Assembly: GCF_009728145.1 (NCBI RefSeq)
Contig: NZ_WOCA01000010.1
Location: 1 to 64,000 of the forward strand
From: Ornithinibacillus caprae
GTDB lineage: Bacteria; Bacillota; Bacilli; Bacillales; Amphibacillaceae
DNA: 64,000 bases
Direction of reading: 5' to 3'
A program made the translations under genes and the position numbers. Positions 1 through 64,000 of this stretch are shown piece by piece (position 1 is the first letter of the stretch; the number at the start of each line of letters is the position of its first letter). The notes beneath the pieces were generated by a model. The model ran no database searches. It was given only the letters and a program-made list of their open reading frames with translations, and was not told the origin of the DNA.

Positions 1-2
1 AC

Positions 3-332
3 AGGGAATATAAATCAGACCCCAAATTGTGTGCAAGTTGCCCATTATTAGACCAATGTACAAGATCGAAGAACCATCAAAAAGTAATAACTCGGCATCT
101 TTGGGAAGAATTCAAGGAAAAAGTTAGATTGAATAGGTTATCACAATCTGGAAAAATGCTTTATAAATATAGAAAAGAAAAAGTTGAGCGGAGCTTCGCA
201 GATTCGAAAGAACTGCATGGGCTTCGCTACTGCAGGTTAAGGGGATTGCACAATGCGAGTGAGCAAGTACTACTCACAGCAGCGTGCCAGAACATGAAGA
301 AGATTGCCACACACCTAGCAAAGCTAGGCTAG
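3..332 (+). CDS. IS1182-type transposase, C-terminal part, cut by window edge
   Basis: The open frame runs in from the left edge, so no start is visible; the TTG at 27 is an internal leucine. About 109 residues remain. A CxxC...C cluster (CASCPLLDQC) is followed by a stretch in which KEKVERSFADSKELHG and YCRLRGL match the end of the DDE domain of IS1182-family transposases, where the conserved glutamate sits in the VE-R-FAD segment. I infer the 3' end of an insertion sequence whose body lies to the left. The stop codon lies inside a perfect hairpin at 307-340, which may be the end of the element or a terminator. Confidence 0.75.
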   Translation, partial: REYKSDPKLCASCPLLDQCTRSKNHQKVITRHLWEEFKEKVRLNRLSQSGKMLYKYRKEKVERSFADSKELHGLRYCRLRGLHNASEQVLLTAACQNMKKIATHLAKLG

Positions 333-340
333 GTGTGTGG
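307..340. terminator. Perfect 13-bp inverted repeat at the transposase stop
   Basis: CCACACACCTAGC at 307-319 pairs with GCTAGGTGTGTGG at 328-340 around an 8-nt loop. The stop codon lies within it. A short T-rich stretch follows. It may be a terminator, or a terminal structure of the insertion sequence. Confidence 0.5.
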
Positions 341-400
341 GAGTTTATTTTCATTAAAAATTTCTTACTTAATGAAATAGTTATGACAGAATTAAAAAAG

Positions 401-467
401 CTTGTAGAGAAAAAACACCTACTTTCTCTACAAGCTGAATCAAGCAAAATATTGCTTGATTTTTTCT
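401..467. terminator. Two hairpins in tandem, the second with a T-run
   Basis: CTTGTAGAGAAA at 401-412 pairs with 423-434. AATCAAGCAA at 438-447 pairs with 452-461 and is followed by six T residues. The second is a clear intrinsic terminator reading rightward, closing transcription from the transposase. For the leftward MFS gene, which ends at 537, it is a weaker candidate. Confidence 0.6.
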
Positions 468-536
468 ATTAATTAACAACTAGCTTTACTGATGCCAGTT
501 AATTATTAAAATTAATACTTACTAAAGATATTTATT

Positions 537-1727
537 TTAATATTGTCTACGATTAAACTTATCATTTAAAACTCCTACGAGAGATGCCGATATAATAATT
601 AAACCACTTAAAATCGTAGCAAACCGAATATTTATGTGATCTATCATAAATCCAAATATATAGTAACCGATTGGTAAAAACAAAAGACCACCAAACATTT
701 GCAGACTTGTAACACGACCGAGATATTCTTCTTCAATTAATTCTTGAACGGTACTATCCCATATAATTACAAATGATGTAATGGAAAATCCTATACCAAA
801 CATGATTATTAAAGATATTAGAAAATACTTAGAAAATGACAAAAACAATATTAATAGCCCCAAACTAAACATAAATATATAGTATTTTTTGAAGCTCTTG
901 GAAACTTCTGATTGTCTACTAATTAACCATGCTCCTAAAAATGCCCCTAAAGCCATGCTACTCAAAAACCAACCAAAACTTTCAATTCCTTTGAAGTATT
1001 CATTTGCATAGATTGGGAGGATGATAACATCAAATGAAGCAATACCTATGTTAACTATGGAACCAATCAAGATACTTAAACCTAACCACTTATGTTTAAA
1101 TAGAACCTGAAATCCTTCCTTAAATTGTAGGAACATTGATTTTTTAGACTCTAATTGCGGTTTTTTTTCTAAAAAAATAAATGCAAAGGCAAAGGCGGCA
1201 AGCAAAAATGATAAACCATTTATTCCAAAGGTTATAAATATGCCAAAAGTCGCAACTAAATAGGCGGCTAGAACTGGCCCCGCCATTTCCAAAACTTGTT
1301 GTGCCATCGATCTATAGGAATTCGCTTTAACCAGATGTTGTCTATCAACAATACTTGGCAATATCGCTTTTAATGTTGGTCGATATAAAGTATTCAATGC
1401 TCCCAAGAAAAAGGTAAGTAAGTAAATATGCCAAATAAGTATATTGCCGCTTATTATTAGATAGGTAATAAGTAAAAGGGCAATACCTCTCATTATATTA
1501 ATGACTACAATCAGAAATTTTTTAGGGAGTTGATCTACGAGCATGCCGCCAAAAAGAAGAATAAAGAGTTGAGGTATAATAAACATACTTTGAGTTGCAC
1601 TGATGTCACTTGCTTGACCATCCAGGTAGATGATTAGAAAAGGCAGGGAGGTTGAAAATAAAGCAATCCCTATAAATGATATTATTTGTCCACTAAATAA
1701 CATAATGAAGTTTTTATTTCTCCACAT
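537..1727 (-). CDS. MFS transporter (drug-efflux type)
   Basis: A 396-residue membrane protein with about twelve hydrophobic helices, the usual length for the major facilitator superfamily. The N-terminus (WRNKNFIMLFSGQIIS) and the loop GGMLVDQLPKK after helix 2 fit the MFS_3 group, which includes MefA-like macrolide and EntS-like siderophore exporters. A GGAGGGG ribosome binding site precedes the ATG. The gene stands alone, back to back with the beta-propeller gene at 1980. Proton-driven export is the family expectation; the substrate cannot be read from sequence. Confidence 0.75.
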   Translation of the reverse strand: MWRNKNFIMLFSGQIISFIGIALFSTSLPFLIIYLDGQASDISATQSMFIIPQLFILLFGGMLVDQLPKKFLIVVINIMRGIALLLITYLIISGNILIWHIYLLTFFLGALNTLYRPTLKAILPSIVDRQHLVKANSYRSMAQQVLEMAGPVLAAYLVATFGIFITFGINGLSFLLAAFAFAFIFLEKKPQLESKKSMFLQFKEGFQVLFKHKWLGLSILIGSIVNIGIASFDVIILPIYANEYFKGIESFGWFLSSMALGAFLGAWLISRQSEVSKSFKKYYIFMFSLGLLILFLSFSKYFLISLIIMFGIGFSITSFVIIWDSTVQELIEEEYLGRVTSLQMFGGLLFLPIGYYIFGFMIDHINIRFATILSGLIIISASLVGVLNDKFNRRQY

Positions 1728-1824
1728 TTTTAACCCCTCCAGATATTATTCTAATTACAAATATACATATTTCTATAATTATGTGCAAAATTTTTTCTTC
1801 TTTCAAAATATTTAATAAAAAGAG

Positions 1825-1853
1825 TTGACTTAATAATTTAACTATTATATATT
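1825..1853 (+). promoter_or_regulatory. Sigma-A promoter for the beta-propeller gene
   Basis: TTGACT at 1825-1830 and TATATT at 1848-1853 are separated by 17 nt. Transcription would start near 1860, giving a leader of about 120 nt. That leader holds a consensus AGGAGGTGA at 1882-1890 with no ATG, GTG or TTG frame behind it, so its role is unclear. Confidence 0.65.
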
Positions 1854-1979
1854 CTAACATGAGGTAAATAAGTAAAAAATTAGGAGGTGATTTATAAAAG
1901 TACTAATATAATTAATAAAGATCACTCGGTAACGTTTGGAAAAGTCTAAGTCTAAAAATTGAAGAAGGGAATGGTATTA

Positions 1980-2900
1980 ATGCTAAATACTAAGTTGGAT
2001 TTATCAAAGGGTAAAGTTGAAGTATTTGCAACTAATTTACAGACACCTTCGCATATGGAATGGACAAAAGGCGGTAGATTATTAGTTTCCGAAACTAGTG
2101 CAGGAAGAGTAAGTGATGTTACCAATGGCGGAAAAATTACAGAGGACAATATTGTTTTTGATGGTTTAAATGGGCCTTCAAGTATTGCTCCTTTAGAGGA
2201 TGGAAGAATATACGTTTGTGAAACCTTTGCAAATAGAGTAACGAATATAGGTAAGGATAGCGATAATGAAGAGTTGAATTTTGATAATTTCAACCGCCCT
2301 TACAGTATAGTTGTAAAGGATGGCAACTTAGAAGTTGTTGAAAGAGAATCAAACTTTTCAAATAGAGTAGTTAAAGTCAACATGGAAAATGGCGATATTT
2401 CTAAAAAAATAACTCATATCCCAGCTTTACCATTACCTGGTTTAGAAGGATTGCTACCTACAAAACAATTTAATGACAATTTTAGAGAGAACTGGTTCCT
2501 GTATTCTGGTTGCTCTGGTTGGAAAACCACTATGCTAGATAGGGAAGGTAAGATTCATTCTCTTTCTAGTAGCTCTGTTATGGGGACTATCGTTTATGAC
2601 CCAGATATACCAGCTCCATTCTTAGACCTAGTTGATATGGTCGAGCCAATTGCTACTGGTTTAGATTTAATGGGTGGGATGATTCAAAATAAAGATAACC
2701 TTATGTTATATGTTACGCAGCCAAGAAAAGGGACTGTAATGGAAATCAATCCATTCGAGAGTAAAGATTATAGATTTACTCCACCAATTGTACAGGGATT
2801 GAATTTTCCAACATGTATTAGGTTTAGTCCTGATTATAAAGAAGCCTACGTTTGTAGTTCACCAACAGGTTCTATTTGGAGATTTTATGATTTTGCTTGA
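1980..2900 (+). CDS. Six-bladed beta-propeller protein (NHL/SMP-30-like)
   Basis: About 306 residues with recurring beta-strand blocks such as GRLLVSETSAGRV, GRIYVCETFANRV and MLYVTQPRKGTV. These resemble the blades of SMP-30/gluconolactonase and ScyD/ScyE-like proteins. No signal peptide is seen, so it is probably cytoplasmic. I prefer the ATG at 1980 because GAAGAAGGGA ends 9 nt upstream; in-frame starts at 1959 (TTG) and 1971 also exist. It has its own promoter and terminator. The enzyme activity, if any, is unknown; the fold call is firmer than a function. Confidence 0.6.
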   Translation: MLNTKLDLSKGKVEVFATNLQTPSHMEWTKGGRLLVSETSAGRVSDVTNGGKITEDNIVFDGLNGPSSIAPLEDGRIYVCETFANRVTNIGKDSDNEELNFDNFNRPYSIVVKDGNLEVVERESNFSNRVVKVNMENGDISKKITHIPALPLPGLEGLLPTKQFNDNFRENWFLYSGCSGWKTTMLDREGKIHSLSSSSVMGTIVYDPDIPAPFLDLVDMVEPIATGLDLMGGMIQNKDNLMLYVTQPRKGTVMEINPFESKDYRFTPPIVQGLNFPTCIRFSPDYKEAYVCSSPTGSIWRFYDFA

Positions 2901-2924
2901 AAGTAGATTATAATACTTTTTTAT

Positions 2925-2965
2925 AAAAATAACCTAAGTTCTATATAGAGTTTAGGTTATTTTTT
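2925..2965 (+). terminator. Intrinsic terminator after the beta-propeller gene
   Basis: AAAAATAACCTAA at 2925-2937 pairs with 2952-2964, with a T-run in and after the right arm. Confidence 0.8.
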
Positions 2966-3423
2966 CATTATTCCGTTATTAAGTAAAAATAGATTTGAAG
3001 AAATACCTTGCCGTTCGGTGATTTACTTATTCAGAAATCATTTAGATACCGCCAATCCGTGGCATTCTCTCATTTATTCTTCGTCTATTATCCATGACAT
3101 TCTGTATTATTAAATGTTTTTTGCATGTAATCTAAATTATACAGAAGGATATTCTCCTCATATATCTCTGTCTCTCTAGTCCGCTTGGTTTAATATATAT
3201 TTTTCCATTTTTAAGATAGTACGGACTTTTAAATGAAAAGAAGTAAGGATTACTGACATTTATTGTCACATCGATTTAAGATAGATAATAAATTCAATCT
3301 ATGTTTCAAATTAAAAACTTGTCCTTTCAACGTTGACATCGGTGTATTATTTAGTAATTATTATAAGTACACACACAAACGAATTTACACACTTTTTATA
3401 TAAGACACACACAAAGTAACATT
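2966..3423. other. Gene-free stretch
   Basis: About 460 nt of AT-rich sequence. I see no open frame with a ribosome binding site, no strong hairpin and no repeat. Confidence 0.5.
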
Positions 3424-3753
3424 TTAGAAGGTTTTATGTCCGTTTACACACTGAACGGAGGACATAATTACCATTTTAGGGTTAGTAATAATCATTTCTT
3501 CCTGTGGAACATAAAAATACTGAATCCATATACCGTCAAGATATTCATTACCCTTTTCTAGAATAATATTAATATCCTTGTCAGTATGAACCACCTCATC
3601 ATTTTCTGTTGGTGTATCTAATTCAATATCATAGTGTGCATGATCCCCGTGTATATGAGTTACAAATACACGAATCATTTTCCCGTCTGCTTCATCTGTT
3701 TCCAGCATCTTTTTCAATACTTTAGCAGCATTTCTATTTATTTTGCATTTCAT
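3424..3753 (-). CDS. Small HesB/IscA-like (Fe-S biosynthesis fold) protein
   Basis: 109 residues whose pattern (N-terminal helix ending in MLETDEADG, then IRVFVTHIHGDHAHYDIELD and a C-terminal segment MVIMSSVQCVNGH) suggests the A-type Fe-S carrier fold. True IscA/SufA proteins use three cysteines, one central and a C-terminal CxC. Here only one C-terminal cysteine is present, so a cluster-carrier role is doubtful. It resembles the divergent HesB-like proteins of Bacillaceae. A GGAGATT site precedes the ATG. Confidence 0.45.
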   Translation of the reverse strand: MKCKINRNAAKVLKKMLETDEADGKMIRVFVTHIHGDHAHYDIELDTPTENDEVVHTDKDINIILEKGNEYLDGIWIQYFYVPQEEMIITNPKMVIMSSVQCVNGHKTF

Positions 3754-3816
3754 CTATCTAATCTCCTATCCAAGTGAATTCCTTCTTATTGTTCCACTTT
3801 TGAAAACAAAAAACAA

Positions 3817-4539
3817 TTAATAATCCTTGGGAGATTCTTTTAACAACCGCAAGCGAAAGGCATTCATTGCAGTTTCACCTAATTGATCCATCAGATTATA
3901 ATTTGCATATGCTCCGACAATTGCACCAAAGCCAGGTACTAATTGTAGCATTTTAACCAGATCGATGTAATCGCGATATTCTTGTTGAAAAACATGCCAA
4001 TCCATGTCGACAAGCTTTTCCTTCTGTTCTTCCCAATTGTCGATAATAAAAAACGTCTCTCGCCTTTTTTCGTCATTGGAAAAAGCAAGTTGAAAGATAT
4101 GTAGAATAAACAAACGCTCTTCATATTTATCTGTGTCGAATCCATAAACATTAGCTGCATCAAACAAAAATTTCATCTTAATTGAAAGCAGCAACGGAAA
4201 ATCTGCTAGCCCAAGAAAGATTCCACCGGCACCGGTACCTGCTCCTTCTACGGTTGCCGTTTTGCGATAAGCTGACAACTTCTCCTTAACAAGTTCGTCC
4301 CGTTCATATAAACTCAATCCTGTTTGTCGCTTTTTAGTAGTTATATTTGATCCAACCAACGTAGCCTTCACCATATTTTTAATAGCTTCTGTAATTACTT
4401 GATGGGCCTTCTCTGGAATCATACTATTTATTTTATTCTGCGCTTTTTTCGAAAGACGATTGACCAAACCTGCACGTTTAAGAATTTTCACACGCCAAGC
4501 TTGTATATCTTCATATATACGCGATTCATACTCATTCAT
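3817..4539 (-). CDS. EcsC family protein
   Basis: 240 residues from the ATG at 4539, which has AAGGGTGA five bases upstream; the in-frame GTG at 4548 lies inside that site. The glycine-rich segment AGTGAGGIFLGLADFPLLLSIK and the later LVPGFGAIVGAYANYNLMDQLG are the hydrophobic hallmarks of the EcsC family. EcsC was named from the ecsABC locus of B. subtilis, where the ABC transporter pair affects secretion and proteolysis. No ecsAB genes are adjacent, so this is a free-standing member of unknown role, likely membrane-associated. Confidence 0.8.
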   Translation of the reverse strand: MNEYESRIYEDIQAWRVKILKRAGLVNRLSKKAQNKINSMIPEKAHQVITEAIKNMVKATLVGSNITTKKRQTGLSLYERDELVKEKLSAYRKTATVEGAGTGAGGIFLGLADFPLLLSIKMKFLFDAANVYGFDTDKYEERLFILHIFQLAFSNDEKRRETFFIIDNWEEQKEKLVDMDWHVFQQEYRDYIDLVKMLQLVPGFGAIVGAYANYNLMDQLGETAMNAFRLRLLKESPKDY

Positions 4540-4718
4540 TGAATTCACCCTTATTATCGATATCGATCTTTATACACATTATCATACCTTTCCTCTTTAC
4601 AATGTTCCATTAATTTATCCATACATATAACACGTGGTAAAACCCCCACTTCAAACCTACAAGGGGATCCTATGTAGTAAAGTGGGGATGATGAAACTGC
4701 TACTGATTGAAGATTACT

Positions 4719-6452
4719 TTATGTTAACTGCTGTTGGGCAAATTCACGGTATAGTTCATGAGTTTCAATTAATTCCTGATGGGTCCCGTTTCCTGTTACT
4801 CTTCCCTTATCGATAAAAATAATTTTATCCGCATCAACAATGGTGGATAATCGATGCGCTATAACAAATGTGGTCCTTCCCTCCATTAGTCTTGTCAAAG
4901 CTTGCTGGACAATACCCTCTGATTGACTATCCAAACTAGCTGTCGCTTCATCCATCATGAGAATTTTAGGATCTCGTAAAAAGGCACGAGCGATATTAAT
5001 CCGTTGGCGTTGCCCACCTGAAAGCTTTACACCTCGCTCCCCAACCTCTGTATCTAATCCTTTATCAAACGATCGAATAAACTCATCCGCATAGGCCATC
5101 TTTGTTACTTCCCATAATCTTTGATCTGGAATCAAATCTACATTTGGTAATCCATATGTTAGGTTTTCACGAATGGTTCCAGCCATCATTGCACTTTCCT
5201 GAGAGACATATCCGATTTGACTTCGCCATGACTTTAAAGACAGCTTTTGAATAGGAGTGTTACCTACTCTTATTTCACCACGATCTGGTTCATAATATCG
5301 TTCTAGCAGGGAGAATAACGTCGTTTTTCCTCCCCCACTTGGTCCAGCAAATGCGATCATTTCACCGGGATTAGCAGTAAACGTTACGTCTTTTAGGACC
5401 GACTCTCCCTCTTCATAGGAGAAAGAAACATTGGAAACATGAACAGGTTCATTGGTTATATTTTTTTCGATTCCATCCTGTCCCATTTCCCCAGGTACCT
5501 CTAAAATACGAATAATTCGCTCTGTAGCACCTTTAGCTTTTTGTAATTCTGTGAAAAACATAGCAAACGATGTAATGGGGTAAATAATTTGGAAAAGATA
5601 GAGCAAAAACGCAACTAGGGACCCTGTTGACATCGTTCCTTCTGCAACCCGGATTCCACCATAGCCAATAATAACCACAATAACAAACATGACTACGGTG
5701 TACATAAATGGACCGATAAGCGCAAAAATCCGAGCTTCTTTTAATCCATAATCATATAACTTCCCAATTCCAGTAGTTCCTTTTTTCTCTTCTACATGTT
5801 CAGCTGTCGAAGATTTCATTAACCTAATTTCACTTAATGTTTGTTGAATATTACCCGTAAAAGTTGCGGTTTCATCCTGTAACCCTTTTGACACCTTCGC
5901 CATGCGGCTGCCCAGTGGAATCATGATCATGAACGTAACGGGTACAGCTAGTAACATTAATAACGTCATCTTCCAATCCATAATGAGCAAAATTACGATC
6001 GCTCCGACAATCGTAATCAGCCCAGTAATGAATTGAGGAAAATGTTGTGAGATTAAGTTTTTTACGATTCCCGTATCATTAACAACACGGCTCACAGATT
6101 CACCACTCGGTTGTTTATCAAAATAACTAACCGGTAGACGGATCAGTTTTAACCACATCATCTCACGCAATCTAGCTACAATCTTCTGGCCGACAGCTGA
6201 TAATAAATACGTAGATACCCCATCTACTACGGCCTGTAAAATAAAGACAACTAGAATGATAATGATTAGGGTTGTACTCAATGCTTCAACGGAGAATCCA
6301 TCCACTAGTTCTCTCGTAAGTAGTGGAATGGAAAGTCCGACAAGCATTGTAATAATACTACCTATTGATCCTATCGTAAGTGCCAATTTAGGTATGTTGG
6401 TAGATAAAATTAAAGATATAAAAGGTTTCATGCCATTATCTTGTTTTTTCAT
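4719..6452 (-). CDS. bmrA: Multidrug ABC half-transporter, BmrA type
   Basis: A 577-residue half-transporter with an N-terminal six-helix domain fused to a nucleotide-binding domain. Visible motifs are Walker A GPSGGGKTT, signature LSGGQRQR, Walker B ILMMDEAT and the switch histidine in IAHRLST. The opening IPLLTRELVDGFS and PVSYFDKQPSGESVSRV, and the end REFAQQQL, follow B. subtilis BmrA closely (about 589 residues). The homodimer exports hydrophobic drugs through the membrane. It lies 27 bp behind the UvrA2-like gene on the same strand, so the two are probably co-transcribed, with the MerR gene divergent upstream. Confidence 0.85.
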   Translation of the reverse strand: MKKQDNGMKPFISLILSTNIPKLALTIGSIGSIITMLVGLSIPLLTRELVDGFSVEALSTTLIIIILVVFILQAVVDGVSTYLLSAVGQKIVARLREMMWLKLIRLPVSYFDKQPSGESVSRVVNDTGIVKNLISQHFPQFITGLITIVGAIVILLIMDWKMTLLMLLAVPVTFMIMIPLGSRMAKVSKGLQDETATFTGNIQQTLSEIRLMKSSTAEHVEEKKGTTGIGKLYDYGLKEARIFALIGPFMYTVVMFVIVVIIGYGGIRVAEGTMSTGSLVAFLLYLFQIIYPITSFAMFFTELQKAKGATERIIRILEVPGEMGQDGIEKNITNEPVHVSNVSFSYEEGESVLKDVTFTANPGEMIAFAGPSGGGKTTLFSLLERYYEPDRGEIRVGNTPIQKLSLKSWRSQIGYVSQESAMMAGTIRENLTYGLPNVDLIPDQRLWEVTKMAYADEFIRSFDKGLDTEVGERGVKLSGGQRQRINIARAFLRDPKILMMDEATASLDSQSEGIVQQALTRLMEGRTTFVIAHRLSTIVDADKIIFIDKGRVTGNGTHQELIETHELYREFAQQQLT

Positions 6453-6479
6453 ATGAATTCTCCTGTCTCTAACAAAGCT

Positions 6480-8960
6480 TTACTTCAAATCAAGAAAAGC
6501 ACCAGTATAGGATTCTCTTATTGCAGCAACATGTTCTGGTGTCCCTTCGGCAATAATTTTTCCTCCTTCTTCTCCACCATTGGGACCCATATCAATCACC
6601 CAATCCGAATCTCGAATAATATCACTATTATGTTCGACCACGATGACTGTATTTCCTGCATCTACCAATTTATTTAATAATAACAACAGATTTTTCACAT
6701 CACTCAGATGCAAGCCTGTTGACGGTTCATCCAAAACATATAAGGTATGTCCTGCGTTAGATTTATTTAGCTCCTTGGCTAATTTTAGTCGCTGCCCCTC
6801 TCCACCAGATAAGGTTGTAAGTGATTGACCCCATTTTAAATAACCAAGTCCAACTTCACATAATAAATGAATGATGGTTGACATTTTCTTTTGATCTTGA
6901 AACAACGGCAAGCTATCTTCAATACTCATATGAAGAATATCGGAAATGGAATAACCCTGCATTTTCACAGCCAAAATTTCTTCCTTAAATCGTTTTCCTT
7001 TACAAGTAGGGCACCTTACTTCTAAGTCCGGTAAAAAGTACATATCTACTGCAACAGTCCCAAGACCTTCACATTTTTCACATCTTCCACCAGTTGTGTT
7101 AAAAGAGAAGTTTTTAGCGGTTAGCTTTTGCTGTTTCGCCTCAGGCAATTTAGCAAATAAATTTCTAATTAAAGTGAAAGCATCCGTATAAGTAGCTACA
7201 TTGGAACGCCTCATCCGACTTAACGGAGACTGATCAACCGTTATTTTTTCCTTAATTTCCTCTAATCCAGTCAGTTGCTCGTATCCTTTTACAGGATTCC
7301 CTGCTATCCCTTCTGCAAGTATGTCGTACACTAGGGTAGATTTTCCTGACCCCGATACACCTGTTACCGTTATAAAGGAACCTAATGGGAAGGATACTGT
7401 AACATTTTTTAAATTATGCTTTGTTGCCTGGTGAATAGTTACAAATTGTCCATTACCTTCTCGACGAGGTTTTGGTTGGAAGTAGTTTTCTTTTAGAAAA
7501 GCTCCAGTAACTGATTCTGCTTGTTCTACTAATTGATGTAATGTTCCTTCTCCTACAATACTTCCACCTAATTGACCTGCACCCGGTCCCATGTCTATAA
7601 TATGATCTGCTTCTTCCATCACATGGATATTATGTTCAATAACTAAAACTGTATTGCCTAAATCACGTAACTGCTTCAACACATTGATTAAACCTTTCGT
7701 GTCTTTCGGGTGTAGTCCAGCAGTAGGCTCATCAAGTATATAGAGTACACCTGTTAAGCCTGAACCTAGAATAGAGGCTAAGCGTAAACGTTGTGACTCT
7801 CCTCCAGACAAAGAAATAGCTTGTCTATCCATTGATAGATAACCTAACCCCACATTAACTACTCTTGTAACTTTATTTATTAAATCATGAAGGATTGTTT
7901 CCATAAGTGAATCTTCATCTTGAGCATGTTTTTCTTGTAAAACCTTCAGCCAGTCAAGAAATTCCGTTAAAGAAGATCGAGTGATGTCCGTAATCCGAGC
8001 CCCTCCTACTTTAACAAGCCTACTTTCCTCTTTTAAACGTTCCCCGTAGCATACGTTACATGGCTGTTTATAAAAGTATACCGCTTCACTAGTATCTCCA
8101 GCTTTTTTTTTGTACCTTCTCCACATCCCTGTAAGTACACCTTCAAACTTCCCATCACTAACCTTTTTAGGTGGCTTCTTATCTGGGAAATGCTTCATAA
8201 AATGGTCACTTTCAACGCCATAATACAACAGATCGCAAAGAACATCATCATAATCCTTTAACGGAAGATCAGCATTAAAATGAAGCCCATAAAAGGAAGC
8301 AGCAGCTTCTAATGTGCTTATTTGATAGGCTGCATATGAATCGTACCAAATGCGAACTGCTCCATCTCGTAAACTAAGTTCCTCATTAAATACTGCTCGG
8401 GTATTTATCTCAGCTACTTCTCCTAAACCACTACATGTTTCACATGCTCCAGCTATCGTATTGAAGGAAAAATGGGAGCTTGTTAATCTCTCCATTTCAT
8501 AATTACAGGTAGGGCAATTGATATATTCCGTATCATGATGAGATTCTTCCATGTGAGTTACTTCTTTGTTGGTATCGATTAGAGGTGAAAATTTTGTCTG
8601 ACAGCTCGGGCATGTACGTTCACCTAACTTTTCATAAATCATTCTCAAATAGGTATACATATCCGTCACAGTTCCTACTGTAGACCGGGGATTGCGATTT
8701 GTTATATGCTGGCCAACACTAATGGATGGTGATAATCCACTGATAGATTGAACCTTTGGCTTGGTGAACCAAGAAGAAATCATGCCACTGGACTCCATAT
8801 AATGCCTTTGACACTCTTGTTGTAGAATATCCATTGCTAACGTCGACTTCCCTGATCCAGAAGGACCCGTTAGTACAACTAATTTGTTTTTTGGGATATC
8901 TACAGATACATGCTTCAAATTATTTTCATAAGCACCTTTAATTGTTATGACATCCTTCAC
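6480..8960 (-). CDS. UvrA2-like ABC ATPase lacking the UvrB-binding domain
   Basis: 826 residues with two ABC ATPase halves: Walker A motifs GPSGSGKST and GVSGSGKST, signatures LSGGESQRL and LSGGEGQRL, and the UvrA zinc modules CETCSGLG and CEKCEGLG. Canonical UvrA has about 950 residues. The difference falls between the first CPSC and the next CPTC, where the roughly 110-residue UvrB-binding domain is replaced by about 30 residues. That matches class II UvrA-like proteins such as DrrC, linked to resistance to DNA-binding drugs rather than normal excision repair. Start is GTG with GGAGG upstream. It is the first gene of a unit with BmrA. Confidence 0.85.
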   Translation of the reverse strand: MKDVITIKGAYENNLKHVSVDIPKNKLVVLTGPSGSGKSTLAMDILQQECQRHYMESSGMISSWFTKPKVQSISGLSPSISVGQHITNRNPRSTVGTVTDMYTYLRMIYEKLGERTCPSCQTKFSPLIDTNKEVTHMEESHHDTEYINCPTCNYEMERLTSSHFSFNTIAGACETCSGLGEVAEINTRAVFNEELSLRDGAVRIWYDSYAAYQISTLEAAASFYGLHFNADLPLKDYDDVLCDLLYYGVESDHFMKHFPDKKPPKKVSDGKFEGVLTGMWRRYKKKAGDTSEAVYFYKQPCNVCYGERLKEESRLVKVGGARITDITRSSLTEFLDWLKVLQEKHAQDEDSLMETILHDLINKVTRVVNVGLGYLSMDRQAISLSGGESQRLRLASILGSGLTGVLYILDEPTAGLHPKDTKGLINVLKQLRDLGNTVLVIEHNIHVMEEADHIIDMGPGAGQLGGSIVGEGTLHQLVEQAESVTGAFLKENYFQPKPRREGNGQFVTIHQATKHNLKNVTVSFPLGSFITVTGVSGSGKSTLVYDILAEGIAGNPVKGYEQLTGLEEIKEKITVDQSPLSRMRRSNVATYTDAFTLIRNLFAKLPEAKQQKLTAKNFSFNTTGGRCEKCEGLGTVAVDMYFLPDLEVRCPTCKGKRFKEEILAVKMQGYSISDILHMSIEDSLPLFQDQKKMSTIIHLLCEVGLGYLKWGQSLTTLSGGEGQRLKLAKELNKSNAGHTLYVLDEPSTGLHLSDVKNLLLLLNKLVDAGNTVIVVEHNSDIIRDSDWVIDMGPNGGEEGGKIIAEGTPEHVAAIRESYTGAFLDLK

Positions 8961-9157
8961 ATAACCAACCTCCTCTTTATTAAAAGCTTTACAAATTCAT
9001 CATACAACACTAATGCAAGACCCTATTCGAATAAAATTGATCCTTTGATAACGGTATTTCATCTAAAAAATCCGTCACAATACTTTAATGTTTATTGTTA
9101 ATGTTTGGGTAATAGTTTATGATGTTCTTTAGAAAAGTTAATAAAGAGGGTGAAGCG

Positions 9158-9859
9158 ATGTATTATAAACCAATTGAAATTGCAAGATCACTTGACATAA
9201 CCCCTAGTGCACTACGTCATTATGAAGCATGGGGGATTGTCCCCGCTCCTAAACGAAAGAAGAACGGCTATCGCTTATATACCGAAGAACATGTTGCATA
9301 CTTTCGATGTATTCGAGCGATGTATCCTGGGTTCGGTATGGACATTACTAGAACCGTAATGAAATATATTCAGGATAATAAAACAGCTGAAGCCTTCTGG
9401 ACGGTAAATAAAGAACAAGCTAAACTACAACAGGAGAAAGTACTAACTGACCAAACCCATGAACTATTACAAGAATCATTTGTCTCCACCCTTCCTGAGA
9501 CTTTTAGTAAAGAAAAAATGACCATAGGATATATTTCCAAACTAGCAGATGTTCCAGCTTCTGCTATTCGACATTGGGAAAAGGAAGGGTTAATTACGCC
9601 AGAACGAGACCCAGAAAATGGGTACCGATTATTCAATCAAATGCACCTTCGTCAAATCCTTGTTATTCGAGCACTCAGAAGGACCGTTCACTATTTAGAA
9701 ATCATGAAAAATATTGTAAAAGAAATCGAACATAATAATATAGAAGAAGCCAAGAAAGCAACAAAAGAAGCACTTGAAAATATTAATTTCCAAAACCGCA
9801 ATCAATTCCATGGCATCTGTGAATTGTACAAATTATGTGAAGTACTAGACTTAGTATAA
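9158..9859 (+). CDS. MerR-type regulator with two tandem HTH domains
   Basis: 233 residues from the ATG at 9158, chosen because GAGGGTG lies just upstream; an ATG at 9119 has no such site. Two complete MerR-type winged HTH units are visible: residues about 3-70 (ALRHYEAWGIVP then GYRLYTEEHVAYF) and about 108-178 (AIRHWEKEGLITP then GYRLFNQMHLRQI). Ordinary MerR proteins have one HTH plus a dimer helix and ligand domain. It diverges from the UvrA2/BmrA unit across a 197-nt gap and is the likely regulator. No cysteine-rich metal site is seen, which favours drug sensing. Confidence 0.8.
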   Translation: MYYKPIEIARSLDITPSALRHYEAWGIVPAPKRKKNGYRLYTEEHVAYFRCIRAMYPGFGMDITRTVMKYIQDNKTAEAFWTVNKEQAKLQQEKVLTDQTHELLQESFVSTLPETFSKEKMTIGYISKLADVPASAIRHWEKEGLITPERDPENGYRLFNQMHLRQILVIRALRRTVHYLEIMKNIVKEIEHNNIEEAKKATKEALENINFQNRNQFHGICELYKLCEVLDLV

Positions 9860-9883
9860 GATGGACGGTGGATGCATGATAAA

Positions 9884-9930
9884 ATTAAACCACCGAATAT
9901 TTACATTGGGTAAATACGCGGTGGTTTAAT
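9884..9930. terminator. Bidirectional terminator between converging genes
   Basis: ATTAAACCACCG at 9884-9895 pairs perfectly with 9919-9930, with A-rich and T-rich flanks. It serves the MerR gene and, on the other strand, yfkAB. Confidence 0.8.
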
Positions 9931-9935
9931 AAACC

Positions 9936-11066
9936 TTATTTCAAACTAATAGCTGCTGTCCTATTATTAAAATCAACATCCTTATAATAGGCGTTTTTCA
10001 CCAATAGATTCGGTCCTAAACACTTAACAGCTGGACAATGACAATTTAACTGTTTTGCTGTACTCGTTTCTAACCATCGAGAATATGCTTCTGGTAGGGA
10101 AGTGTCTTGAATATTTCCAACAGAAGGCTCCTCATCGCCAAAATCTGTCACGATTACCTCTCCAGTAAATATATTCACATTTAGCCGTGAACGACCATCT
10201 GGATCATTTCGAACCGTTACATTTTTCTCCTGATAAATTCGCTTTAGAAGTGCTAAATCTTCTTGATTCGAGTTACATGCATAAAACGGCAATGTCCCAA
10301 ACAGCATCCATAAATCTTTTTTTCGATGATCTAGTAATCTTGTAATCGCCAATCTAATTTCATCTAGATGTAATGTTTCTAAATTACTAGCAAAATCAAC
10401 TGGATACATCGGATGTATTTCATGTCGAGTACAACCCATTTCCAAAACATGATCATGAATTTTCTCTAAATAGGGGTAAGTTCGTCTATTTAACATTGTC
10501 TCTGCTGATACCATAACACCTTCTCCAGCGAGTGCTTGCGAATTTTCTACCATTCTCGCAAAATACTTTTTTCGATTTTCCTCAGAAGGTTTACGCTCCA
10601 TACGTGCAAAACCAGTTTCTGCAAACTCTTCTTCAGTTCCCCAGTTATGTGAAATATGTAAAACATCGAGATATGGAATTATAGCTTCATAGCGTTGAAA
10701 AGGAAGCGTTAAATTAGAATTAATTTGTGTTCTTACTCCTCGTTCATGTGCATATTTAAGCAGGGGTACCACATATTCTCTGATTGACTTTTTATTCATC
10801 ATTGGCTCTCCACCAGTAATACTTAGTGTACGTAAATGTGGAATTTCTTCTAAACGATTGAGTATCAAGTCAATTGGCAATGCAGCTGGATCTTGGTGTT
10901 GCAGCGTATACCCAACCGCACAATGCGCACATCGCATATTACAGAGATATGTAGTAGTAAATTCAATATTAGATAAGGTCATTTTTCCGTGCTCTTCCAC
11001 ATCCATATATGCCTCCCATGGATCAAACTGTGGAGATAACGGCTTAACATTTAGTTTTGCATTCAT
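9936..11066 (-). CDS. yfkAB: Radical SAM protein YfkAB
   Basis: 376 residues. The radical SAM cluster motif CNMRCAHC (CxxxCxxC) is at about residues 42-49, and the TGGEP segment (ITGGEPMMNK) follows at about 85. Near the C-terminus is CHCPAVKC, the CxCxxxxC motif that defines the YfkAB family, probably an auxiliary cluster site. The substrate of YfkAB is unknown. AAGGAAG precedes the ATG. It is a single gene ending at a shared terminator. Confidence 0.9.
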   Translation of the reverse strand: MNAKLNVKPLSPQFDPWEAYMDVEEHGKMTLSNIEFTTTYLCNMRCAHCAVGYTLQHQDPAALPIDLILNRLEEIPHLRTLSITGGEPMMNKKSIREYVVPLLKYAHERGVRTQINSNLTLPFQRYEAIIPYLDVLHISHNWGTEEEFAETGFARMERKPSEENRKKYFARMVENSQALAGEGVMVSAETMLNRRTYPYLEKIHDHVLEMGCTRHEIHPMYPVDFASNLETLHLDEIRLAITRLLDHRKKDLWMLFGTLPFYACNSNQEDLALLKRIYQEKNVTVRNDPDGRSRLNVNIFTGEVIVTDFGDEEPSVGNIQDTSLPEAYSRWLETSTAKQLNCHCPAVKCLGPNLLVKNAYYKDVDFNNRTAAISLK

Positions 11067-11166
11067 CTAGAAACTTCCTTTCGGTGTATTTTCATGATGT
11101 TTGTACATCCTATAATCAAAACGCATTTGTATTCAACAATGTTCCTTCATGAAATTACCACATATT

Positions 11167-11697
11167 TTAACTTCGAACAACTTCCGTTCCAGCCACAAAA
11201 TCATATACGGACTTTCTACTTGGATTAGTTAACGGCATTAAAACATAGATTAAAATTGCGACGTTAACAGAAGTAAGTATAATAAGTACCGTTGAATCTG
11301 ATAAGATGGTTGGTAACATCAAACGATACACCCCGAAATGAGCCAGTTCCCAGGGTAAAAATTTTACCCCCGTCCTTAAAACAGAACGCACGAAGCCAAT
11401 ACGATTTCCTTGCCGATCTACAACACGAATCCCTACCTTTTGCTTCCCCCATGTCCCTTGTCTTTTGGAACACTCACCTATAATGAAGTACAGGGAAACT
11501 GGTAGAGTCATCATTAGAAATCCTGTAAGTTGTGCAGTAACCACCGATTCAGTGAATAACGATGTCATCAGTGGACGAAAAAAAACGGAAACCGTTCCTA
11601 TCACCAAAACACCATATAAGATAATGAGGAGATAATCTAAGAGGAAAGCGAATAAACGAGTTTTTAATGAGGCATTTTTAGACGGTTCTTTATTCAT
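11167..11697 (-). CDS. RDD family membrane protein
   Basis: 176 residues with hydrophobic helices and the family pattern: an RLFAFLLDYLLI first helix carrying the Arg-Asp pair, GTWGKQKVGIRVVD between helices 2 and 3, and a C-terminal KSVYDFVAGTEVV. RDD proteins sit in the membrane; some act in ion transport, most are uncharacterised. GGAGGG precedes the ATG. It follows the ABC-2 exporter but a terminator at 11749-11782 separates them. Confidence 0.8.
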   Translation of the reverse strand: MNKEPSKNASLKTRLFAFLLDYLLIILYGVLVIGTVSVFFRPLMTSLFTESVVTAQLTGFLMMTLPVSLYFIIGECSKRQGTWGKQKVGIRVVDRQGNRIGFVRSVLRTGVKFLPWELAHFGVYRLMLPTILSDSTVLIILTSVNVAILIYVLMPLTNPSRKSVYDFVAGTEVVRS

Positions 11698-11748
11698 TTC
11701 AACCCTCCTTCCTAATCATTTTCATCACTTTATTCTAGCATAAAATAA

Positions 11749-11782
11749 AACCTCGAACTCCTTCATTATGGAATTCGAGGTT
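11749..11782 (-). terminator. Terminator after the ABC-2 permease
   Basis: AACCTCGAA at 11749-11757 pairs with TTCGAGGTT at 11774-11782. The leftward strand continues into T-rich sequence. Confidence 0.65.
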
Positions 11783-11789
11783 ACAATTA

Positions 11790-13394
11790 TTATCCGTGTA
11801 TATCTCTTCTATTATAACCCACAAAACCAATTGCCGTTATAACAATAGCAATCAAAGTTAATATTCCAATTGGCATCCAAGTCATATCCTCAACTGGTAA
11901 TTGTGGAACATGGCCGAAAGGTGATAATTGGCCAACCCAATCATCTAACTGGAAAATTCCTCCCAGGTAAAGCACCATAAACGAGTAAAATATATAAAAC
12001 CAAATTAGACTCGTCAACCTTGGCAAATACCCTATGAATAATACGGAAACACTGATCATCACTAGAATCGCTGGATAGTAAGCTAACGCCATACCATAAA
12101 TCGTACCAAATTCAAATGGTTCATCCATGACAGACACACCAGCCGCCCATAACCCTATAGCAGCTAATGAAATCATCACAAATCCATTAATAACAGAGAT
12201 TACTAGATAGCTTGCCATTAATTTAGTCCGAGAAACAGCTCTTCCTAACAAATGTTCCACATGATTCTTTTTCTCTTCCCCATACAATTTATTCATTGCC
12301 ATAACCGGAGGAACAGTTGCTAGAATACCCATAACAATCATTAACATTGGTAAGAATTGTTCCGTAAACGAGTGCCCTTCTCCTGATGATGCTAATATTT
12401 GCATCATCATTTCATTACCTTCAAAAAAGGAATCCATATCACCTAAAACAGAACCATAGGATGCCCCCATAACAAACATCCCAATTGCCCACGAGATGAT
12501 GCCTGTACGTTGAAGTCGTAACGCAAGCCCAATTGGAGATTGCAAAAAGGAAGATGCATGCTTCTTACCAGGTCTTGATGGAAGAAATCCCGCCTCCAAA
12601 TCCCTAATTGCATTTAAGTAATTTGCAATAATAAATAAAATGATAGATACACCTAACATTAATAGAATTGGCCACCAATTATTTACGCCATAAGCCTCTG
12701 TTTTCGTTACCCACCCTAGCGGAGATAACCAACTTAGTGATTCATTACTTACATCCGTAATTCCTCGTACCAAATAAGCAATAAGTAGGGCTGCTATCGA
12801 AAACCCAATTGTTCCACGTGAGCTCTCGGTTAGTTGTGCAAAAAATGCGGTAACCCCTACAAAAACAATTCCAGTTCCACCTAAAGCAGCTCCGTAAAGT
12901 AAGGATCCTTCTAAATCCATACTTTCTATATTTAATGCATATAAGCCAAACCCTACAATTAAAGCTAAAAGAATATGAGTTATCGTATAAACCACTAGTG
13001 TTGCATTTAAATTAGATAAACGCCCTACTGGTAACGATCGTATCATTTCAATACGTCCATCTTCTTCATCAGCTCTAGTATGACGAGTGACAAGTAAGAT
13101 ACTCATTAATCCTACAACAACTGCAGTTAAAAGTAACATTTGATGTGCTGTCATAACACCGAGAGTATAATTACTTAAATCATGAGGGCCAACCATCGCA
13201 ATCATAGCTGGGTTTTCCATCGTTTCTGCCATGACATCGCGATCTTGTTGGGATTCATATAAACCCAAGAAAGCTATTGGTACGATAAATGTAAAGAAAC
13301 AGATACCGATTAGCCACAGTGGAATACGAATACGGTCCCGTCTCAAAATTAACCTGGCAAGACGGCCAGTTCGTTTGTAAATCGGATTAGCCAT
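11790..13394 (-). CDS. ABC-2 type exporter permease (TnrB3-like)
   Basis: 534 residues with about twelve hydrophobic segments in two similar halves; LILRRDRIRIPLWL near the start and LALRLQRTGIISWA in the middle open each half. This architecture is seen in permeases of polyketide-antibiotic exporters (COG3559). It overlaps the stop of the ATPase gene by one base (TAATG), so the pair is translationally coupled. Together they should form an exporter, probably for a hydrophobic compound, controlled by the TetR protein upstream. Confidence 0.85.
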   Translation of the reverse strand: MANPIYKRTGRLARLILRRDRIRIPLWLIGICFFTFIVPIAFLGLYESQQDRDVMAETMENPAMIAMVGPHDLSNYTLGVMTAHQMLLLTAVVVGLMSILLVTRHTRADEEDGRIEMIRSLPVGRLSNLNATLVVYTITHILLALIVGFGLYALNIESMDLEGSLLYGAALGGTGIVFVGVTAFFAQLTESSRGTIGFSIAALLIAYLVRGITDVSNESLSWLSPLGWVTKTEAYGVNNWWPILLMLGVSIILFIIANYLNAIRDLEAGFLPSRPGKKHASSFLQSPIGLALRLQRTGIISWAIGMFVMGASYGSVLGDMDSFFEGNEMMMQILASSGEGHSFTEQFLPMLMIVMGILATVPPVMAMNKLYGEEKKNHVEHLLGRAVSRTKLMASYLVISVINGFVMISLAAIGLWAAGVSVMDEPFEFGTIYGMALAYYPAILVMISVSVLFIGYLPRLTSLIWFYIFYSFMVLYLGGIFQLDDWVGQLSPFGHVPQLPVEDMTWMPIGILTLIAIVITAIGFVGYNRRDIHG

Positions 13395-14308
13395 TAGGAT
13401 CTCCCCCCTGCTCCTGACTCCGTTTGCCCTTTTCCTTCATAGTGACGCATGAATAAATCTTCAAGCGTTGGTGGTGCACTTTCCAATTTCACGATTCCAA
13501 ACTGACTAACATGTTTAATCACTGCATCTAATTCCTCTGTATCTACTTGGAATGCTAGTGCTTGATCTCTTTTTTCCACCTCATGAACACCATTTAATTC
13601 TGGTAATCCAGTAATAGGTTTATTCGTTTCAACAAGTAAGTTGGTTCGCGTTAAATGACGTAACTCACTTAATGAACCTGTTTCAATTATTTTCCCTTGA
13701 CGAATAATGCCTACACGATCACATAACTTTTCAACTTCTGATAAAATATGACTGGATAGAAGCACACTTTTCCCTGCTTCCTTTGCTTCCATAACACATT
13801 CTTGGAATACTTGTTCCATCAATGGGTCTAACCCTGATGTTGGTTCATCCAAGATATAAAGGTCTGCATCCGATGAGAATGCTGCTACAAGTGCAACCTT
13901 TTGACGATTACCTTTTGAATAGGTGCGGCATTTTTTTGATGGATCTAAGTTAAATCGTTTAATTAGTTCTTCACGTCTGTTCTTATTATTTCCCCCACGT
14001 AATTTCACAAATAAATCAATAACTTCTCCACCTGTTAGGTTTGGCCATAGGTTAACATCTCCAGGTACATAAGCAATACGTTTATGAATTTCAACAGCAT
14101 CAGACCAAACATCTCTTCCAAAAATTCTTGCCTTCCCTTCGGTTGCTTTTAAGATCCCTAACAGTATTCTAATAGTTGTCGATTTCCCTGCACCATTTGG
14201 ACCAATAAATCCAAATACTTCCCCTTTCTTTACTTCTAAATCAACCCCATCCAATGCTTTAAACTTCCCAAATTCTTTTTTCAGGTTATACACTTGTAAC
14301 ACACTCAT
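13394..14308 (-). CDS. ABC transporter ATP-binding protein
   Basis: 304 residues. Walker A is GPNGAGKST, the signature is YSKGNRQK (a degenerate LSGGQ common in ABC-2 drug exporters), Walker B is LYILDEPTSGLD and the switch segment SSHILSEVE. The C-terminal 80 residues form the extra domain found in DrrA-like ATPases. It energises the adjacent permease and lies between it and the TetR regulator on the same strand. Confidence 0.9.
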   Translation of the reverse strand: MSVLQVYNLKKEFGKFKALDGVDLEVKKGEVFGFIGPNGAGKSTTIRILLGILKATEGKARIFGRDVWSDAVEIHKRIAYVPGDVNLWPNLTGGEVIDLFVKLRGGNNKNRREELIKRFNLDPSKKCRTYSKGNRQKVALVAAFSSDADLYILDEPTSGLDPLMEQVFQECVMEAKEAGKSVLLSSHILSEVEKLCDRVGIIRQGKIIETGSLSELRHLTRTNLLVETNKPITGLPELNGVHEVEKRDQALAFQVDTEELDAVIKHVSQFGIVKLESAPPTLEDLFMRHYEGKGQTESGAGGRS

Positions 14309-14420
14309 TCTATTCCCTCCCTTTTTTGTTAGAAAGCCTGCTTATCCTTAATTCAGAGCGAAAGCTTTCGTTGCACTTATCCAGTAAAGAAAGCTTATAC
14401 TTTCTTATCTGTCAAAAAAA

Positions 14421-15056
14421 TCATTCTTTCCTGTCCGTGTAATAAATGGTTTTTAACACTTCTAGATAGTCATAAAACTCATCCCAGTAAGGATCCATAT
14501 TCGTAGTAACCAAGTTTTGCTGTTTAAAGTGATTAATTAGTTCATTTTGGTAACCTTCAATGGACCACCTGATAAGCTTAAACGCTTTTTCTGGATCAAC
14601 ATCGCTACGAAATAGCGTGGTATCAATATTTTCATATAACATGGAATAACCCATTTGCATAACTTTTTCATGTCGTTGTTTCAAATCTCGTGAAATATCC
14701 GATTCTTCTTTAATAAAAATGTTTGCTAGAAAACTAAGCACATTTGGGTATCTTTTATTGAATTCAAATTTAATTCTTGCGATTTGTCTTAAGCGTTCTA
14801 TAAAGTCAGTTTCATTCATATCAATTTTGTCGAAAAATTCACTTAAGATAGTATCTAAACTAAATTCCACAAGGTAATGGTATAGTTCTTTTTTATTCTT
14901 AAAATAATAAAAGAGCATCCCTTTACCAATACCAGCACATTTTACTATTCGGTTTGTCGAAGCCTTCTCATATCCATTTTCAGCAAATTCTAATAGTGCT
15001 GCATTTATGATTCTTTCTTGTTTATCTTTATCGAGGTTGTAAAATGTTTGATTAAT
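14421..15056 (-). CDS. TetR family regulator, apparent ATT start
   Basis: The first ATG in this frame (14918) lies inside the HTH, but the same frame stays open upstream and encodes the missing half (YNLDKDKQERI, LLEFAENGYEKASTNRIVK, then GMLFYYF). The frame closes at a TGA at 15063-15065. Between that stop and the HTH there is no ATG, GTG or TTG. The only plausible initiator is ATT at 15054-15056, 7 nt after GAGAGGTG. The protein would have 212 residues. Its promoter carries two inverted repeats, implying self-repression and control of the exporter behind it. A sequencing error at the start codon is the alternative. Confidence 0.75.
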   Translation of the reverse strand: MNQTFYNLDKDKQERIINAALLEFAENGYEKASTNRIVKCAGIGKGMLFYYFKNKKELYHYLVEFSLDTILSEFFDKIDMNETDFIERLRQIARIKFEFNKRYPNVLSFLANIFIKEESDISRDLKQRHEKVMQMGYSMLYENIDTTLFRSDVDPEKAFKLIRWSIEGYQNELINHFKQQNLVTTNMDPYWDEFYDYLEVLKTIYYTDRKE

Positions 15057-15103
15057 CTTAAATCACCTCTCATCAAGAGTTTATTTATCTCCATCTATTT
15101 TTA

Positions 15104-15151
15104 GACCACATCGGTCGATTTTAGTTTAACATTTTAGACCAGGGTGGTCAA
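15104..15151 (-). promoter_or_regulatory. TetR promoter with two operator repeats
   Basis: On the leftward strand TTGACC (15146-15151) and TAAACT (15123-15128) are 17 nt apart. Two 13-bp inverted repeats, GACCACATCGGTC at 15104-15116 and GACCAGGGTGGTC at 15137-15149, cover the -35 side and the start site. Their spacing of 33 nt between equivalent bases (about three helix turns) suits two regulator dimers on one face. Confidence 0.65.
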
Positions 15152-15184
15152 TGTTAGTTCGGTAATTTTTTTCCAAATAAAAAA

Positions 15185-15214
15185 AGGTAGCATCTAAGAA
15201 CATAGATGTTACCT
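15185..15214 (-). terminator. Terminator after the DUF4097 operon
   Basis: AGGTAGCATCT at 15185-15195 pairs with AGATGTTACCT at 15204-15214, with one G-T pair, and a T-run follows on the leftward strand. Confidence 0.75.
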
Positions 15215-15226
15215 CTTTTAAATCAA

Positions 15227-16033
15227 TTATTTAGAAACTTTGATACTCCCATTCACCGTTTGTAGCTTAATTAAATTCTCACCGTCGCCTATAACAGTAT
15301 GTCTAGAATCATTCCCCAGAATATCGACTTTTCCATTGACAACCTCAACATCTATCGTAGCATTCGTAGGTTCTTGATCTGTTTGGATACTAATTTTTCC
15401 ATTAACAGACTCTAAATCCATGGGACGATCCAAATGATCCACGACTAGATTAATGCTTCCATTGGTCACATTACTAGAGATGTCACCATTAACATGTTGA
15501 AGTAAAATTTTCCCATTCTCTGAACTCACATTTGTTGTATTAGTTTCCATATTTCGTAATTGTATAGCACCATTTACTGACTCAACTTCCGCATGATTTA
15601 CATGTAAATCATTTACGTTGATTTTTCCATTTATAACATCAATAGTTAATGCTTCATATTGTTTTTCAGGTACATAAACTTTTAACGATGGCCCTGAAAA
15701 ACTAAAATCGAAACTAATAAAATTGAAAAACCTTTTTTCCTTCAATTCTACGTAAAGAGAGTCATTTTCGACTTCAGCTTTAAAGTTATACTTTTTATTC
15801 CTTCCTTCAGAGGAAATGAATTCTACTGTTGTGTTCTTTTCGTTCGTTGGTAAGATTTCCACACTGGAATTATCTGACTCAATGTTGATATTTATAATAT
15901 CTTGATCATCGAAAGATTCTTCTTTTGTTATCGGCTCCGATGCGAAAGCCGTGCGAAACGTTAACATACTTCCTACGCCACCTATAATGATTAAACCAAC
16001 TGCAATCGTTATTAATAACTTCTTCTTAGGCAT
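15227..16033 (-). CDS. DUF4097 beta-helix membrane-anchored protein
   Basis: 268 residues: a basic N-terminus and one hydrophobic segment (residues about 5-25), then a repetitive beta domain in which VNGKI or VNGSI recurs about every 20 residues (VINGKINV, SVNGAIQL, TNGSINLV, SVNGKISI, VVNGKVDI, TVNGSIKV). This is the DUF4097 fold. The body should lie outside the cell. It is the last gene of a PadR-HAAS-DUF4097 operon and overlaps the gene before it by 8 nt. Confidence 0.85.
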   Translation of the reverse strand: MPKKKLLITIAVGLIIIGGVGSMLTFRTAFASEPITKEESFDDQDIININIESDNSSVEILPTNEKNTTVEFISSEGRNKKYNFKAEVENDSLYVELKEKRFFNFISFDFSFSGPSLKVYVPEKQYEALTIDVINGKINVNDLHVNHAEVESVNGAIQLRNMETNTTNVSSENGKILLQHVNGDISSNVTNGSINLVVDHLDRPMDLESVNGKISIQTDQEPTNATIDVEVVNGKVDILGNDSRHTVIGDGENLIKLQTVNGSIKVSK

Positions 16034-16586
16034 TCTTCATGCCTCCTTTTACAAGATTCACATTATATGTCAAATAACGAACAAAAGCATTCATTAATAC
16101 TTTTGTCACATAGAACATTCCAATAGCAATTAACAAACCAAGTCCCGCTAGTAAAAGTGAAAAGAATAAATCAAACAACACAAAATGATCTAGTGCAATC
16201 GTCATATTAACAAGAACTAACAGCGGGGAAGCAATAAAAGAGACCGCTACCGCCCAGCCTGAGACTACGATAGCTACCAATGCAATAAAAGGACCTAATA
16301 CAATAACCAAGTTGAAAAATCCAAGGCCAATTACCGCCCAAACTGCACGGAGTATATTTCCAGCGGTAATACTTCCTTCTACTTGGTCCACGTGGTAAGT
16401 AGCAACCAATTCTTTAGCAATATGGTTTGGTGAACCAAGCGACTCCACAATCTGAGCTTCCGTCTTTCCTTCCTCTAAGCCAAAAGTAAAATGTTCCTCA
16501 AAATCCTGTAAAATATCATTTCGTTCCTCAACTGGTAGCTTGCCTAATGTTGCATTTAGGTTATCCATAAATTCTTTCTTATTCAC
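16026..16586 (-). CDS. DUF1700/HAAS-domain membrane protein
   Basis: 186 residues from the GTG at 16586, which has GAAGGTG upstream; another in-frame GTG at 16595 is less well placed. An N-terminal alpha-helical HAAS segment ([35 protein letters not shown]) is followed by four hydrophobic helices. HAAS proteins are nearly always coded next to PadR regulators and are thought to sense or relay envelope signals. The gene overlaps the PadR stop by 8 nt (GTGAATAA) and the DUF4097 start by 8 nt, so the three are tightly coupled. Confidence 0.85.
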
Positions 16587-16902
16587 GATTAACACCTTCT
16601 TCTATTAATTGATTTACTCCATTCGTAAAAGTCTCCCATTCTTGAAGAAGTTCATCCAAGTACCTTCTTCCCTCATCGGTTAACTTGTAGTATTTGCGGG
16701 ATGGCCCTTCAGTTGACTCCTTTAAATAAGTTGTGAAATACCCGTCTTTGGTTAAACGTCTTAATAATGGGTATACGGATCCCTCAGAAATTGCAATCCG
16801 ATCTGATATCCTTTGTACTAACTCATATCCATACCGATCCTGTTTATCTAACAAGACGAGAACACATAACTCTAAAACACCTTTTTTAAATTGTACATTC
16901 AC
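16579..16902 (-). CDS. PadR family regulator
   Basis: 107 residues from the GTG at 16902, with GAGGTGGA just upstream; a longer frame to 16941 would swallow that site and the operator. The winged HTH is clear: [42 protein letters not shown], then [14 protein letters not shown]. PadR proteins are repressors released by ligands or stress. A 23-bp palindrome lies directly upstream, so it probably represses its own operon. Confidence 0.9.
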
Positions 16903-16929
16903 GATTGATTCCACCTCACGAAAAGGATG

Positions 16930-16952
16930 AGTACTATACATTGTATAGTACT
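16930..16952 (-). promoter_or_regulatory. 23-bp perfect palindrome, PadR operator candidate
   Basis: AGTACTATACA and TGTATAGTACT flank a single central T. The site lies 28 nt upstream of the PadR start. The TACTATAC part could also form the -10 region. Confidence 0.65.
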
Positions 16953-17030
16953 GTGATAAAAATTATACCTTACAACTACAATTTAACACACACTACTGTT
17001 TATTGCAAGGTACTATTTAATAATTAGTTA

Positions 17031-17062
17031 AAGCACGGAAATAGCTACTTGCTATCCCGTGC
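17031..17062 (-). terminator. Terminator after the DUF2812 gene
   Basis: AGCACGG with ATAGC on the left (17032-17045) pairs with GCTAT and CCGTGCT on the right (17051-17063), with small bulges, just beyond the stop at 17072. Confidence 0.6.
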
Positions 17063-17071
17063 TCTTACATT

Positions 17072-17581
17072 TTATTTCTTATAAAATTTCATCCTGTTTC
17101 GGAATGACCAAAACATATAGAGGTATAATAAAATCACTAAACTTACAATAGACAAGGAAATATACTGCAGAACATAACCATTCCAAGTTGCAATAATTCC
17201 AATTTGACTCACTAAAAGTAATAAAAATAAAGTAATATAAAATGAGATCATTCGTTTATACGAATCTTTAATGGACTCAGCATCCGAGTATAATTTCTTT
17301 ATTCCAGACTGATCTGCTTCCGTACGAAAATAATGGAATAGATTTAATGCATTCCCTACATGTTGCCAACCAGCATCACGGTATAACTGAAAATATTCTT
17401 CTTCTGCATCTGGCCGAAAATCTGTTTGATATATATAGGATTCATTTAGATTTTCATCGAAATAATACATACAGAATCGATATTTCTTTAAATGCAGCCC
17501 TTTCCTCGACATTTCAGTTAACCATTGCTCTTCTTTCTCTAGATTAGATGCAAGGAACACTCTAAACTTTTTAACAGTCAT
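17072..17581 (-). CDS. DUF2812 membrane protein
   Basis: 169 residues. The N-terminal half (EEQWLTEMSRKGLHLKKYRF, then YQTDFRPDAEEEYFQLYRDAGWQHVG) is the DUF2812 signature; two hydrophobic helices follow. DUF2812 proteins are usually coded beside a PadR regulator, as here, with a 2-bp gap. The function is unknown; a membrane partner whose level the PadR protein controls is the working idea. Confidence 0.85.
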   Translation of the reverse strand: MTVKKFRVFLASNLEKEEQWLTEMSRKGLHLKKYRFCMYYFDENLNESYIYQTDFRPDAEEEYFQLYRDAGWQHVGNALNLFHYFRTEADQSGIKKLYSDAESIKDSYKRMISFYITLFLLLLVSQIGIIATWNGYVLQYISLSIVSLVILLYLYMFWSFRNRMKFYKK

Positions 17582-17583
17582 AT

Positions 17584-17916
17584 TTATCCCTCCATATTTT
17601 TCATTATATATTTTGCATTTTCTACCAGTGATTTCAACCGACTAAATTCCAATTGTAGAACTTGTATGCCTAAATTAGTTAATTCATAATACTTGCGTCG
17701 ATCATCATCGTCATTTTTTGCTTTTGTAATGATGTTCTGCTTTTCAAGTTTACTTAAAGCACCATACAACGTCCCTGGCCCCATTATTACTTCTCCTCGG
17801 CTGATCTCTTCAACATCCTTTATAATTCCATAGCCATGACGTATTTCTCTTAAGGATAATAAGATATAATACGTTGCTTGGGATAAAGGTAGAAACTCCT
17901 CTGGCTGTTTCGACAT
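17584..17916 (-). CDS. PadR family regulator of the DUF2812 pair
   Basis: 110 residues with the PadR winged HTH: LSQATYYILLSL, HGYGIIKDVEEIS, MGPGTLYGALSKLEKQNII, and RKYYELTNLGIQVL. GGCGGTGAAG precedes the ATG. It starts a two-gene unit and has inverted repeats in its upstream region, consistent with self-repression. Confidence 0.9.
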   Translation of the reverse strand: MSKQPEEFLPLSQATYYILLSLREIRHGYGIIKDVEEISRGEVIMGPGTLYGALSKLEKQNIITKAKNDDDDRRKYYELTNLGIQVLQLEFSRLKSLVENAKYIMKNMEG

Positions 17917-17946
17917 GAATCTTCACCGCCTAACTATATCGTAACT

Positions 17947-17968
17947 CGATATATCGTATACCGATATA
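17947..17968 (-). promoter_or_regulatory. PadR operator candidate
   Basis: CGATATATCG at 17947-17956 is a 10-bp palindrome, and TATATCG (17950-17956) also pairs with CGATATA (17962-17968). Both lie in the presumed promoter of the PadR gene. Confidence 0.5.
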
Positions 17969-18080
17969 ATAACAAGACTATCTTAATGAGTCAAGTATAT
18001 TTAAACAATAATTAACAACGCACATACGATAAGAAAAATACTCTAATCACTATACTAAGATTCCCTACAAGAAAGATAAA

Positions 18081-18109
18081 TTGATGACATTGATTTTTTT
18101 ATTTATACT
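18081..18109 (+). promoter_or_regulatory. Sigma-A promoter for ribA-ribD-HAD
   Basis: TTGATG at 18081-18086 and TATACT at 18104-18109 are 17 nt apart, 27 nt before the ribA start. The leader is far too short for an FMN riboswitch. Confidence 0.75.
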
Positions 18110-18135
18110 AAATGAAATGAAAGGAGTTTAACAAT

Positions 18136-18891
18136 ATGGGACAAATGAAGCTAGAATCAAAAGTTTTATCGATATTAAAAGACAAAATCCAATCCATTCA
18201 AACAACGGATGGTGCAATATATTTAGTGGGGCCAGTTAAGCTTCCAGTTAATTTATACGGGGAAACAGTAGAATTCAATTGGTATTGTTGGTTAAATTGT
18301 GAGACCGTTACCGATGATTATCAGCAAATTATCGATAATTTATCATCCAAAAACTTAGCTGAAAATCAACAATCTAGTGTACTCGTTTACGGGGATTTCG
18401 AAAATAGTGATGATGCATTAATTCGCATGCATTCAATTTGTCATACAGGAGATATCTTTGGGAGTAAACGATGTGACTGTGGTTTTCAATTAAAAGAATC
18501 GATGAAAAAGGTTAAGGAGCATGGAGCGGGGGCGATTTTTTACTTAGCAAATCATGAAGGCAGGGGTATTGGTTTATTCTCAAAAGCTATGGCGTATGTT
18601 CTACAGGAAAATGGCTACGACACAGTAGAAGCAAATGAAAATCTAGGCTTTGTGAATGACTCTAGAAACTATGATGATGCAATAAGAGTACTTCAAAGAC
18701 TTCGTTCTAAGCCAGTAACCTTGATTACAAATAACCCATTAAAATTAGAGGCATTACAAAATGCAGGGTTACCTGTATCAGGTAGAGTTCCACTATGGGG
18801 CGATATCTCCGAATACAATGAAAAATATCTACAAACTAAAATAACAAAGTCTGGTCACCTTGAAGAGGAGAGGACTTGCTCCAATGACTAG
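18136..18891 (+). CDS. ribA: GTP cyclohydrolase II, stand-alone
   Basis: 251 residues. GTP cyclohydrolase II opens the guanine ring of GTP in the first step of riboflavin synthesis. The zinc ligands are visible in SICHTGDIFGSKRCDCG, the catalytic and GTP-binding loops in NHEGRGIGL and ITNNPLKLEAL. The usual Bacillus RibAB also carries DHBP synthase; that domain is absent. The first 75 residues are an N-terminal extension without a motif I recognise. AAAGGAG precedes the ATG. It overlaps ribD by 8 nt. Confidence 0.85.
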   Translation: MGQMKLESKVLSILKDKIQSIQTTDGAIYLVGPVKLPVNLYGETVEFNWYCWLNCETVTDDYQQIIDNLSSKNLAENQQSSVLVYGDFENSDDALIRMHSICHTGDIFGSKRCDCGFQLKESMKKVKEHGAGAIFYLANHEGRGIGLFSKAMAYVLQENGYDTVEANENLGFVNDSRNYDDAIRVLQRLRSKPVTLITNNPLKLEALQNAGLPVSGRVPLWGDISEYNEKYLQTKITKSGHLEEERTCSND

Positions 18892-19987
18892 CCATGAATT
18901 TTATATGGATTTGGCTATACAAAACGCTAAAGCAACAAAAGGTCAAACAGATCCAAATCCATTAGTTGGATCTGTTATTGTTAACGATAATCGTATTGTA
19001 GGGATAGGTACACATTTAAAAGCTGGAGAACCTCATGCTGAAATCCACGCACTACGAATGGCCAAAGAGCAAGCAAAAGGCGGTACCATTTATGTGACAC
19101 TAGAGCCTTGTTCTCACCATGGTAGAACAGGTCCATGTGCTGAAGCTATTGTAGAAGCCGGTTTGAAGAAAGTCGTCATTGCTACGCTAGATCCAAATCC
19201 AATAGTAGCTGGTAATGGCGTCAAAATCTTAGAGAACGCCGGAATTGAAGTAGAAGTGGGGATAGGTGAAGAAGAATCTAAACATATGAATGAAGTCTTC
19301 AACAAGTTTATTGTTGAGAAGAAGCCTTTTGTCACGATGAAGGCCGGAACAACTTTAGACGGAAAAGTTGCCACCCGTACACGAAATAGCAAATGGATCA
19401 CTTCAGAGGAATCTCGGTTGGATGTTCATCAGTTAAGAAGTGAAAACATGGCTATTCTAGTAGGGATTAATACAGTAATAGAGGATGACCCTTCGTTGAC
19501 ATCACGAATACCTAATGGTCGTAATCCAATTCGAGTGGTTTTAGACTCAAAATTAAGAATTCCATTGGATGCTAAAGTGGTGACAGATCAAGAAGCAGAA
19601 ACATGGATATTTACTAGCCAACAGCATGATTCAGATAAAAAACGGGCACTTGTTGATGCAGGTGTTTCGGTATTTGTAACAAACCGAGCTTCAACTGTGG
19701 ATCCCAACGAAGTAGTAACGATCCTTGGCGAAAAATTAGTATCATCTGTTTTCATTGAAGGTGGCGGAAATATCCATGCATCATTTTTAGAAAATAAACT
19801 TGTTGATAAAGTTGTCTTATATTTCGCGCCAAAATTGATCGGCGGAAAAGATGCACCAACATTCTTAGAAGGAACAGGTTTCGAGCTCATGAAAGAAGCT
19901 GTCGAATTAAGAGATACAGATATTGTGCGGATTGGAAGCGACTTTAAATTTATTGGGTATCCCATATATAAACTTGATACAGAGTAA
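18884..19987 (+). CDS. ribD: Bifunctional deaminase/reductase RibD
   Basis: 367 residues from the ATG at 18884, 10 nt after GAGGAGAGG. The N-terminal deaminase has the zinc motif HAEIHAL and PCSHHGRTGPC; the C-terminal reductase has TLDGKVAT, GINTVIEDDPSLTSR and EGGGNIHASF. The enzyme deaminates and then reduces the pyrimidine made by GTP cyclohydrolase II to the ribityl compound. Full length for the family. ribE and ribH are not adjacent, unlike the B. subtilis rib operon. Confidence 0.9.
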   Translation: MTSHEFYMDLAIQNAKATKGQTDPNPLVGSVIVNDNRIVGIGTHLKAGEPHAEIHALRMAKEQAKGGTIYVTLEPCSHHGRTGPCAEAIVEAGLKKVVIATLDPNPIVAGNGVKILENAGIEVEVGIGEEESKHMNEVFNKFIVEKKPFVTMKAGTTLDGKVATRTRNSKWITSEESRLDVHQLRSENMAILVGINTVIEDDPSLTSRIPNGRNPIRVVLDSKLRIPLDAKVVTDQEAETWIFTSQQHDSDKKRALVDAGVSVFVTNRASTVDPNEVVTILGEKLVSSVFIEGGGNIHASFLENKLVDKVVLYFAPKLIGGKDAPTFLEGTGFELMKEAVELRDTDIVRIGSDFKFIGYPIYKLDTE

Positions 19988-20041
19988 AAATTGCGGATAC
20001 GAATGGATACGATCATTCTACACATACAATAGAGGGATAAT

Positions 20042-20602
20042 ATGAAATTTGGTTTTGATATTGATGATACATTAATTAACTTAAGAGAGCATGCTTTTAA
20101 TCTATATAAAAGGAAGCTCAATCAACAGCTATCACGTGATGATTTTCTAGCGATTAAACGAGTAGAGATTCATGAACCATTTGGGTTATCTGACGTAGAA
20201 GGAAAGGAAATGTGGGATAGCTCTTTAGAAGAAATTTACTATACGGATTGCCCTCCTTTTCCCGATGCTGTTGAAACACTGCGTAAACTTCAACGAGACA
20301 GGCATGAAATATACTATATTACCGCACGGCCAAAGGAGCATGGAGAACGTACGAAAGAATGGATGAAGCAACAAGGATTTCCTATTCAAAATGATTACTT
20401 CTTTTATGGAATGAAGGATGATGAAAAGATTCATATCATTCAAGACCTTAAACTAGATTATTATGTAGACGATAAACCTGCTGTATTAGAGACATTATCA
20501 GAAACAGATGTAAAATTATTCGTAAAGGATCAGTCCTATAATCAGGAGCTAGAATTACCTCGAATTGTTGATTGGGCAAATTTTATGAACGTTTTAAAGT
20601 AA
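20042..20602 (+). CDS. HAD phosphatase, NT5C/YqfW type
   Basis: 186 residues with HAD motifs DIDDTL at the N-terminus (nucleophile and acid), YITARP and the metal-binding YYVDDKP. The class resembles NT5C-type 5'-nucleotidases and B. subtilis YqfW. It follows ribD by 54 nt with AGAGGGA before the ATG and ends at the shared terminator. The riboflavin pathway needs a phosphatase exactly after RibD, so that role is an attractive inference; a house-cleaning nucleotidase is the alternative. Confidence 0.75.
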   Translation: MKFGFDIDDTLINLREHAFNLYKRKLNQQLSRDDFLAIKRVEIHEPFGLSDVEGKEMWDSSLEEIYYTDCPPFPDAVETLRKLQRDRHEIYYITARPKEHGERTKEWMKQQGFPIQNDYFFYGMKDDEKIHIIQDLKLDYYVDDKPAVLETLSETDVKLFVKDQSYNQELELPRIVDWANFMNVLK

Positions 20603-20611
20603 GTATAAAAG

Positions 20612-20645
20612 AAGGACGTTCCGACTAAGATAGCGGAACGTCCTT
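20612..20645 (+). terminator. Terminator of the ribA-ribD-HAD unit
   Basis: AAGGACGTTCCG at 20612-20623 pairs perfectly with 20634-20645; TTTT ends the right arm. Confidence 0.85.
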
Positions 20646-20667
20646 TTGGTGTATTTAGGATAAAGTT

Positions 20668-20790
20668 GACTCAGCATTTATCGGGGATAATTCAGCATTT
20701 TATCGATTAATTCAGTACTTCTCGGCCATAATTCAGCATTTTATCCATTAATTCAGTACTTCTCGGCCATAATTCAGCATTTTATCCATT
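20668..20790. repeat. Alternating 20/21-bp tandem repeats
   Basis: Two unit types alternate: A (20 bp, AATTCAGCATTTTATCCATT or CGATT variant) at 20689, 20730 and 20771, and B (21 bp, beginning AATTCAGTACTTCTCGG) at 20709 and 20750. A degenerate A-like unit starts at 20668. The A+B period is 41 bp. The array lies between converging genes. Confidence 0.9.
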
Positions 20791-20823
20791 ACATAAACCG
20801 TTGTTTTATTAAGCGCTCTAAAA

Positions 20824-23127
20824 CTAACGAGATATTACTTCATATTTATCCTTAGGAACTTCATCTATAAATTGGCAGGCACTACCAGTAACCACCATAG
20901 CCAACTCGTGCATCGCACGTGTGCATGCAGTATAAAAAAGTGTTCGATCTGATTCCACATAACCTTGAGCAGAGGCATCTGGAATAATTACCGCGTCGAA
21001 TTCAATACCTTTTGCTAAATAGACTGGTAGTATCAATAATCCCTTTTGAAATGTATACGTTTCTTCATGAATAATGCTGATCGGAAGCATATCCTTTAAT
21101 TGTTCATAAAGCTTATTAGTTTCACTCATTGTCTTGCATATTATTGCGATCGTTTCATTGCCTTTTTCCTGAAGTTCAGTAACTTGATTCACTAATGTTT
21201 CCACTATATCTTTTCCATTTAAAGATTGAACAATTTTCGGTAATTCGCCTTCTCGTTCAAATGGTTCGATGACCTCTTCTCCAGGAGCAAAATAACTTGT
21301 AAATTCAACAATTTGCTTTGTGGAGCGATAGCTTTTATTCAATGTAATTCGCTCATGATTCCCTTCCACTTCCTCTGGTATAAGCGGATTTTCTTTCGTT
21401 ACTTGAGTATAAATTGCTTGATTAATATCACCTAGTAAAGTCATTCTTGTATACGGAAACACTCTTTTAATAAATGCATATTGGAAAGCAGAATAATCCT
21501 GAGCCTCATCTATAAATAAATGCCTTACAGAACGGTCCAAATTATCCCCAAGTATCCTTTCTTGAAAGTATACATACGGAGTAGCATCCTCCCACGTTAG
21601 AAATCTTTTTTTCAGATATGAAGCTGTTTGTTTAGCGATTGCGGTCCAGCTTGGCGGTGTATTTCCTTTTGACTCCCACTCCAAAAAGAACCTATAGAAT
21701 GTTGCAAGAACGTTAACATACTCTAAATTTCTGATCTGTTTTTTAATACGAGAGAAAAATCGTCTCACAATCTCTTTACGTAGTATCTCCTCTTCCATAC
21801 TTACATCATTTTCAAATTCATTATCCTTATAATATGCTTTTAAATATTCTTCTTTATCTAGTAATTCTACTTGCTCCATCACCCAGTCCTGATCAATCTC
21901 TGTCTTTTGATGTTCACGTATTTTCTCCAATAACCACTTCGTTACAAGTTCAATCTTATTTGGTATCGCAATTTCTTTATCCAAAGAATAAAAGTAATTC
22001 GCAATCTCTTCTTTAGAAATTAAAATCCGCTTCTGAAATGTAATATTTTTAAAACGAATCCCACCGTTTTCTAGGCTAGAAATATACTCATCTATAAGTT
22101 CCATATACTCCTGACTTGATTTATAATCCATACCTAATAACCGAATTCTATAGTCTTCATCATCCTTTTTCGTTAACACATATTCCATCTGTTCAAAAGG
22201 CGATTCAATGGTAACAGAGTCTATGGTTCGTTCCCTTAAATAGTCTAAAAACGTAGTTTGCCTTACATTGGTTTCACCCAACTCAGGAAGTACATTTGCT
22301 ATATAGCTTGAGAACAATGGATTCGGTGAAAACATGACGACATTTTCAGCATGTAACTCCTCACGGTATCGATACATTAAGTAAGCAATTCGTTGCAGTG
22401 CAGCAGAGGTTTTTCCACTTCCTGCCACTCCTTGAACAATCAATAAATTGCTCCGTTCGTTCCGTATGATTCTATTTTGCTCCTTTTGTATGGTAGCAAC
22501 AATATTTTTCATAGTAGAACTAGCATTGTTTCCAAGAGCTTGTTGTAATAGCTCATCACCGATGGTTACACCGGTATCAAACATACCTTTAATTAAGCCA
22601 TGACGAATAATAAACTGTCTCTTCAACGTAATTTCACCAGTTATTTTTCCATCTATTATTTCATATGCAGCTTTACCAGGAGAATAGTCATAATATAAGC
22701 TAGAGATAGGAGCTCTCCAGTCGTAAACTAGAAAATCTTCCTCATCACGATCCATCAAGGACGCAATTCCAATATAGATTGGTTCCGCTTCCTTTTCACC
22801 ACTTTCGACAAAATCAATTCGTCCGAAATATGGTGATTCTTTTAACCGTTTTAATATTTTTAGCTGTTCATCAATTTTTCCATGACTTCGTTCTCTTTGG
22901 GATAACAGTTCTGCTTGTTGCTTCAGACTTGCCTCCGTTTCAATGATATCGTCTGGTTCGTCTAAATTTACCTTTACATCGTCCCAAAACGTCTTTCGTA
23001 AATCAATGACATCATCTTTTATGCCCTTTGCCTTTGCATGCAATTGCTGTGCTTTCTGGTTGATTTCATGGATCACATTATCCACGCGTTGTTGTTCTGC
23101 AGCACGATTATTAGCTTTATTACTCAT
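20824..23127 (-). CDS. helD: RNA polymerase recycling motor HelD
   Basis: 767 residues. HelD binds RNA polymerase and uses ATP to release it from stalled or finished complexes. The N-terminal 90 residues are helical (coiled-coil arm), then come Walker A VQGVAGSGKTSAAL, Walker B HLFIDEAQDYS, and the SF1A motifs GDINQAIYTQ, LNKSYRST and a C-terminal YTACTRAMHEL. YDWRAPISSLYYD before the helicase core is typical of HelD. It is monocistronic, with a strong promoter on the opposite strand in its upstream region. Confidence 0.9.
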   Translation of the reverse strand: MSNKANNRAAEQQRVDNVIHEINQKAQQLHAKAKGIKDDVIDLRKTFWDDVKVNLDEPDDIIETEASLKQQAELLSQRERSHGKIDEQLKILKRLKESPYFGRIDFVESGEKEAEPIYIGIASLMDRDEEDFLVYDWRAPISSLYYDYSPGKAAYEIIDGKITGEITLKRQFIIRHGLIKGMFDTGVTIGDELLQQALGNNASSTMKNIVATIQKEQNRIIRNERSNLLIVQGVAGSGKTSAALQRIAYLMYRYREELHAENVVMFSPNPLFSSYIANVLPELGETNVRQTTFLDYLRERTIDSVTIESPFEQMEYVLTKKDDEDYRIRLLGMDYKSSQEYMELIDEYISSLENGGIRFKNITFQKRILISKEEIANYFYSLDKEIAIPNKIELVTKWLLEKIREHQKTEIDQDWVMEQVELLDKEEYLKAYYKDNEFENDVSMEEEILRKEIVRRFFSRIKKQIRNLEYVNVLATFYRFFLEWESKGNTPPSWTAIAKQTASYLKKRFLTWEDATPYVYFQERILGDNLDRSVRHLFIDEAQDYSAFQYAFIKRVFPYTRMTLLGDINQAIYTQVTKENPLIPEEVEGNHERITLNKSYRSTKQIVEFTSYFAPGEEVIEPFEREGELPKIVQSLNGKDIVETLVNQVTELQEKGNETIAIICKTMSETNKLYEQLKDMLPISIIHEETYTFQKGLLILPVYLAKGIEFDAVIIPDASAQGYVESDRTLFYTACTRAMHELAMVVTGSACQFIDEVPKDKYEVISR

Positions 23128-23155
23128 CCGATCAACCCCATTCTAATCTTTATTG

Positions 23156-23184
23156 TTGACTTTGTTAATCCAGGATGCTATAAT
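23156..23184 (+). promoter_or_regulatory. Near-consensus promoter with no gene directly behind it
   Basis: TTGACT at 23156-23161, a 17-nt spacer and TATAAT at 23179-23184 point rightward, away from helD. The next gene starts 430 nt on. See the finding on a possible small RNA. Confidence 0.7.
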
Positions 23185-23617
23185 ATAATTGGATAGTTAT
23201 ATTATAGTTTAATTATTCTTCGTAACTTATTTATAATACCATTATTATGTAAACATTTCAACTCGGTTTATTTTAGTATATATTTATTACCATTATTTAT
23301 TAAAACGTGAAAGAAGGGTGGCTTTAGCTTCCCTTCTTTCTTCATTTTTATCCCGCATATGATAAGTAGTAAACTCCATTATTTTAATATTCAACTAATA
23401 CGTAGCTCATATACTGATGAATAGGAATCATAGATACCGCATATACGTTTTGATAAGGTCGTATAAAACATGATTGTACTTCGAACTTTGCAAGATGTTA
23501 AAAAGGATTTACAATACTATTAAAGATCCTCGCTATAGCACGCTATAATAGTAGTGAGGTTTTATTTTTTCTATCGTTCTACTTTCAAAGTAACAACAAA
23601 TAAAGGACGTGTAACTA
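23185..23617 (+). other. Gene-free region; possible untranslated RNA
   Basis: No open frame of note. GAAAGAAGGG at 23309-23318 pairs perfectly with 23331-23340 and a T-rich tail follows. A second weaker hairpin (CCTCGCTAT to GTGAGG, about 23528-23558) ends in a T-run near 23572. Either could terminate a transcript from the promoter at 23156. Confidence 0.4.
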
Positions 23618-24511
23618 TTGAAATACAATGCAAATCTTGTGTTAGAAGGTGGTGGAATGAGAGGGGCATATACAGCCGGGGTACTTGACTTCTTTCATGA
23701 TCAGGGAATTGAATTTCCGCTTGTAACTTCGACCTCTTCTGCAGCATTAGTTGGTAGTTCCTATATTGCAAAACAGCGTGGAAGAAATTACAAGATTCTT
23801 GAACAAATTTGGAAAAATAGTCAATCCATATCCTTTCTACGTATGCTTCAACATAAGGAATTATTTAGTATGGACTTTATATTCAATACATTATCAAATG
23901 ACTCATTCCCAATTGACTTCGACACATTATCAAAAACCCCAACCAAGTTCGTTATAGGAACTACTGATATGAATACCGGGAAGCCTTTTTATTTTGATCA
24001 TTATGAAACAAAATCTGATTTATTAAATCTTATTCGCGCCTCTTGTTCATTACCTGTTCTTGCCCCAAGTGTAAGTTATAAAAATAAAGAATTAATGGAC
24101 GGAGGTATCTCAGATGCTATCCCAATCAATCCTTCAATAGCTAGTGGTACACCAAAACATGTTGTTGTTCTTACCAGGAATCAAGGGTATGTCAAAAAAC
24201 CAAGTAACCTTCATTGGTTATTTAAGCGTGTTTTTAAAGACTATCCAAATTTCATAAATCTACTTAAGACAAGGCACAATCTCTATAACCAAACGATGCA
24301 AATGTTACTAAAAATGGAACAACAGGGAGAAGTATTTATCATACAACCACAAAAGCCTTTAAAGGCAAGTAGAATTGAAAGGAACAAGGACAAATTACGA
24401 TTGCTATACATGCAAGGATATGAAGAGGCAGAAAATAAATTAAAAGATTTACAGCGTTTTTTAAAGAATTCAGACCAAAGCTATTATTTTCAAGACAATA
24501 TCTCTTCATGA
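23618..24511 (+). CDS. Patatin-like phospholipase family protein
   Basis: 297 residues from a TTG at 23618 with AAAGGA 10 nt upstream. The oxyanion-hole motif LEGGGMRGAYTAG is intact and the catalytic aspartate motif MDGGISDAIPI is present. The nucleophile elbow, normally GxSxG, reads STSSA: the serine is in place but both glycines are replaced. Homologues resemble E. coli YjjU-type proteins. Lipid acyl hydrolysis is the family activity; the altered elbow makes activity uncertain. Its own terminator follows. Confidence 0.75.
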   Translation: MKYNANLVLEGGGMRGAYTAGVLDFFHDQGIEFPLVTSTSSAALVGSSYIAKQRGRNYKILEQIWKNSQSISFLRMLQHKELFSMDFIFNTLSNDSFPIDFDTLSKTPTKFVIGTTDMNTGKPFYFDHYETKSDLLNLIRASCSLPVLAPSVSYKNKELMDGGISDAIPINPSIASGTPKHVVVLTRNQGYVKKPSNLHWLFKRVFKDYPNFINLLKTRHNLYNQTMQMLLKMEQQGEVFIIQPQKPLKASRIERNKDKLRLLYMQGYEEAENKLKDLQRFLKNSDQSYYFQDNISS

Positions 24512-24514
24512 AAA

Positions 24515-24539
24515 AACCTCACCAATTTGTGGTGAGGTT
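24515..24539. terminator. Terminator after the patatin-like gene
   Basis: AACCTCACCA at 24515-24524 pairs perfectly with TGGTGAGGTT at 24530-24539, between converging genes. Confidence 0.8.
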
Positions 24540-24546
24540 TAATATA

Positions 24547-25113
24547 TTATCCTCTAACAGTTTGTAGAGCGCGACTCCATGAAATCACTTGATCAAGCAT
24601 TTCATTAGCGTTATTCTCATGGTAGTCAGCTGGTTTGAATTCTGTAAAGTTTTCAAAATCAGACATTAATGAGAATGTAACAGCAGTACGAACGTCAGCA
24701 ACTTGTAACTCACCAAGAATTAAACGTAAGTTTTCATGTGCACGTGTACCACCTAAGCTACCATACCCAACAAAACCAGCAGCTTTGTTATGAACCTCTG
24801 CTTTTAGGTAATCTGTAGCGTTTTTGAACGCTCCACCTACTGCATGATTATATTCTGGTACAACGAAAATATAGCCATCAAACGAAGCAATTTTTTCAGA
24901 CCAGCCTTTAATAGCTGCTTCTGCCTCTAGTTTTTGTGATTCAGGCACTTCTGCACCTAACATCGGTAAATTATAGTTAGCTAGATCCACTAATTCATAT
25001 TCTACATTTTCATCATTACGTTTTGTAGCAAAATCATAGATCCAGTTAGATACAGCTTCTCCGTTACGTCCTTGACGTACACTCCCTAATACAATACCTA
25101 TTTTTAGCATCAT
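24547..25113 (-). CDS. NAD(P)H-dependent FMN reductase
   Basis: 188 residues of flavodoxin-like fold: the phosphate loop GSVRQGRNGEAVSNWI binds FMN, and VPEYNHAVGGAFKNATDYL is the conserved second flavin segment of the FMN_red family. AGGAGG lies 7 nt before the ATG. Such enzymes reduce quinones, azo compounds or free flavin. The MarR gene sits 162 nt upstream on the same strand and carries an MhqR-like operator, which suggests a role in quinone or electrophile stress. Confidence 0.85.
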   Translation of the reverse strand: MMLKIGIVLGSVRQGRNGEAVSNWIYDFATKRNDENVEYELVDLANYNLPMLGAEVPESQKLEAEAAIKGWSEKIASFDGYIFVVPEYNHAVGGAFKNATDYLKAEVHNKAAGFVGYGSLGGTRAHENLRLILGELQVADVRTAVTFSLMSDFENFTEFKPADYHENNANEMLDQVISWSRALQTVRG

Positions 25114-25275
25114 TTAACTCCTCCTAGTTGTATGAAATATTTTGGCGGGAAACTCCAATTCCCATATAAAAAATGGACATAATCCAATTTAAAACAAATT
25201 ATTTTGAAATCAAATATCACGAAATAGAGATAATTATTATAGAACACGAAAGACAGGATAAAAAATGGTATTTTT

Positions 25276-25728
25276 CTATAAACCTTGTGCATAAAGCCCT
25301 AGTTTCTTTAGATAACCTATAACTAGCTCTTTTTCTTCTGCTTCTAATCCACCCATAATTTCACGCATCGCTTCTTTATGTTTGGGAAAAATATCATCCA
25401 TTAGAGTTTCTCCCTTTTCTGAAATAGTTGCATACGTTACACGGCGATCACTTGGACATGCTCTTCTTTTTAGAAATTCTTTCTCTTCTAATTTATCAAC
25501 AACATACGTAATACTACTACTCGCTAATAATACTTTTTGTCCAATTATTTGGATGGGCTGATCACCTTTATGATATAACAGTTCAAGAACCGAAAACTCC
25601 GTTAAGTTAAGTCCGTGACTTTTAATATCCTTTACTACCTGTTTTTCTACAGATTGTAATGCACGAGTTAGAACAACAAATAACTTAACAGATAAATCAC
25701 TGTCTTTTTCCTTTTTAGCTGGGTTCAT
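25276..25728 (-). CDS. MarR family regulator, MhqR-like
   Basis: 150 residues from the ATG at 25728 behind GGAAGGG; a TTG at 25746 overlaps that site. The winged HTH shows LNLTEFSVLELLYHKGDQPIQIIG, SSSITYVVDKLEEKEFL and the wing SDRRVTYATISEKGE. The segment up to RRACPSDRRV fits the MhqR/HypR branch that represses quinone-detoxifying enzymes in Bacillus. A cysteine in the wing region (RRACPS) could be a redox sensor. An 18-bp palindrome upstream matches the MhqR operator type. The leader to the operator is about 200 nt, unusually long. Confidence 0.8.
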   Translation of the reverse strand: MNPAKKEKDSDLSVKLFVVLTRALQSVEKQVVKDIKSHGLNLTEFSVLELLYHKGDQPIQIIGQKVLLASSSITYVVDKLEEKEFLKRRACPSDRRVTYATISEKGETLMDDIFPKHKEAMREIMGGLEAEEKELVIGYLKKLGLYAQGL

Positions 25729-25924
25729 CTTCTTCAGCCCTTCCAATTATTTATCCCGCATGTTTACAAACAGTTGGTTCACCTTATGATTTGAGGTGAC
25801 TCATAAGGATAAGCGAGGATCAGCTTCCCGTATATGTCCAGTTCGTCTAGAATCCTTTTGGTCAAATCCTTACAGTGCTACTAATCAGTAGGGGGAATAG
25901 CCTCCACCGAATGGAGATTCACTT

Positions 25925-25942
25925 TATCTTGAATTCAAGATA
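25925..25942 (-). promoter_or_regulatory. 18-bp palindrome resembling an MhqR operator
   Basis: TATCTTGAATTCAAGATA is perfectly symmetric and matches the reported MhqR pattern (ATCT, central GAATTC, AGAT). A leftward -10 candidate TATACT lies next to it (25948-25953), so binding would block transcription of the MarR gene. Confidence 0.7.
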
Positions 25943-26089
25943 TTTTTAGTATAAGGCATGATTTATAGGAATGTCCAACTAGTTGCTTATATATTTCCGA
26001 CTTAATAGGTAAGGTTTAATTCTTTTTTTCTTATATGAATTGTTATATTCTATAGAAGGAATGAAAAATAACGTAAGGGGGTAACACCA

Positions 26090-26899
26090 ATGACATTGAA
26101 AAAAACTTTAACCCTCGCTGGTTCTGACTCTAGCGGCGGCGCAGGTATACAAGCAGATTTAAAAACATTTCAAGAACACGGTGTGTACGGGATGACCGCA
26201 TTAACTTCTATTGTGGCAATGGATCCAGAAAACAACTGGAACCATCATGTAGATCCAATAGATGTGGCTATAGTTGAAAGGCAATTGAATACGATTCTAT
26301 CCGTTGGAATTGATGCAATGAAAACGGGAATGCTTGGATCTGTGGACATTATTGAGCTTGGCGCTAAAAAAATTGACGAATATAACTTAGATAAATATGT
26401 ACTTGACCCTGTTATGGTGTGTAAAGGGGAAGATGAAGTATTACAACCGGAAAACACAGATGCGATGCGTGAATTTCTACTTCCACGTGCGATCATTACA
26501 ACACCTAACCTTTTTGAAGCTGGACAGCTTGCAAAAACCGGTCCAATTAAAACAGTAGAGGGAATGAAAGAAGCAGCTGAAAAAATACTTGAGCTTGGTG
26601 CTAAAAATGTAGTCATTAAGGGCGGAAAAGCGTTAGATCATGAAAAAGCAGTTGACCTATTCTATGATGGCACAGAATTTATTCTTTTAGAAAAAGAGAA
26701 AGTTGATACAACTTATAATCATGGTGCCGGATGTACCTTTGCCGCAGCTATCACTGCTAATTTAGCAAACGGGAAATCAGTGAAAGAATCAGTAGAAGCT
26801 GCAAAGGAATTCGTTACAGCAGCAATTTCTCATGGCTGGAAGCTAAATCAATATGTAGGACCAGTTATGCATGGTGCTTATAATCAGTTTAATAATTAA
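26090..26899 (+). CDS. pdxK: Pyridoxine/pyridoxal (HMP-type) kinase PdxK
   Basis: 269 residues of the ribokinase-like ThiD/PdxK family. LTLAGSDSSGGAGIQADLKTFQ binds substrate; VLDPVMVCKG and the C-terminal TTYNHGAGCTFAAAITA bind ATP and hold the catalytic Asp/Cys region. The VAMDPENNWNHHVDPID segment matches B. subtilis PdxK (once annotated ThiD) rather than ThiD proper. It phosphorylates B6 vitamers and possibly hydroxymethylpyrimidine. Single gene with its own terminator. Confidence 0.85.
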   Translation: MTLKKTLTLAGSDSSGGAGIQADLKTFQEHGVYGMTALTSIVAMDPENNWNHHVDPIDVAIVERQLNTILSVGIDAMKTGMLGSVDIIELGAKKIDEYNLDKYVLDPVMVCKGEDEVLQPENTDAMREFLLPRAIITTPNLFEAGQLAKTGPIKTVEGMKEAAEKILELGAKNVVIKGGKALDHEKAVDLFYDGTEFILLEKEKVDTTYNHGAGCTFAAAITANLANGKSVKESVEAAKEFVTAAISHGWKLNQYVGPVMHGAYNQFNN

Positions 26900-26916
26900 T
26901 AATAGTAGAACTAGGT

Positions 26917-26990
26917 ATTCGACAAGCCATTATAGTGTATGCCTTAGTTGTATTTATACAAACAGGGTAGGAAAGTTTAAACATTCCTAT
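26917..26990 (+). repeat. Dispersed repeat copy 1 (with 37789-37862)
   Basis: About 75 bp after pdxK share with 37789-37862 the pieces ATTCG.CAA, ATGCCTT.GTT and GG.TAGGAAAGTTTA in the same order. In both, the first part folds as a hairpin, and the differences partly keep pairing. Confidence 0.6.
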
Positions 26991-26996
26991 TGCTAA

Positions 26997-27037
26997 AAAA
27001 GATGGAGAACAGTTGTAGTAATTGTTCTCCATCTTTT
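26997..27037 (+). terminator. Terminator after pdxK
   Basis: AAAAGATGGAGAACA at 26997-27011 pairs with TGTTCTCCATCTTTT at 27023-27037, ending in a T-run. Confidence 0.85.
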
Positions 27038-27119
27038 TCTCCTATTTATGGATTGAAACAACATTAAAATCTAATTCGTCTAATACAATGGATACATAAT
27101 CTAATATAGGAGATTAACC

Positions 27120-28808
27120 ATGAGAATTAAAATTAAGTTAAGTGTTATTTTAGGGATACTATGTATTCTTGGAATGATCGTATTTGGAAATGTATATAAA
27201 CCAACAGAACAGACCTATCTTTTCAAGACCGTTCCTAAGTCCATACACACCCCGATAATGAAAGAGAATGTACCGCAATTATCACACGCAACTATTGAGT
27301 CTATCTTTCAAAAGGCAAAAGAAGGTAGAATAAAGGACGTCCCTATTATTGCCGGCGAAACAAAAATAGATCAGCTAGTGAGCCTATGGGGAAAATCTAA
27401 TCACTCAGCAGAAACGAATAACCGTACGTATAGTGAGTATTCCGAACACCATATAACTATCGGGTATTCTGATTCAATCATATACGATATACGTTCCTAC
27501 CATGAAGAATTAAGTCAAATACATATGAAGGATATTTTAACTATCAAAGGAGAGCCAGATGAGGAACGTTACTACAAGGATGAACAATATGATCAAGTTA
27601 TACTTGTATACCGTATTGGAGAATCCTATGATTTGAAATGGGTACTACCAAAACCTACAGAGTCCATCCCTAATCCTACCGTTCACCATATATCGTTAGT
27701 TTCTCACCAAAATGTTAGTGATCAAGATTATTTATCTCAAATTGAAACAATGACCTTAGATGAAAAGATTGGACAGATGGTTATCGCAGGAATTTCCGGT
27801 ACAGAAATAACAACTGATACAAAAGAGCTTATTCAAGATTATAAAGTAGGAGGTTTCATCTTCTATCCTAAAAATCTAACTACGGTAGAGCAAACAAAGA
27901 AGCTTATAAACGAAATTAAAGCAGAGAATGCCAGTAATGATATCCCTCTCTTTTTAAGTGTCGACCAAGAAGGTGGACGAATTAATCGACTACCTGGTAA
28001 CCTGGAAAAACTACCCACAAATGAGGAAATTGGGGATATTCATGATGTAGAACTATCCTATAAAATCGGAGTCATATTAGGAAAACAATTAACCGAGTTT
28101 GGAATGAACCTTAATTTCGCACCGGTACTTGATACGAATAGTAACCCTAATAACCCCGTTATTAACAACCGTTCATTCGGAAATAATCCTGATATTGTAA
28201 GTGAACTAGGAATACAAACAATGAAAGGAATCCAATCACAAAACATCATTTCAGTGGTCAAACACTTCCCTGGTCATGGTGACACGTCGGTCGATTCACA
28301 TTTGGAATTACCAATAGTAGATAAACATATTCAAGAGCTTCATGAACTAGAATTAAAACCATTTATACATGCCATTCGAAATGGGGCTGATGTTGTCATG
28401 GTTGCTCATATACTTTTAACGAAGATCGATTCCCAATATCCTGCCAGCCTATCCAAAAACATTATGTCAGACATCTTAAGGGAAGAATTAAATTTTGATG
28501 GGGTCATCATTACCGATGATATGACAATGGATGCAATTGAAAATAATTATGAATTAGGAGATGCTGCCGTTCAATCCATTCATGCTGGGAGTGATATATT
28601 GCTAGTAGCTCATGAGTACCAAAATGTAGTAAACACCATTAATTCCATAAAGCAAGTAGTCAAAAAAGGCATAATAACAGAAGAAAGAATTAATGAAAGT
28701 GTAACTAGAATATTAGAATTAAAACAAAACTATACTATCGATCACCAGCAAATAAATACCATTGAAATCGAAAAACTTAACAAATTAATACGCAAAACAC
28801 TGCCATAA
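27120..28808 (+). CDS. DUF4309-GH3 fusion, NagZ-type beta-N-acetylglucosaminidase
   Basis: 562 residues. One N-terminal hydrophobic segment (about 7-25) anchors or exports the protein. Residues about 60-185 resemble DUF4309 (FQKAKEGRIKDVPIIAGETK, IYDIRSYHEE, LTIKGEPDEE). From about 205 a glycoside hydrolase family 3 domain follows with DQEGGRINRL, the NagZ histidine-aspartate loop KHFPGHGDTSVDSH and the nucleophile region VIITDDMTMDAI. NagZ-type enzymes trim N-acetylglucosamine from muropeptides. Outside location and the extra domain suggest peptidoglycan turnover at the surface. ATAGGAGATT precedes the ATG. Confidence 0.85.
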   Translation: MRIKIKLSVILGILCILGMIVFGNVYKPTEQTYLFKTVPKSIHTPIMKENVPQLSHATIESIFQKAKEGRIKDVPIIAGETKIDQLVSLWGKSNHSAETNNRTYSEYSEHHITIGYSDSIIYDIRSYHEELSQIHMKDILTIKGEPDEERYYKDEQYDQVILVYRIGESYDLKWVLPKPTESIPNPTVHHISLVSHQNVSDQDYLSQIETMTLDEKIGQMVIAGISGTEITTDTKELIQDYKVGGFIFYPKNLTTVEQTKKLINEIKAENASNDIPLFLSVDQEGGRINRLPGNLEKLPTNEEIGDIHDVELSYKIGVILGKQLTEFGMNLNFAPVLDTNSNPNNPVINNRSFGNNPDIVSELGIQTMKGIQSQNIISVVKHFPGHGDTSVDSHLELPIVDKHIQELHELELKPFIHAIRNGADVVMVAHILLTKIDSQYPASLSKNIMSDILREELNFDGVIITDDMTMDAIENNYELGDAAVQSIHAGSDILLVAHEYQNVVNTINSIKQVVKKGIITEERINESVTRILELKQNYTIDHQQINTIEIEKLNKLIRKTLP

Positions 28809-28817
28809 TTCGACAAA

Positions 28818-28855
28818 ATTTCGAGGAGTGACAGGCACTCCTCGAATTTTGTTAT
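28818..28855. terminator. Terminator formed by a GTGACAGGCAC repeat
   Basis: AAATTCGAGGAGTG and CTCCTCGAATTT pair around ACAGGCA, between converging genes. It is one of five copies of a dispersed GTGACAGGCAC element. Confidence 0.8.
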
Positions 28856-28857
28856 TC

Positions 28858-29466
28858 TCATGATATAGCTAAGTGGTATATTAAAAATCTCTCGGAGGAA
28901 TCTTTTTCATAAGCATATGGTAATAATATTTCATCTTTCAGTTCGAAGGTTGTGTGATGCTCTAAATAGAAGATATATTCCTTCGATGGGTAATATAAAA
29001 TCAAATCAACCGCTCTGTTATATTGCTCCATAGACTTTAGAATATTATGAATAACACTCATAAAAATTTGTACAGAAAATGGGTTAAAAAAATAAAAACG
29101 ATTATCTTTTGGGTTAATAATATATTGTTCAGCTTTACTACATTGAAATTTCACATTCTCTACACTGGTTTTCGTCTTTGTTTTATATCGTTGAAGGTTT
29201 TCCATTGCTTGACGATAAAATGTTTGATTGAAATCTATTCCAGTCACCGTAGTTTGATAATAATAGTGTATAAAAAAGTTCAACCTACCTTTTCCACAAC
29301 CAAAGTCTACAAAATAGTCCGTAGGCTTCACCTCATAGTTAGCGAATAATTCTTCAAGCGCACTATATGGTGTCGGTTCATAAGGATGGTAATTTGTAGT
29401 ATTATTTGTAGGTCCCTTTCCAGTTGTACGGATGTTTAATAATTTATCATAGTAATATTCTTTCAT
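28858..29466 (-). CDS. Class I SAM-dependent methyltransferase
   Basis: 202 residues. The SAM-binding motif I reads YFVDFGCGKGRLNFFI and the acidic residue of motif II is in VTGIDFNQTF; RFYFFNPFS is the motif IV region. TAGGAG precedes the ATG. It is the last gene of a unit with another methyltransferase (21 bp away) and a broken MFS gene. The methyl acceptor is unknown. Confidence 0.75.
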   Translation of the reverse strand: MKEYYYDKLLNIRTTGKGPTNNTTNYHPYEPTPYSALEELFANYEVKPTDYFVDFGCGKGRLNFFIHYYYQTTVTGIDFNQTFYRQAMENLQRYKTKTKTSVENVKFQCSKAEQYIINPKDNRFYFFNPFSVQIFMSVIHNILKSMEQYNRAVDLILYYPSKEYIFYLEHHTTFELKDEILLPYAYEKDSSERFLIYHLAIS

Positions 29467-29487
29467 CGCTGACTCCTACATACCCTT

Positions 29488-30105
29488 TTATTTTTTACAT
29501 AAAGCTATCCCTAGCGGATAATCCTTATTTTCGGCAGCACATGCTGGTTCAATCACGACACCTTTTTGAAAATAGAATGATGTAGATTGATAATCACCAA
29601 ATAAATGTTTAAATTCATCTACAGTTAATTGATGGACATGAAACTCCTGTCCACTAGGCTTACCTCTACCTTCACCAAAGGGCGTCGAGAGAATTAATGT
29701 CCCCCCTGGTTTTAACAGTTGGTACACATTTTTTAAAAATCGTTCCTCATCACCTATATGTTCAATTGTTTCAAAGCTAAGAATACAATCGAACGTTCCT
29801 AATTTTTTTGGAATCTCTGGGTCGGTTACGTCTCCTACCAAAAATGTTGATAACGGATGATAATATTTCCCCTTAGCATATTCGATCGTATCATTGTCAT
29901 AATCAACACCAATTATTTCGTCTATTTTTTTCTTACAAGATTTTGCAATAATATGTGAACCATAACCTGAGCCACTTGCAAAATCTAGAACCCTACCATA
30001 TACGTAATGAGTAGCAAAATGATACCTTGCAATATGTTCTAGTAATAGTCCATTTAATATTTTCATTTTTTCAGGAATAACGCGTTCCCCAGTATCCTTT
30101 AACAT
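29488..30105 (-). CDS. Class I SAM-dependent methyltransferase (UbiE/Coq5-like fold)
   Basis: 205 residues from the ATG at 30105, six bases after GCGGTG. Motif I is VLDFASGSGYGSHIIA, motif II EIIGVDYDNDTIEYAK, and the post-motif segment LLKPGGTLILSTPFGEG is typical of Methyltransf_11. The N-terminal GERVIPE element occurs in methyltransferases acting on sugars or O-antigen, but the substrate is unknown. Second gene in the MFS-methyltransferase-methyltransferase unit. Confidence 0.8.
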   Translation of the reverse strand: MLKDTGERVIPEKMKILNGLLLEHIARYHFATHYVYGRVLDFASGSGYGSHIIAKSCKKKIDEIIGVDYDNDTIEYAKGKYYHPLSTFLVGDVTDPEIPKKLGTFDCILSFETIEHIGDEERFLKNVYQLLKPGGTLILSTPFGEGRGKPSGQEFHVHQLTVDEFKHLFGDYQSTSFYFQKGVVIEPACAAENKDYPLGIALCKK

Positions 30106-30158
30106 CAAATTCACCGCTTCAATTTTAGTTTCATTTTAACACTTGAGAACAATATATA

Positions 30159-31426
30159 CTAACCTGCTAATTGGGATTTATCTGGCTTTTTAGCAATTAA
30201 AGAACAGATTACACCAATAACGGGAAACATCAATGTCGCTAAAAGTACAGGTGTATAGCTTTGAAAAAGGTCATAACCTACTCCAAATGGAAGAGGGCCT
30301 AACGATGAACCAATCACTCCCATCGTAACACCAACTCCATTAATACTACCGATATATTTTCTGCCAAAATAGTTTGGCCAAATAACATTTAATCCAATCC
30401 GCTCGAGACCATTTGCAATTCCCCATAGCGTTCCAAATAAGATTGCCATAAGTATATTATTAGTTATTAACAACATTAAGAGCAATACTATCTCAATCAA
30501 AAAGATAACCACAAGCAAATAATTGGTTTGAATTTTATCTGTAATAAATCCAGAAACAAATGACATTGGGATACCTACTACAGCCATTAAACTTAATACG
30601 ATTGCTGAAATTTCTGGGGATAACTGATTCGATCCAAAAATGGAGATAATATGGAATGTGATCCCCGTATTTACCATTGCTGGTATTCCAACACATATTA
30701 AAATTGCCCAAAAGGCTTTTGTCTTTCTCGCTTCACTAAGTGTCCAATCCTGTTCAGCCTCTAATAGCTTGGTAGCCATTATTGGTTGATTTTTTCCCTC
30801 ATTTTTTACAACGAATCCATCTGGTTCTAATCCTACGTCTTCTGGCTTATTGCGGACAACTAAGAGTGCCGCTGGAACAAATATTACCAACAGCAAAACG
30901 CCCCAAACCTGCCACGCAAATCGCCAATCCCACGTTTCAATCATCCATGTGTTAACAATTGGAAACATCATTGCACTCGCAAAGCTTCCTAGTGTCATTA
31001 TACTGAAAGCAACGCCTCTCTTTTTCTCAAACCATTGTGCGACCAACGTATTTGGAATTAAACTCATACTTCCTTGACCAAGTAGTCTTACAAGAAAAAA
31101 ACCAATAGCAAGCATCCAAATACTAGACACCATGCTATTAAAAAAACAAGCTAGTGCAAATAGTGTTCCAATTGTCACCATCATTGCACGCTGTCCATAT
31201 TTATCAATAGACCTTCCAACAAACATCATAATTAACCCTGCTATTAAAGTTGCTGCAGAATAAATCCCAGAAACTTGTGACCGTGACCAACCAAAATCAT
31301 TTATGTATTGGTCAATAAATGCTGAATTGAATACGCTTGACCTGGTCCGGAGAAAAATACCCCGAGCGCAGCAATAAATACAATAAACCAACCATAGTAA
31401 ACATGTTGAAAAAAATGTTTAACCAC
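30159..31426 (-). pseudogene. MFS transporter (OFA-like) broken by a one-base deletion
   Basis: From GTG at 31426, with AAGGTGGTG upstream, the first frame reads VKHFFQHVYYGWFIVFIAA and FFSGPGQAYSI, a normal MFS start, then leaves frame. The second frame picks up at SAFIDQYINDFGWSRSQVSG and continues to 30159 with about eleven helices. The joint is near 31322-31327, where ATTCA stands for an expected ATTTCA: one T missing. The whole protein would have about 422 residues. It is either a real pseudogene or an error in the assembly. A shorter product from an internal start would lack helix 1. Confidence 0.85.
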
Positions 31427-31574
31427 GCTTACGTAACACCACCTTGTTGATCATACTATGTTGAATAGAGGAAAATTAAATGAGGAAAAAGGGGAAATGA
31501 AGGAGAAATACATATGAAAATATATCACTAATTTTATGGTTTAGCAAAGATTTTAAATTAATTTATATTTAAAA

Positions 31575-31600
31575 AAAGCACCTCAAATTTCAGGTGCTTT
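31575..31600 (-). terminator. Terminator after the 46-residue gene
   Basis: AAAGCACCT at 31575-31583 pairs with AGGTGCTTT at 31592-31600; A-rich and T-rich flanks on both sides. Confidence 0.75.
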
Positions 31601-31607
31601 TTATAAT

Positions 31608-31748
31608 TTAATGGTTATTATTTTTAGGTTTTTGCTGTTGTTTGGTTCGATTTCCACTCGTGTATTCATAGCCAAACGCTAATCCACCAGTTTTATTTTT
31701 ATATTCACCCAAAGTCACTTTATATTGATTTTTCCCTTTGTAAGGCAT
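31608..31748 (-). CDS. Small basic protein, 46 residues, unknown function
   Basis: A short frame with GGAGGTTGATAGG directly before the ATG at 31748 and a terminator right behind the stop. The product starts MPYKGKNQYKVTLGEYK, contains GGLAFGYEYTSGNRTK and ends in a basic, glutamine- and asparagine-rich tail. Codon use and signals look genuine. I do not recognise the family. Confidence 0.65.
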   Translation of the reverse strand: MPYKGKNQYKVTLGEYKNKTGGLAFGYEYTSGNRTKQQQKPKNNNH

Positions 31749-31874
31749 TACCTATCAACCTCCTTACCTATACTATTCCCCCAACATATTTCTATAAAGA
31801 AATATGTTGTTAGGTATTTTATTCCATTTATAGTAAAAGCTAATAAAGATCATATATATATAGGAGTGAGATAA

Positions 31875-32303
31875 TTGTTAGAGTTAGAAACAGAAATTGA
31901 AGGTAGAACTGCCCATTTTGGTGAAATGATGAGTATTGCTAGGCACAATGGCTTTGGATTATGTGGAAGCTGGGAATATGATGGTGGTTTTTTCGATTCC
32001 ATTATATGGCGAGAAGGCGGTGAAACAATTTATGTAAGAATTCCGTTTCACGTGTTAAAAGGTCAGCTTGATAGACCAGATGCACTGCTTGAATTTAAAC
32101 GGCCGTTTGTCATTAAGCATGTTGTACATATCGGTTTAGATCAAGGTGAAAACTCCTTATTAGCTGCTACAGGAATTAATCAATTCCAGGAACCCCTCGA
32201 TAAGGATGGACAGATTCAACATAAATCCAAGTGGGAAGAAGTTGGAGAACAGGCTGTGAATCAATTAGCAAAAAATATACCAAGTAATAAATCGGTATCC
32301 TAA
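31875..32303 (+). CDS. yugN: YugN family protein
   Basis: 142 residues from a TTG at 31875 behind AGGAGTGAG. The sequence GFGLCGSWEYDGGFFDSIIW and YVRIPFHVLKGQLDRPDA fits the YugN family of Bacillaceae, whose function is unknown. No membrane segment or signal peptide. Single gene with its own terminator at about 32313-32342. Confidence 0.75.
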   Translation: MLELETEIEGRTAHFGEMMSIARHNGFGLCGSWEYDGGFFDSIIWREGGETIYVRIPFHVLKGQLDRPDALLEFKRPFVIKHVVHIGLDQGENSLLAATGINQFQEPLDKDGQIQHKSKWEEVGEQAVNQLAKNIPSNKSVS

Positions 32304-32312
32304 CTTCGTACA

Positions 32313-32342
32313 ATACCTCCTCATATATTGGGGGTATTTTTT
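32313..32342 (+). terminator. Terminator after the YugN-like gene
   Basis: AATACCTCC pairs with GGGGGTATT and is followed by a T-run. Confidence 0.75.
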
Positions 32343-32407
32343 TGTTGGAGTATCATATGACTAATACTATGTTGTATGAAATGATCTACTATTAAAGGGT
32401 GTATTCA

Positions 32408-32809
32408 ATGTTTTCATTTCGCGGTGATGCGCATAAAATATATCTTCACGCAAAAAAGTCACCTGGTAAGGTCAGAAGCATTGGCTATCTTAAAGAAACA
32501 CAAGAAATTCAAAAGTTTTATCAATCGCTTGACTCGGACACACTACAATTAATTTATTATCGGATGGTTAAAGAGAAAAATGGATCTGGGATTATTCCTA
32601 TTTTTGCTACAGCAATTCCATGGTTGCTTTTTTTATTTTCCAGCCACTTACAAGATTTCTTATTCCAATCAGGAAGTAAAAATTGGGTTATATTTAGTTT
32701 TGTTTACCTAACTGTATTAACCATTAGTTTAGTCCTACATTTCCGTGAGAAAGCATGGGCAGCCTTCCATACCGAAATAATCCAAGACATATTAAAAGAG
32801 AGAAAGTAA
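32408..32809 (+). CDS. Two-helix membrane protein, unknown
   Basis: 133 residues from the ATG at 32408, eight bases after AAAGGG; a GTG at 32399 overlaps that site. The N-terminal 70 residues are soluble and basic, then two hydrophobic helices (IIPIFATAIPWLLFLF and WVIFSFVYLTVLTISLVL) and a short C-terminal helix. No family recognised. It converges on the copZ gene across a shared terminator. Confidence 0.6.
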   Translation: MFSFRGDAHKIYLHAKKSPGKVRSIGYLKETQEIQKFYQSLDSDTLQLIYYRMVKEKNGSGIIPIFATAIPWLLFLFSSHLQDFLFQSGSKNWVIFSFVYLTVLTISLVLHFREKAWAAFHTEIIQDILKERK

Positions 32810-32824
32810 TTCGACATAAAAAGA

Positions 32825-32861
32825 CAAAAATCGAGGAGTGACAGGCACCCCTCGATTTTTG
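32825..32861. terminator. Bidirectional terminator from a GTGACAGGCAC repeat
   Basis: CAAAAATCGAGG at 32825-32836 pairs with CCTCGATTTTTG at 32850-32861. It closes both the gene at 32408 and the copper operon. Confidence 0.8.
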
Positions 32862-33068
32862 TTATGCTACGTCGTAGCCTTGGTCTTCTACTGCTTCTTG
32901 TAGTTGTTCTAGTGTTACTTTTGATTCGTCATAAGTAACTTGAACTTTTCCAGTTCCTAGGTCTACTTCTACGCTTGATACACCTTCTAATTCATTTAAT
33001 GCGCCCTCTACAGACATTTTGCAGTGGCCACAAGTCATTCCTCTTACATCTAAACTAGTTTGCATCAT
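32862..33068 (-). CDS. copZ: Copper chaperone CopZ
   Basis: 68 residues forming a single heavy-metal-associated domain, with the copper-binding GMTCGHC at about residues 10-16 and the C-terminal EDQGYDV that packs near the site. It carries Cu(I) in the cytosol to CopA and CsoR. It is the last gene of csoR-copA-copZ and is separated from copA by a 16-bp stem hairpin. GAAAGGGGAAAT precedes the ATG. Confidence 0.95.
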   Translation of the reverse strand: MMQTSLDVRGMTCGHCKMSVEGALNELEGVSSVEVDLGTGKVQVTYDESKVTLEQLQEAVEDQGYDVA

Positions 33069-33108
33069 CTATTTCCCCTTTCGAGATTTTTTTGGTGACT
33101 TACCTTAT

Positions 33109-33147
33109 TGGGGAGAATCCGTCCCCAATAAGGTAAGATTCCTTTAT
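33109..33147 (-). other. Strong hairpin at the copA-copZ junction
   Basis: CTTACCTTATTGGGGA at 33109-33124 pairs perfectly with 33132-33147 around a 7-nt loop. The copA stop codon lies in it. No T-run follows on the leftward strand, so it is not a standard terminator. Confidence 0.85.
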
Positions 33148-35528
33148 ATCTTAACTCGCTTCAAACGAAGGGAGTTAGAAACAACACTTACAGAACTAAA
33201 TGCCATTGCAGCACCAGCAATCCATGGTGCAAGCAATCCTAATGCTGCAATCGGAATCCCCGCACTGTTATACGCAAATGCCCAGAACAGGTTTTGTCGA
33301 ATGTTTTTGATCGTTGCTTTACTTAATTTAATGGCTTTTGGTATAAGTAACAGCTCTCCGCCAAGTAAGGTAACATCAGCCGCTTCAATTGCAACTTCTG
33401 TTCCAGTACCGATAGCAATTCCAATATCTGCAATCGCAAGAGCTGGCGCATCGTTAATACCATCACCAACCATCGCAACCTTCTTCCCTTGTAACTGTAC
33501 TTCTTTTACCTTGTTAGCTTTTTCTTCCGGTAACACTTGCGCAATAACTTGATCAATTCCTACTTGTTTTGCAATTGCTTGGGCAGTTCGTTGATTATCC
33601 CCTGTGAGCATAATAACGTCTAACCCTAGATCTTTCAGCTGGCTTATTGCTTCTACTGCAGTTTCTTTGATTGTGTCTGCGACGGCAACAATACCACGAT
33701 ACTCACTATTAACTGCAATTAACATCGCTGTTTTACCATTTGTTTCATAATCAAGTAGCTCATCTTCTACATGGTTCACATCAATATTATGGTCATTCAT
33801 TAACTTTCTAGTACCGACCAGAATTTGTTCTCCAGAAATCGTAGCTTGAATACCGTGACCTGGTATAGCAGAAAATTCATCCGTTTCTAATAAACTGATT
33901 TCTTTCTCCGTCGCATACGCTACAATTGCTTCTGCAAGTGGGTGTTCAGATCCCTTTTCGGCACTTGCTAACAATTGTAGTGTTTCATCATCACCAGTAA
34001 AATCCGTTACCTCTGGCTTTCCTTTAGTAATGGTTCCAGTTTTATCTAAAATAATCGCATCGAGTTGGTGAGTGCGCTCTAAATGCTCTCCACCCTTAAA
34101 CAGAATACCATTCTCTGCAGCCTTCCCAGTTCCTACCACAATAGAAGTAGGGGTTGCTAATCCCAATGCACATGGACAAGCTATTACTAAAACCGCAATT
34201 GCAGCAATTAGTGCTGGCTCCACGTTTCCAGGAGTAACAAAAGCTACCCAAACAATAAATGTTAATACAGCAATTACTACAACTATTGGAACAAAATATC
34301 CTGAAATAACATCTGCTAGTCGTTGGATTGGTGCTTTGGATCCTTGTGCATCCTCCACTACTTTAATAATGGATGCTAATGCTGTATCTTTACCGACTTT
34401 TGTTGCTTCCATCTCAATCGTACCATTTTTATTTAACGTAGAGCCTATTACAGTAGACTCTGCATCCTTCTCAATTGGAATCGACTCACCGGTGATCATA
34501 GATTCATCTACTGATGTTCTACCTTTTACAACGATACCATCAACCGGTATTTTTTCACCCGGTTTTACAACCATTCGCTCTCCAACTGTTACTTCTTCAA
34601 CTGGGACCATAACCTCTTCACCATTTCGAATTACGCGCGCTTGTTTAGCTTGTAAGTTAAGCAATTTAGAAATAGCTAAAGTCGTTTTACTTTTTGCACT
34701 TGTCTCCAAGTATTTACCGAATAAAATAAGCGTAATGATAATGGCACTTGTTTCAAAATAAAGATGCGGCATATAATGTGGGTTTCCGATTGTTTTCAGC
34801 CCTTCATACAAACTATAGAAGTAAGCGGCACTAGTCCCTAATGCAACTAATACATCCATATTGGCTGCACCATTACGTAAGTTTTTATATGCACCTACGT
34901 AAAACTGCCAGCCAATAATAAATTGAACAGGTGTTGCCAACACTAGCTGGAACCACGGATTCATAAAAATATGTGGAACGTCAACACCAAACAAATGAAC
35001 GAGCATCGTTACTAGTAATGGAGCAGAAAGTACTGCAGAAACAAGCAACTTCATTTTCATTTGCTTCAGTTGTTTCTCTTTTTGTGATTGTTTTTCTTTT
35101 TCTTCTGCCTTCCGTTTAGCATCGTAGCCTAGCTTTTGAATTTTACCAATCAAATCTAACTCTTCAACTAAACCGGGATTATATTCAATCGTAGCACTTT
35201 CTGTAGCCAAATTTACATGTGCTTGCTTTACGCCTTCTTGTTTATTTAATACTTTTTCAATTCGGTTCGAACAAGCAGCACAAGTCATTCCAGTAACATC
35301 AAACTCAACCTTCTCTGTTTGTACACCATATCCTAATTTTTGTATTTTTGCTGTAATATCATCTATGTTGGTCGAAGTTGGGTCATAGTCTACACTAGCC
35401 TTTTCTGTAGTCAAATTTACTTGTGCCTCTACACCATTCATTTTGTTCAATACTTTTTCAATTCGATTGGAACAAGCAGCACAAGTCATTCCTGTTACAC
35501 CAACAGTAACATGTTTTGATTCACTCAT
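33144..35528 (-). CDS. copA: Copper-exporting P1B-type ATPase CopA
   Basis: 794 residues. Two N-terminal metal-binding domains each carry [13 protein letters not shown] (about residues 13-25 and 81-93). Then come the membrane helices, the CPC ion site [13 protein letters not shown], the phosphorylation motif DKTGTIT, the nucleotide-domain SEHPLAEAI and the hinge [10 protein letters not shown]. This is the full set for a Cu(I) exporter. It lies 13 bp behind csoR and before copZ, in one operon. Confidence 0.95.
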
Positions 35529-35541
35529 TTTAATACCCCCC

Positions 35542-35853
35542 TCACTTGGAGAATTGCTTCATAACTTCCATTAGTTCTTCTATGGTTTCATTACCTTCAC
35601 CCGACTTTATTGCATCACTAACACAATGCTTAATATGACGCTCTGTTACAGAGAACCCTACTTTCTTTAGTGCCGCACTTATTGCACTTATCTGCACTAA
35701 AATGTCTACACAATAACGGTCTTCTTCAACCATTTTTTGAATCCCGCGAACTTGACCTTCTATTCGCTTTAATCGATTGATAACCGCTTGTTTTTCATCC
35801 TTTGTTCTAGGTGTTGATGGGTGATCATGAAGGAATTTATCCAAATTAATCAC
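35542..35853 (-). CDS. csoR: Copper-sensing repressor CsoR
   Basis: 103 residues, all helical. The copper ligands are the Cys in [10 protein letters not shown] and the His and Cys in [12 protein letters not shown], giving the C-H-C set that separates CsoR from the sulfur sensor CstR and the nickel sensor RcnR. Copper binding releases it from DNA. It heads the csoR-copA-copZ operon and its operator lies in its own promoter. Confidence 0.92.
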
Positions 35854-35873
35854 TTCCTTTACTTTATATTTAT

Positions 35874-35902
35874 ACTATACCCCCCTAACGTATAACTGTC
35901 AA
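35874..35902 (-). promoter_or_regulatory. csoR promoter with operator in the spacer
   Basis: Leftward TTGACA (35897-35902), 17 nt, TATAGT (35874-35879). The spacer holds a G-run between TATAC and GTATA, as in CsoR operators, so the bound repressor would cover both promoter boxes. Confidence 0.8.
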
Positions 35903-35968
35903 CCGATAAAACTCATTAATTTATAAGTTAGGTAATTAAAGCAGATGGGGAGTATGGATTAACGTTGC

Positions 35969-37153
35969 TTAAAATAACTTCCAGCGCTTACGATTTATAA
36001 TACCCATTAAAACTAATATAAAAATGGAGACAAAAGTAATTTCAATAATATAACTCTCAAATAAAGTCATTTTCTTTTCGGCCAATTCTACATGTTCCGT
36101 TTCCTTATTCGCTAAACTCCGATCATTAGCTTCTGAATCCACTTGATCTAGCTGAAAAGTAGCAATCAATGTATCATCATTTTTGTTTAGTACGTTTAAG
36201 ATACCTTCTTCATTTATTTTTTCTTCCACTTCAACATCAGTTTTGTGGGTATAAAAGATATCCTTCGTTACCTCATAATCAACATCTCCTGTAGAAAAAG
36301 TTGTCCCTTTAGATATACTAGTAGTTTGGAAATTTTCAAAAGCATAGTCTAATAGATTCATAGTGTCCGTGTATGAAGCCTCCTGTGAATAACTCTTTAG
36401 CGTAATAACAATTACACTTAAATTTTCTCTTTCCGCTGTTGTTGCTAATGTAAAACCGGATTGCCCAGTAAAACCAGTCTTTCCACCCGTAATACCCTCA
36501 TATGGTATTTCACGCATTAGCTTATGATGATTAATTAGAGTTGTATCCCACGTTTCCCCCTCCCAATCCAACTCGATGGTAGCATTGATTTCTCTAAACA
36601 CTTCATTTTCCATAGCATATTGAGTGATCGTTGCTAAATCTTCTGCTGTTGTGAGATGGTTTGGGTCATACAAACCATGTGGATTTTCAAAATTAGTATG
36701 CTTAGTTCCCACTTTTTCTTCTAAGTACTGATTTATATCAGAAGAGAATTGTTCTATATTTCCACTAAGATGCTCTGCAATTGCCACACCTGCATCATTT
36801 CCCGAGTTGATTAACAGTCCTTGAATGAGTTTTTTAAGGGGTACTTGTTCTCCTTCTTCAAGGTAGACACTGGATCCGCCTGTATTTCTTGCATTTTCAC
36901 TTATTGTTACAACTTCATCTAAATTTCCATTTTCTATCGCATAAATTGCTGTTGCAATTTTAGTGATACTAGCTGGATACATGTTGCTATCTATATTTTT
37001 CTCATAAATAATTTCACCAGTTTTTGCATCAATTACAATTGCGGATTCACTAACCAAACTGGGAGGATTTGAATTGAGGTGTGCACTCTTTTCAAATGGA
37101 ATGGTTGTAGCCATGATGAAAATAATAATAAATAAGAATATCTCTTTCTTCAC
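35969..37153 (-). CDS. Serine D-alanyl-D-alanine carboxypeptidase (DacF-like PBP)
   Basis: 394 residues. An N-terminal signal segment (about 5-20) leads into peptidase family S11: the active-site motif SITKIATA, the second motif SGN in INSGNDAGVA and KTG in TGGKTGFTGQ. A C-terminal hydrophobic helix (IEITFVSIFILVLMGII) anchors the protein to the outer face of the membrane. It removes the terminal D-Ala from peptidoglycan stem peptides. Monocistronic between csoR and the cupredoxin gene. Confidence 0.85.
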   Translation of the reverse strand: MKKEIFLFIIIFIMATTIPFEKSAHLNSNPPSLVSESAIVIDAKTGEIIYEKNIDSNMYPASITKIATAIYAIENGNLDEVVTISENARNTGGSSVYLEEGEQVPLKKLIQGLLINSGNDAGVAIAEHLSGNIEQFSSDINQYLEEKVGTKHTNFENPHGLYDPNHLTTAEDLATITQYAMENEVFREINATIELDWEGETWDTTLINHHKLMREIPYEGITGGKTGFTGQSGFTLATTAERENLSVIVITLKSYSQEASYTDTMNLLDYAFENFQTTSISKGTTFSTGDVDYEVTKDIFYTHKTDVEVEEKINEEGILNVLNKNDDTLIATFQLDQVDSEANDRSLANKETEHVELAEKKMTLFESYIIEITFVSIFILVLMGIINRKRWKLF

Positions 37154-37398
37154 ATGATCACCTACTTGTGTAATATCTTCTTACAAATTGTCATCTGACA
37201 AAGGTTGTCTTGTTAATTGTAAAGTATAATTTTGCAGAAAATATGAAAGTTGTAAACTTGAAATAATATTGTTAGTTGCACGTAACATTTTTTAGATCTT
37301 TAAACATTCATATTTTCTCCTTTTTATCTGCACAGAAACTCGATATTTACGAATTACTATTGAAAGTGTAAGTAATAACCATATAGGAGGTAATTATA

Positions 37399-37776
37399 GT
37401 GAAAAAAGGTTTATTAGTGACAATCTTATTTAGTTTCATATTAATCCTTGCAGCTTGTGGTGGTAATGATGTAGATCAAGAGGCAAGTAATACATCAAAC
37501 GAGTCTTCTAGCACTAACCAACTAGTTGATCTAACAGCAACAAATTTCGAATTTGACCAAGCAGAATACACCGTAAATGCTGGTGAAGAAGTTAAAATAA
37601 CATTAACGAATGAAGAAGGAATGCACGGTATTTCCATTGATGAATTTGATGTAAACATTGAAGGAGAAGGTGAGGCTACATTTACACCAGATGAACCAGG
37701 AGAATATACCATATATTGCAGTATCCCTTGTGGTCAGGGACACAGTGAAATGACAGCCAAATTAATAGTAAAATAG
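37399..37776 (+). CDS. Lipoprotein with CuA-type cupredoxin domain
   Basis: 125 residues: lipobox LAACGG at about 17-22, a short serine- and asparagine-rich linker, then a cupredoxin fold. The copper ligands match cytochrome oxidase subunit II: His76, then Cys107, Cys111, His115 and Met118 in CSIPCGQGHSEM, with the same spacing (C-x3-C-x3-H-x2-M). No membrane helices of a true CoxB are present. It should sit on the outer face of the membrane and hold a CuA-like centre or pass copper on. TAGGAGG precedes the GTG start. It lies 1.5 kb from the copper operon. Confidence 0.8.
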   Translation: MKKGLLVTILFSFILILAACGGNDVDQEASNTSNESSSTNQLVDLTATNFEFDQAEYTVNAGEEVKITLTNEEGMHGISIDEFDVNIEGEGEATFTPDEPGEYTIYCSIPCGQGHSEMTAKLIVK

Positions 37777-37788
37777 TTCTTAACTTGG

Positions 37789-37862
37789 CATTCGCCAAAC
37801 TCTTATGGTGAATGCCTTCGTTTCACTTATGCAGGATAGGAAAGTTTATGCTTTCGCTTCCA
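37789..37862 (+). repeat. Dispersed repeat copy 2
   Basis: Related to 26917-26990. GCATTCGCCA pairs with TGGTGAATGC in the first half; GGATAGGAAAGTTTA follows, as in copy 1. Confidence 0.6.
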
Positions 37863-37864
37863 TG

Positions 37865-37904
37865 AAAAAAAGCTTGAATACAAGTTGTATCAAGCGTTTT
37901 TTTC
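37865..37904. terminator. Terminator between converging genes
   Basis: AAAAAAGCTTGA at 37865-37876 pairs with TCAAGCGTTTTTTT from 37890, with further pairing TACAA to TTGTA. Confidence 0.75.
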
Positions 37905-37912
37905 TTCTTATA

Positions 37913-38542
37913 TTATACAGCCTCAAGTTCTTCAATAATTTTTTCAAAGCCAAATCGGTCAACAAATCGATAGAACTTCTCTCTTTTCTTTCCATTTTCT
38001 CGATAAATATCTAAAATTCTATCTACTAAATCATATAATTCTTCTGGTTCAAGGTTTGCTCTTACCAATTTTCCAGGCCTTGCATCTCTTCCTTTAGACA
38101 GACCACCAATATACAATTCGTAGGTATCTTGATCCTTCATTATACCGATATCATTAATTAAAGGTTCGCCACATCCTATCGGACAGCCTGTATAAGCTGG
38201 ACGCAATGTAAATGGCACTTCTTGCCCAGCAATTCTCCTGTTCAACTCCTTAGCAACAGGCATTCCCTCTTCCTCTTCTCCCTTGCAGAAGTTACACGTT
38301 CGAATGTTTTTTACAAACTTTCCAACCTTATAATAAGAGAGTCCAACTTCATCAAACCGACGTTTTACCTCATCTAATTCTTCTTCAGGTATTTGAACAA
38401 TCAGCTGCTGTAATGTTGTCAACTCTATTTCTGATTCTTCTTCTAAATATTGCCCTAAAACAGCCAATTGCTTTGGTTTTAACTTTGCACCATAACCAAT
38501 ACCTCCATTGACAGCCAACGGAATATACTTTTTCGTTTGCAC
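37913..38542 (-). CDS. Small nitrite/sulfite reductase-like sirohaem protein
   Basis: 209 residues from the GTG at 38542, eight bases after AAGGGGAAG. The order is a ferredoxin-like half (GIGYGAKLKPKQL...) and a sirohaem/Fe4S4 half. The second cysteine pair, GCPIGCGEPLINDIG, fits the family; the first pair is TCNFCKG (C-x2-C) in place of the usual C-x5-C. Only one copy of each half is present, less than half a standard enzyme. Its substrate is unknown. Its promoter resembles the csoR promoter. Confidence 0.75.
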   Translation of the reverse strand: MQTKKYIPLAVNGGIGYGAKLKPKQLAVLGQYLEEESEIELTTLQQLIVQIPEEELDEVKRRFDEVGLSYYKVGKFVKNIRTCNFCKGEEEEGMPVAKELNRRIAGQEVPFTLRPAYTGCPIGCGEPLINDIGIMKDQDTYELYIGGLSKGRDARPGKLVRANLEPEELYDLVDRILDIYRENGKKREKFYRFVDRFGFEKIIEELEAV

Positions 38543-38579
38543 GTTGTTTTCTTCCCCTTTAAAGATGTATTTATACCAT

Positions 38580-38608
38580 ATTATAGTATACCCCAGTATA
38601 GTATTCAA
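38580..38608 (-). promoter_or_regulatory. Promoter with CsoR/CstR-like palindrome in the spacer
   Basis: Leftward TTGAAT (38603-38608), 17 nt, TATAAT (38580-38585). The spacer contains ATACTGGGGTAT, close to the G-run dyad in the csoR promoter. Confidence 0.65.
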
Positions 38609-38687
38609 TGTATTTTAAAAAAATAAATAAAGCCACCTAATGTTGATGGCTTTATTCATGGACGTATAATTTTTCTTGAATCCGTTA

Positions 38688-40370
38688 CTAAAACCATCCC
38701 GATCGGAATATCGCAAATAAAATCCATAGAAACATTAAGATCGCTACGATAAAACCTAGTTCAATAACTGGAATATCCCACAGTGGTGTCGATTGACTAA
38801 CTAATGCTGATCCTATAATTAATCCTGTCATGATGATACTAAAGGAAAGTAATACAATACTAAAAGAGAGACGATTACTAATTCGATCAAGCTTTCTTAA
38901 GGATTCGTCTAATTTTGGCATGGAAATTTCCAATCTAACTTTTCCTTTTTTGATGACAGATTTCAGATCTTGAATATTCTTCGGTAATTCTGAAAGCATT
39001 TCTCCATATTCAGATAGATCTTTAAAAGCTTTATCAGCTACGTTCTTCGGATGAAATCGTTCTTTTAGTAATTCTCTTCCAAATGGCTCAGCTAGTTTTA
39101 TAATACTTAGCTCAGGATCTAATTTCTCAACGATTCCTTCAATGGTTAGAAGTGTTTTTCCGAGCAAGGTTAAATCAGCAGGAATTCGAATATGATGACG
39201 ATAAGCAACTGAAAATAGATCATTTACTGATTCGCCAAGGCTAACCTGACTTAATGGTACATCATAATACTTCTCTCTAAGTAGCTCAACATCACTTCTT
39301 AATTCTTGCATGTCTACATCATCTGGAATCATCCCCATGCGATTGATTGCTTTAATCATGCCATCTGTATTTTGACGCATTAAAGCAATAACAAACATAG
39401 AGAGATGACCTTTCATTTCAGAAGTAACTCTTCCAACCAATCCAAAATCTACAAAAACAACTTTCTCCTCTGGTAATGCTAAGATATTTCCTGGATGGGG
39501 ATCGCCATGGAAAAATCCCTCTATAAATATTTGATGAAACATTGCTTTTACGACACGCTCAGCTAATATACTTGGATTATAACCTTTATTCATTAGCTCA
39601 TTTTTATCATGTAATTTGATACCTTCTACAAACTCCATGGTTAACACTTTTTCCGTTGTTTGGCCCCAATACACTTTAGGCACATAAATCTTCTTTTTTC
39701 CATTAAATTGTTTACTAATTCTTTCTGCATTTCGTCCTTCATTTCGATAATCTAATTCTGCTAACAATGATTTAGCAAACTCATCAATGATATCCTTTAC
39801 ATGATATCTCGCAGCCCATTCTAGCCGCTTTTCCGCCAATATTGCAATATCCTTAAGTATTTCCAAATCTGTTCTAATTTTATCTTTAATATTGGGTCGT
39901 TGAATTTTGATTGCTACGGCTTCCCCTGACGTTAAGACAGCTCGATGAACTTGTCCAATCGAAGCAGCTGCAAGGGGAGATTCCTGAAACTCAGAAAAAG
40001 CATTATCAATTGGTTCTCCAAGTTCATCCTCTATAATATTTCTTACATCTCTCGTTGGAAAAGGCGGGACATGATCTTGAAGTTTTTCCAACTCTATAAT
40101 AATATCACTAGGTAGAATATCCGACCTCGTGCTAGCAAATTGGCCGAGCTTTACAAAGGTAGGACCTAGCTCTTCCATAAATAAACGAACCCGTTCTCCA
40201 GTTGTTTTGGTACGGTTTTGTTTCGAGCTTTTCATGAACATGCGTTTGGGTAATGACAAAAGGTCATGTAGACCCAATTCCATTGCGAGGAATCCAAAGC
40301 CATACCTGGAAAATGCAATTACAATATCGCGATATCGTTGTATGTGACGAATTTGTTTTTCGAAGATCAG
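38688..40370 (-). CDS. UbiB/ABC1 family atypical kinase, apparent CTG start
   Basis: About 560 residues if begun at CTG 40370, against 531 from the first ATG at 40283. The extra residues (FEKQIRHIQRYRDIVIAFSR and on) match the usual start of these proteins, the frame has no ATG, GTG or TTG before its stop, and a run of seven G lies just upstream. Kinase landmarks are AAASIGQVHRA (A-rich loop and KxGQ-type), AIKIQRP, FFHGDPHPGNILAL and VFVDFGLVG. Two C-terminal helices anchor it. The family supports lipid or quinone metabolism. A phasin-like gene lies upstream in the same unit. Confidence 0.85.
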   Translation of the reverse strand: MIFEKQIRHIQRYRDIVIAFSRYGFGFLAMELGLHDLLSLPKRMFMKSSKQNRTKTTGERVRLFMEELGPTFVKLGQFASTRSDILPSDIIIELEKLQDHVPPFPTRDVRNIIEDELGEPIDNAFSEFQESPLAAASIGQVHRAVLTSGEAVAIKIQRPNIKDKIRTDLEILKDIAILAEKRLEWAARYHVKDIIDEFAKSLLAELDYRNEGRNAERISKQFNGKKKIYVPKVYWGQTTEKVLTMEFVEGIKLHDKNELMNKGYNPSILAERVVKAMFHQIFIEGFFHGDPHPGNILALPEEKVVFVDFGLVGRVTSEMKGHLSMFVIALMRQNTDGMIKAINRMGMIPDDVDMQELRSDVELLREKYYDVPLSQVSLGESVNDLFSVAYRHHIRIPADLTLLGKTLLTIEGIVEKLDPELSIIKLAEPFGRELLKERFHPKNVADKAFKDLSEYGEMLSELPKNIQDLKSVIKKGKVRLEISMPKLDESLRKLDRISNRLSFSIVLLSFSIIMTGLIIGSALVSQSTPLWDIPVIELGFIVAILMFLWILFAIFRSGWF

Positions 40371-40426
40371 TAATCCCCCCCTTCATAAGCTGTATTTCAA
40401 TTAAATCGCTTAGTTATCTTCACGTA

Positions 40427-40732
40427 TTACTTCTCACTTTGAGCTAGCTTCTTCTCTAATTCCGTAATACGTTCTTTTAATTCTTGAAGCTCTTCTTTCT
40501 TAGCTAAATCGAGTTCACTTAATAGTTGATTTAGTTTTTCATTCATTTTATCATCAAGTTCTTCTTGTTTTTCTTTCCCTTTTTGAAGTAATTCATTAAA
40601 AAATTCCTTGGATTCCTGCTTACTTAATTCCCCTTTTTCAACTAACTCATCTACAATTTTTTCTGCTTGCTCTTTCGTTGTTAGAGCTAAACCAAGTCCT
40701 AAAGCCAATCCTTTTTTAAACGTACTTTTCAT
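40427..40732 (-). CDS. Phasin-like coiled-coil protein
   Basis: 101 residues. A short hydrophobic start (FKKGLALGLGLALTT) is followed by a highly charged helix rich in Lys and Glu with heptad character (ELKERITELEKKL). This pattern is annotated as phasin-related. It is commonly coded just upstream of UbiB-family kinases in Bacillaceae, as here, 56 nt before the kinase start, so the two likely act together. GGAGAGGATT precedes the ATG. Confidence 0.7.
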   Translation of the reverse strand: MKSTFKKGLALGLGLALTTKEQAEKIVDELVEKGELSKQESKEFFNELLQKGKEKQEELDDKMNEKLNQLLSELDLAKKEELQELKERITELEKKLAQSEK

Positions 40733-40935
40733 TATAATCCTCTCCTTTTTTGTTCGAGTTTCGATTATTAAAAAGTGTTACTAGAATTAAACCTTTTGTA
40801 ACTAATTATTATATTATCCTTCACTACTATTATAGCACTTAGACTTATTGTATTCCGAATATGATGATGTTCATTCATTATTTTTTGGCATAAAAACCAG
40901 TTGAAAACAAAAGCTATATTAGAGGTGAGAAGAAA

Positions 40936-41148
40936 ATGAAGAAACAAGACAAAAAAGAAACATTTGATATGCCTACTCAAGCCAATCGACAAGGAAATAT
41001 CAGCATGCATAGTGGAATAAAAGAAAACTATCCATTTGATTCTATGAATAAGATAACCGGAGATTCGGTAAAAGAACATAAAAAGTTAGAAGCTGCTAAT
41101 GAAGTAATTGCAGAAAAAGAGATATCACAAACATTTAATAATTCCTAG
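40936..41148 (+). CDS. Small hydrophilic protein, 70 residues, unknown
   Basis: An ATG with GAGGTGAGAAG upstream opens a 70-residue frame rich in Lys, Glu and Asn and free of hydrophobic helices. The terminator at 41191-41227 follows. Size and composition suggest a sporulation-associated small protein of Bacillaceae, but I do not recognise a family. Confidence 0.6.
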   Translation: MKKQDKKETFDMPTQANRQGNISMHSGIKENYPFDSMNKITGDSVKEHKKLEAANEVIAEKEISQTFNNS

Positions 41149-41190
41149 GCTTTTGCCAATTCTTAATTATTCTTATCAGTATAAGGCCGA

Positions 41191-41227
41191 AAAAAACTCT
41201 GATGCAAATTAGTCATCAGAGTTTTTT
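41191..41227. terminator. Bidirectional terminator
   Basis: AAAAAACTCTGATG at 41191-41204 pairs with CATCAGAGTTTTTT at 41214-41227. The stop of the leftward NERD gene lies within it. Confidence 0.85.
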
Positions 41228-42297
41228 TGATTAGGTTCATCGACATCCGTTACATTCAATTCCATTTTCTCCTCATCTTCAGATGGTTGAATATACCCTT
41301 TAAAGATATAAGTTTCCCCTTCTTCGATAATTGGTACGTCAACATCACTAAAAATAACTGCTTCCATATTTCCGGTATGATCCGTTAGAGTGATAAACTT
41401 CGTATCATTATCTGAATCATAGAAGAATCGCTCAACCGTTGCCGTTATTTCAATGATTGCCTCTGTTTGTTCTTCATTCTCTATAAGGCTGCTAATAGAT
41501 CCCGTTGAGCTACTTTTTGATCCAACATGAATATACCCTGAAAATTTTATGACTGAAAAAATACTGATAATGATTAGGGCTATTAGAATTAAATTAACAA
41601 GCCATTTTTTACGTGAGGATTTTTTTGGCTGATGTTCCGCTCCCTTATCCGTTATTTTGTTCTGCTCGTTATATAGTGCGGGATCATCAGTTTGTTTACT
41701 AGGTGATATCTTTAAATGCTCAACTATCTCTTTAATTTGATAATTTTTTAATGAATTGGAATAGCTTCTAAATCTAGTTGCCTCAGCTAACAATTCATTA
41801 AAGCTACTGTCCAATTCATCAAAACAGAAATGATACTTATAATAGTTATCGGCATCACCTGTAGCCCATGTATGAATTTGACGTCCGAATTTATATTCAA
41901 ACTCTAATTTTGAAAAACCTTTATGAATCACTACATAGCCAATATTTCTAAACGGATCATCTAATCCCATATTTCTGTGATTAGACAACAGGTAGTTTTT
42001 CCAAGCTACAGCATACGACTTTACTTGAGCAAACGGATTTTTGTTTCCATACTTTGTTTGAAGGAGACCGTTTGAAAACACGTCTTCTATAGAAGAAATA
42101 GTCAAGTTCTTTACTTCGATAATACGAAAACCATACGTTGGAGAAATAACTAAGAAATCGGGAAGCTTCTCCCCAATATTTGGTTGGGCAATGATATACG
42201 TATCATCTGGCAGAATCCTGCAGAGTACATCACCAACCTCTAACTCCGCCTCCCAAAACCCCTGTACCAATTTCTCTCTCCCCACAAAAACAGCCAT
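41209..42297 (-). CDS. NERD-domain protein with membrane helix and OB-like domain
   Basis: 362 residues from the ATG at 42297. The N-terminal NERD domain has the nuclease-like pattern PDFLVISPTYGFRIIEVKN (Asp, then E-x-K). A central helix (WLVNLILIALIIISIFSVI, about residues 235-255) crosses the membrane. The C-terminal 100 residues (ITATVERFFYDSDNDTKFITLTDHTG) look like an OB fold of the tRNA_anti-like kind. A membrane-tethered nuclease or nucleic-acid-binding protein is the inference; no partner gene is adjacent. Confidence 0.75.
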   Translation of the reverse strand: MAVFVGREKLVQGFWEAELEVGDVLCRILPDDTYIIAQPNIGEKLPDFLVISPTYGFRIIEVKNLTISSIEDVFSNGLLQTKYGNKNPFAQVKSYAVAWKNYLLSNHRNMGLDDPFRNIGYVVIHKGFSKLEFEYKFGRQIHTWATGDADNYYKYHFCFDELDSSFNELLAEATRFRSYSNSLKNYQIKEIVEHLKISPSKQTDDPALYNEQNKITDKGAEHQPKKSSRKKWLVNLILIALIIISIFSVIKFSGYIHVGSKSSSTGSISSLIENEEQTEAIIEITATVERFFYDSDNDTKFITLTDHTGNMEAVIFSDVDVPIIEEGETYIFKGYIQPSEDEEKMELNVTDVDEPNQKNSDD

Positions 42298-42342
42298 ACA
42301 ACACACACTCTCTTAACAATGATACCTTATTATATCATGACA

Positions 42343-42360
42343 AGTGCCTGTCACTCGTCG
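42343..42360 (-). repeat. GTGACAGGCAC element copy
   Basis: AGTGCCTGTCACTCGTCG, followed by AAATTTGTCGAA; the same core appears at 28823, 32831, 45827 and 45874. Confidence 0.8.
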
Positions 42361-42375
42361 AAATTTGTCGAATGT

Positions 42376-45300
42376 TCATGTTTCGATGTTTATCCCTATT
42401 TTTTCTCCTTCGATTTCAACGTATTTCATTGATTCTTTTTGAGCAAAATTAATTTGTTTAACTAATAGATTGCTTTCGATCATTTCTTGGTGTTGTTTAA
42501 TCACTTGCCTCATAAAGTTACTTACGTCAAATGTGACAGTCACACGCTGCTCAACAGGTAAATTGAGTTCTTTCCGATAAACCTGGACTGCCCGAACGAG
42601 CTCTCTAGCTAATCCTTCACTACGCAATGCTTCTGTGACCCTTGTGTTTAATAGCACCGTAAAGGATTCATTTCCTGACATCTCTAGGCCCGGTGTTGTT
42701 GTCCGCTTGACTTGTAGATCCTCCAAGCCGACGCTAATCAATTCACCAGAATCAGTCTCAAATTCAAAATTGCCTTCGTTAACTACCTTTAAAGCTCCTT
42801 CAGCAGATAACTTTTTTAACGCCTCTTGAGCAACAGAAACTTGTTTTCCTAGTTTCGGCCCAGCAGTTGGAAAATTCAATTGAAGTTCATATTGCACCGC
42901 ATGATCATTCTCGACCTGAAACTGAACTTGCTTTACATTGATTTCATCTTCAACGATATAGCTATATTTCGCTAATGATTTTGCTCGTTCCCCAACTATC
43001 GTTAACTCCGACAAGGGTTGTTTCGTTTTGATATTTGCTGCATTACGTGTATGCCTAGCAAGCTCCACTACTTGCAGTACGCCATCCATATCTAATTCAA
43101 GCTGTTCATCGATTTGTTTCTCATCTACTTTCGGATAATCAGCCAAATGTACACTTTTTCCCGTTAGGTTTCGATAAATATCTTCTGCAATGAATGGTGT
43201 AAATGGGGCAAGTAGCTTACTTAATGTGGTTAGTACCTCGTATAATGTTTGATACGCTCCTAATTTGGTTTCATTCTTTTCCTCGCTCCAAAAACGATCT
43301 CGTGACCTTCTGATATACCAATTACTTACTTCTTCTACGTAGCTAGCTAACTCCCTGGCTGCCGGGTTAAATGCATAATCATCTAAGTGTTTCGTTACAT
43401 TCATCGTTACGGTATGGAGGCGGGATAAAACCCATCTGTCGAGTAAAGTCTTTTCACCGTTTCCGTCCATAAAAGGATCAAAATTGTCAATTTCCGCATA
43501 CATCGTAAAAAAGGAATGGATATTTGTTAATGTGTCCACTAGTTTAGATTTAGCCTGACTCACGATCTTGGCAGAAAATCGTTTATTATTCCATGGTGCA
43601 CTATCTACAAGTAACGACCACCTTAGTGCATCAGCTCCATATTCCTTAACGAGATCCATCGGATTAATAACATTTCCCTTACTCTTCGACATTTTCCGTC
43701 CCTCTTCATCAAGAATATGTCCTAATGACAATACTCGTTTATAAGAAGGTTTACCAGTAAATAAAGAAGAGACTGTTAGTAAGCTATAGAACCAACCTCT
43801 TGTTTGATCCACTCCCTCAACAACCACGTCTGCAGGAAATTGTTTTTCAAATACATCTTGATTTTCAAATGGGTAATGGTACTGAGCAAATGGCATAGAG
43901 CCACTATCAAACCAAACATCGATTACTTCTTTTGTTCGATTCATCTCTCCTTGACAGGCAGGACATTCAAGTACAACGTTGTCTACATATGGCTTATGCA
44001 GCTCCAAATCATCTGCAACTGCATGTTTAGCATGAGATTTCAAGTCCTGGATACTTTTGGGAGAATATTGATGGTTGCAACTCTTACAAACCCACACATT
44101 TAGTGGTGTACCCCAATAACGATTACGCCCAATATTCCAATCAACCATATTTTCAAGGAAGTTTCCAAATCGACCATGCTTCATATGCTCCGGATGCCAA
44201 TGAACTGTCTCATTATTTTCTATTATTTTATCTTTAATTTCTGTGGTTTTAATAAACCAACCTTCCATTGCATAATAGATAAGTGGAGAATCACAGCGCC
44301 AACAATGGGGATAACTATGTTCATATTTTTCTTTGGCAAATAATAGATTATGATCGGCTAACATTTTTATAATACGAACATCCGATTCTTTGGCAAATTC
44401 CCCCTCCAGTGGTCCTACCTGTTCTGTGTAACGACCAGTTTGATCGACTACATTCACAAAATCTAAACCACTAGCTTTGATCGCATGATAATCATCTTCT
44501 CCATGTGCTGGTGCTAAATGAACAATCCCCGTACCACTTGTATCGGTTACAAAATCAGCAGCAATTACTTGATGACCTTTTTCTAACTTAAGAAAATCAA
44601 AAGGTGGTTGATAAGATAGACCAACAAACTCATCTCCATGATGAGTACTTAATACGTCATATGGCTCTGTCATTACCTTATCGACCAATTTTTTCGCTAA
44701 AATATATACTTCTCCCTGGCTTTTGACTTTGACATATTCCAAATCCTTATGAACAGCCAGTGCGACATTAGCTGGCAAGGTCCAGGGCGTTGTCGTCCAC
44801 CCTAAAAAGTACTCATTATTGGAACCATCTACTTTGAATTTAGTCGTAACAGACAAATCTTTTACGTCTTTATATCCTTGCGCTACTTCATGCGAACTAA
44901 GCGATGTTTGGCAGCTTGGGCAGTATGGCGTTACCCGATGTCCACGGTCTAATAAACCTTTTTCATGAATAGTTGAGAGGATATACCAAACACTTTCGAT
45001 GTATTCATTACGAAGCGTCACATAAGGATCATCCATATCTACCCAATATCCAATTGCCTCGGTAAAAATACGCCATTCCCGTTCATAATTAAACACACTA
45101 TTCTTGCACTCTTCAATAAATTTTTCTACACCGTATGCTTCAATTTGTTGTTTCCCAGAGATGCCTATTTTCTTCTCAACACCTAGTTCTACTGGCAGAC
45201 CATGTGTATCCCACCCTGCTTTTCTGACAACCTGATAACCTTGCATTGTTTTATAACGCCCGATAAAATCTTTGATGACTCTTCCTAAAACATGTCCTGC

Positions 45301-45462
45301 ATGTGGAAGTCCATTTGCAGTTGGTGGACCTTCATAAAATACAAATGTCTCACTTCCTTCTCGATTTTCAATCGATGCCTTAAAGGTACCTTCCTGTTCC
45401 CAAATTCCTTTTATGCGGTTCTCTCGCTGCAGTGCTGACTCATTACCTTCTACTCTTTTCAT
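42376..45462 (-). CDS. ileS: Isoleucyl-tRNA synthetase, long (type 2) form
   Basis: 1028 residues from the ATG at 45462 behind AGGAGGAAAG. It charges tRNA-Ile. The class I signature appears as GLPHAGHV (HIGH) and [11 protein letters not shown] (KMSKS), with the editing-domain residues [10 protein letters not shown] and [16 protein letters not shown]. Length and the [16 protein letters not shown] start point to the eukaryote-like IleS2, which tends to resist mupirocin, rather than the roughly 920-residue IleS1 usual in Bacillus. Whether a second ileS exists cannot be seen here. It is regulated by the T-box upstream. Confidence 0.92.
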
Positions 45463-45481
45463 ACTTCTTTCCTCCTTTTTT

Positions 45482-45776
45482 CTCTTAACATACAAAAAAC
45501 CCGCCCCTATAATAGGGACGAGTTCTACCCGTGTTACCACCCTGATTCTAGGAAGTCGTTTTTACATTACGACTTCTAGCACTCAACCAACGTACAAGCA
45601 TACGCGATCCTTTTAACGGCGGATACCCGGGAAAACTTAAATAAGTTTTCAGTTTTCCTTCTCGGAGAGGATTTTCTGCACGAACTGATCATTGGCTTCC
45701 ACCAAATGCCAACTCTCTGTGGATCAGGACTCCTGCATACTCGTTCTCGTCAACGAATTTTAACCGATTAATATTA
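45482..45776 (-). promoter_or_regulatory. T-box leader of ileS
   Basis: On the leftward strand the conserved T-box sequence AGGGTGGTAACACGGG lies at about 45530-45546, followed by the terminator stem (ACTCGTCCCT with AGGGGCGGGT, then a T-run, about 45493-45523). Upstream lies Stem I with a candidate specifier ATC (45622-45624) for isoleucine. Uncharged tRNA-Ile would bind and allow read-through. Confidence 0.88.
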
Positions 45777-45782
45777 AGAATT

Positions 45783-45811
45783 AGAATATAGTATGAACCG
45801 AAATATGTCAA
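45783..45811 (-). promoter_or_regulatory. Promoter of the ileS T-box leader
   Basis: Leftward TTGACA (45806-45811), 17 nt, TATTCT (45783-45788). Confidence 0.7.
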
Positions 45812-45826
45812 GGTGAATTTAATTGC

Positions 45827-45891
45827 GGTGCCTGTCACTTGTCGATTATTGTCGATTATTGTTGATTACTGCAGGTGCCTGTCACTTGTCG
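45827..45891 (-). repeat. Two GTGACAGGCAC element copies in tandem
   Basis: GGTGCCTGTCACTTGTCG occurs at 45827-45844 and 45874-45891, each followed by ATT-GTCGAT-like sequence. Confidence 0.85.
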
Positions 45892-45905
45892 GATTTTGTC
45901 GATAA

Positions 45906-46472
45906 TTAAAATCCGTACTCTTCGTCTTTTGCTTGGCGAATTTTTCCGTACGTTTCTGTTAATACAACGGTATCTTCTACTAATCGATCGATACGGAAGA
46001 TCACATCTTCATTCGTAATCTCTTTTCGATAAAAGTCCTTTTCCTCAATAAACACATACGTTTGAACAATTTGTGCTTTCATATAAGATAAAATGGGTTT
46101 CAACTGCTGTTCTACGATTAAAAAATGCTTTGGTGATCCTGCAGTAACAAGCATACTAACTACTTTATCTTGAAATGCTTTTTCTGGAAGTAAATCAAAT
46201 ATATTTTTTAAAGTAGCAGGGATTGATGCTTGAAAAATAGGGGTTCCTATTATAATCGCATCCGCATCCATAATAGTTTGTGCTACATATCCCGTATCCC
46301 CGTCATATTCCAAATAATTACGTCCATCACTAAATTGGACATCATATTCAGCTAAATCAATTAAGGTAACATCAACATCCGGATAGTTCTCCTTGATTGA
46401 ATTAACTGTATAGTTCATCGCAGTTCTTGTTTTAGATCCGACCTTTGATCCGGACAATCCAACAATCTTCAT
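45906..46472 (-). CDS. NADPH-dependent FMN reductase (SsuE-like)
   Basis: 188 residues of flavodoxin-like fold, with GLSGSKVGSKTRTAMNY as the FMN phosphate loop and GTPIFQASIPATLKNIFDLLP as the second flavin segment, as in SsuE and MsuE. GGGGGGAGAATAG precedes the ATG. It lies 12 bp behind an LLM monooxygenase gene, so it very probably supplies that enzyme with reduced FMN. Confidence 0.88.
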   Translation of the reverse strand: MKIVGLSGSKVGSKTRTAMNYTVNSIKENYPDVDVTLIDLAEYDVQFSDGRNYLEYDGDTGYVAQTIMDADAIIIGTPIFQASIPATLKNIFDLLPEKAFQDKVVSMLVTAGSPKHFLIVEQQLKPILSYMKAQIVQTYVFIEEKDFYRKEITNEDVIFRIDRLVEDTVVLTETYGKIRQAKDEEYGF

Positions 46473-46484
46473 CTATTCTCCCCC

Positions 46485-47543
46485 CTAGTCTATGGCTGTA
46501 TGTTTTTTTATTGCTGGCAGAATTTCTGTTCCAATTAATTCAATATTCTTCTTTAATTTGTCAAACGAAACACCACCAAAATCCATTTGGGCAATATAAC
46601 GCTGGTGCCCAAACTGTTCATGTTGATAAAGTATTTTTTCAATAATCTGCTGTGGACTACCTATATTCATTACATCACGAGGGTCTGCTCCTTGTGCAAA
46701 ATGCTGCTTTGGAAACCCACGTCCGTTTGTAAGCTTCATTCCTTCGTTAATATAAGGATATGTTTCGCGCTGTGCCTGTTGAGTCGTTTCTGCAGCATAG
46801 AAAAAACCTGCTGTCGAAACAGGGAATTCCGCTGGATCAAACCCACGCTGTCTTAAGGCTTCTCGGTACGCATCAATGGAACGTTTAAACACCGAAACTG
46901 GTCCACCTAAGTGAGCTAGATACATTGGAACACCAGCATACCCCGCTTTGATCGCAGAAGCAGGTGTCCCTCCAACTGCACGCCAGATAGGTAATGAACC
47001 ATTTTTCGGGCGTGGTAGAACTTTGGCATTATTTAATGGAGCTCGATATTGTCCACTCCAATTAATAACTTCTTCTTCGTTTATTTTTAAGAGCAAGTCA
47101 AACTTTTCTTCGAATAATTCTTCGTAATCGTGAACATCATAGCCTAGTAAATCAAACAACCCTATTCTAGATGCACGTCCTGCAACTATTTCCGCTCGTC
47201 CGTTAGATATTAAGTCAATCGTAGCAAAATCTTCATAAACACGAACAGGATCTGAAGTGCTTATAATGGTTGATGAACTGGAAACTTTTATTTTTTCAGT
47301 CGCCTGTGCAATTGCTGCTAGTACGACACTATGTGCCTGAGTTGTAAAATAATCCTGGTGGCTTTCTCCAACACTAAAAAAATCAATTCCTGCTTGCTCT
47401 GCTAACTGAGCTAACTCAATAATTTCCTTTAAACGCTGCTGCGCAGAAATACGCTCCCCTGTATTTGGGTCAGGTATATGATCTCCTAATGTATAAAGTC
47501 CAAATTCAAGACCTTTACTCGGATCAATACGGTATTTTTCCAT
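46485..47543 (-). CDS. LLM-class flavin-dependent monooxygenase
   Basis: 352 residues of the bacterial luciferase-like TIM-barrel family: FGLYTLGDHIPDP at the start, AEQAGIDFFSVGESH, LISNGRAEIVAGRASR and LPIWRAVGGTPASAIKAGYAG. Members use reduced FMN and oxygen to oxidise sulfonates, nitriloacetate-like or other organic compounds; the substrate cannot be read here. It forms an operon with the FMN reductase and is divergent from an HxlR regulator. Confidence 0.88.
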   Translation of the reverse strand: MEKYRIDPSKGLEFGLYTLGDHIPDPNTGERISAQQRLKEIIELAQLAEQAGIDFFSVGESHQDYFTTQAHSVVLAAIAQATEKIKVSSSSTIISTSDPVRVYEDFATIDLISNGRAEIVAGRASRIGLFDLLGYDVHDYEELFEEKFDLLLKINEEEVINWSGQYRAPLNNAKVLPRPKNGSLPIWRAVGGTPASAIKAGYAGVPMYLAHLGGPVSVFKRSIDAYREALRQRGFDPAEFPVSTAGFFYAAETTQQAQRETYPYINEGMKLTNGRGFPKQHFAQGADPRDVMNIGSPQQIIEKILYQHEQFGHQRYIAQMDFGGVSFDKLKKNIELIGTEILPAIKKHTAID

Positions 47544-47667
47544 AACGATTTACACCCTTCTTTCTAAAATATAACTATTAATTTATATCATTATTATTTA
47601 CTTTTTCATGTGTAATGCTATTATAGAACATAATAATAAATCACATAAGTACGCACTTTTATGAACC

Positions 47668-47689
47668 ATAGTATACAAAAAGATACTAT
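47668..47689 (+). promoter_or_regulatory. HxlR operator candidate
   Basis: ATAGTAT at 47668-47674 and ATACTAT at 47683-47689 form a spaced inverted repeat directly before the ribosome binding site of the HxlR gene. Confidence 0.5.
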
Positions 47690-47702
47690 AGGAGGGAATA
47701 CA

Positions 47703-48056
47703 ATGAAAATAGAGCCGGAATTATGCCGTGTAGAGGATGCCTTAGGAATATTAGTAGGCAAATGGAAACCAATTATTTTACTTCATTTATTAAAGGAGGG
47801 CACGCAGCGATTTAGTGAATTAAAAAGGAGTATGCCCGGAATTACCCAGAAAATGCTAACCAAACAATTACGAGAATTAGAAAGCGAGGATATTATTGAA
47901 CGAGTAGTATATCCTCAAGTTCCCCCAAAGGTAGAATACTCCATTACAGAATATGGTCGTAGCCTGCAACCCATCTTAGAAATGATGCATGAGTGGGGAA
48001 CAAAACATACATTACACAAAATGGAAAAATTGAAAAACAAAGAGAACACTCTTTAA
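47703..48056 (+). CDS. HxlR family regulator
   Basis: 117 residues from the ATG at 47703, 5 nt after GGAGGG. The winged HTH is typical: [47 protein letters not shown] and the wing [15 protein letters not shown]. Cys at residue 8 (ELCRVEDAL) is the conserved position that senses electrophiles or oxidants in YodB and HypR relatives. It is divergent from the flavin monooxygenase operon, its likely target. Confidence 0.88.
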
Positions 48057-48198
48057 TATTTGCCTAGAATAAGAGGATAATAACAATAACACTAAAAAAA
48101 CACTTTTTTCATAAATCTTCAGTTTTTTACAACACTCGATATAAATAGTGTATACTAGTCATATAGGAACGTACGTTTCAGAAAAAAGGGGGAGAATA

Positions 48199-48339
48199 AT
48201 GAAGAAAGCGCTTTTAGTTATTGATGTTCAAAATGACATGTTTCAAGAAGAAAATGCAGTACACAATGGAGAAAGATTGCTGCAAAATCTAAAAGATTTA
48301 ATAGCTCAAGCACGTTCTAGTCAGACACCAGTAGCTTAA
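48199..48339 (+). pseudogene. Isochorismatase-family hydrolase, 5' fragment
   Basis: GGGGGAGAAT precedes an ATG and the product begins KKALLVIDVQNDMFQ, the start of isochorismatase-like cysteine hydrolases with the catalytic aspartate in VIDVQ. After ARSSQTPVA the frame meets TAA and the sequence changes to recombinase coding. The 3' end of the same family lies at 58682-58846 in the same direction. About 80 middle codons are missing. Confidence 0.85.
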
Positions 48340-49154
48340 CGGAAAATAGCATAAAATCCTATGAGAATCTATTTAATGTATTTGGTGACTGGGTTAAAGA
48401 ACAAGGAATTGAGCATACACAAGATTTATCTACTCAAGTGATAAAGTCGTTCTTACGAGAATTTATGGAAAAAGGGAATAAACCCAAGACCATTAACTCT
48501 AAAATAAAGTTGTTACGAGCATGGACTAGGTGGATGCTTGAGGAAGAGATAATTGACAAGGATATTTGTAAAGGTAATAAACTTGTACGTGAGGAAGACA
48601 TTCAACTGGCACTTAGACATTTAAGAAGAAAGAAACGTCGTGAAGATAGTTTTTATTTTATTCGAAACTACACTATTATGATGACTCTTATTGGTACTGG
48701 ATTAAGGATAAATGAGTTAGTTAGTCTAGATTGGAATGATATAGATTTCACTGTAACAATCAGGAAAAGTAAGAGCCGAAAGCAAGGGTCAGTTCCTCTT
48801 TCAGAAACACTAGCTAAAGAGTTAAGTTCTTGGAAAGAATATGTCGATAACAAATATAATGAAAAGCCTACTGCTGTATTTGTTAATCGTATGGGACAAA
48901 GGCTTACTAAGAATGGTGTACAGTTATTTATTAAGCGATTAAAGCGGGATTTAGGGATTGAAGGAGACTTTTCTCCCCATGCTATGAGAAATGTGTTTAT
49001 TAAACGCATATTGATGAATAAAGCTAATCTAAGAGAAATACAGTTATTAGCGAGACATTCAAAGATTGATGTTACTAGGCAATATATTGGCTATTTTCAG
49101 TATGAGTTGAAAAAAGTATTGGATGAACATGACCCACTAAGAGGGTTAGTTTAG
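48321..49154 (+). pseudogene. Tyrosine recombinase, 5'-truncated
   Basis: The open frame begins at 48321 with no good start; the first usable codon is a GTG at 48438. Coding similarity (LTENSIKSYENLFNVFGDWV) begins right at the joint with the isochorismatase fragment, so the first 20-30 residues are lost. The catalytic domain is whole: Arg in TGLRINELVSLDW, Lys in SKSRKQG, HxxR in SPHAMRNVF, His in LLARHSKID and Tyr in TRQYIGY. It is the probable integrase of the island, likely no longer fully functional. Confidence 0.8.
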
Positions 49155-49213
49155 ATATACCTTTTATCGAAAAAGTAGGGTTGTAGTAGTTATTGCGGTG
49201 GAAAAACCTAAAA

Positions 49214-49246
49214 AACTGACTTCCTTATTATTAAAGGAAGTCAGTT
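49214..49246 (-). terminator. Terminator of the SEC-C gene
   Basis: AACTGACTTCCTT at 49214-49226 pairs perfectly with 49234-49246, with a T-run on the leftward strand. The stop codon of the SEC-C gene begins inside it. Confidence 0.8.
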
Positions 49247-50501
49247 ACCTACCACAACACCTTTTATATTTCTTCCCGCTATCACAAGGACACATATCAT
49301 TTCGACCAATCTTCTTAGTAGAAGGTTTTATTCTACTAGATTTTTCAAAAGGATTTTTACGTATTATATAATCCTTGAATGCAATCCTGTTAGAATGTTC
49401 ACTTAACATCAGGAGTTGTTGTGGTTCTTCAACTAAGTTAGAAAAATAAGGTTTAACTGCAAAAGGTAATTTTAAATATTCTATAAGTTCCATAGAACTA
49501 GGCTTTTCATTATATAAACTTTCAACGTTGATTACGGTATGTTCCTCACCATGAACTTCAATTTGCTCAAAATTAGGGTCTAGGAAAAATCTCATAAAAA
49601 CTGACGTATCAGTTATATAAACATCCCCTTCAGTTCTTCCAGTGAAGTCGAAAATATCAGTACAGACTATCTTTATAATATCATCTTTGGTAGGTGAGCT
49701 TGTAGGTAATTTAATATCCATGTATTTTTGTACCTTTTCGGGTTGATTAATTAGTATTTTTTCTCTTCTATTGACTTGTTCAACCCCATTTAAGATTTCT
49801 CTTTCTTTTTCATGGATTTCATATTCTGAATAGGGACGAGTTAGACATTTCATTTCAATTAACAATATTTTGTCACCCATAACACCTATCATGTCATATT
49901 CTACTTGTTTTTGGTCGTAAGCTATAAACTTAACCTTTGTGTTATTAACCTTAAAAAATGGAGCAAAATTCATAATTGAAATTAATTTATTCTCTAAATT
50001 AGTTCCTTTAGATGAAAGTTGTATCTTAAAAGCGTTTAAATGTTTTTCTACTATTCTTTCTAAATTCATTTGTTCTATTAGATGAGGACAAAACACAACC
50101 TGATTATCACCAACGTAAATAAGCGGTTGGGAGAAAATGTCTAAGCTTTTCTTCATAAACTTAGGCTTAAATATAAATAACTCAATTAACTCATTTGCCT
50201 TTTCTATTTCAATATCATAATTTTTAATAAACCCCTCAACAAAGTAATTAATATCAAAAACAGGAGTTAAGAAAGAAAAATCAGAGTCGTTAAAATAACG
50301 AGAAGAGTTATTGCTATAGGCAAACCCTATGGATAATAGATAACTAAAACAATTATACAAGTTGGATAGAGAAATAGTCTTGGAGTGACCAATTCTTATT
50401 GTTAGAAATCTATCTCCTAATTTATCTTTCATTTTCTCAATAGACGAGTTTATCCTTGGTTTAAAGATTTGATAACATAAATTAAGTAACTTAGAGTCCA
50501 C
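49245..50501 (-). CDS. SEC-C protein with PD-(D/E)xK-like nuclease core; 3' part of a split gene
   Basis: 418 residues from the GTG at 50501. The C-terminus is a SEC-C zinc motif (NDMCPCDSGKKYKRCCGR). In the middle, VEYDMIGVMGDKILLIEMKCL has the Asp and E-x-K pattern of restriction-like nucleases. The frame stays open upstream for another 47 codons to a single TAA at 50643-50645, with no start codon, and is in register with the gene before it. The GTG has no clear ribosome binding site. This is therefore probably the second part of one protein of about 730 residues. Confidence 0.7.
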   Translation of the reverse strand: MDSKLLNLCYQIFKPRINSSIEKMKDKLGDRFLTIRIGHSKTISLSNLYNCFSYLLSIGFAYSNNSSRYFNDSDFSFLTPVFDINYFVEGFIKNYDIEIEKANELIELFIFKPKFMKKSLDIFSQPLIYVGDNQVVFCPHLIEQMNLERIVEKHLNAFKIQLSSKGTNLENKLISIMNFAPFFKVNNTKVKFIAYDQKQVEYDMIGVMGDKILLIEMKCLTRPYSEYEIHEKEREILNGVEQVNRREKILINQPEKVQKYMDIKLPTSSPTKDDIIKIVCTDIFDFTGRTEGDVYITDTSVFMRFFLDPNFEQIEVHGEEHTVINVESLYNEKPSSMELIEYLKLPFAVKPYFSNLVEEPQQLLMLSEHSNRIAFKDYIIRKNPFEKSSRIKPSTKKIGRNDMCPCDSGKKYKRCCGR

Positions 50502-50642
50502 GCTAAATACTTCTTCAGGTTTATTGACCGAGAACTTGATGTTATTTTGAACCTCTTCTACAGCTGTGTTGGCAATTTTAAAATCGAGATTAGTTATAAA
50601 ATCTAAAAATTCCTTATACCTGTACCTTAGAATGGCAGCTTT

Positions 50643-51434
50643 TTAAAGTTTAAAATTGTAATCATTTCTTGGTACATAGTAAAAAACGTTACCACCTTGG
50701 GATTTATAACGTAAAAAATTCCAATCCCTATACTTTATCTTTTCCCACAAAATATCGAGCGTTTGCTTATGAGAGGTTAAATGCATAATCATTTCTAAAC
50801 TCGGAATAAGATAAGGTGATACATCAGAGTATGTATTGTGTAATTGCCCATCAATTTTCCCTTTTGAATTATAATGAAGCAATCTAATTAAAGTATCAAA
50901 TAAATCAATAATCGCTTCAAGATTATCACTAACTGAGTGTTTTTTACCATCCTCCGTTACTACCTCTTCTAAGCCTGTAAGGTATTTTTTTTGATTCATT
51001 TTGTCTTTAAGATTTCTGTGTGCATACATAGCTTGACTCTCTATAAATGTACAATACATCTGGACTTGCTTTTTAAATGGAATTTCCAAAAATTCGTTTT
51101 TTAATAGTAATTCGTTATTTTCTTTTATAGCTTGATAGATAATATTAATCGAATTTATCAAACTTGTAGATTCTTTAACGAAATTATTATATTTCTCTTC
51201 CATGCTATTTTCTTCTATAACCTTAAATGCAGTAATAAACACCCTATTCATAAACTGAATATCTTTTTCCTTAACTCCTAAGGTAATCGGTTCAAATAAT
51301 ACTTCACTGAGGAGTATGTTTCTAATGAAAGATTCACTATCTTCAAGGTATAATAACATTAACTGTTGTACAGATTTTGTTAAATCGTGTTTTATTAGAT
51401 TAGTTTTCAAAGATTCATAACTCGTTTCCAACAC
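50643..51434 (-). CDS. Helical protein, probable N-terminal part of the SEC-C gene
   Basis: 263 residues from a GTG at 51434 behind AGAAGGTG. It is almost wholly helical, without membrane segments or a motif I recognise. It ends RNDYNFKL at TAA, after which the same frame continues KAAILRYRYKEFLDF into the SEC-C gene. It diverges from the AlbA_2 gene by 80 nt, which holds a palindrome. A role in phage defence is inferred only from context. Confidence 0.65.
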   Translation of the reverse strand: MLETSYESLKTNLIKHDLTKSVQQLMLLYLEDSESFIRNILLSEVLFEPITLGVKEKDIQFMNRVFITAFKVIEENSMEEKYNNFVKESTSLINSINIIYQAIKENNELLLKNEFLEIPFKKQVQMYCTFIESQAMYAHRNLKDKMNQKKYLTGLEEVVTEDGKKHSVSDNLEAIIDLFDTLIRLLHYNSKGKIDGQLHNTYSDVSPYLIPSLEMIMHLTSHKQTLDILWEKIKYRDWNFLRYKSQGGNVFYYVPRNDYNFKL

Positions 51435-51461
51435 GTTACACCTTCTTCATAATATGGTGTA

Positions 51462-51472
51462 GCTATTATAGC
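51462..51472. promoter_or_regulatory. Palindrome between the divergent AlbA_2 and SEC-C genes
   Basis: GCTATTATAGC is symmetric about its central T and is centred in the 80-nt gap, where it could act on both promoters. Confidence 0.4.
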
Positions 51473-51514
51473 ATACTAAAATCTAATAATTACCAATTAA
51501 GGGGGTATAGAGAT

Positions 51515-52810
51515 ATGGAAGTTAGCAAAGCAAAGTTCTTGGAACTAGTACAGAGTGGACGAGAAGATAACTGTTGGGATTTTAAAAAAGAGATGTCAAT
51601 AAAGCCAAAAGAAAAATTTAATGAATTGATAAAAGATATTCTGGCTTTCTCTAATTCAAAGGGTGGGTATTTATTATTAGGCGTCGATAACAATGGCAAT
51701 CTAACAGGAGTGGAAGAAGAGTTAGATGAAGCTAATTTAGGAGGTAAAATAGAATCTATATTGGGTTATGCTATTGATATTAAGTTATTATATTTTAATC
51801 ATAACATTGATGATAACGAGATGAAACTGGGCATATTATCTATTCCAAAATCAGAGAAAATTCGAGTGTCACCTAAATCTTTAAATGGGAATAAGGGGAT
51901 AATAGTAAGAGAAAATGCAATATATGTAAGGAGAAATACTAGAAGTGTAGAAGCTAACAGTGAAGACCTTGAAACAATAAAAAGTAAGATTAACTTAAAA
52001 GGAAGTTATAGATTTAAAGAACATGATTTACAAGTTATTAAGCGGAACCAAAGGCATTATGTTGGTATGCATAAGATTTTAGTTGACTATTTTAGGGACA
52101 ATTTTTCGTTTAACTCGAATACATATTCTATGAAGCTAAATGAAATATTTAACTTCATTCCCTCTAAGTATAATAAACTTGAATTTGCGAGGATAGTGGG
52201 TATTGAGGAGACGAAAATAGATGACCATTTTGAAGGAAAATCATTTCCAACTTTAGAACAACTTTTACGTATAACGTTAATGTTTGATTTACCAAATGAT
52301 TTTTTCTTTAGACCAACTATTTATTTAAGATATCCTATTTGGCAAAACCCATTGGTTAATTTCTCCATTGTAGATAAGGTAGATAATAAAGATTATCTTT
52401 TAAATATTAATGAAAAAGATTTTTTCTCGGATTACTTTAAGACCCTAGCAAAAGAAACTATTATTTTTACCAGATTTATTAGGAGGGACAGACCAAAAAG
52501 AGAAGAAATTTCATTAAAAGGTACCTTTGAACCTAGAGGAGAAAGAATTTTATTTAAGTTACTCGAAGACCTATCCGACGAAAAATTTGAAGAATACAGA
52601 GAACAGTTAAGTACTCAATTCTACAAAATTCTTGAAATGGTTCACGATGAAAATCACATTGATGCTCCTGAAGAGTTTCTTTATCATCTTATAGGTTTAG
52701 ATAAATCACTCTTATGTAGGATAATTAACGAATCCACCAAAGAAATTAAAATAAATAAGGACTCTTATCACTTTTACTTTAATTTTATCGAAGAAATAAA
52801 AGGTTACTAG
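51515..52810 (+). CDS. Schlafen-type AlbA_2 domain protein
   Basis: 431 residues. Residues about 8-150 form the AlbA_2 (Schlafen core-like) domain: CWDFKKEM, DILAFSNSKGGYLLLGVDNNG and a GIIVRENAIYVRRNTRS end. Then comes a segment like an HTH (LEFARIVGIEETKIDDHFEGK, about 225-250) and a helical C-terminal half without recognised motifs. No AAA ATPase or HATPase extension follows, unlike many AlbA_2 proteins. AAGGGGGT precedes the ATG. It diverges from the split SEC-C gene, and the two may form one system. Confidence 0.75.
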   Translation: MEVSKAKFLELVQSGREDNCWDFKKEMSIKPKEKFNELIKDILAFSNSKGGYLLLGVDNNGNLTGVEEELDEANLGGKIESILGYAIDIKLLYFNHNIDDNEMKLGILSIPKSEKIRVSPKSLNGNKGIIVRENAIYVRRNTRSVEANSEDLETIKSKINLKGSYRFKEHDLQVIKRNQRHYVGMHKILVDYFRDNFSFNSNTYSMKLNEIFNFIPSKYNKLEFARIVGIEETKIDDHFEGKSFPTLEQLLRITLMFDLPNDFFFRPTIYLRYPIWQNPLVNFSIVDKVDNKDYLLNINEKDFFSDYFKTLAKETIIFTRFIRRDRPKREEISLKGTFEPRGERILFKLLEDLSDEKFEEYREQLSTQFYKILEMVHDENHIDAPEEFLYHLIGLDKSLLCRIINESTKEIKINKDSYHFYFNFIEEIKGY

Positions 52811-53176
52811 AAGTAATAAACAGCAAAGTATTTTAAAAAAGAAACCTTCTTTCTGGATAGACCACATAACAGTGTGTACTGCTGTCTAGAGGAGGGATAG
52901 TTTACATACTTAAGCTTCCCAGCAACTCCCCAAAAGTTATTAATACATTATCCTAGAAAACCTATAGTGTTTTTCAACGAGCTGAACACACACTAAATAA
53001 AACAATTATTCTATTTAAAGTTAAATAGATTAACGATAAAAATAGTAATATTGTACCAGATGTCATAATTTTAGTGGTAAAGTAGCTATAGCGTTTCTTT
53101 TAGGTGATATTACAGGAGCTATTGTTGGTTAGTAATTCCAAACGCAACATAATATAAATAGAAAAGAGGCTAACAT
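52811..53176. other. Gene-free stretch in the island
   Basis: About 366 nt of AT-rich sequence. A short frame near 53060-53135 ends LLGDITGAIVG but has no start signal and looks like a remnant. No clear promoter or hairpin. Confidence 0.4.
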
Positions 53177-54232
53177 GTGAAGGATTCAAAACAAATAGAT
53201 AGAGTTTCAAGGTTAGGAGTAACTCTAACAATTCTAGGTGTTATATGGTACGTCCTTTTAAAGGCTTTAGACCTTTTATTAACCATTTTTTCGCAAAAGT
53301 TATATCTTAATAGTATTTATAGTTCAGAACACTTTATTGCGTTAGTCTTTGTTTGTGTGTTTGTATCAATCTTAGTAAGTGGAGTAAAGTATGTTTACTC
53401 TGAATTAAAGACCTTAAAGCAGTTTGACGATGAATCTTTATTTTTAGAAGCAAAAAAAGTAGCAAACAACAATTTTAACGATATATTTGTCATGTTGAAA
53501 GTTAACCTTACTTTAATCATTCTTTCAATTGTTTTTGTGATTATCTTGGAAACAACCCTTTTTAATTCTAATGTATTCTTAAAAGGTGTTTATGTCACTT
53601 TTGTTATAGCAATTATTATTCTTTTAATTATTAGAGATACCAGAAGAAATTTCATTGCATTTTCTAAGAAATTATACAGCTTTGTAAAATTAAGAATGAA
53701 ACAGCTTAGTTCTTGGTTTTATATCTTATTTTTATTAATTATACTGGCATTTAGTTCAACCGTTCTATCTTCTAATTATGGACAAACAATAGAGGTTAAT
53801 TTTCAAGATGAAAGTAGCCTACCTATTGATATAGAATTTACAAATTTTGAAATAGAAAATATAAAAATTTACCTTTTCGAATTAAAAGGTGATAATGGGG
53901 TTCTAATTAATGATATTACAATCCCTAGAAAGGACTTCTATGAAAGCTCTTATAGTGTACTTGAGACATCATCAAAGCATCTATTGAGTAGTAATGAAGA
54001 CAAAGAGGCAATAGCATCCTTTGATTTCAGAAAACAACAAACTGTTTTAAGAAAAAGATTCGAACTAATAAATTATATTAGCTCACCTTTATATGACGGG
54101 AAATATCGAATTAAAATAGTGGTAGAGAACAAATATAACCTCGACTCAAAAAAATTCGAATTAGTAAATGACTTTCTCGTGGAAGGAAATAAATCTATAT
54201 TTAATAAAAATGAGTTTGTCATAGAATTATAA
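53177..54232 (+). CDS. Five-helix membrane protein with extracytoplasmic beta-rich domain, unknown
   Basis: 351 residues from a GTG at 53177, seven bases after AGAGG; the ATG two bases earlier is followed at once by a stop. Hydrophobic helices lie at about 14-38, 53-72, 107-126, 134-152 and 179-197. The last 150 residues are beta-rich and probably outside the cell (TIEVNFQDESSLPIDIEFTN on). No family recognised. As a lone membrane gene among defence-like genes, it could be an effector, but that is a guess. Confidence 0.6.
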   Translation: MKDSKQIDRVSRLGVTLTILGVIWYVLLKALDLLLTIFSQKLYLNSIYSSEHFIALVFVCVFVSILVSGVKYVYSELKTLKQFDDESLFLEAKKVANNNFNDIFVMLKVNLTLIILSIVFVIILETTLFNSNVFLKGVYVTFVIAIIILLIIRDTRRNFIAFSKKLYSFVKLRMKQLSSWFYILFLLIILAFSSTVLSSNYGQTIEVNFQDESSLPIDIEFTNFEIENIKIYLFELKGDNGVLINDITIPRKDFYESSYSVLETSSKHLLSSNEDKEAIASFDFRKQQTVLRKRFELINYISSPLYDGKYRIKIVVENKYNLDSKKFELVNDFLVEGNKSIFNKNEFVIEL

Positions 54233-54435
54233 CATTATTGAGTTAAGTCCTGGCTAGCTCAAACTTGCTCTAATTCTTTAATTCGTTAACTAAATTTAAA
54301 GCAATCCCAACCAGATTCCCCTTGTATTGTAATAATAGATTATAAACTATTAAAATCTTTGATTATAGAGAATAATAAAAAGGGTTCTTAGTTCAGTACT
54401 TACTGCCGCGGACACGCTTCGCTTTGTCCTTGTCT

Positions 54436-54463
54436 ACGAGTTGAAAGCAAGCTTTCAACTCGT
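54436..54463. terminator. Perfect 13-bp hairpin inside the island
   Basis: ACGAGTTGAAAGC at 54436-54448 pairs with GCTTTCAACTCGT at 54451-54463 around two A, and a T-rich stretch follows. It is probably a terminator, though 200 nt past the nearest rightward gene. Confidence 0.6.
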
Positions 54464-54578
54464 CTATTTTTATTTCATAATTATTGATTTAAATCACTCT
54501 TCTCTTAAGAGATTTTTCAAAAACACCTTGATTTTATTGGGTTTTCAACACCCTCTTAGGCAACTGTTTTTCCTAGAA

Positions 54579-55862
54579 TCACAAATGCCAGTCGCTAGGT
54601 GGTTCCGTAATGATTGCTTCTTTTGGAGCCTCTTCAAATACATCACTATTTAAGTATTGATTCAATAAACCTCTCATCCTACTGCTTGGTATATAGATTC
54701 TAATAGATAATTCATTTCGTATTCTACTTCTCCATACCCATTGAATTAACTCTGACAGAGCCCATGTATCTTGATCGATTTCATCCCCATACTGTTCGAA
54801 GAATTTCTTTTCGATAGGATTAAGAAACCTATTTACTAAATATGCTAGACACTCCCTATGACTATAATCATTTGTTGCACGTGAAGTCATGGGAACAAAT
54901 CCTCCCACAAAACCCTTTGGAGACACTTTTTTCTATATTTTTTCTTTATCACCTTTCACAGTAGTCCACATAACATTGTTAACTTTCTCACCACAAATGT
55001 TACCTAAGTGATTTCTAGCATTATTTCTAAGCTTTATTATTAAATCCTTATTCTTAGTTTTATCAAACCAACTTTTAGACAATGCAAAAGTATTATCACC
55101 TATTTTATTCAGACTTCCACCATAAATATCTATTTTCTTTAACCTTTTCTTTGTTATAAGGTTTCCTATCCTTATATGGAATTAGGTAAAATCTCTTATT
55201 TTCACTAATAACAGATAGATACCTATATTTAATTCCGTGCAAGTCATAGTAAGCTTTTTGTATTTGCCCCTTGAATAGATACGTCAATATAAAGGTATTT
55301 TGAAATGATGAAAAAACCTCACACGGGAAATTCCAAATGAGTGCTGAATTATCACAGTACATGAAATTGTTAGTTAAAGCCTTTTGCTTTATCCATAATC
55401 TTTTTTTGACTCGTTCCATTTTATATATTTTAAACCAGTTTCTTTTTCATCTATTTAAATAGCTTCCGCTTCTAGCAGAAGAGTTAAATCACTTTTTCTT
55501 AATGGAACTTGTACAATAATATTTAATACTTCATCAAATATTAGAGTATAATTATTCACCCTTATCAACTCCAGGGTTTCAGCAGTTGCCATTTGAAACA
55601 ATGCATGAGTTGTGCAAATATCTTTTCCTTCCCCTAATAACTTATGGACGTCGTCTAATTTGGTTTCTCCATTCCTTGCTAAGGGCTCAAAGGATTCTCT
55701 AGATGTAACGGAGTGCTTAACCCTCTTTACTTCTTCCAAGAAGGGTGTCACATATATGAATTGATGTGTGTCTCTATCCATTTCACTCACTCATTATTGT
55801 ATTGCCCAAGATGTTTTTCCATATCCACAGGGCACGTCTACTACATTGATTGTTGAATTCAT
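54579..55862 (-). pseudogene. DEAD-box helicase of phage/plasmid type, multiply broken
   Basis: Pieces of one gene follow each other leftward. ATG at 55862 opens NSTINVVDVPCGYGKTSWAIQ (Walker A), then a frameshift and stop. The next frame (55455-55790) holds MDRDTHQFIYVTPFLEEV, ICTTHALFQMA and LIFDEVLN (a DEAx-like Walker B). A third (55105-55419) is of uncertain fit, and a fourth (54579-54926) carries the C-terminal LSELIQWVWRS and IYIPSSRMRGLL. Such helicases occur in phages and plasmids of Bacilli. At least three disruptions make it non-functional. Confidence 0.75.
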
Positions 55863-56488
55863 ATTAGCATTTCTCCCTAAAAATATATTTTTTCTTTAAC
55901 TCGTAAGAAATTACATTCTACTGTTGTTTAACTATCGACTTAGATGTTCCTTAGATAATCCTATACTGCTAGGAATGAATGTATAGAAGAACTATGTTTA
56001 ACACATACTTAGTGCTTAGTAACATTATCATTCAATATTTATCCCACTTTTTTTACGTTTAAGTGATGTAATAACATAAAAAAAACCTAACAAAAGATTA
56101 GGAGTTAAAAATTCGACCTTCATAAATAAAATGCATTAAGGTAAATATAATACATTGTTTTAGCTAAATCATTATTGAGAAGAAAATATGGCTTTGTTAT
56201 ATACTCTATTTAGAATTGTAATTTGTGTGCAAATTTTCAAGAAAATGACATTTGATTAATTCGTATCGTAGAATTCCGCTTACGGATTTATGATTATAAG
56301 TGCTTACACGGAGCACAATCTGAGTAAAAGTAAAAATTCCTTTAAACCATCCCCTAGTTAGGTTAATTTACTTCTTATTAACTATTAAAAAGTAAAAAGA
56401 CTACATTACTTTCTGTTATGTAGTCTTTTTAGGGAAAATTTATTCTTATATTAATACTAAACTGAGGTACCTTGTAACCCTTACCTTC
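55863..56488. other. Gene-free stretch between helicase remnant and RT gene
   Basis: About 626 nt. It holds the RT terminator at 56394-56430 and two small hairpins (ATTCCG-CTTA-CGGAT near 56274-56289 and GTGC-GCAC near 56302-56318). No open frame with a start signal. Confidence 0.4.
56394..56430 (-). terminator. Terminator of the reverse transcriptase gene
   Basis: AAAAAGACTACAT at 56394-56406 pairs perfectly with ATGTAGTCTTTTT at 56418-56430. Confidence 0.85.
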
Positions 56489-58420
56489 CTAGTTAGCTGT
56501 TTCAAGTTGTTTTAAACACAATGATACAGCACTCTTGTAATAATCATACTCACGTTTAGTCACTGCAGAGCCTTGAACATTCTCATCTCCAGAATGGGAT
56601 ACTAAATTATTATTTCTTCTATCAAACATATTTCTTAATTTAATACAAATAAAATGTTCTATACTTTGTTTTTTTAAAAATACTTCAATAGAATTAGCAT
56701 TGTAGTTCTGAGATTTTATTGTATCCAGCGAATAACAAATTGATTGGAATTCATTTACAAGATGGTTTAGGGCAACTGAATAATCTCCTCTCATTTCATT
56801 TAACACCCTAAGCTCCATCTGCTTTATAATTAAAGGGTTATTATTCAGTAAGTAATAAATATATTCCATGCTTAAATCAAAATATCCAGGATTTTTGTAA
56901 TCAAATTCAGTTATCTTATAAAGCTCTAGGACTTCGTTAAAGTGTTTATCTTCGTATAGCTTTTGAAATAGCTTTTCATGATTAAAATTAAATTGACGTA
57001 ACGCTTCAATTACGAGAAGTCTTGCATTAGATGTGGAAACATCCTTTGATAGCAAATAATTAATGTATTTCTCTTTTGTTTTGTCACTTTTCATCACTAA
57101 AATGGTTAATACCAAAGGACTTACACTTAACAAATCAAAGTTAAAATCCTCAAATATTGATTCAAGTTTTGTCTTATTTTCTCCCTTATTCAATAGATTT
57201 GAGATATCCTTATCAAAAATCTTGTGAAGAATGTATTGGTTAATCTCACTATTATTTCTTTCTAAATTAACCCCACCATTCTTAATTCGTTCTAATTCAT
57301 CTATTATTTTTTCAATTATTACTTCATGACTTTCTTCCTCTTGGGTATTATCACCTGTATCAATCGGAACATCTAGAAATTCAATTACAGATTCATTCTT
57401 ACTGTCCTTAAAAAATTCTTCTTTCTCGTTTGGACTTCCTAAATTATATATTTTTGTCTTATTGTTAATGTTAAGTTGAAAATCATAGAAAGCAATATCC
57501 TTTATTTTAGCTAAAATTTCAACAGCTTCTTTTATAGGTTGGCTATTATCAGAATTGTTATTAGGCTTAAAAGGAATATAAATATCATCTAAATATCTAA
57601 TTATACTATACTCTTCATACTCGAGAGATTTCATTAGACTATCTATTCTCAAATCTAAAAAACAAAGATATAAATAACCAATAAATGAAGATATTATACT
57701 ATTGTCTATTTGTGGTATTCCCTTTTTATTATCCATCAAGAACTTATAAAAGGTTTCTATTTCTTTTATCGTATTTTCATCAAAGTTATGCTCCAACTTG
57801 TCATTGGGTTTAATAGTATCTTGCAAGAATTTGAGTAACTTTTCTACTGGAAGGTTATCAAAATAATTCTGGATGTCTAATCTAATGACAATTGAATCGT
57901 TTTTATCTTTGGTATGGGTTGTAAGGTTATTTCTAAATTTTTTATACTCATTTTTGTAATAAATATTATTCTGGGTAAATTTTATACTGTTATTTTGATA
58001 CCTAATATTCCCTCCATAAAATGTATTAATGGTTTCAATCTTTTTATAGTAGTTAAAAATGAAATCATCAGAAATCTTTAGTAGATACAAACCAATAGAA
58101 TTATGTATCATATTTAACCCATAAGAAATAAAGGAAAAGTTTCGAATACTATATACATTCTTAGGTATAGCATATTTCTTAATAAAATATTCTTTATTTA
58201 AATCATAAAAAATATTATTACTTATCCTACTATTAAAATAACAATTTAAGGATACAAGTCTTCTTAATGATTTTTTTATATTATTAAAGTAGTTTATATT
58301 AAACGTTACAAAATGGGGGTTTTTCTTGCTCAACTTTATTGTTTCTTCTTGTAAATTATAACTATCCTTCCAAGTATTATAATCTATGAAATATCCTAAT
58401 GAAGCTTTGTTTGTTTTCAT
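56489..58420 (-). CDS. AbiA-like abortive infection reverse transcriptase with HEPN motif
   Basis: 643 residues. The RT palm motifs are in order: motif A VIRLDIQNYFDNLP (Asp182), motif B GIPQIDNSIISSFIGYLY (from about 234), motif C RYLDDIYI (YLDD at about 276-279), motif D and E LNINNKTKIYNL and IEFLDVPI. The C-terminal 300 residues are helical and end with RRNNNLVSH, giving Arg602-x6-His609, an R-x4-6-H pattern of HEPN ribonucleases. Length and layout match lactococcal AbiA (about 630 residues), which blocks phage replication. GGGGGGAT precedes the ATG. No msr/msd-like RNA is evident, so it is not a retron. Confidence 0.78.
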   Translation of the reverse strand: MKTNKASLGYFIDYNTWKDSYNLQEETIKLSKKNPHFVTFNINYFNNIKKSLRRLVSLNCYFNSRISNNIFYDLNKEYFIKKYAIPKNVYSIRNFSFISYGLNMIHNSIGLYLLKISDDFIFNYYKKIETINTFYGGNIRYQNNSIKFTQNNIYYKNEYKKFRNNLTTHTKDKNDSIVIRLDIQNYFDNLPVEKLLKFLQDTIKPNDKLEHNFDENTIKEIETFYKFLMDNKKGIPQIDNSIISSFIGYLYLCFLDLRIDSLMKSLEYEEYSIIRYLDDIYIPFKPNNNSDNSQPIKEAVEILAKIKDIAFYDFQLNINNKTKIYNLGSPNEKEEFFKDSKNESVIEFLDVPIDTGDNTQEEESHEVIIEKIIDELERIKNGGVNLERNNSEINQYILHKIFDKDISNLLNKGENKTKLESIFEDFNFDLLSVSPLVLTILVMKSDKTKEKYINYLLSKDVSTSNARLLVIEALRQFNFNHEKLFQKLYEDKHFNEVLELYKITEFDYKNPGYFDLSMEYIYYLLNNNPLIIKQMELRVLNEMRGDYSVALNHLVNEFQSICYSLDTIKSQNYNANSIEVFLKKQSIEHFICIKLRNMFDRRNNNLVSHSGDENVQGSAVTKREYDYYKSAVSLCLKQLETAN

Positions 58421-58560
58421 AAATATCCCCCCAAGTTATTCCACTTTAATAATATAATACTGTATTTAAAATGGAAATAATAGGATAATTATAAGAAATA
58501 CGAATAACAATCTACTATTTTCACTTATTCTTTAAAAATGAGGGCTCTAAAAAAGTTATG

Positions 58561-58589
58561 TTGACTATATTTATTGACCATATTACAAT
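58561..58589 (+). promoter_or_regulatory. Promoter in front of the tRNA-Ala fragment
   Basis: TTGACT at 58561-58566, 17 nt, TACAAT at 58584-58589. An imperfect 14-bp inverted repeat, TTGACCATATTACA at 58574-58587 with 58607-58620, overlaps it. Confidence 0.55.
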
Positions 58590-58645
58590 TAAGTAAGAAA
58601 ATTTAATGTAAGATGGTCAATACGTCTTAAACTATTGTACATTAC

Positions 58646-58683
58646 GGGGCATTAGCTCAGCTGGGAGAGCGTTGCACTGGCAG
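58646..58683 (+). pseudogene. tRNA-Ala(GGC), 5' 38 nucleotides only
   Basis: The acceptor strand GGGGCAT, D-arm GCTC-AGCTGGGA-GAGC, anticodon stem strand TTGCA and loop CTGGCAG (anticodon GGC) are all present, then the sequence stops being tRNA at position 39. The expected TGCAA partner strand and the whole 3' half are absent. It cannot make a tRNA. It marks the right edge of the island. Confidence 0.8.
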
Positions 58684-58846
58684 AAGAGCATTCAGTATGG
58701 AGTATAAGATTACTTTAGTTTCTGATGCACATAGCACATTTCATTCACGTGAAATAACAGCACAACAAATAATTAACCATCATAATCGCGTATTGCGTTT
58801 TTTTGCTAATGTTTCCCCAAGTAAAGATATTGAATTTATTAATTGA
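58682..58846 (+). pseudogene. Isochorismatase-family hydrolase, 3' fragment
   Basis: The frame from 58682 reads RRAFSMEYKITLVSDAHST, then QQIINHHNRVLRFFANVSPSK and ends at TGA 58844-58846. This is the standard C-terminus of the isochorismatase-like hydrolases and lies in the same direction as the 5' fragment at 48199, so the two are halves of one gene. Confidence 0.85.
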
Positions 58847-59317
58847 CCACGAAGTAATGGACGTATAGTAAAGGATAATGGAAACGAATTTTTTTGAAAA
58901 AAATAGTGTTGATAGGATCAAGAGTTAAAAGATTGGATATTGTACTAGTTATGTTTTTATATTTGTTGAAATTGATGTCGCATAATGAATTCTGACAAAA
59001 GGCTAATCCCAAAGACTTACAAACAAGTAATTTTTGGATTGGCCTTGTTCTTAATCTTCTTTTGCTCAAGTACAATTAACGATATCCATCATTAAGAGTA
59101 AGAATCGGTAAATCTTCTTACAAATTCATTTTTTGTTAATGTTTATCTTACATCATTTAATAAGAAATAAACACGATTCCATTAAGAAAAGCACAATTGT
59201 TCAATTGAATTACCATTCCCTCAACCAAATCGCCTCATGAAATTCCTCTAATGCGTTTGCATTATAAAACTGTTCTAAACTAGCTCAAGAAAGCGTCCTA
59301 ATTGAGATATTTTAAAA
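58847..59317. other. Gene-free stretch right of the island
   Basis: About 470 nt without a credible gene. A leftward frame at 58839-59075 lacks a ribosome binding site and overlaps the isochorismatase fragment. Confidence 0.5.
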
Positions 59318-59695
59318 TCAAATATGTACTTCTTTATTTGAATTAGTTCTTAAAGTTACAACGACACTAGCTATACTAACTAAAGATCCTAAAACTGCAA
59401 TAACGCTTACCCCAACTTGATTAGAAAAAAGAAAACCAATTGGTATAACTCCTAAAAATGAAATAACTATGAACGCTTGATAAACTGCAGATACAACTCT
59501 CACTACACGACTAGTAAATAGCGATAAAATTAAAGGTGGTAAAAATAGAATTACTATCATCCCAATAGATAGCCACAAACCAATTGGTTCATCATATGAA
59601 ATAGTGTTAGGACCTGTTGGATGTTTAGCAGCTAGTAAAACTGCTACAACAGCTAAAATTAAAGTTACAAATACCATAAAAAACCTTTTAAACAT
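59318..59695 (-). CDS. Four-helix membrane protein, unknown
   Basis: 125 residues from the ATG at 59695, ten bases after AAAGGGGA; the longer frame to 59770 runs over that site. Four hydrophobic helices are separated by short loops (FFMVFVTLILAVVAVLLAA, GLWLSIGMIVILFLPPLIL, VYQAFIVISFLGVIPIGFLF, VGVSVIAVLGSLVSIASVVV). No family recognised. Single gene. Confidence 0.55.
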   Translation of the reverse strand: MFKRFFMVFVTLILAVVAVLLAAKHPTGPNTISYDEPIGLWLSIGMIVILFLPPLILSLFTSRVVRVVSAVYQAFIVISFLGVIPIGFLFSNQVGVSVIAVLGSLVSIASVVVTLRTNSNKEVHI

Positions 59696-59929
59696 TTTAA
59701 AAAACATCCCCTTTTTTAAATATAAAATTCCTATGGATTGTATGTTCCGAATTCTAATCAATATAATCAACTATACTAGGCATCTTTCAAAATTATGAAA
59801 CACCGTTAGTTGTTACTTTGATATTCCTTCCATCCTGAGTTTGGCGATAAAATAAGTAAAAACGACTAACAGAGATTGATCAACCTCTGTCTTCGATCTT
59901 CCACAATAGCCCTTTCATTGGACAAGTGC

Positions 59930-60157
59930 TTATTTTTCGGGCATGGTGAATGTCACAGAAATACCATTGCTTTCTTCAACTTTTGTAAATATCTCATTAA
60001 CAATTTCTAATGCTCTTTCGTTTGATTCATACTTTCCCAAAGATTTACTCCAATCCAAATTCGAACTGCCAATAATCCCTTCTATATTTTTCCCCTTTAC
60101 AGTAACTTCTTTTACATTTACCAAGCTTTGTTTATTTTGTGTAATGATCCATAACAT
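59930..60157 (-). CDS. Small hypothetical protein, 75 residues
   Basis: ATG at 60157 with GAAAAGGGTTG upstream. The product LWIITQNKQSLVNVKEVTVKG then GIIGSSNLDWSKSLGKYESNERALEIVNEIF and ends SVTFTMPEK. The alternation suggests a small beta-alpha fold. I believe close relatives occur widely in Bacilli as uncharacterised proteins. No membrane segment. Confidence 0.6.
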   Translation of the reverse strand: MLWIITQNKQSLVNVKEVTVKGKNIEGIIGSSNLDWSKSLGKYESNERALEIVNEIFTKVEESNGISVTFTMPEK

Positions 60158-60432
60158 AAAAATCAACCCTTTTCATTCATATTTATAATTACATCATGCA
60201 ATACGTATTAGCTTTGATCAATGTTTCGAAAAAAAAACATTCAGATAAACCTATCTAAATGGGTAAAACGGTGTAACTATATTCTTAATTCCCTTCATAA
60301 TTCCAAGGGACGACTATACCTATCCTAATCAACTTTTTCTTTCACAAAACTTTTGGCTAGTCTATTAAAATTAGTTTGTTATTTAGCTCTAAATCTCCGA
60401 CAGTGAAAGCAATTTTTCTAGAAAACCATTTT

Positions 60433-60906
60433 TTAATTAGTAATCTGTCTCCAATAGCGTTTGTTTTGCCCCTTTTGTTGAAATCCCCTAGATTTGTAAA
60501 AGGGTATACCAAGTTCATTCCCTTCTTGTACAGATACATATTGTTCAGTAGCTCCCTTCTTTATATGTACCTTAGTAAAGGCATCTAGGAGTCTTCCACC
60601 AATCCCTTTATATCTGAACAATTCATCTACATAAAATACATAAATCTCACTAACACCTTGTTCAATCATAGCTCCTCCAATCGTTCCTACGACTTTCTCA
60701 TCTACCAATGCTACGTGAGTGTATATACCTTTGACAATATCCTCCATAACTCGATTATGGTTATACCAATATTCTACATTTTTAAGCTGATATTCCTCGC
60801 TATAGATACCTTGGACTGTTTGCTGCCAACCTATTGAACAAATTCTACTAATTTCTTTTGTATGTTCTGGTGCTGCCTTAACTATTGAAGTATTAATGTT
60901 CAACAC
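60433..60906 (-). CDS. GNAT family N-acetyltransferase
   Basis: About 155 residues. The acetyl-CoA motif is RYKGIGGRLLDAF (Q/RxxGxG/A) and the following strand VSVQEGNELGIPFYKSRGF is typical of GNAT. Start choice is awkward: AGGAGGT lies so close that GTG 60906 and TTG 60903 fall within or right beside it, and the codon at normal spacing is an ATT at 60895-60897. The acceptor is unknown. Confidence 0.82.
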   Translation of the reverse strand: MLNINTSIVKAAPEHTKEISRICSIGWQQTVQGIYSEEYQLKNVEYWYNHNRVMEDIVKGIYTHVALVDEKVVGTIGGAMIEQGVSEIYVFYVDELFRYKGIGGRLLDAFTKVHIKKGATEQYVSVQEGNELGIPFYKSRGFQQKGQNKRYWRQITN

Positions 60907-60999
60907 CTCCTAAACTAGTTATGGATTAGCTAATTCAAAAAATAGTACTACGATTCCTAAGAACACAAATTAATAAGTAATTTTTACCTTCTATTTAAT

Positions 61000-61374
61000 T
61001 CATCTCAAGTTTTGTACTATCCAAATTTTATACCCATCTGGATCTGCTATAACCGCTTCTTTTACTCCCCATTCACGATTAATAGGTTCTTGTACAATTT
61101 CACCACCAGCTTTCTTAATTGAAGAAACTGCTGACTGTACATCATCCACCAATAACTCAATAACCATTCCCTTCTCAACAGGTTCAGGTTTATCAATAAT
61201 GTGTAGCAATATCGTCGTTTGATTCTCATCAGATCCAATAGAAAAATATGCCATACTTTTATCTACAAATCCTCTATGTAACTGAAGTACATGATTGTAA
61301 AAATGCATGGATCTTTCTAAATCTTTTACTGGAACAATAACAGTATTAAGCCTTTCAATCTGAAAATCAGCCAT
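61000..61374 (-). CDS. VOC family (glyoxalase/dioxygenase fold) protein
   Basis: 124 residues from the ATG at 61374 behind AGAGGG. Two beta-alpha-beta-beta-beta units are visible: LNTVIVPVKDLERSMHFYNHVLQL at the start and VKEAVIADPDGYKIWIVQ at the end. Members include bleomycin-binding proteins and lyases. It follows the ArsR-type gene by 20 nt, so it is probably co-transcribed and may be its target. Confidence 0.82.
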   Translation of the reverse strand: MADFQIERLNTVIVPVKDLERSMHFYNHVLQLHRGFVDKSMAYFSIGSDENQTTILLHIIDKPEPVEKGMVIELLVDDVQSAVSSIKKAGGEIVQEPINREWGVKEAVIADPDGYKIWIVQNLR

Positions 61375-61394
61375 AAACAAATCCCTCTTTTCTT

Positions 61395-62528
61395 TTATTT
61401 TAAAAAAGTCTCTAATACGTTCATAACTTTTTTAATCTCATCTTTATTTATTGAAAAATATTTAGTATTTCCATCTTGTCGTATGTTTACAAGATTTGAT
61501 TGGTGTAATTGATTTAAGTGACGTGAAATCGTACTTTGCTTCATTTTTAATTTCGTTACAATTTGCTGAGCAAACATTTCCTTGTTCTCAGCTAATAAAT
61601 TGATTATTTGAAGCCTAGTAAAATCACCCAAACCTTCAAATGCCAAACTAAATTCCTTAACTTTTATGTCATTTAGATTTTTTCCACTATCCTCTAAAAA
61701 AGGATCGAACATGAGATAACCATGTTTGTCTATTTCAACAAAAGAAAGAAGTCTCCCCATATTAGGAACAGGTATAAATGTTAAACAGTGTGCTCTGTTT
61801 ATTATTTCAATTTCGCTTGTATCTGGATATAAGCCAGTAATGTTAAAAATAGCTTCTTCATTCGTTCCAAAGGATTTAGACGTTTGTGTCATATTCTTTA
61901 ATTTCCATTCAGATAAGCTTCTCTTCTTACTTTCCCAATGTTCTTTAAATCCCGCTTCCCAAAATCCATTTACTAAACAAATAATTCGTTCTTTAATTTC
62001 AGTTAAATCATTATATAATGGCAGTATTTCATCAATTCTCTCTACGGACCAACTTTCTAAAACTGCTTTTATAGCATTTTCGCGATTTTTTGCATCTTTT
62101 AATTGGTCTACTTCCAAACTAACTTCCATCATCGTCTTTTCTACTGAAGGAATAGTTGGTAAGTATTTATAATAATAATCCATTATCTCCCTTATACCGT
62201 AAATAACTAACTCCAACACTTCCTGTTCACTTAACTCTTTCCACCAATCAATAAAGACATCCCAATCTTGACTAAGATGGTCATTTCTTTTGATGTAAAA
62301 ATCACGTAAAATCACTCCATGAGCAAATAACGTCCTTAATATTCGTAAATCTTCTTTTACACTATCAGGTAATCTATTAGATAAATCTTTGATCCATTCT
62401 GATTGGATTGTAGAGTTATTTAAAAAGTAATCAAGTAATTGAATATTTGTAAAGATACTTACTCCTAAAGATTCCTTTATGTTCAATTTCGTTTGTGGAT
62501 ATGTAAGTATAAAAAAATCTCTTTCCAT
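61395..62528 (-). CDS. ArsR-type regulator with large N-terminal domain
   Basis: 377 residues. The last 85 form an ArsR winged HTH: LGDFTRLQIINLLAENKEMFAQQIV, MKQSTISRHLNQLHQSNLV and the wing DGNTKYFSIN. The first 290 residues are a helical domain (DUF5937-like) that may bind a ligand; no metal-binding cysteine pair is seen. AGGGGTGATG precedes the ATG. The VOC protein gene follows directly. Confidence 0.8.
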   Translation of the reverse strand: MERDFFILTYPQTKLNIKESLGVSIFTNIQLLDYFLNNSTIQSEWIKDLSNRLPDSVKEDLRILRTLFAHGVILRDFYIKRNDHLSQDWDVFIDWWKELSEQEVLELVIYGIREIMDYYYKYLPTIPSVEKTMMEVSLEVDQLKDAKNRENAIKAVLESWSVERIDEILPLYNDLTEIKERIICLVNGFWEAGFKEHWESKKRSLSEWKLKNMTQTSKSFGTNEEAIFNITGLYPDTSEIEIINRAHCLTFIPVPNMGRLLSFVEIDKHGYLMFDPFLEDSGKNLNDIKVKEFSLAFEGLGDFTRLQIINLLAENKEMFAQQIVTKLKMKQSTISRHLNQLHQSNLVNIRQDGNTKYFSINKDEIKKVMNVLETFLK

Positions 62529-62888
62529 TCACATCACCCCTTTATGCAATTATTCAATATTTGGATATTATATAATATTATCATAAATGATACAGTCAAA
62601 TAATTCAATGTGAATAATATAAATGAGGGATTGAATTTCCGTTGATTGATTTGGCGAGGGAAAGATTCTGAAGCTATATGAAACCACTATCGGTAAAGGA
62701 TTAATCATTATTGGACAAAAAGAAACGGACTGGACCTCTATTGGATCCAGCCCGGATTTATATTAAATTGAGAATAGAAAATCCTACTGGGTGATGATTG
62801 AAAACCATCGATCTATATATTAGTTCACGCTGCTCCTGTTCGTTTCATTGTCGTTACGAAATCAACTATTTAGCAGTTATCCATTTTT
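62529..62888. other. Gene-free stretch
   Basis: About 360 nt. GGACTGGACC near 62728-62737 can pair with GGATCCAGCC near 62744-62753 with a bulge. No credible gene. Confidence 0.45.
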
Positions 62889-63109
62889 TTACCTGAGTAT
62901 AAAACTAGAAGACAAGTTATAATTCTTCTTCGAATCTAAGCAGAGATATTCTGTTTTATTTATGTCAAAAGCAGCCTTAATATTTTCTTCTTGTTTATCT
63001 GTGCTTGATGAAGTTTTAAATGTATCAATACTTTCATCCGTGGATTTAGAACAAGCTCCAAACATCAACGTATTAATGCTAACAAAACAACAATGGAACT
63101 TTTTTTCAT
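62889..63109 (-). pseudogene. Small lipoprotein with frameshift in the signal peptide
   Basis: ATG at 63109 starts MKKSSIVVLLALI, a signal peptide, then meets a stop. Shifting frame near 63070 gives LMFGACSKSTDESIDTF, a proper lipobox (FGAC) and a mature chain with serine- and threonine-rich linker. One base seems to be missing, and the mature chain is short, so the gene is degenerate. Confidence 0.6.
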
Positions 63110-63212
63110 GCTTTACACTTCCTTGTATGTATATTAATTCTGCATCGTAAGTTAAAAAGACCTCCAAATCATATAACTAACATGTAGGTTGATTAAAACC
63201 TTGTGTGACTAA

Positions 63213-63662
63213 CTAAACTCCAAACTGTTTTAAGTGATGGTCAAGGTGCTTATATATTCCTTTTCCCCATTGTTCGGAAGTAAGTTTACCGAAAAAAGGA
63301 TGTGGATGAGTCGTACACTTCTCTGGACCATTATTTTGGAAAGTTATAATTTTTTGTTTCAGTTTTTCCTTCTCTGTTTCAAATTCTTTTTCATCTACAA
63401 TCAAAATGGTTGGAATTGTAGACATATTTTGGGCATATGGCTTGTCGTTATAAAAAATTGGTTTCACAAAGTTTCCTATTAACATTCCCAGCCAACCTCT
63501 CGCTGGAAAAGAATGTCCCATTGCAATGTCTTGAAAGTAGGAGCAATGTGCTAGCATTTGGGCAACATCCATTTTACCCCATTCGGGTTTTGAACTTGGT
63601 ATTAATTTGTCAATACGGTTTAAAATTTCCTCTGAATGCAATTGATTAAAAATATTTTTCAT
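63213..63662 (-). CDS. DUF1569 (DinB-like) family protein
   Basis: 149 residues from the ATG at 63662, eight bases after AAGGGAGATG. WGKMDVAQMLAHCSYFQDIAMG, HPFFGKLTSEQWGKGIYKHLDHHLKQFG fit DUF1569, a helical-bundle family related to DinB with histidines that may hold a metal. Function unknown. Single gene. Confidence 0.75.
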   Translation of the reverse strand: MKNIFNQLHSEEILNRIDKLIPSSKPEWGKMDVAQMLAHCSYFQDIAMGHSFPARGWLGMLIGNFVKPIFYNDKPYAQNMSTIPTILIVDEKEFETEKEKLKQKIITFQNNGPEKCTTHPHPFFGKLTSEQWGKGIYKHLDHHLKQFGV

Positions 63663-63925
63663 TTGCGCATCTCCCTTTATCAATCTACCTCTACATCACC
63701 ACAAAAATCCATTTATTTTGTTCTGCTTCTTTAGATAGAAATTTTCTCCTAAAATTCTAAACAACAATTAATCCAATTTTGTTCTAAAATCTCACTCTAT
63801 TAAATGGCCCAATTATTGAAAAAAAGCTAATGATATTGTTCGACTAAACTGCTTCGTTAACTAACGTTCTATTATGGATTTTATCGATAAGAAAAAGAAA
63901 AAGACAATCTTTAAGACTGCTTTAC
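63663..63925. other. Gene-free stretch
   Basis: AT-rich sequence upstream of the DUF1569 gene and past the end of the edge gene. No motif seen. Confidence 0.4.
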
Positions 63926-64000
63926 TTAGCTATTGCCCCCGTTTAAAATAGGCATTTCCCAATCTTCTAAGAGTCCCCAAGTAATTGTTGGTTTTCCTTT
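63926..64000 (-). CDS. C-terminal end of a gene cut by the window edge
   Basis: A leftward frame enters at the right edge and ends KPTITWGLLEDWEMPILNGG-Asn-Ser at TAA 63926-63928. Only 24 residues are in view and the family cannot be told. Confidence 0.35.
   Translation of the reverse strand, partial: KGKPTITWGLLEDWEMPILNGGNS

Follow-up and report, generated by a model that had tools for sequence, protein, structure and literature searches.

A decayed tRNA-Ala(GGC) island with defence-like cargo inside an isochorismatase-family gene of Ornithinibacillus caprae

What kind of element separates the two ends of an isochorismatase-family gene in Ornithinibacillus caprae, and how did it come to be there? 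Within the window, by which we mean the whole 64,000-nucleotide stretch of DNA that was analysed, the two fragments lie in the same direction 10.35 kb apart (Table 1), in agreement with a preliminary description of the locus that had placed them about 10.3 kb from one another. The left open reading frame, preceded by an HxlR regulator gene (47661-48056), scores 35.9 bits against the Pfam family Isochorismatase (cutoff 27); its homology reaches to about 48332, after which the frame enters the insert and stops, so that two fragments stand in place of one continuous gene. Alignments with intact homologues (blastn) terminate on the left at 48317-48332 and begin on the right at 58676-58683, where they overlap the heptamer CTGGCAG that forms the core discussed below. 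Intact relatives hold both fragments within single genes, as laid out for four homologues (G014, G031, G028 and G057), which rules out an origin of the fragments in two different genes. The loss of coding sequence that had been put at about 80 codons is real and amounts to 228 nt, or 76 codons, against each of these four, counted with the edges adjusted to 48332 and 58684. The 3' fragment gives long DNA matches at 71–80% identity and is matched within 58684-58845 in 13 of 158 other genomes of the family (14 of 159 with its own; E<=1e-4), three of these matches spanning merely 28–85 nt, and in none of ten congeners. Because of this distribution the interrupted gene is, on sequence grounds, accessory; the mobile island with defence-like cargo that had been proposed stands, but the 'housekeeping gene' in which it was said to have landed does not. 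Among the 11 genomes of the genus, own included, DNA matches to the left flank were found in all 11 and to the right flank in 7, and no empty site could be read, as none of the ten congeners has both flanks adjoining.

Table 1. Features of the interrupted gene and its insert, in window coordinates.
Feature	Position	Strand	Basis
5' fragment, isochorismatase-family gene	48199..48339	+	Pfam PF00857; blastn against intact homologues
Tyrosine integrase, start and first 16 codons lost	48330..49154	+	80% to G085 integrase; Pfam Phage_integrase
SEC-C gene, weak NERD-like (nuclease-related) match, one stop	49245..51434	-	Translation; plasmid CDS; Pfam
Schlafen AlbA_2 protein, 431 aa	51515..52810	+	Pfam PF04326; PADLOC
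351-aa ORF, several hydrophobic stretches, membrane protein by eye, without family	53177..54232	+	
SPbeta yonV-like gene wreck, three pieces	54579..55790	-	phrog_2467; SPbeta yonV identity
AbiA abortive-infection reverse transcriptase, 643 aa, open	56489..58420	-	NCBIfam TIGR04499; PADLOC; motifs
First 38 nt of tRNA-Ala(GGC) gene, native right end of element	58646..58683	+	G010 identity; six islands
3' fragment, isochorismatase-family gene	58684..58846	+	Family-genome matches; intact homologues

The nature of the element can be read from its right edge, which consists of the 5' half of a tRNA-Ala(GGC) gene, identical at 38 of 38 nt to the tRNA-Ala of congener G010 and closing with the anticodon loop CTGGCAG (58677-58683), directly after which enzyme sequence resumes. 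Among the tRNA matches listed, most stop at 58683 and others run 1–5 nt further, some of them gapped. The tRNA half does not figure in the preliminary description; neither ARAGORN nor Rfam calls it, which is what one would expect of half a tRNA, and no Rfam family reaches its gathering score anywhere in 48000-59400. Both ends are readable in six islands with related integrases (G085, H. aidingensis, Salipaludibacillus, Sporolactobacillus terrae, H. litoralis and Anoxybacillus rupiensis), and all six have the same plan: a host tRNA-Ala 5' half, the integrase, the cargo and finally a tRNA-Ala(GGC) composed of an element-borne 5' half and the host 3' half. In G085, for example, the integrase has a tRNA-Ala 5' half on one side and, on the other, a complete tRNA-Ala(GGC). 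These islands measure 6.7–17.8 kb, their integrases begin 136–189 bp past the start of the core, and their left and right ends part 0–2 bases past CTGGCAG (at most one base, except for two in H. litoralis). Because the six islands diverge at the same heptamer at which the window matches mostly stop, the junction 58683/58684 is, to judge from these alignments, the native end of the element and not a random break. The crossover point cannot be fixed to the base, as M. crassostreae and M. niabensis, of which the left end alone was read, carry tRNA-like sequence some 10 nt beyond CTGGCAG.

The left edge holds a homologous tyrosine integrase reading inwards, as in the six islands. Described previously as a truncated tyrosine recombinase, it has indeed lost its start: homology begins with codon 17 at 48330, within a few bases of the end of the enzyme sequence, and from that residue onwards it is 80% identical to the integrase of G085 and, over 274 aligned residues, 82% identical to a homologue in M. 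crassostreae. Pfam Phage_integrase scores 103.7 bits for 48438-49151, and comparison with relatives reveals two in-frame internal deletions of 9 and 3 residues. The integrase family is rare, occurring in 22 of 397 genomes of the order (G085 integrase as query, E<=1e-50), 11 of which, own genome included, share at least 49% integrase identity, and in 3 of 44, 2 of 41 and 4 of 398 genomes in further draws from family and class (E<=1e-70). Eight of nine named loci with related integrases belong to Metabacillus, Halobacillus, Salipaludibacillus, Anoxybacillus, Sporolactobacillus and Thalassobacillus, the ninth being a distant match (27% identity) in an Omnitrophota MAG. A left tRNA-Ala half alone was seen in G403, M. 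crassostreae and M. niabensis; a search of about 34 kb downstream and of 15 kb at the contig end did not turn up the far end of the G403 island, and no tRNA-Ala half was present in G324, G555, T. devorans or a short stretch of G945. Related integrases in G129, G248, G358, G174 and G937 adjoin a complete tRNA-Val(GAC), and among four such loci searched, two have a far end consisting of a 3' fragment (nt 29–76), the usual polarity, and two gave no far-end fragment. The block as a whole was not found in 100 relatives among the matches listed, the longest within the insert being the 0.8-kb integrase of G085, and a conserved 10-kb core region is thereby ruled out.

Taken with its integrase, the right end makes it very probable that the insert belongs to the tRNA-Ala(GGC) island family and retains a native element end. 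It is nevertheless a displaced relic and not an intact member of that family, because isochorismatase sequence lies on both sides of it, where a host tRNA-Ala 5' half would be expected on the left, and because the genome's own tRNA-Ala is intact elsewhere. In Islander-type tRNA-gene islands with a tyrosine integrase and an anticodon-loop site A, as in the relatives of this element, the island lies between a tRNA gene and a tRNA fragment; the window, in contrast, contains no complete tRNA, and the island sits in a protein gene with the element-borne half alone remaining. Fragments of the 5' type were left by 159 of 3919 islands in the Islander material presented in PMC4383910, and the polarity of the Ala islands is therefore rare but known (tRNA fragments are treated in general terms in part of PMC9897764). 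The relatives of the window element resemble these 5'-fragment islands in leaving behind the host 5' half and supplying a new one, and differ from them in that the wider integrase family includes the tRNA-Val(GAC) members, two with the usual 3' polarity. The window island thus belongs to a kind of tRNA island that is rare but already known, of which it is a displaced and decayed representative.

Two further explanations of the locus have to be weighed. Firstly, the block might have been copied by homologous exchange from another tRNA-Ala island, whether of this genome or of a congener, as could be suggested by the identity of the fragment to the first 38 nt of the tRNA-Ala gene in G010; yet the host tRNA-Ala is intact, the 501 bp around it contain no island, the genome outside the window matches the block over just 29–46 nt in three places, and we regard such a copy as very improbable. 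Secondly, the assembly might have joined two loci, the genome being a draft of 4.16 Mb in 40 contigs. The block is, however, internal to a contig of 131,909 bp, the 3' fragment of the enzyme gene follows the tRNA half directly at the expected end of the element, and the insert shows decay of its own, so that an artefact of this kind would be equally surprising.

The course of events that we favour, and consider likely, begins with an integrase-borne island whose usual target is the anticodon loop of tRNA-Ala(GGC) and whose far end carries a tRNA 5' half. This island would have inserted off-target, through the action of its integrase, into a part of the isochorismatase-family gene that is similar to the 7-bp core of the tRNA and reads ACTTGCAG in several homologues as compared with ACTGGCAG in the tRNA. 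The native right end, which closes with CTGGCAG, still adjoins the 3' part of the enzyme gene, and this junction can be seen directly in the window. A single later deletion would then have removed the left junction, the leader (some 130–140 bp, judged from relatives), 16 integrase codons and 76 enzyme codons, leaving an island that, without its left junction, should no longer be able to excise by itself. The internal losses from the integrase (12 residues) and the breaks in the SEC-C and yonV-like genes are plain in the sequence; the order in which these events occurred is a reconstruction. As the left att junction is absent from the window together with the leader and the 16 codons, we infer the action of the integrase at the enzyme gene from the right end alone.

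How well the enzyme site resembles the core varies between homologues. At the aligned site, ACTTGCAG agrees with ACTGGCAG at 7 of 8 positions in 4 of 12 homologues, agreement is 6 of 8 in 3 of 12, and the remaining 5 of 12 match at 3–5 of 8 (a thirteenth homologue, G453, with a match of 28 nt, was left out). The chance of a match of at least 7 of 8 is 0.00028 per window position. When both strands of the gene are searched, the site comes first as a core match in 3 of the 10 homologues tested; its poorest rank among the ten, for the 7-mer, is 198th of 1068. The mismatched T of ACTTGCAG falls in a cysteine codon (codons were read by eye), and 7 of 8 is therefore the maximum wherever the cysteine is kept. 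The whole 17-nt tRNA stem-loop matches the enzyme site poorly, at 6–9 of 17, for which reason the site would be a weak secondary one. A competing possibility is that a broken linear piece of a tRNA-Ala island that had been excised or transferred replaced the middle of the gene in one illegitimate, microhomology-driven step, without integrase action. Such a replacement would account in a single event for the joint absence of the enzyme middle and the left end of the element, the short CAG shared at the right junction would suffice for it, and much the same scar would result from a double illegitimate exchange involving a linear fragment of the island. The right breakpoint falls, however, on the native element end of six islands, where a random break would rarely come to lie, and we judge this replacement unlikely, preferring off-target insertion by the integrase followed by deletion. 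Capture at secondary sites and loss of att sites are among the routes to permanent capture of elements set out in PMC8371274, and the likeness lies in just these two features, off-target insertion and an att loss leading to permanent capture; what the window adds to the cases described in that part of the source is a concrete bacterial example, with defence cargo and a tRNA half that shows where the element came from.

The cargo is defence-like, as had been described, and partly derelict: the AbiA, AlbA_2 and membrane-like genes are open, those of the SEC-C and yonV-like proteins are broken, and the integrase, besides its truncation, has suffered internal deletions. A strong case for defence can be made for AbiA, AlbA_2 falls in a PADLOC candidate family, and the SEC-C gene is no longer whole. 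The SEC-C/nuclease-like gene was correctly recognised, although its two minus-strand open reading frames (50643-51434 and 49245-50501; 729 residues and stops) belong together: a single in-frame stop divides one gene, and a pair of separate genes beside the integrase is ruled out. Both halves match one annotated Cytobacillus kochii plasmid CDS at 31–33% identity, and plasmid homologues in Cytobacillus and Lysinibacillus, 29–33% identical, are annotated as single genes; Pfam SEC-C lies above its cutoff and NERD below. The AlbA_2 protein, also reported earlier, scores 54.6 bits against its Pfam family (cutoff 25.3) and 7.1e-14 against the PADLOC candidate PDC-S50. The membrane protein of the preliminary description is present as far as its hydrophobic stretches allow judgement by eye; it has no Pfam match over cutoff and no PHROG, PADLOC, NCBIfam or plasmid match. 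The supposed phage-type helicase wreck is a wreck, but of an SPbeta yonV-like gene, whose three pieces cover positions 28–140, 186–260 and 326–424 of the PHROG family, with 46% identity to SPbeta yonV in the piece at 55458-55790. An open yonV-like homologue (62–63% over two pieces) is held by the H. litoralis island, and another relative (49–56%) lies near the integrase fragment of T. devorans. The G+C content of the insert is about 24–33%, that of the right flank 30–33% and that of the left (42–48 kb) about 36–41%; given the value for the right flank, composition was left out as proof of foreignness.

The assignment of the reverse transcriptase to AbiA, already suggested by the preliminary description, is borne out by 273.1 bits against TIGR04499 (cutoff 250; residues 10–636) and 228.1 bits against the PADLOC AbiA model. 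Its translation contains RYLDD, with the reverse transcriptase aspartates, and RNNNLVSH, with the C-terminal HEPN motif R-x6-H, which correspond to RYVDD and RNSNPVSH in Lactococcus AbiA (PMC11077055). According to the portion of that study on which we draw, defence by AbiA requires polymerase activity, polymerase activity requires the HEPN domain, and the R-x6-H motif is dispensable for defence. By analogy, the window protein most likely acts like known AbiA, through untemplated DNA synthesis that blocks phage. In sequence it is distant from known AbiA: phmmer retrieved no AbiA chain from the PDB at E<=10, where three unrelated chains appeared, and no solved relative at E<=0.001. The phage set contained no match and the plasmid set a single one (24% of the query, 29.9% identity). 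AbiA-family matches are rare, being found in 2 of 397 genomes of the order (E<=1e-30, own included), and the window AbiA as query retrieved its own genome alone among 159 in the family (E<=1e-40). In G555 a second AbiA-type reverse transcriptase and a SLATT partner adjoin a decayed integrase of the same family as that in the window, at a locus with no visible tRNA-Ala half. Related islands carry other cargo of this sort: HerA, NurA, a methyltransferase and a PDC-S26 protein in G085, and Lamassu LmuB with an OLD/Gabija-like protein in H. aidingensis. A scan of six islands covered 43 open reading frames and the first 25 of 143 families, pooled over islands. Nine proteins selected from the 28 non-integrase open reading frames of at least 90 aa in L058, L061, L096 and L099 gave weak PADLOC matches (best 2.7e-8) or none. 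Defence cargo is recurrent in related islands, without any claim that it is universal.

Why an island of this kind should survive at the wrong site may be bound up with the way in which it rebuilds its target. In the composite tRNA the 5' strand of the stem comes from the element and the 3' strand from the host, and all five pairs form in 5 of 6 islands; pairing is equally good in 12 of 720 permutations of the six, a count that is not independent of integrase arm binding. The exception is A. rupiensis, where the composite stem has 3 of 5 pairs with G-U allowed and ARAGORN cannot assign the composite, and where a complete tRNA-Ala(GGC) lies inside the element, after its left end and before the integrase. 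This spare tRNA has a G3-U70 pair, which we take to be the mark of alanine identity. The other islands searched showed no spare whole tRNA; the place where one would lie has been lost from the window. In O. caprae the element's TTGCA would face ACAAA of the host tRNA-Ala, giving 2 of 5 pairs, and the genome outside the window yielded a single tRNA-Ala(GGC) match (by exact pattern, which could miss a divergent copy). A matching stem is carried by the congeners G010 and G006. Insertion at the proper site in this host would probably have spoiled its tRNA-Ala, and the poor pairing could therefore explain why an off-target insertion survived. As a tentative hypothesis from one off-target case and one exception, which we hold to be possible but on balance doubtful, islands whose 5' half restores a tRNA at the anticodon loop may be locked to hosts with an anticodon stem that pairs with this half, survivors in mismatched hosts being those that inserted off-target or brought a spare tRNA. 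No literature on a tRNA-stem host barrier was found by title and opening of abstract, which is not proof of its absence.

The window thus offers a readable natural case in which an island would have missed its tRNA target, broken a protein gene and become fixed with phage-defence cargo, and in which the surviving tRNA half reveals what kind of element it was. Its integrase family displays both polarities of tRNA rebuilding, and the comparison suggests a stem-pairing rule that would limit the hosts open to such islands. If this is true, the tRNA stem would be a host-range barrier for mobile defence genes.

Genes resembling yonV are recurrent cargo of these elements: the H. litoralis island holds an open one, and T. 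devorans has a relative of that gene near an integrase fragment. In the window itself, an inverted repeat lies between the gene for the membrane protein and the yonV-like wreck. Its 13-bp arms match perfectly around a 2-nt centre and lead into a T-rich stretch, and it is possibly a terminator.

Other genes accompany integrases of the same family elsewhere. Near the M. crassostreae integrase lie a NACHT and pentapeptide protein and a non-specific DNA/RNA endonuclease whose start resembles that of a lipoprotein. In relative G555, a decayed integrase of the family has as neighbours a SLATT protein and another RT of the AbiA type (561 bits in PADLOC), with a downstream gene pair that, as read from its ORFs, appears IS21-like.

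Coordinates of features in the window and in loci of relatives
Feature	Locus	Positions
Inverted repeat	window	54436-54463
yonV-like gene, H. litoralis	L096	14216-15535
Relative of the H. litoralis yonV-like gene, T. devorans	L102	19135-20298
NACHT and pentapeptide protein	L095	18686-20824
Non-specific endonuclease	L095	11436-12407
Complete tRNA-Ala(GGC)	L099	9843-9915
Composite tRNA-Ala	L099	19145-19217
Integrase, SLATT protein and RT, G555	L136	1015-4252

In the Anoxybacillus rupiensis element, a complete tRNA-Ala(GGC) adjoins the integrase, and the anticodon stem of the composite tRNA-Ala at the element's right end is mismatched. Two islands with related integrases (L059 in G248 and L060 in G358) rebuild the 3' half of tRNA-Val(GAC), so the polarity of tRNA rebuilding differs inside a single integrase family.
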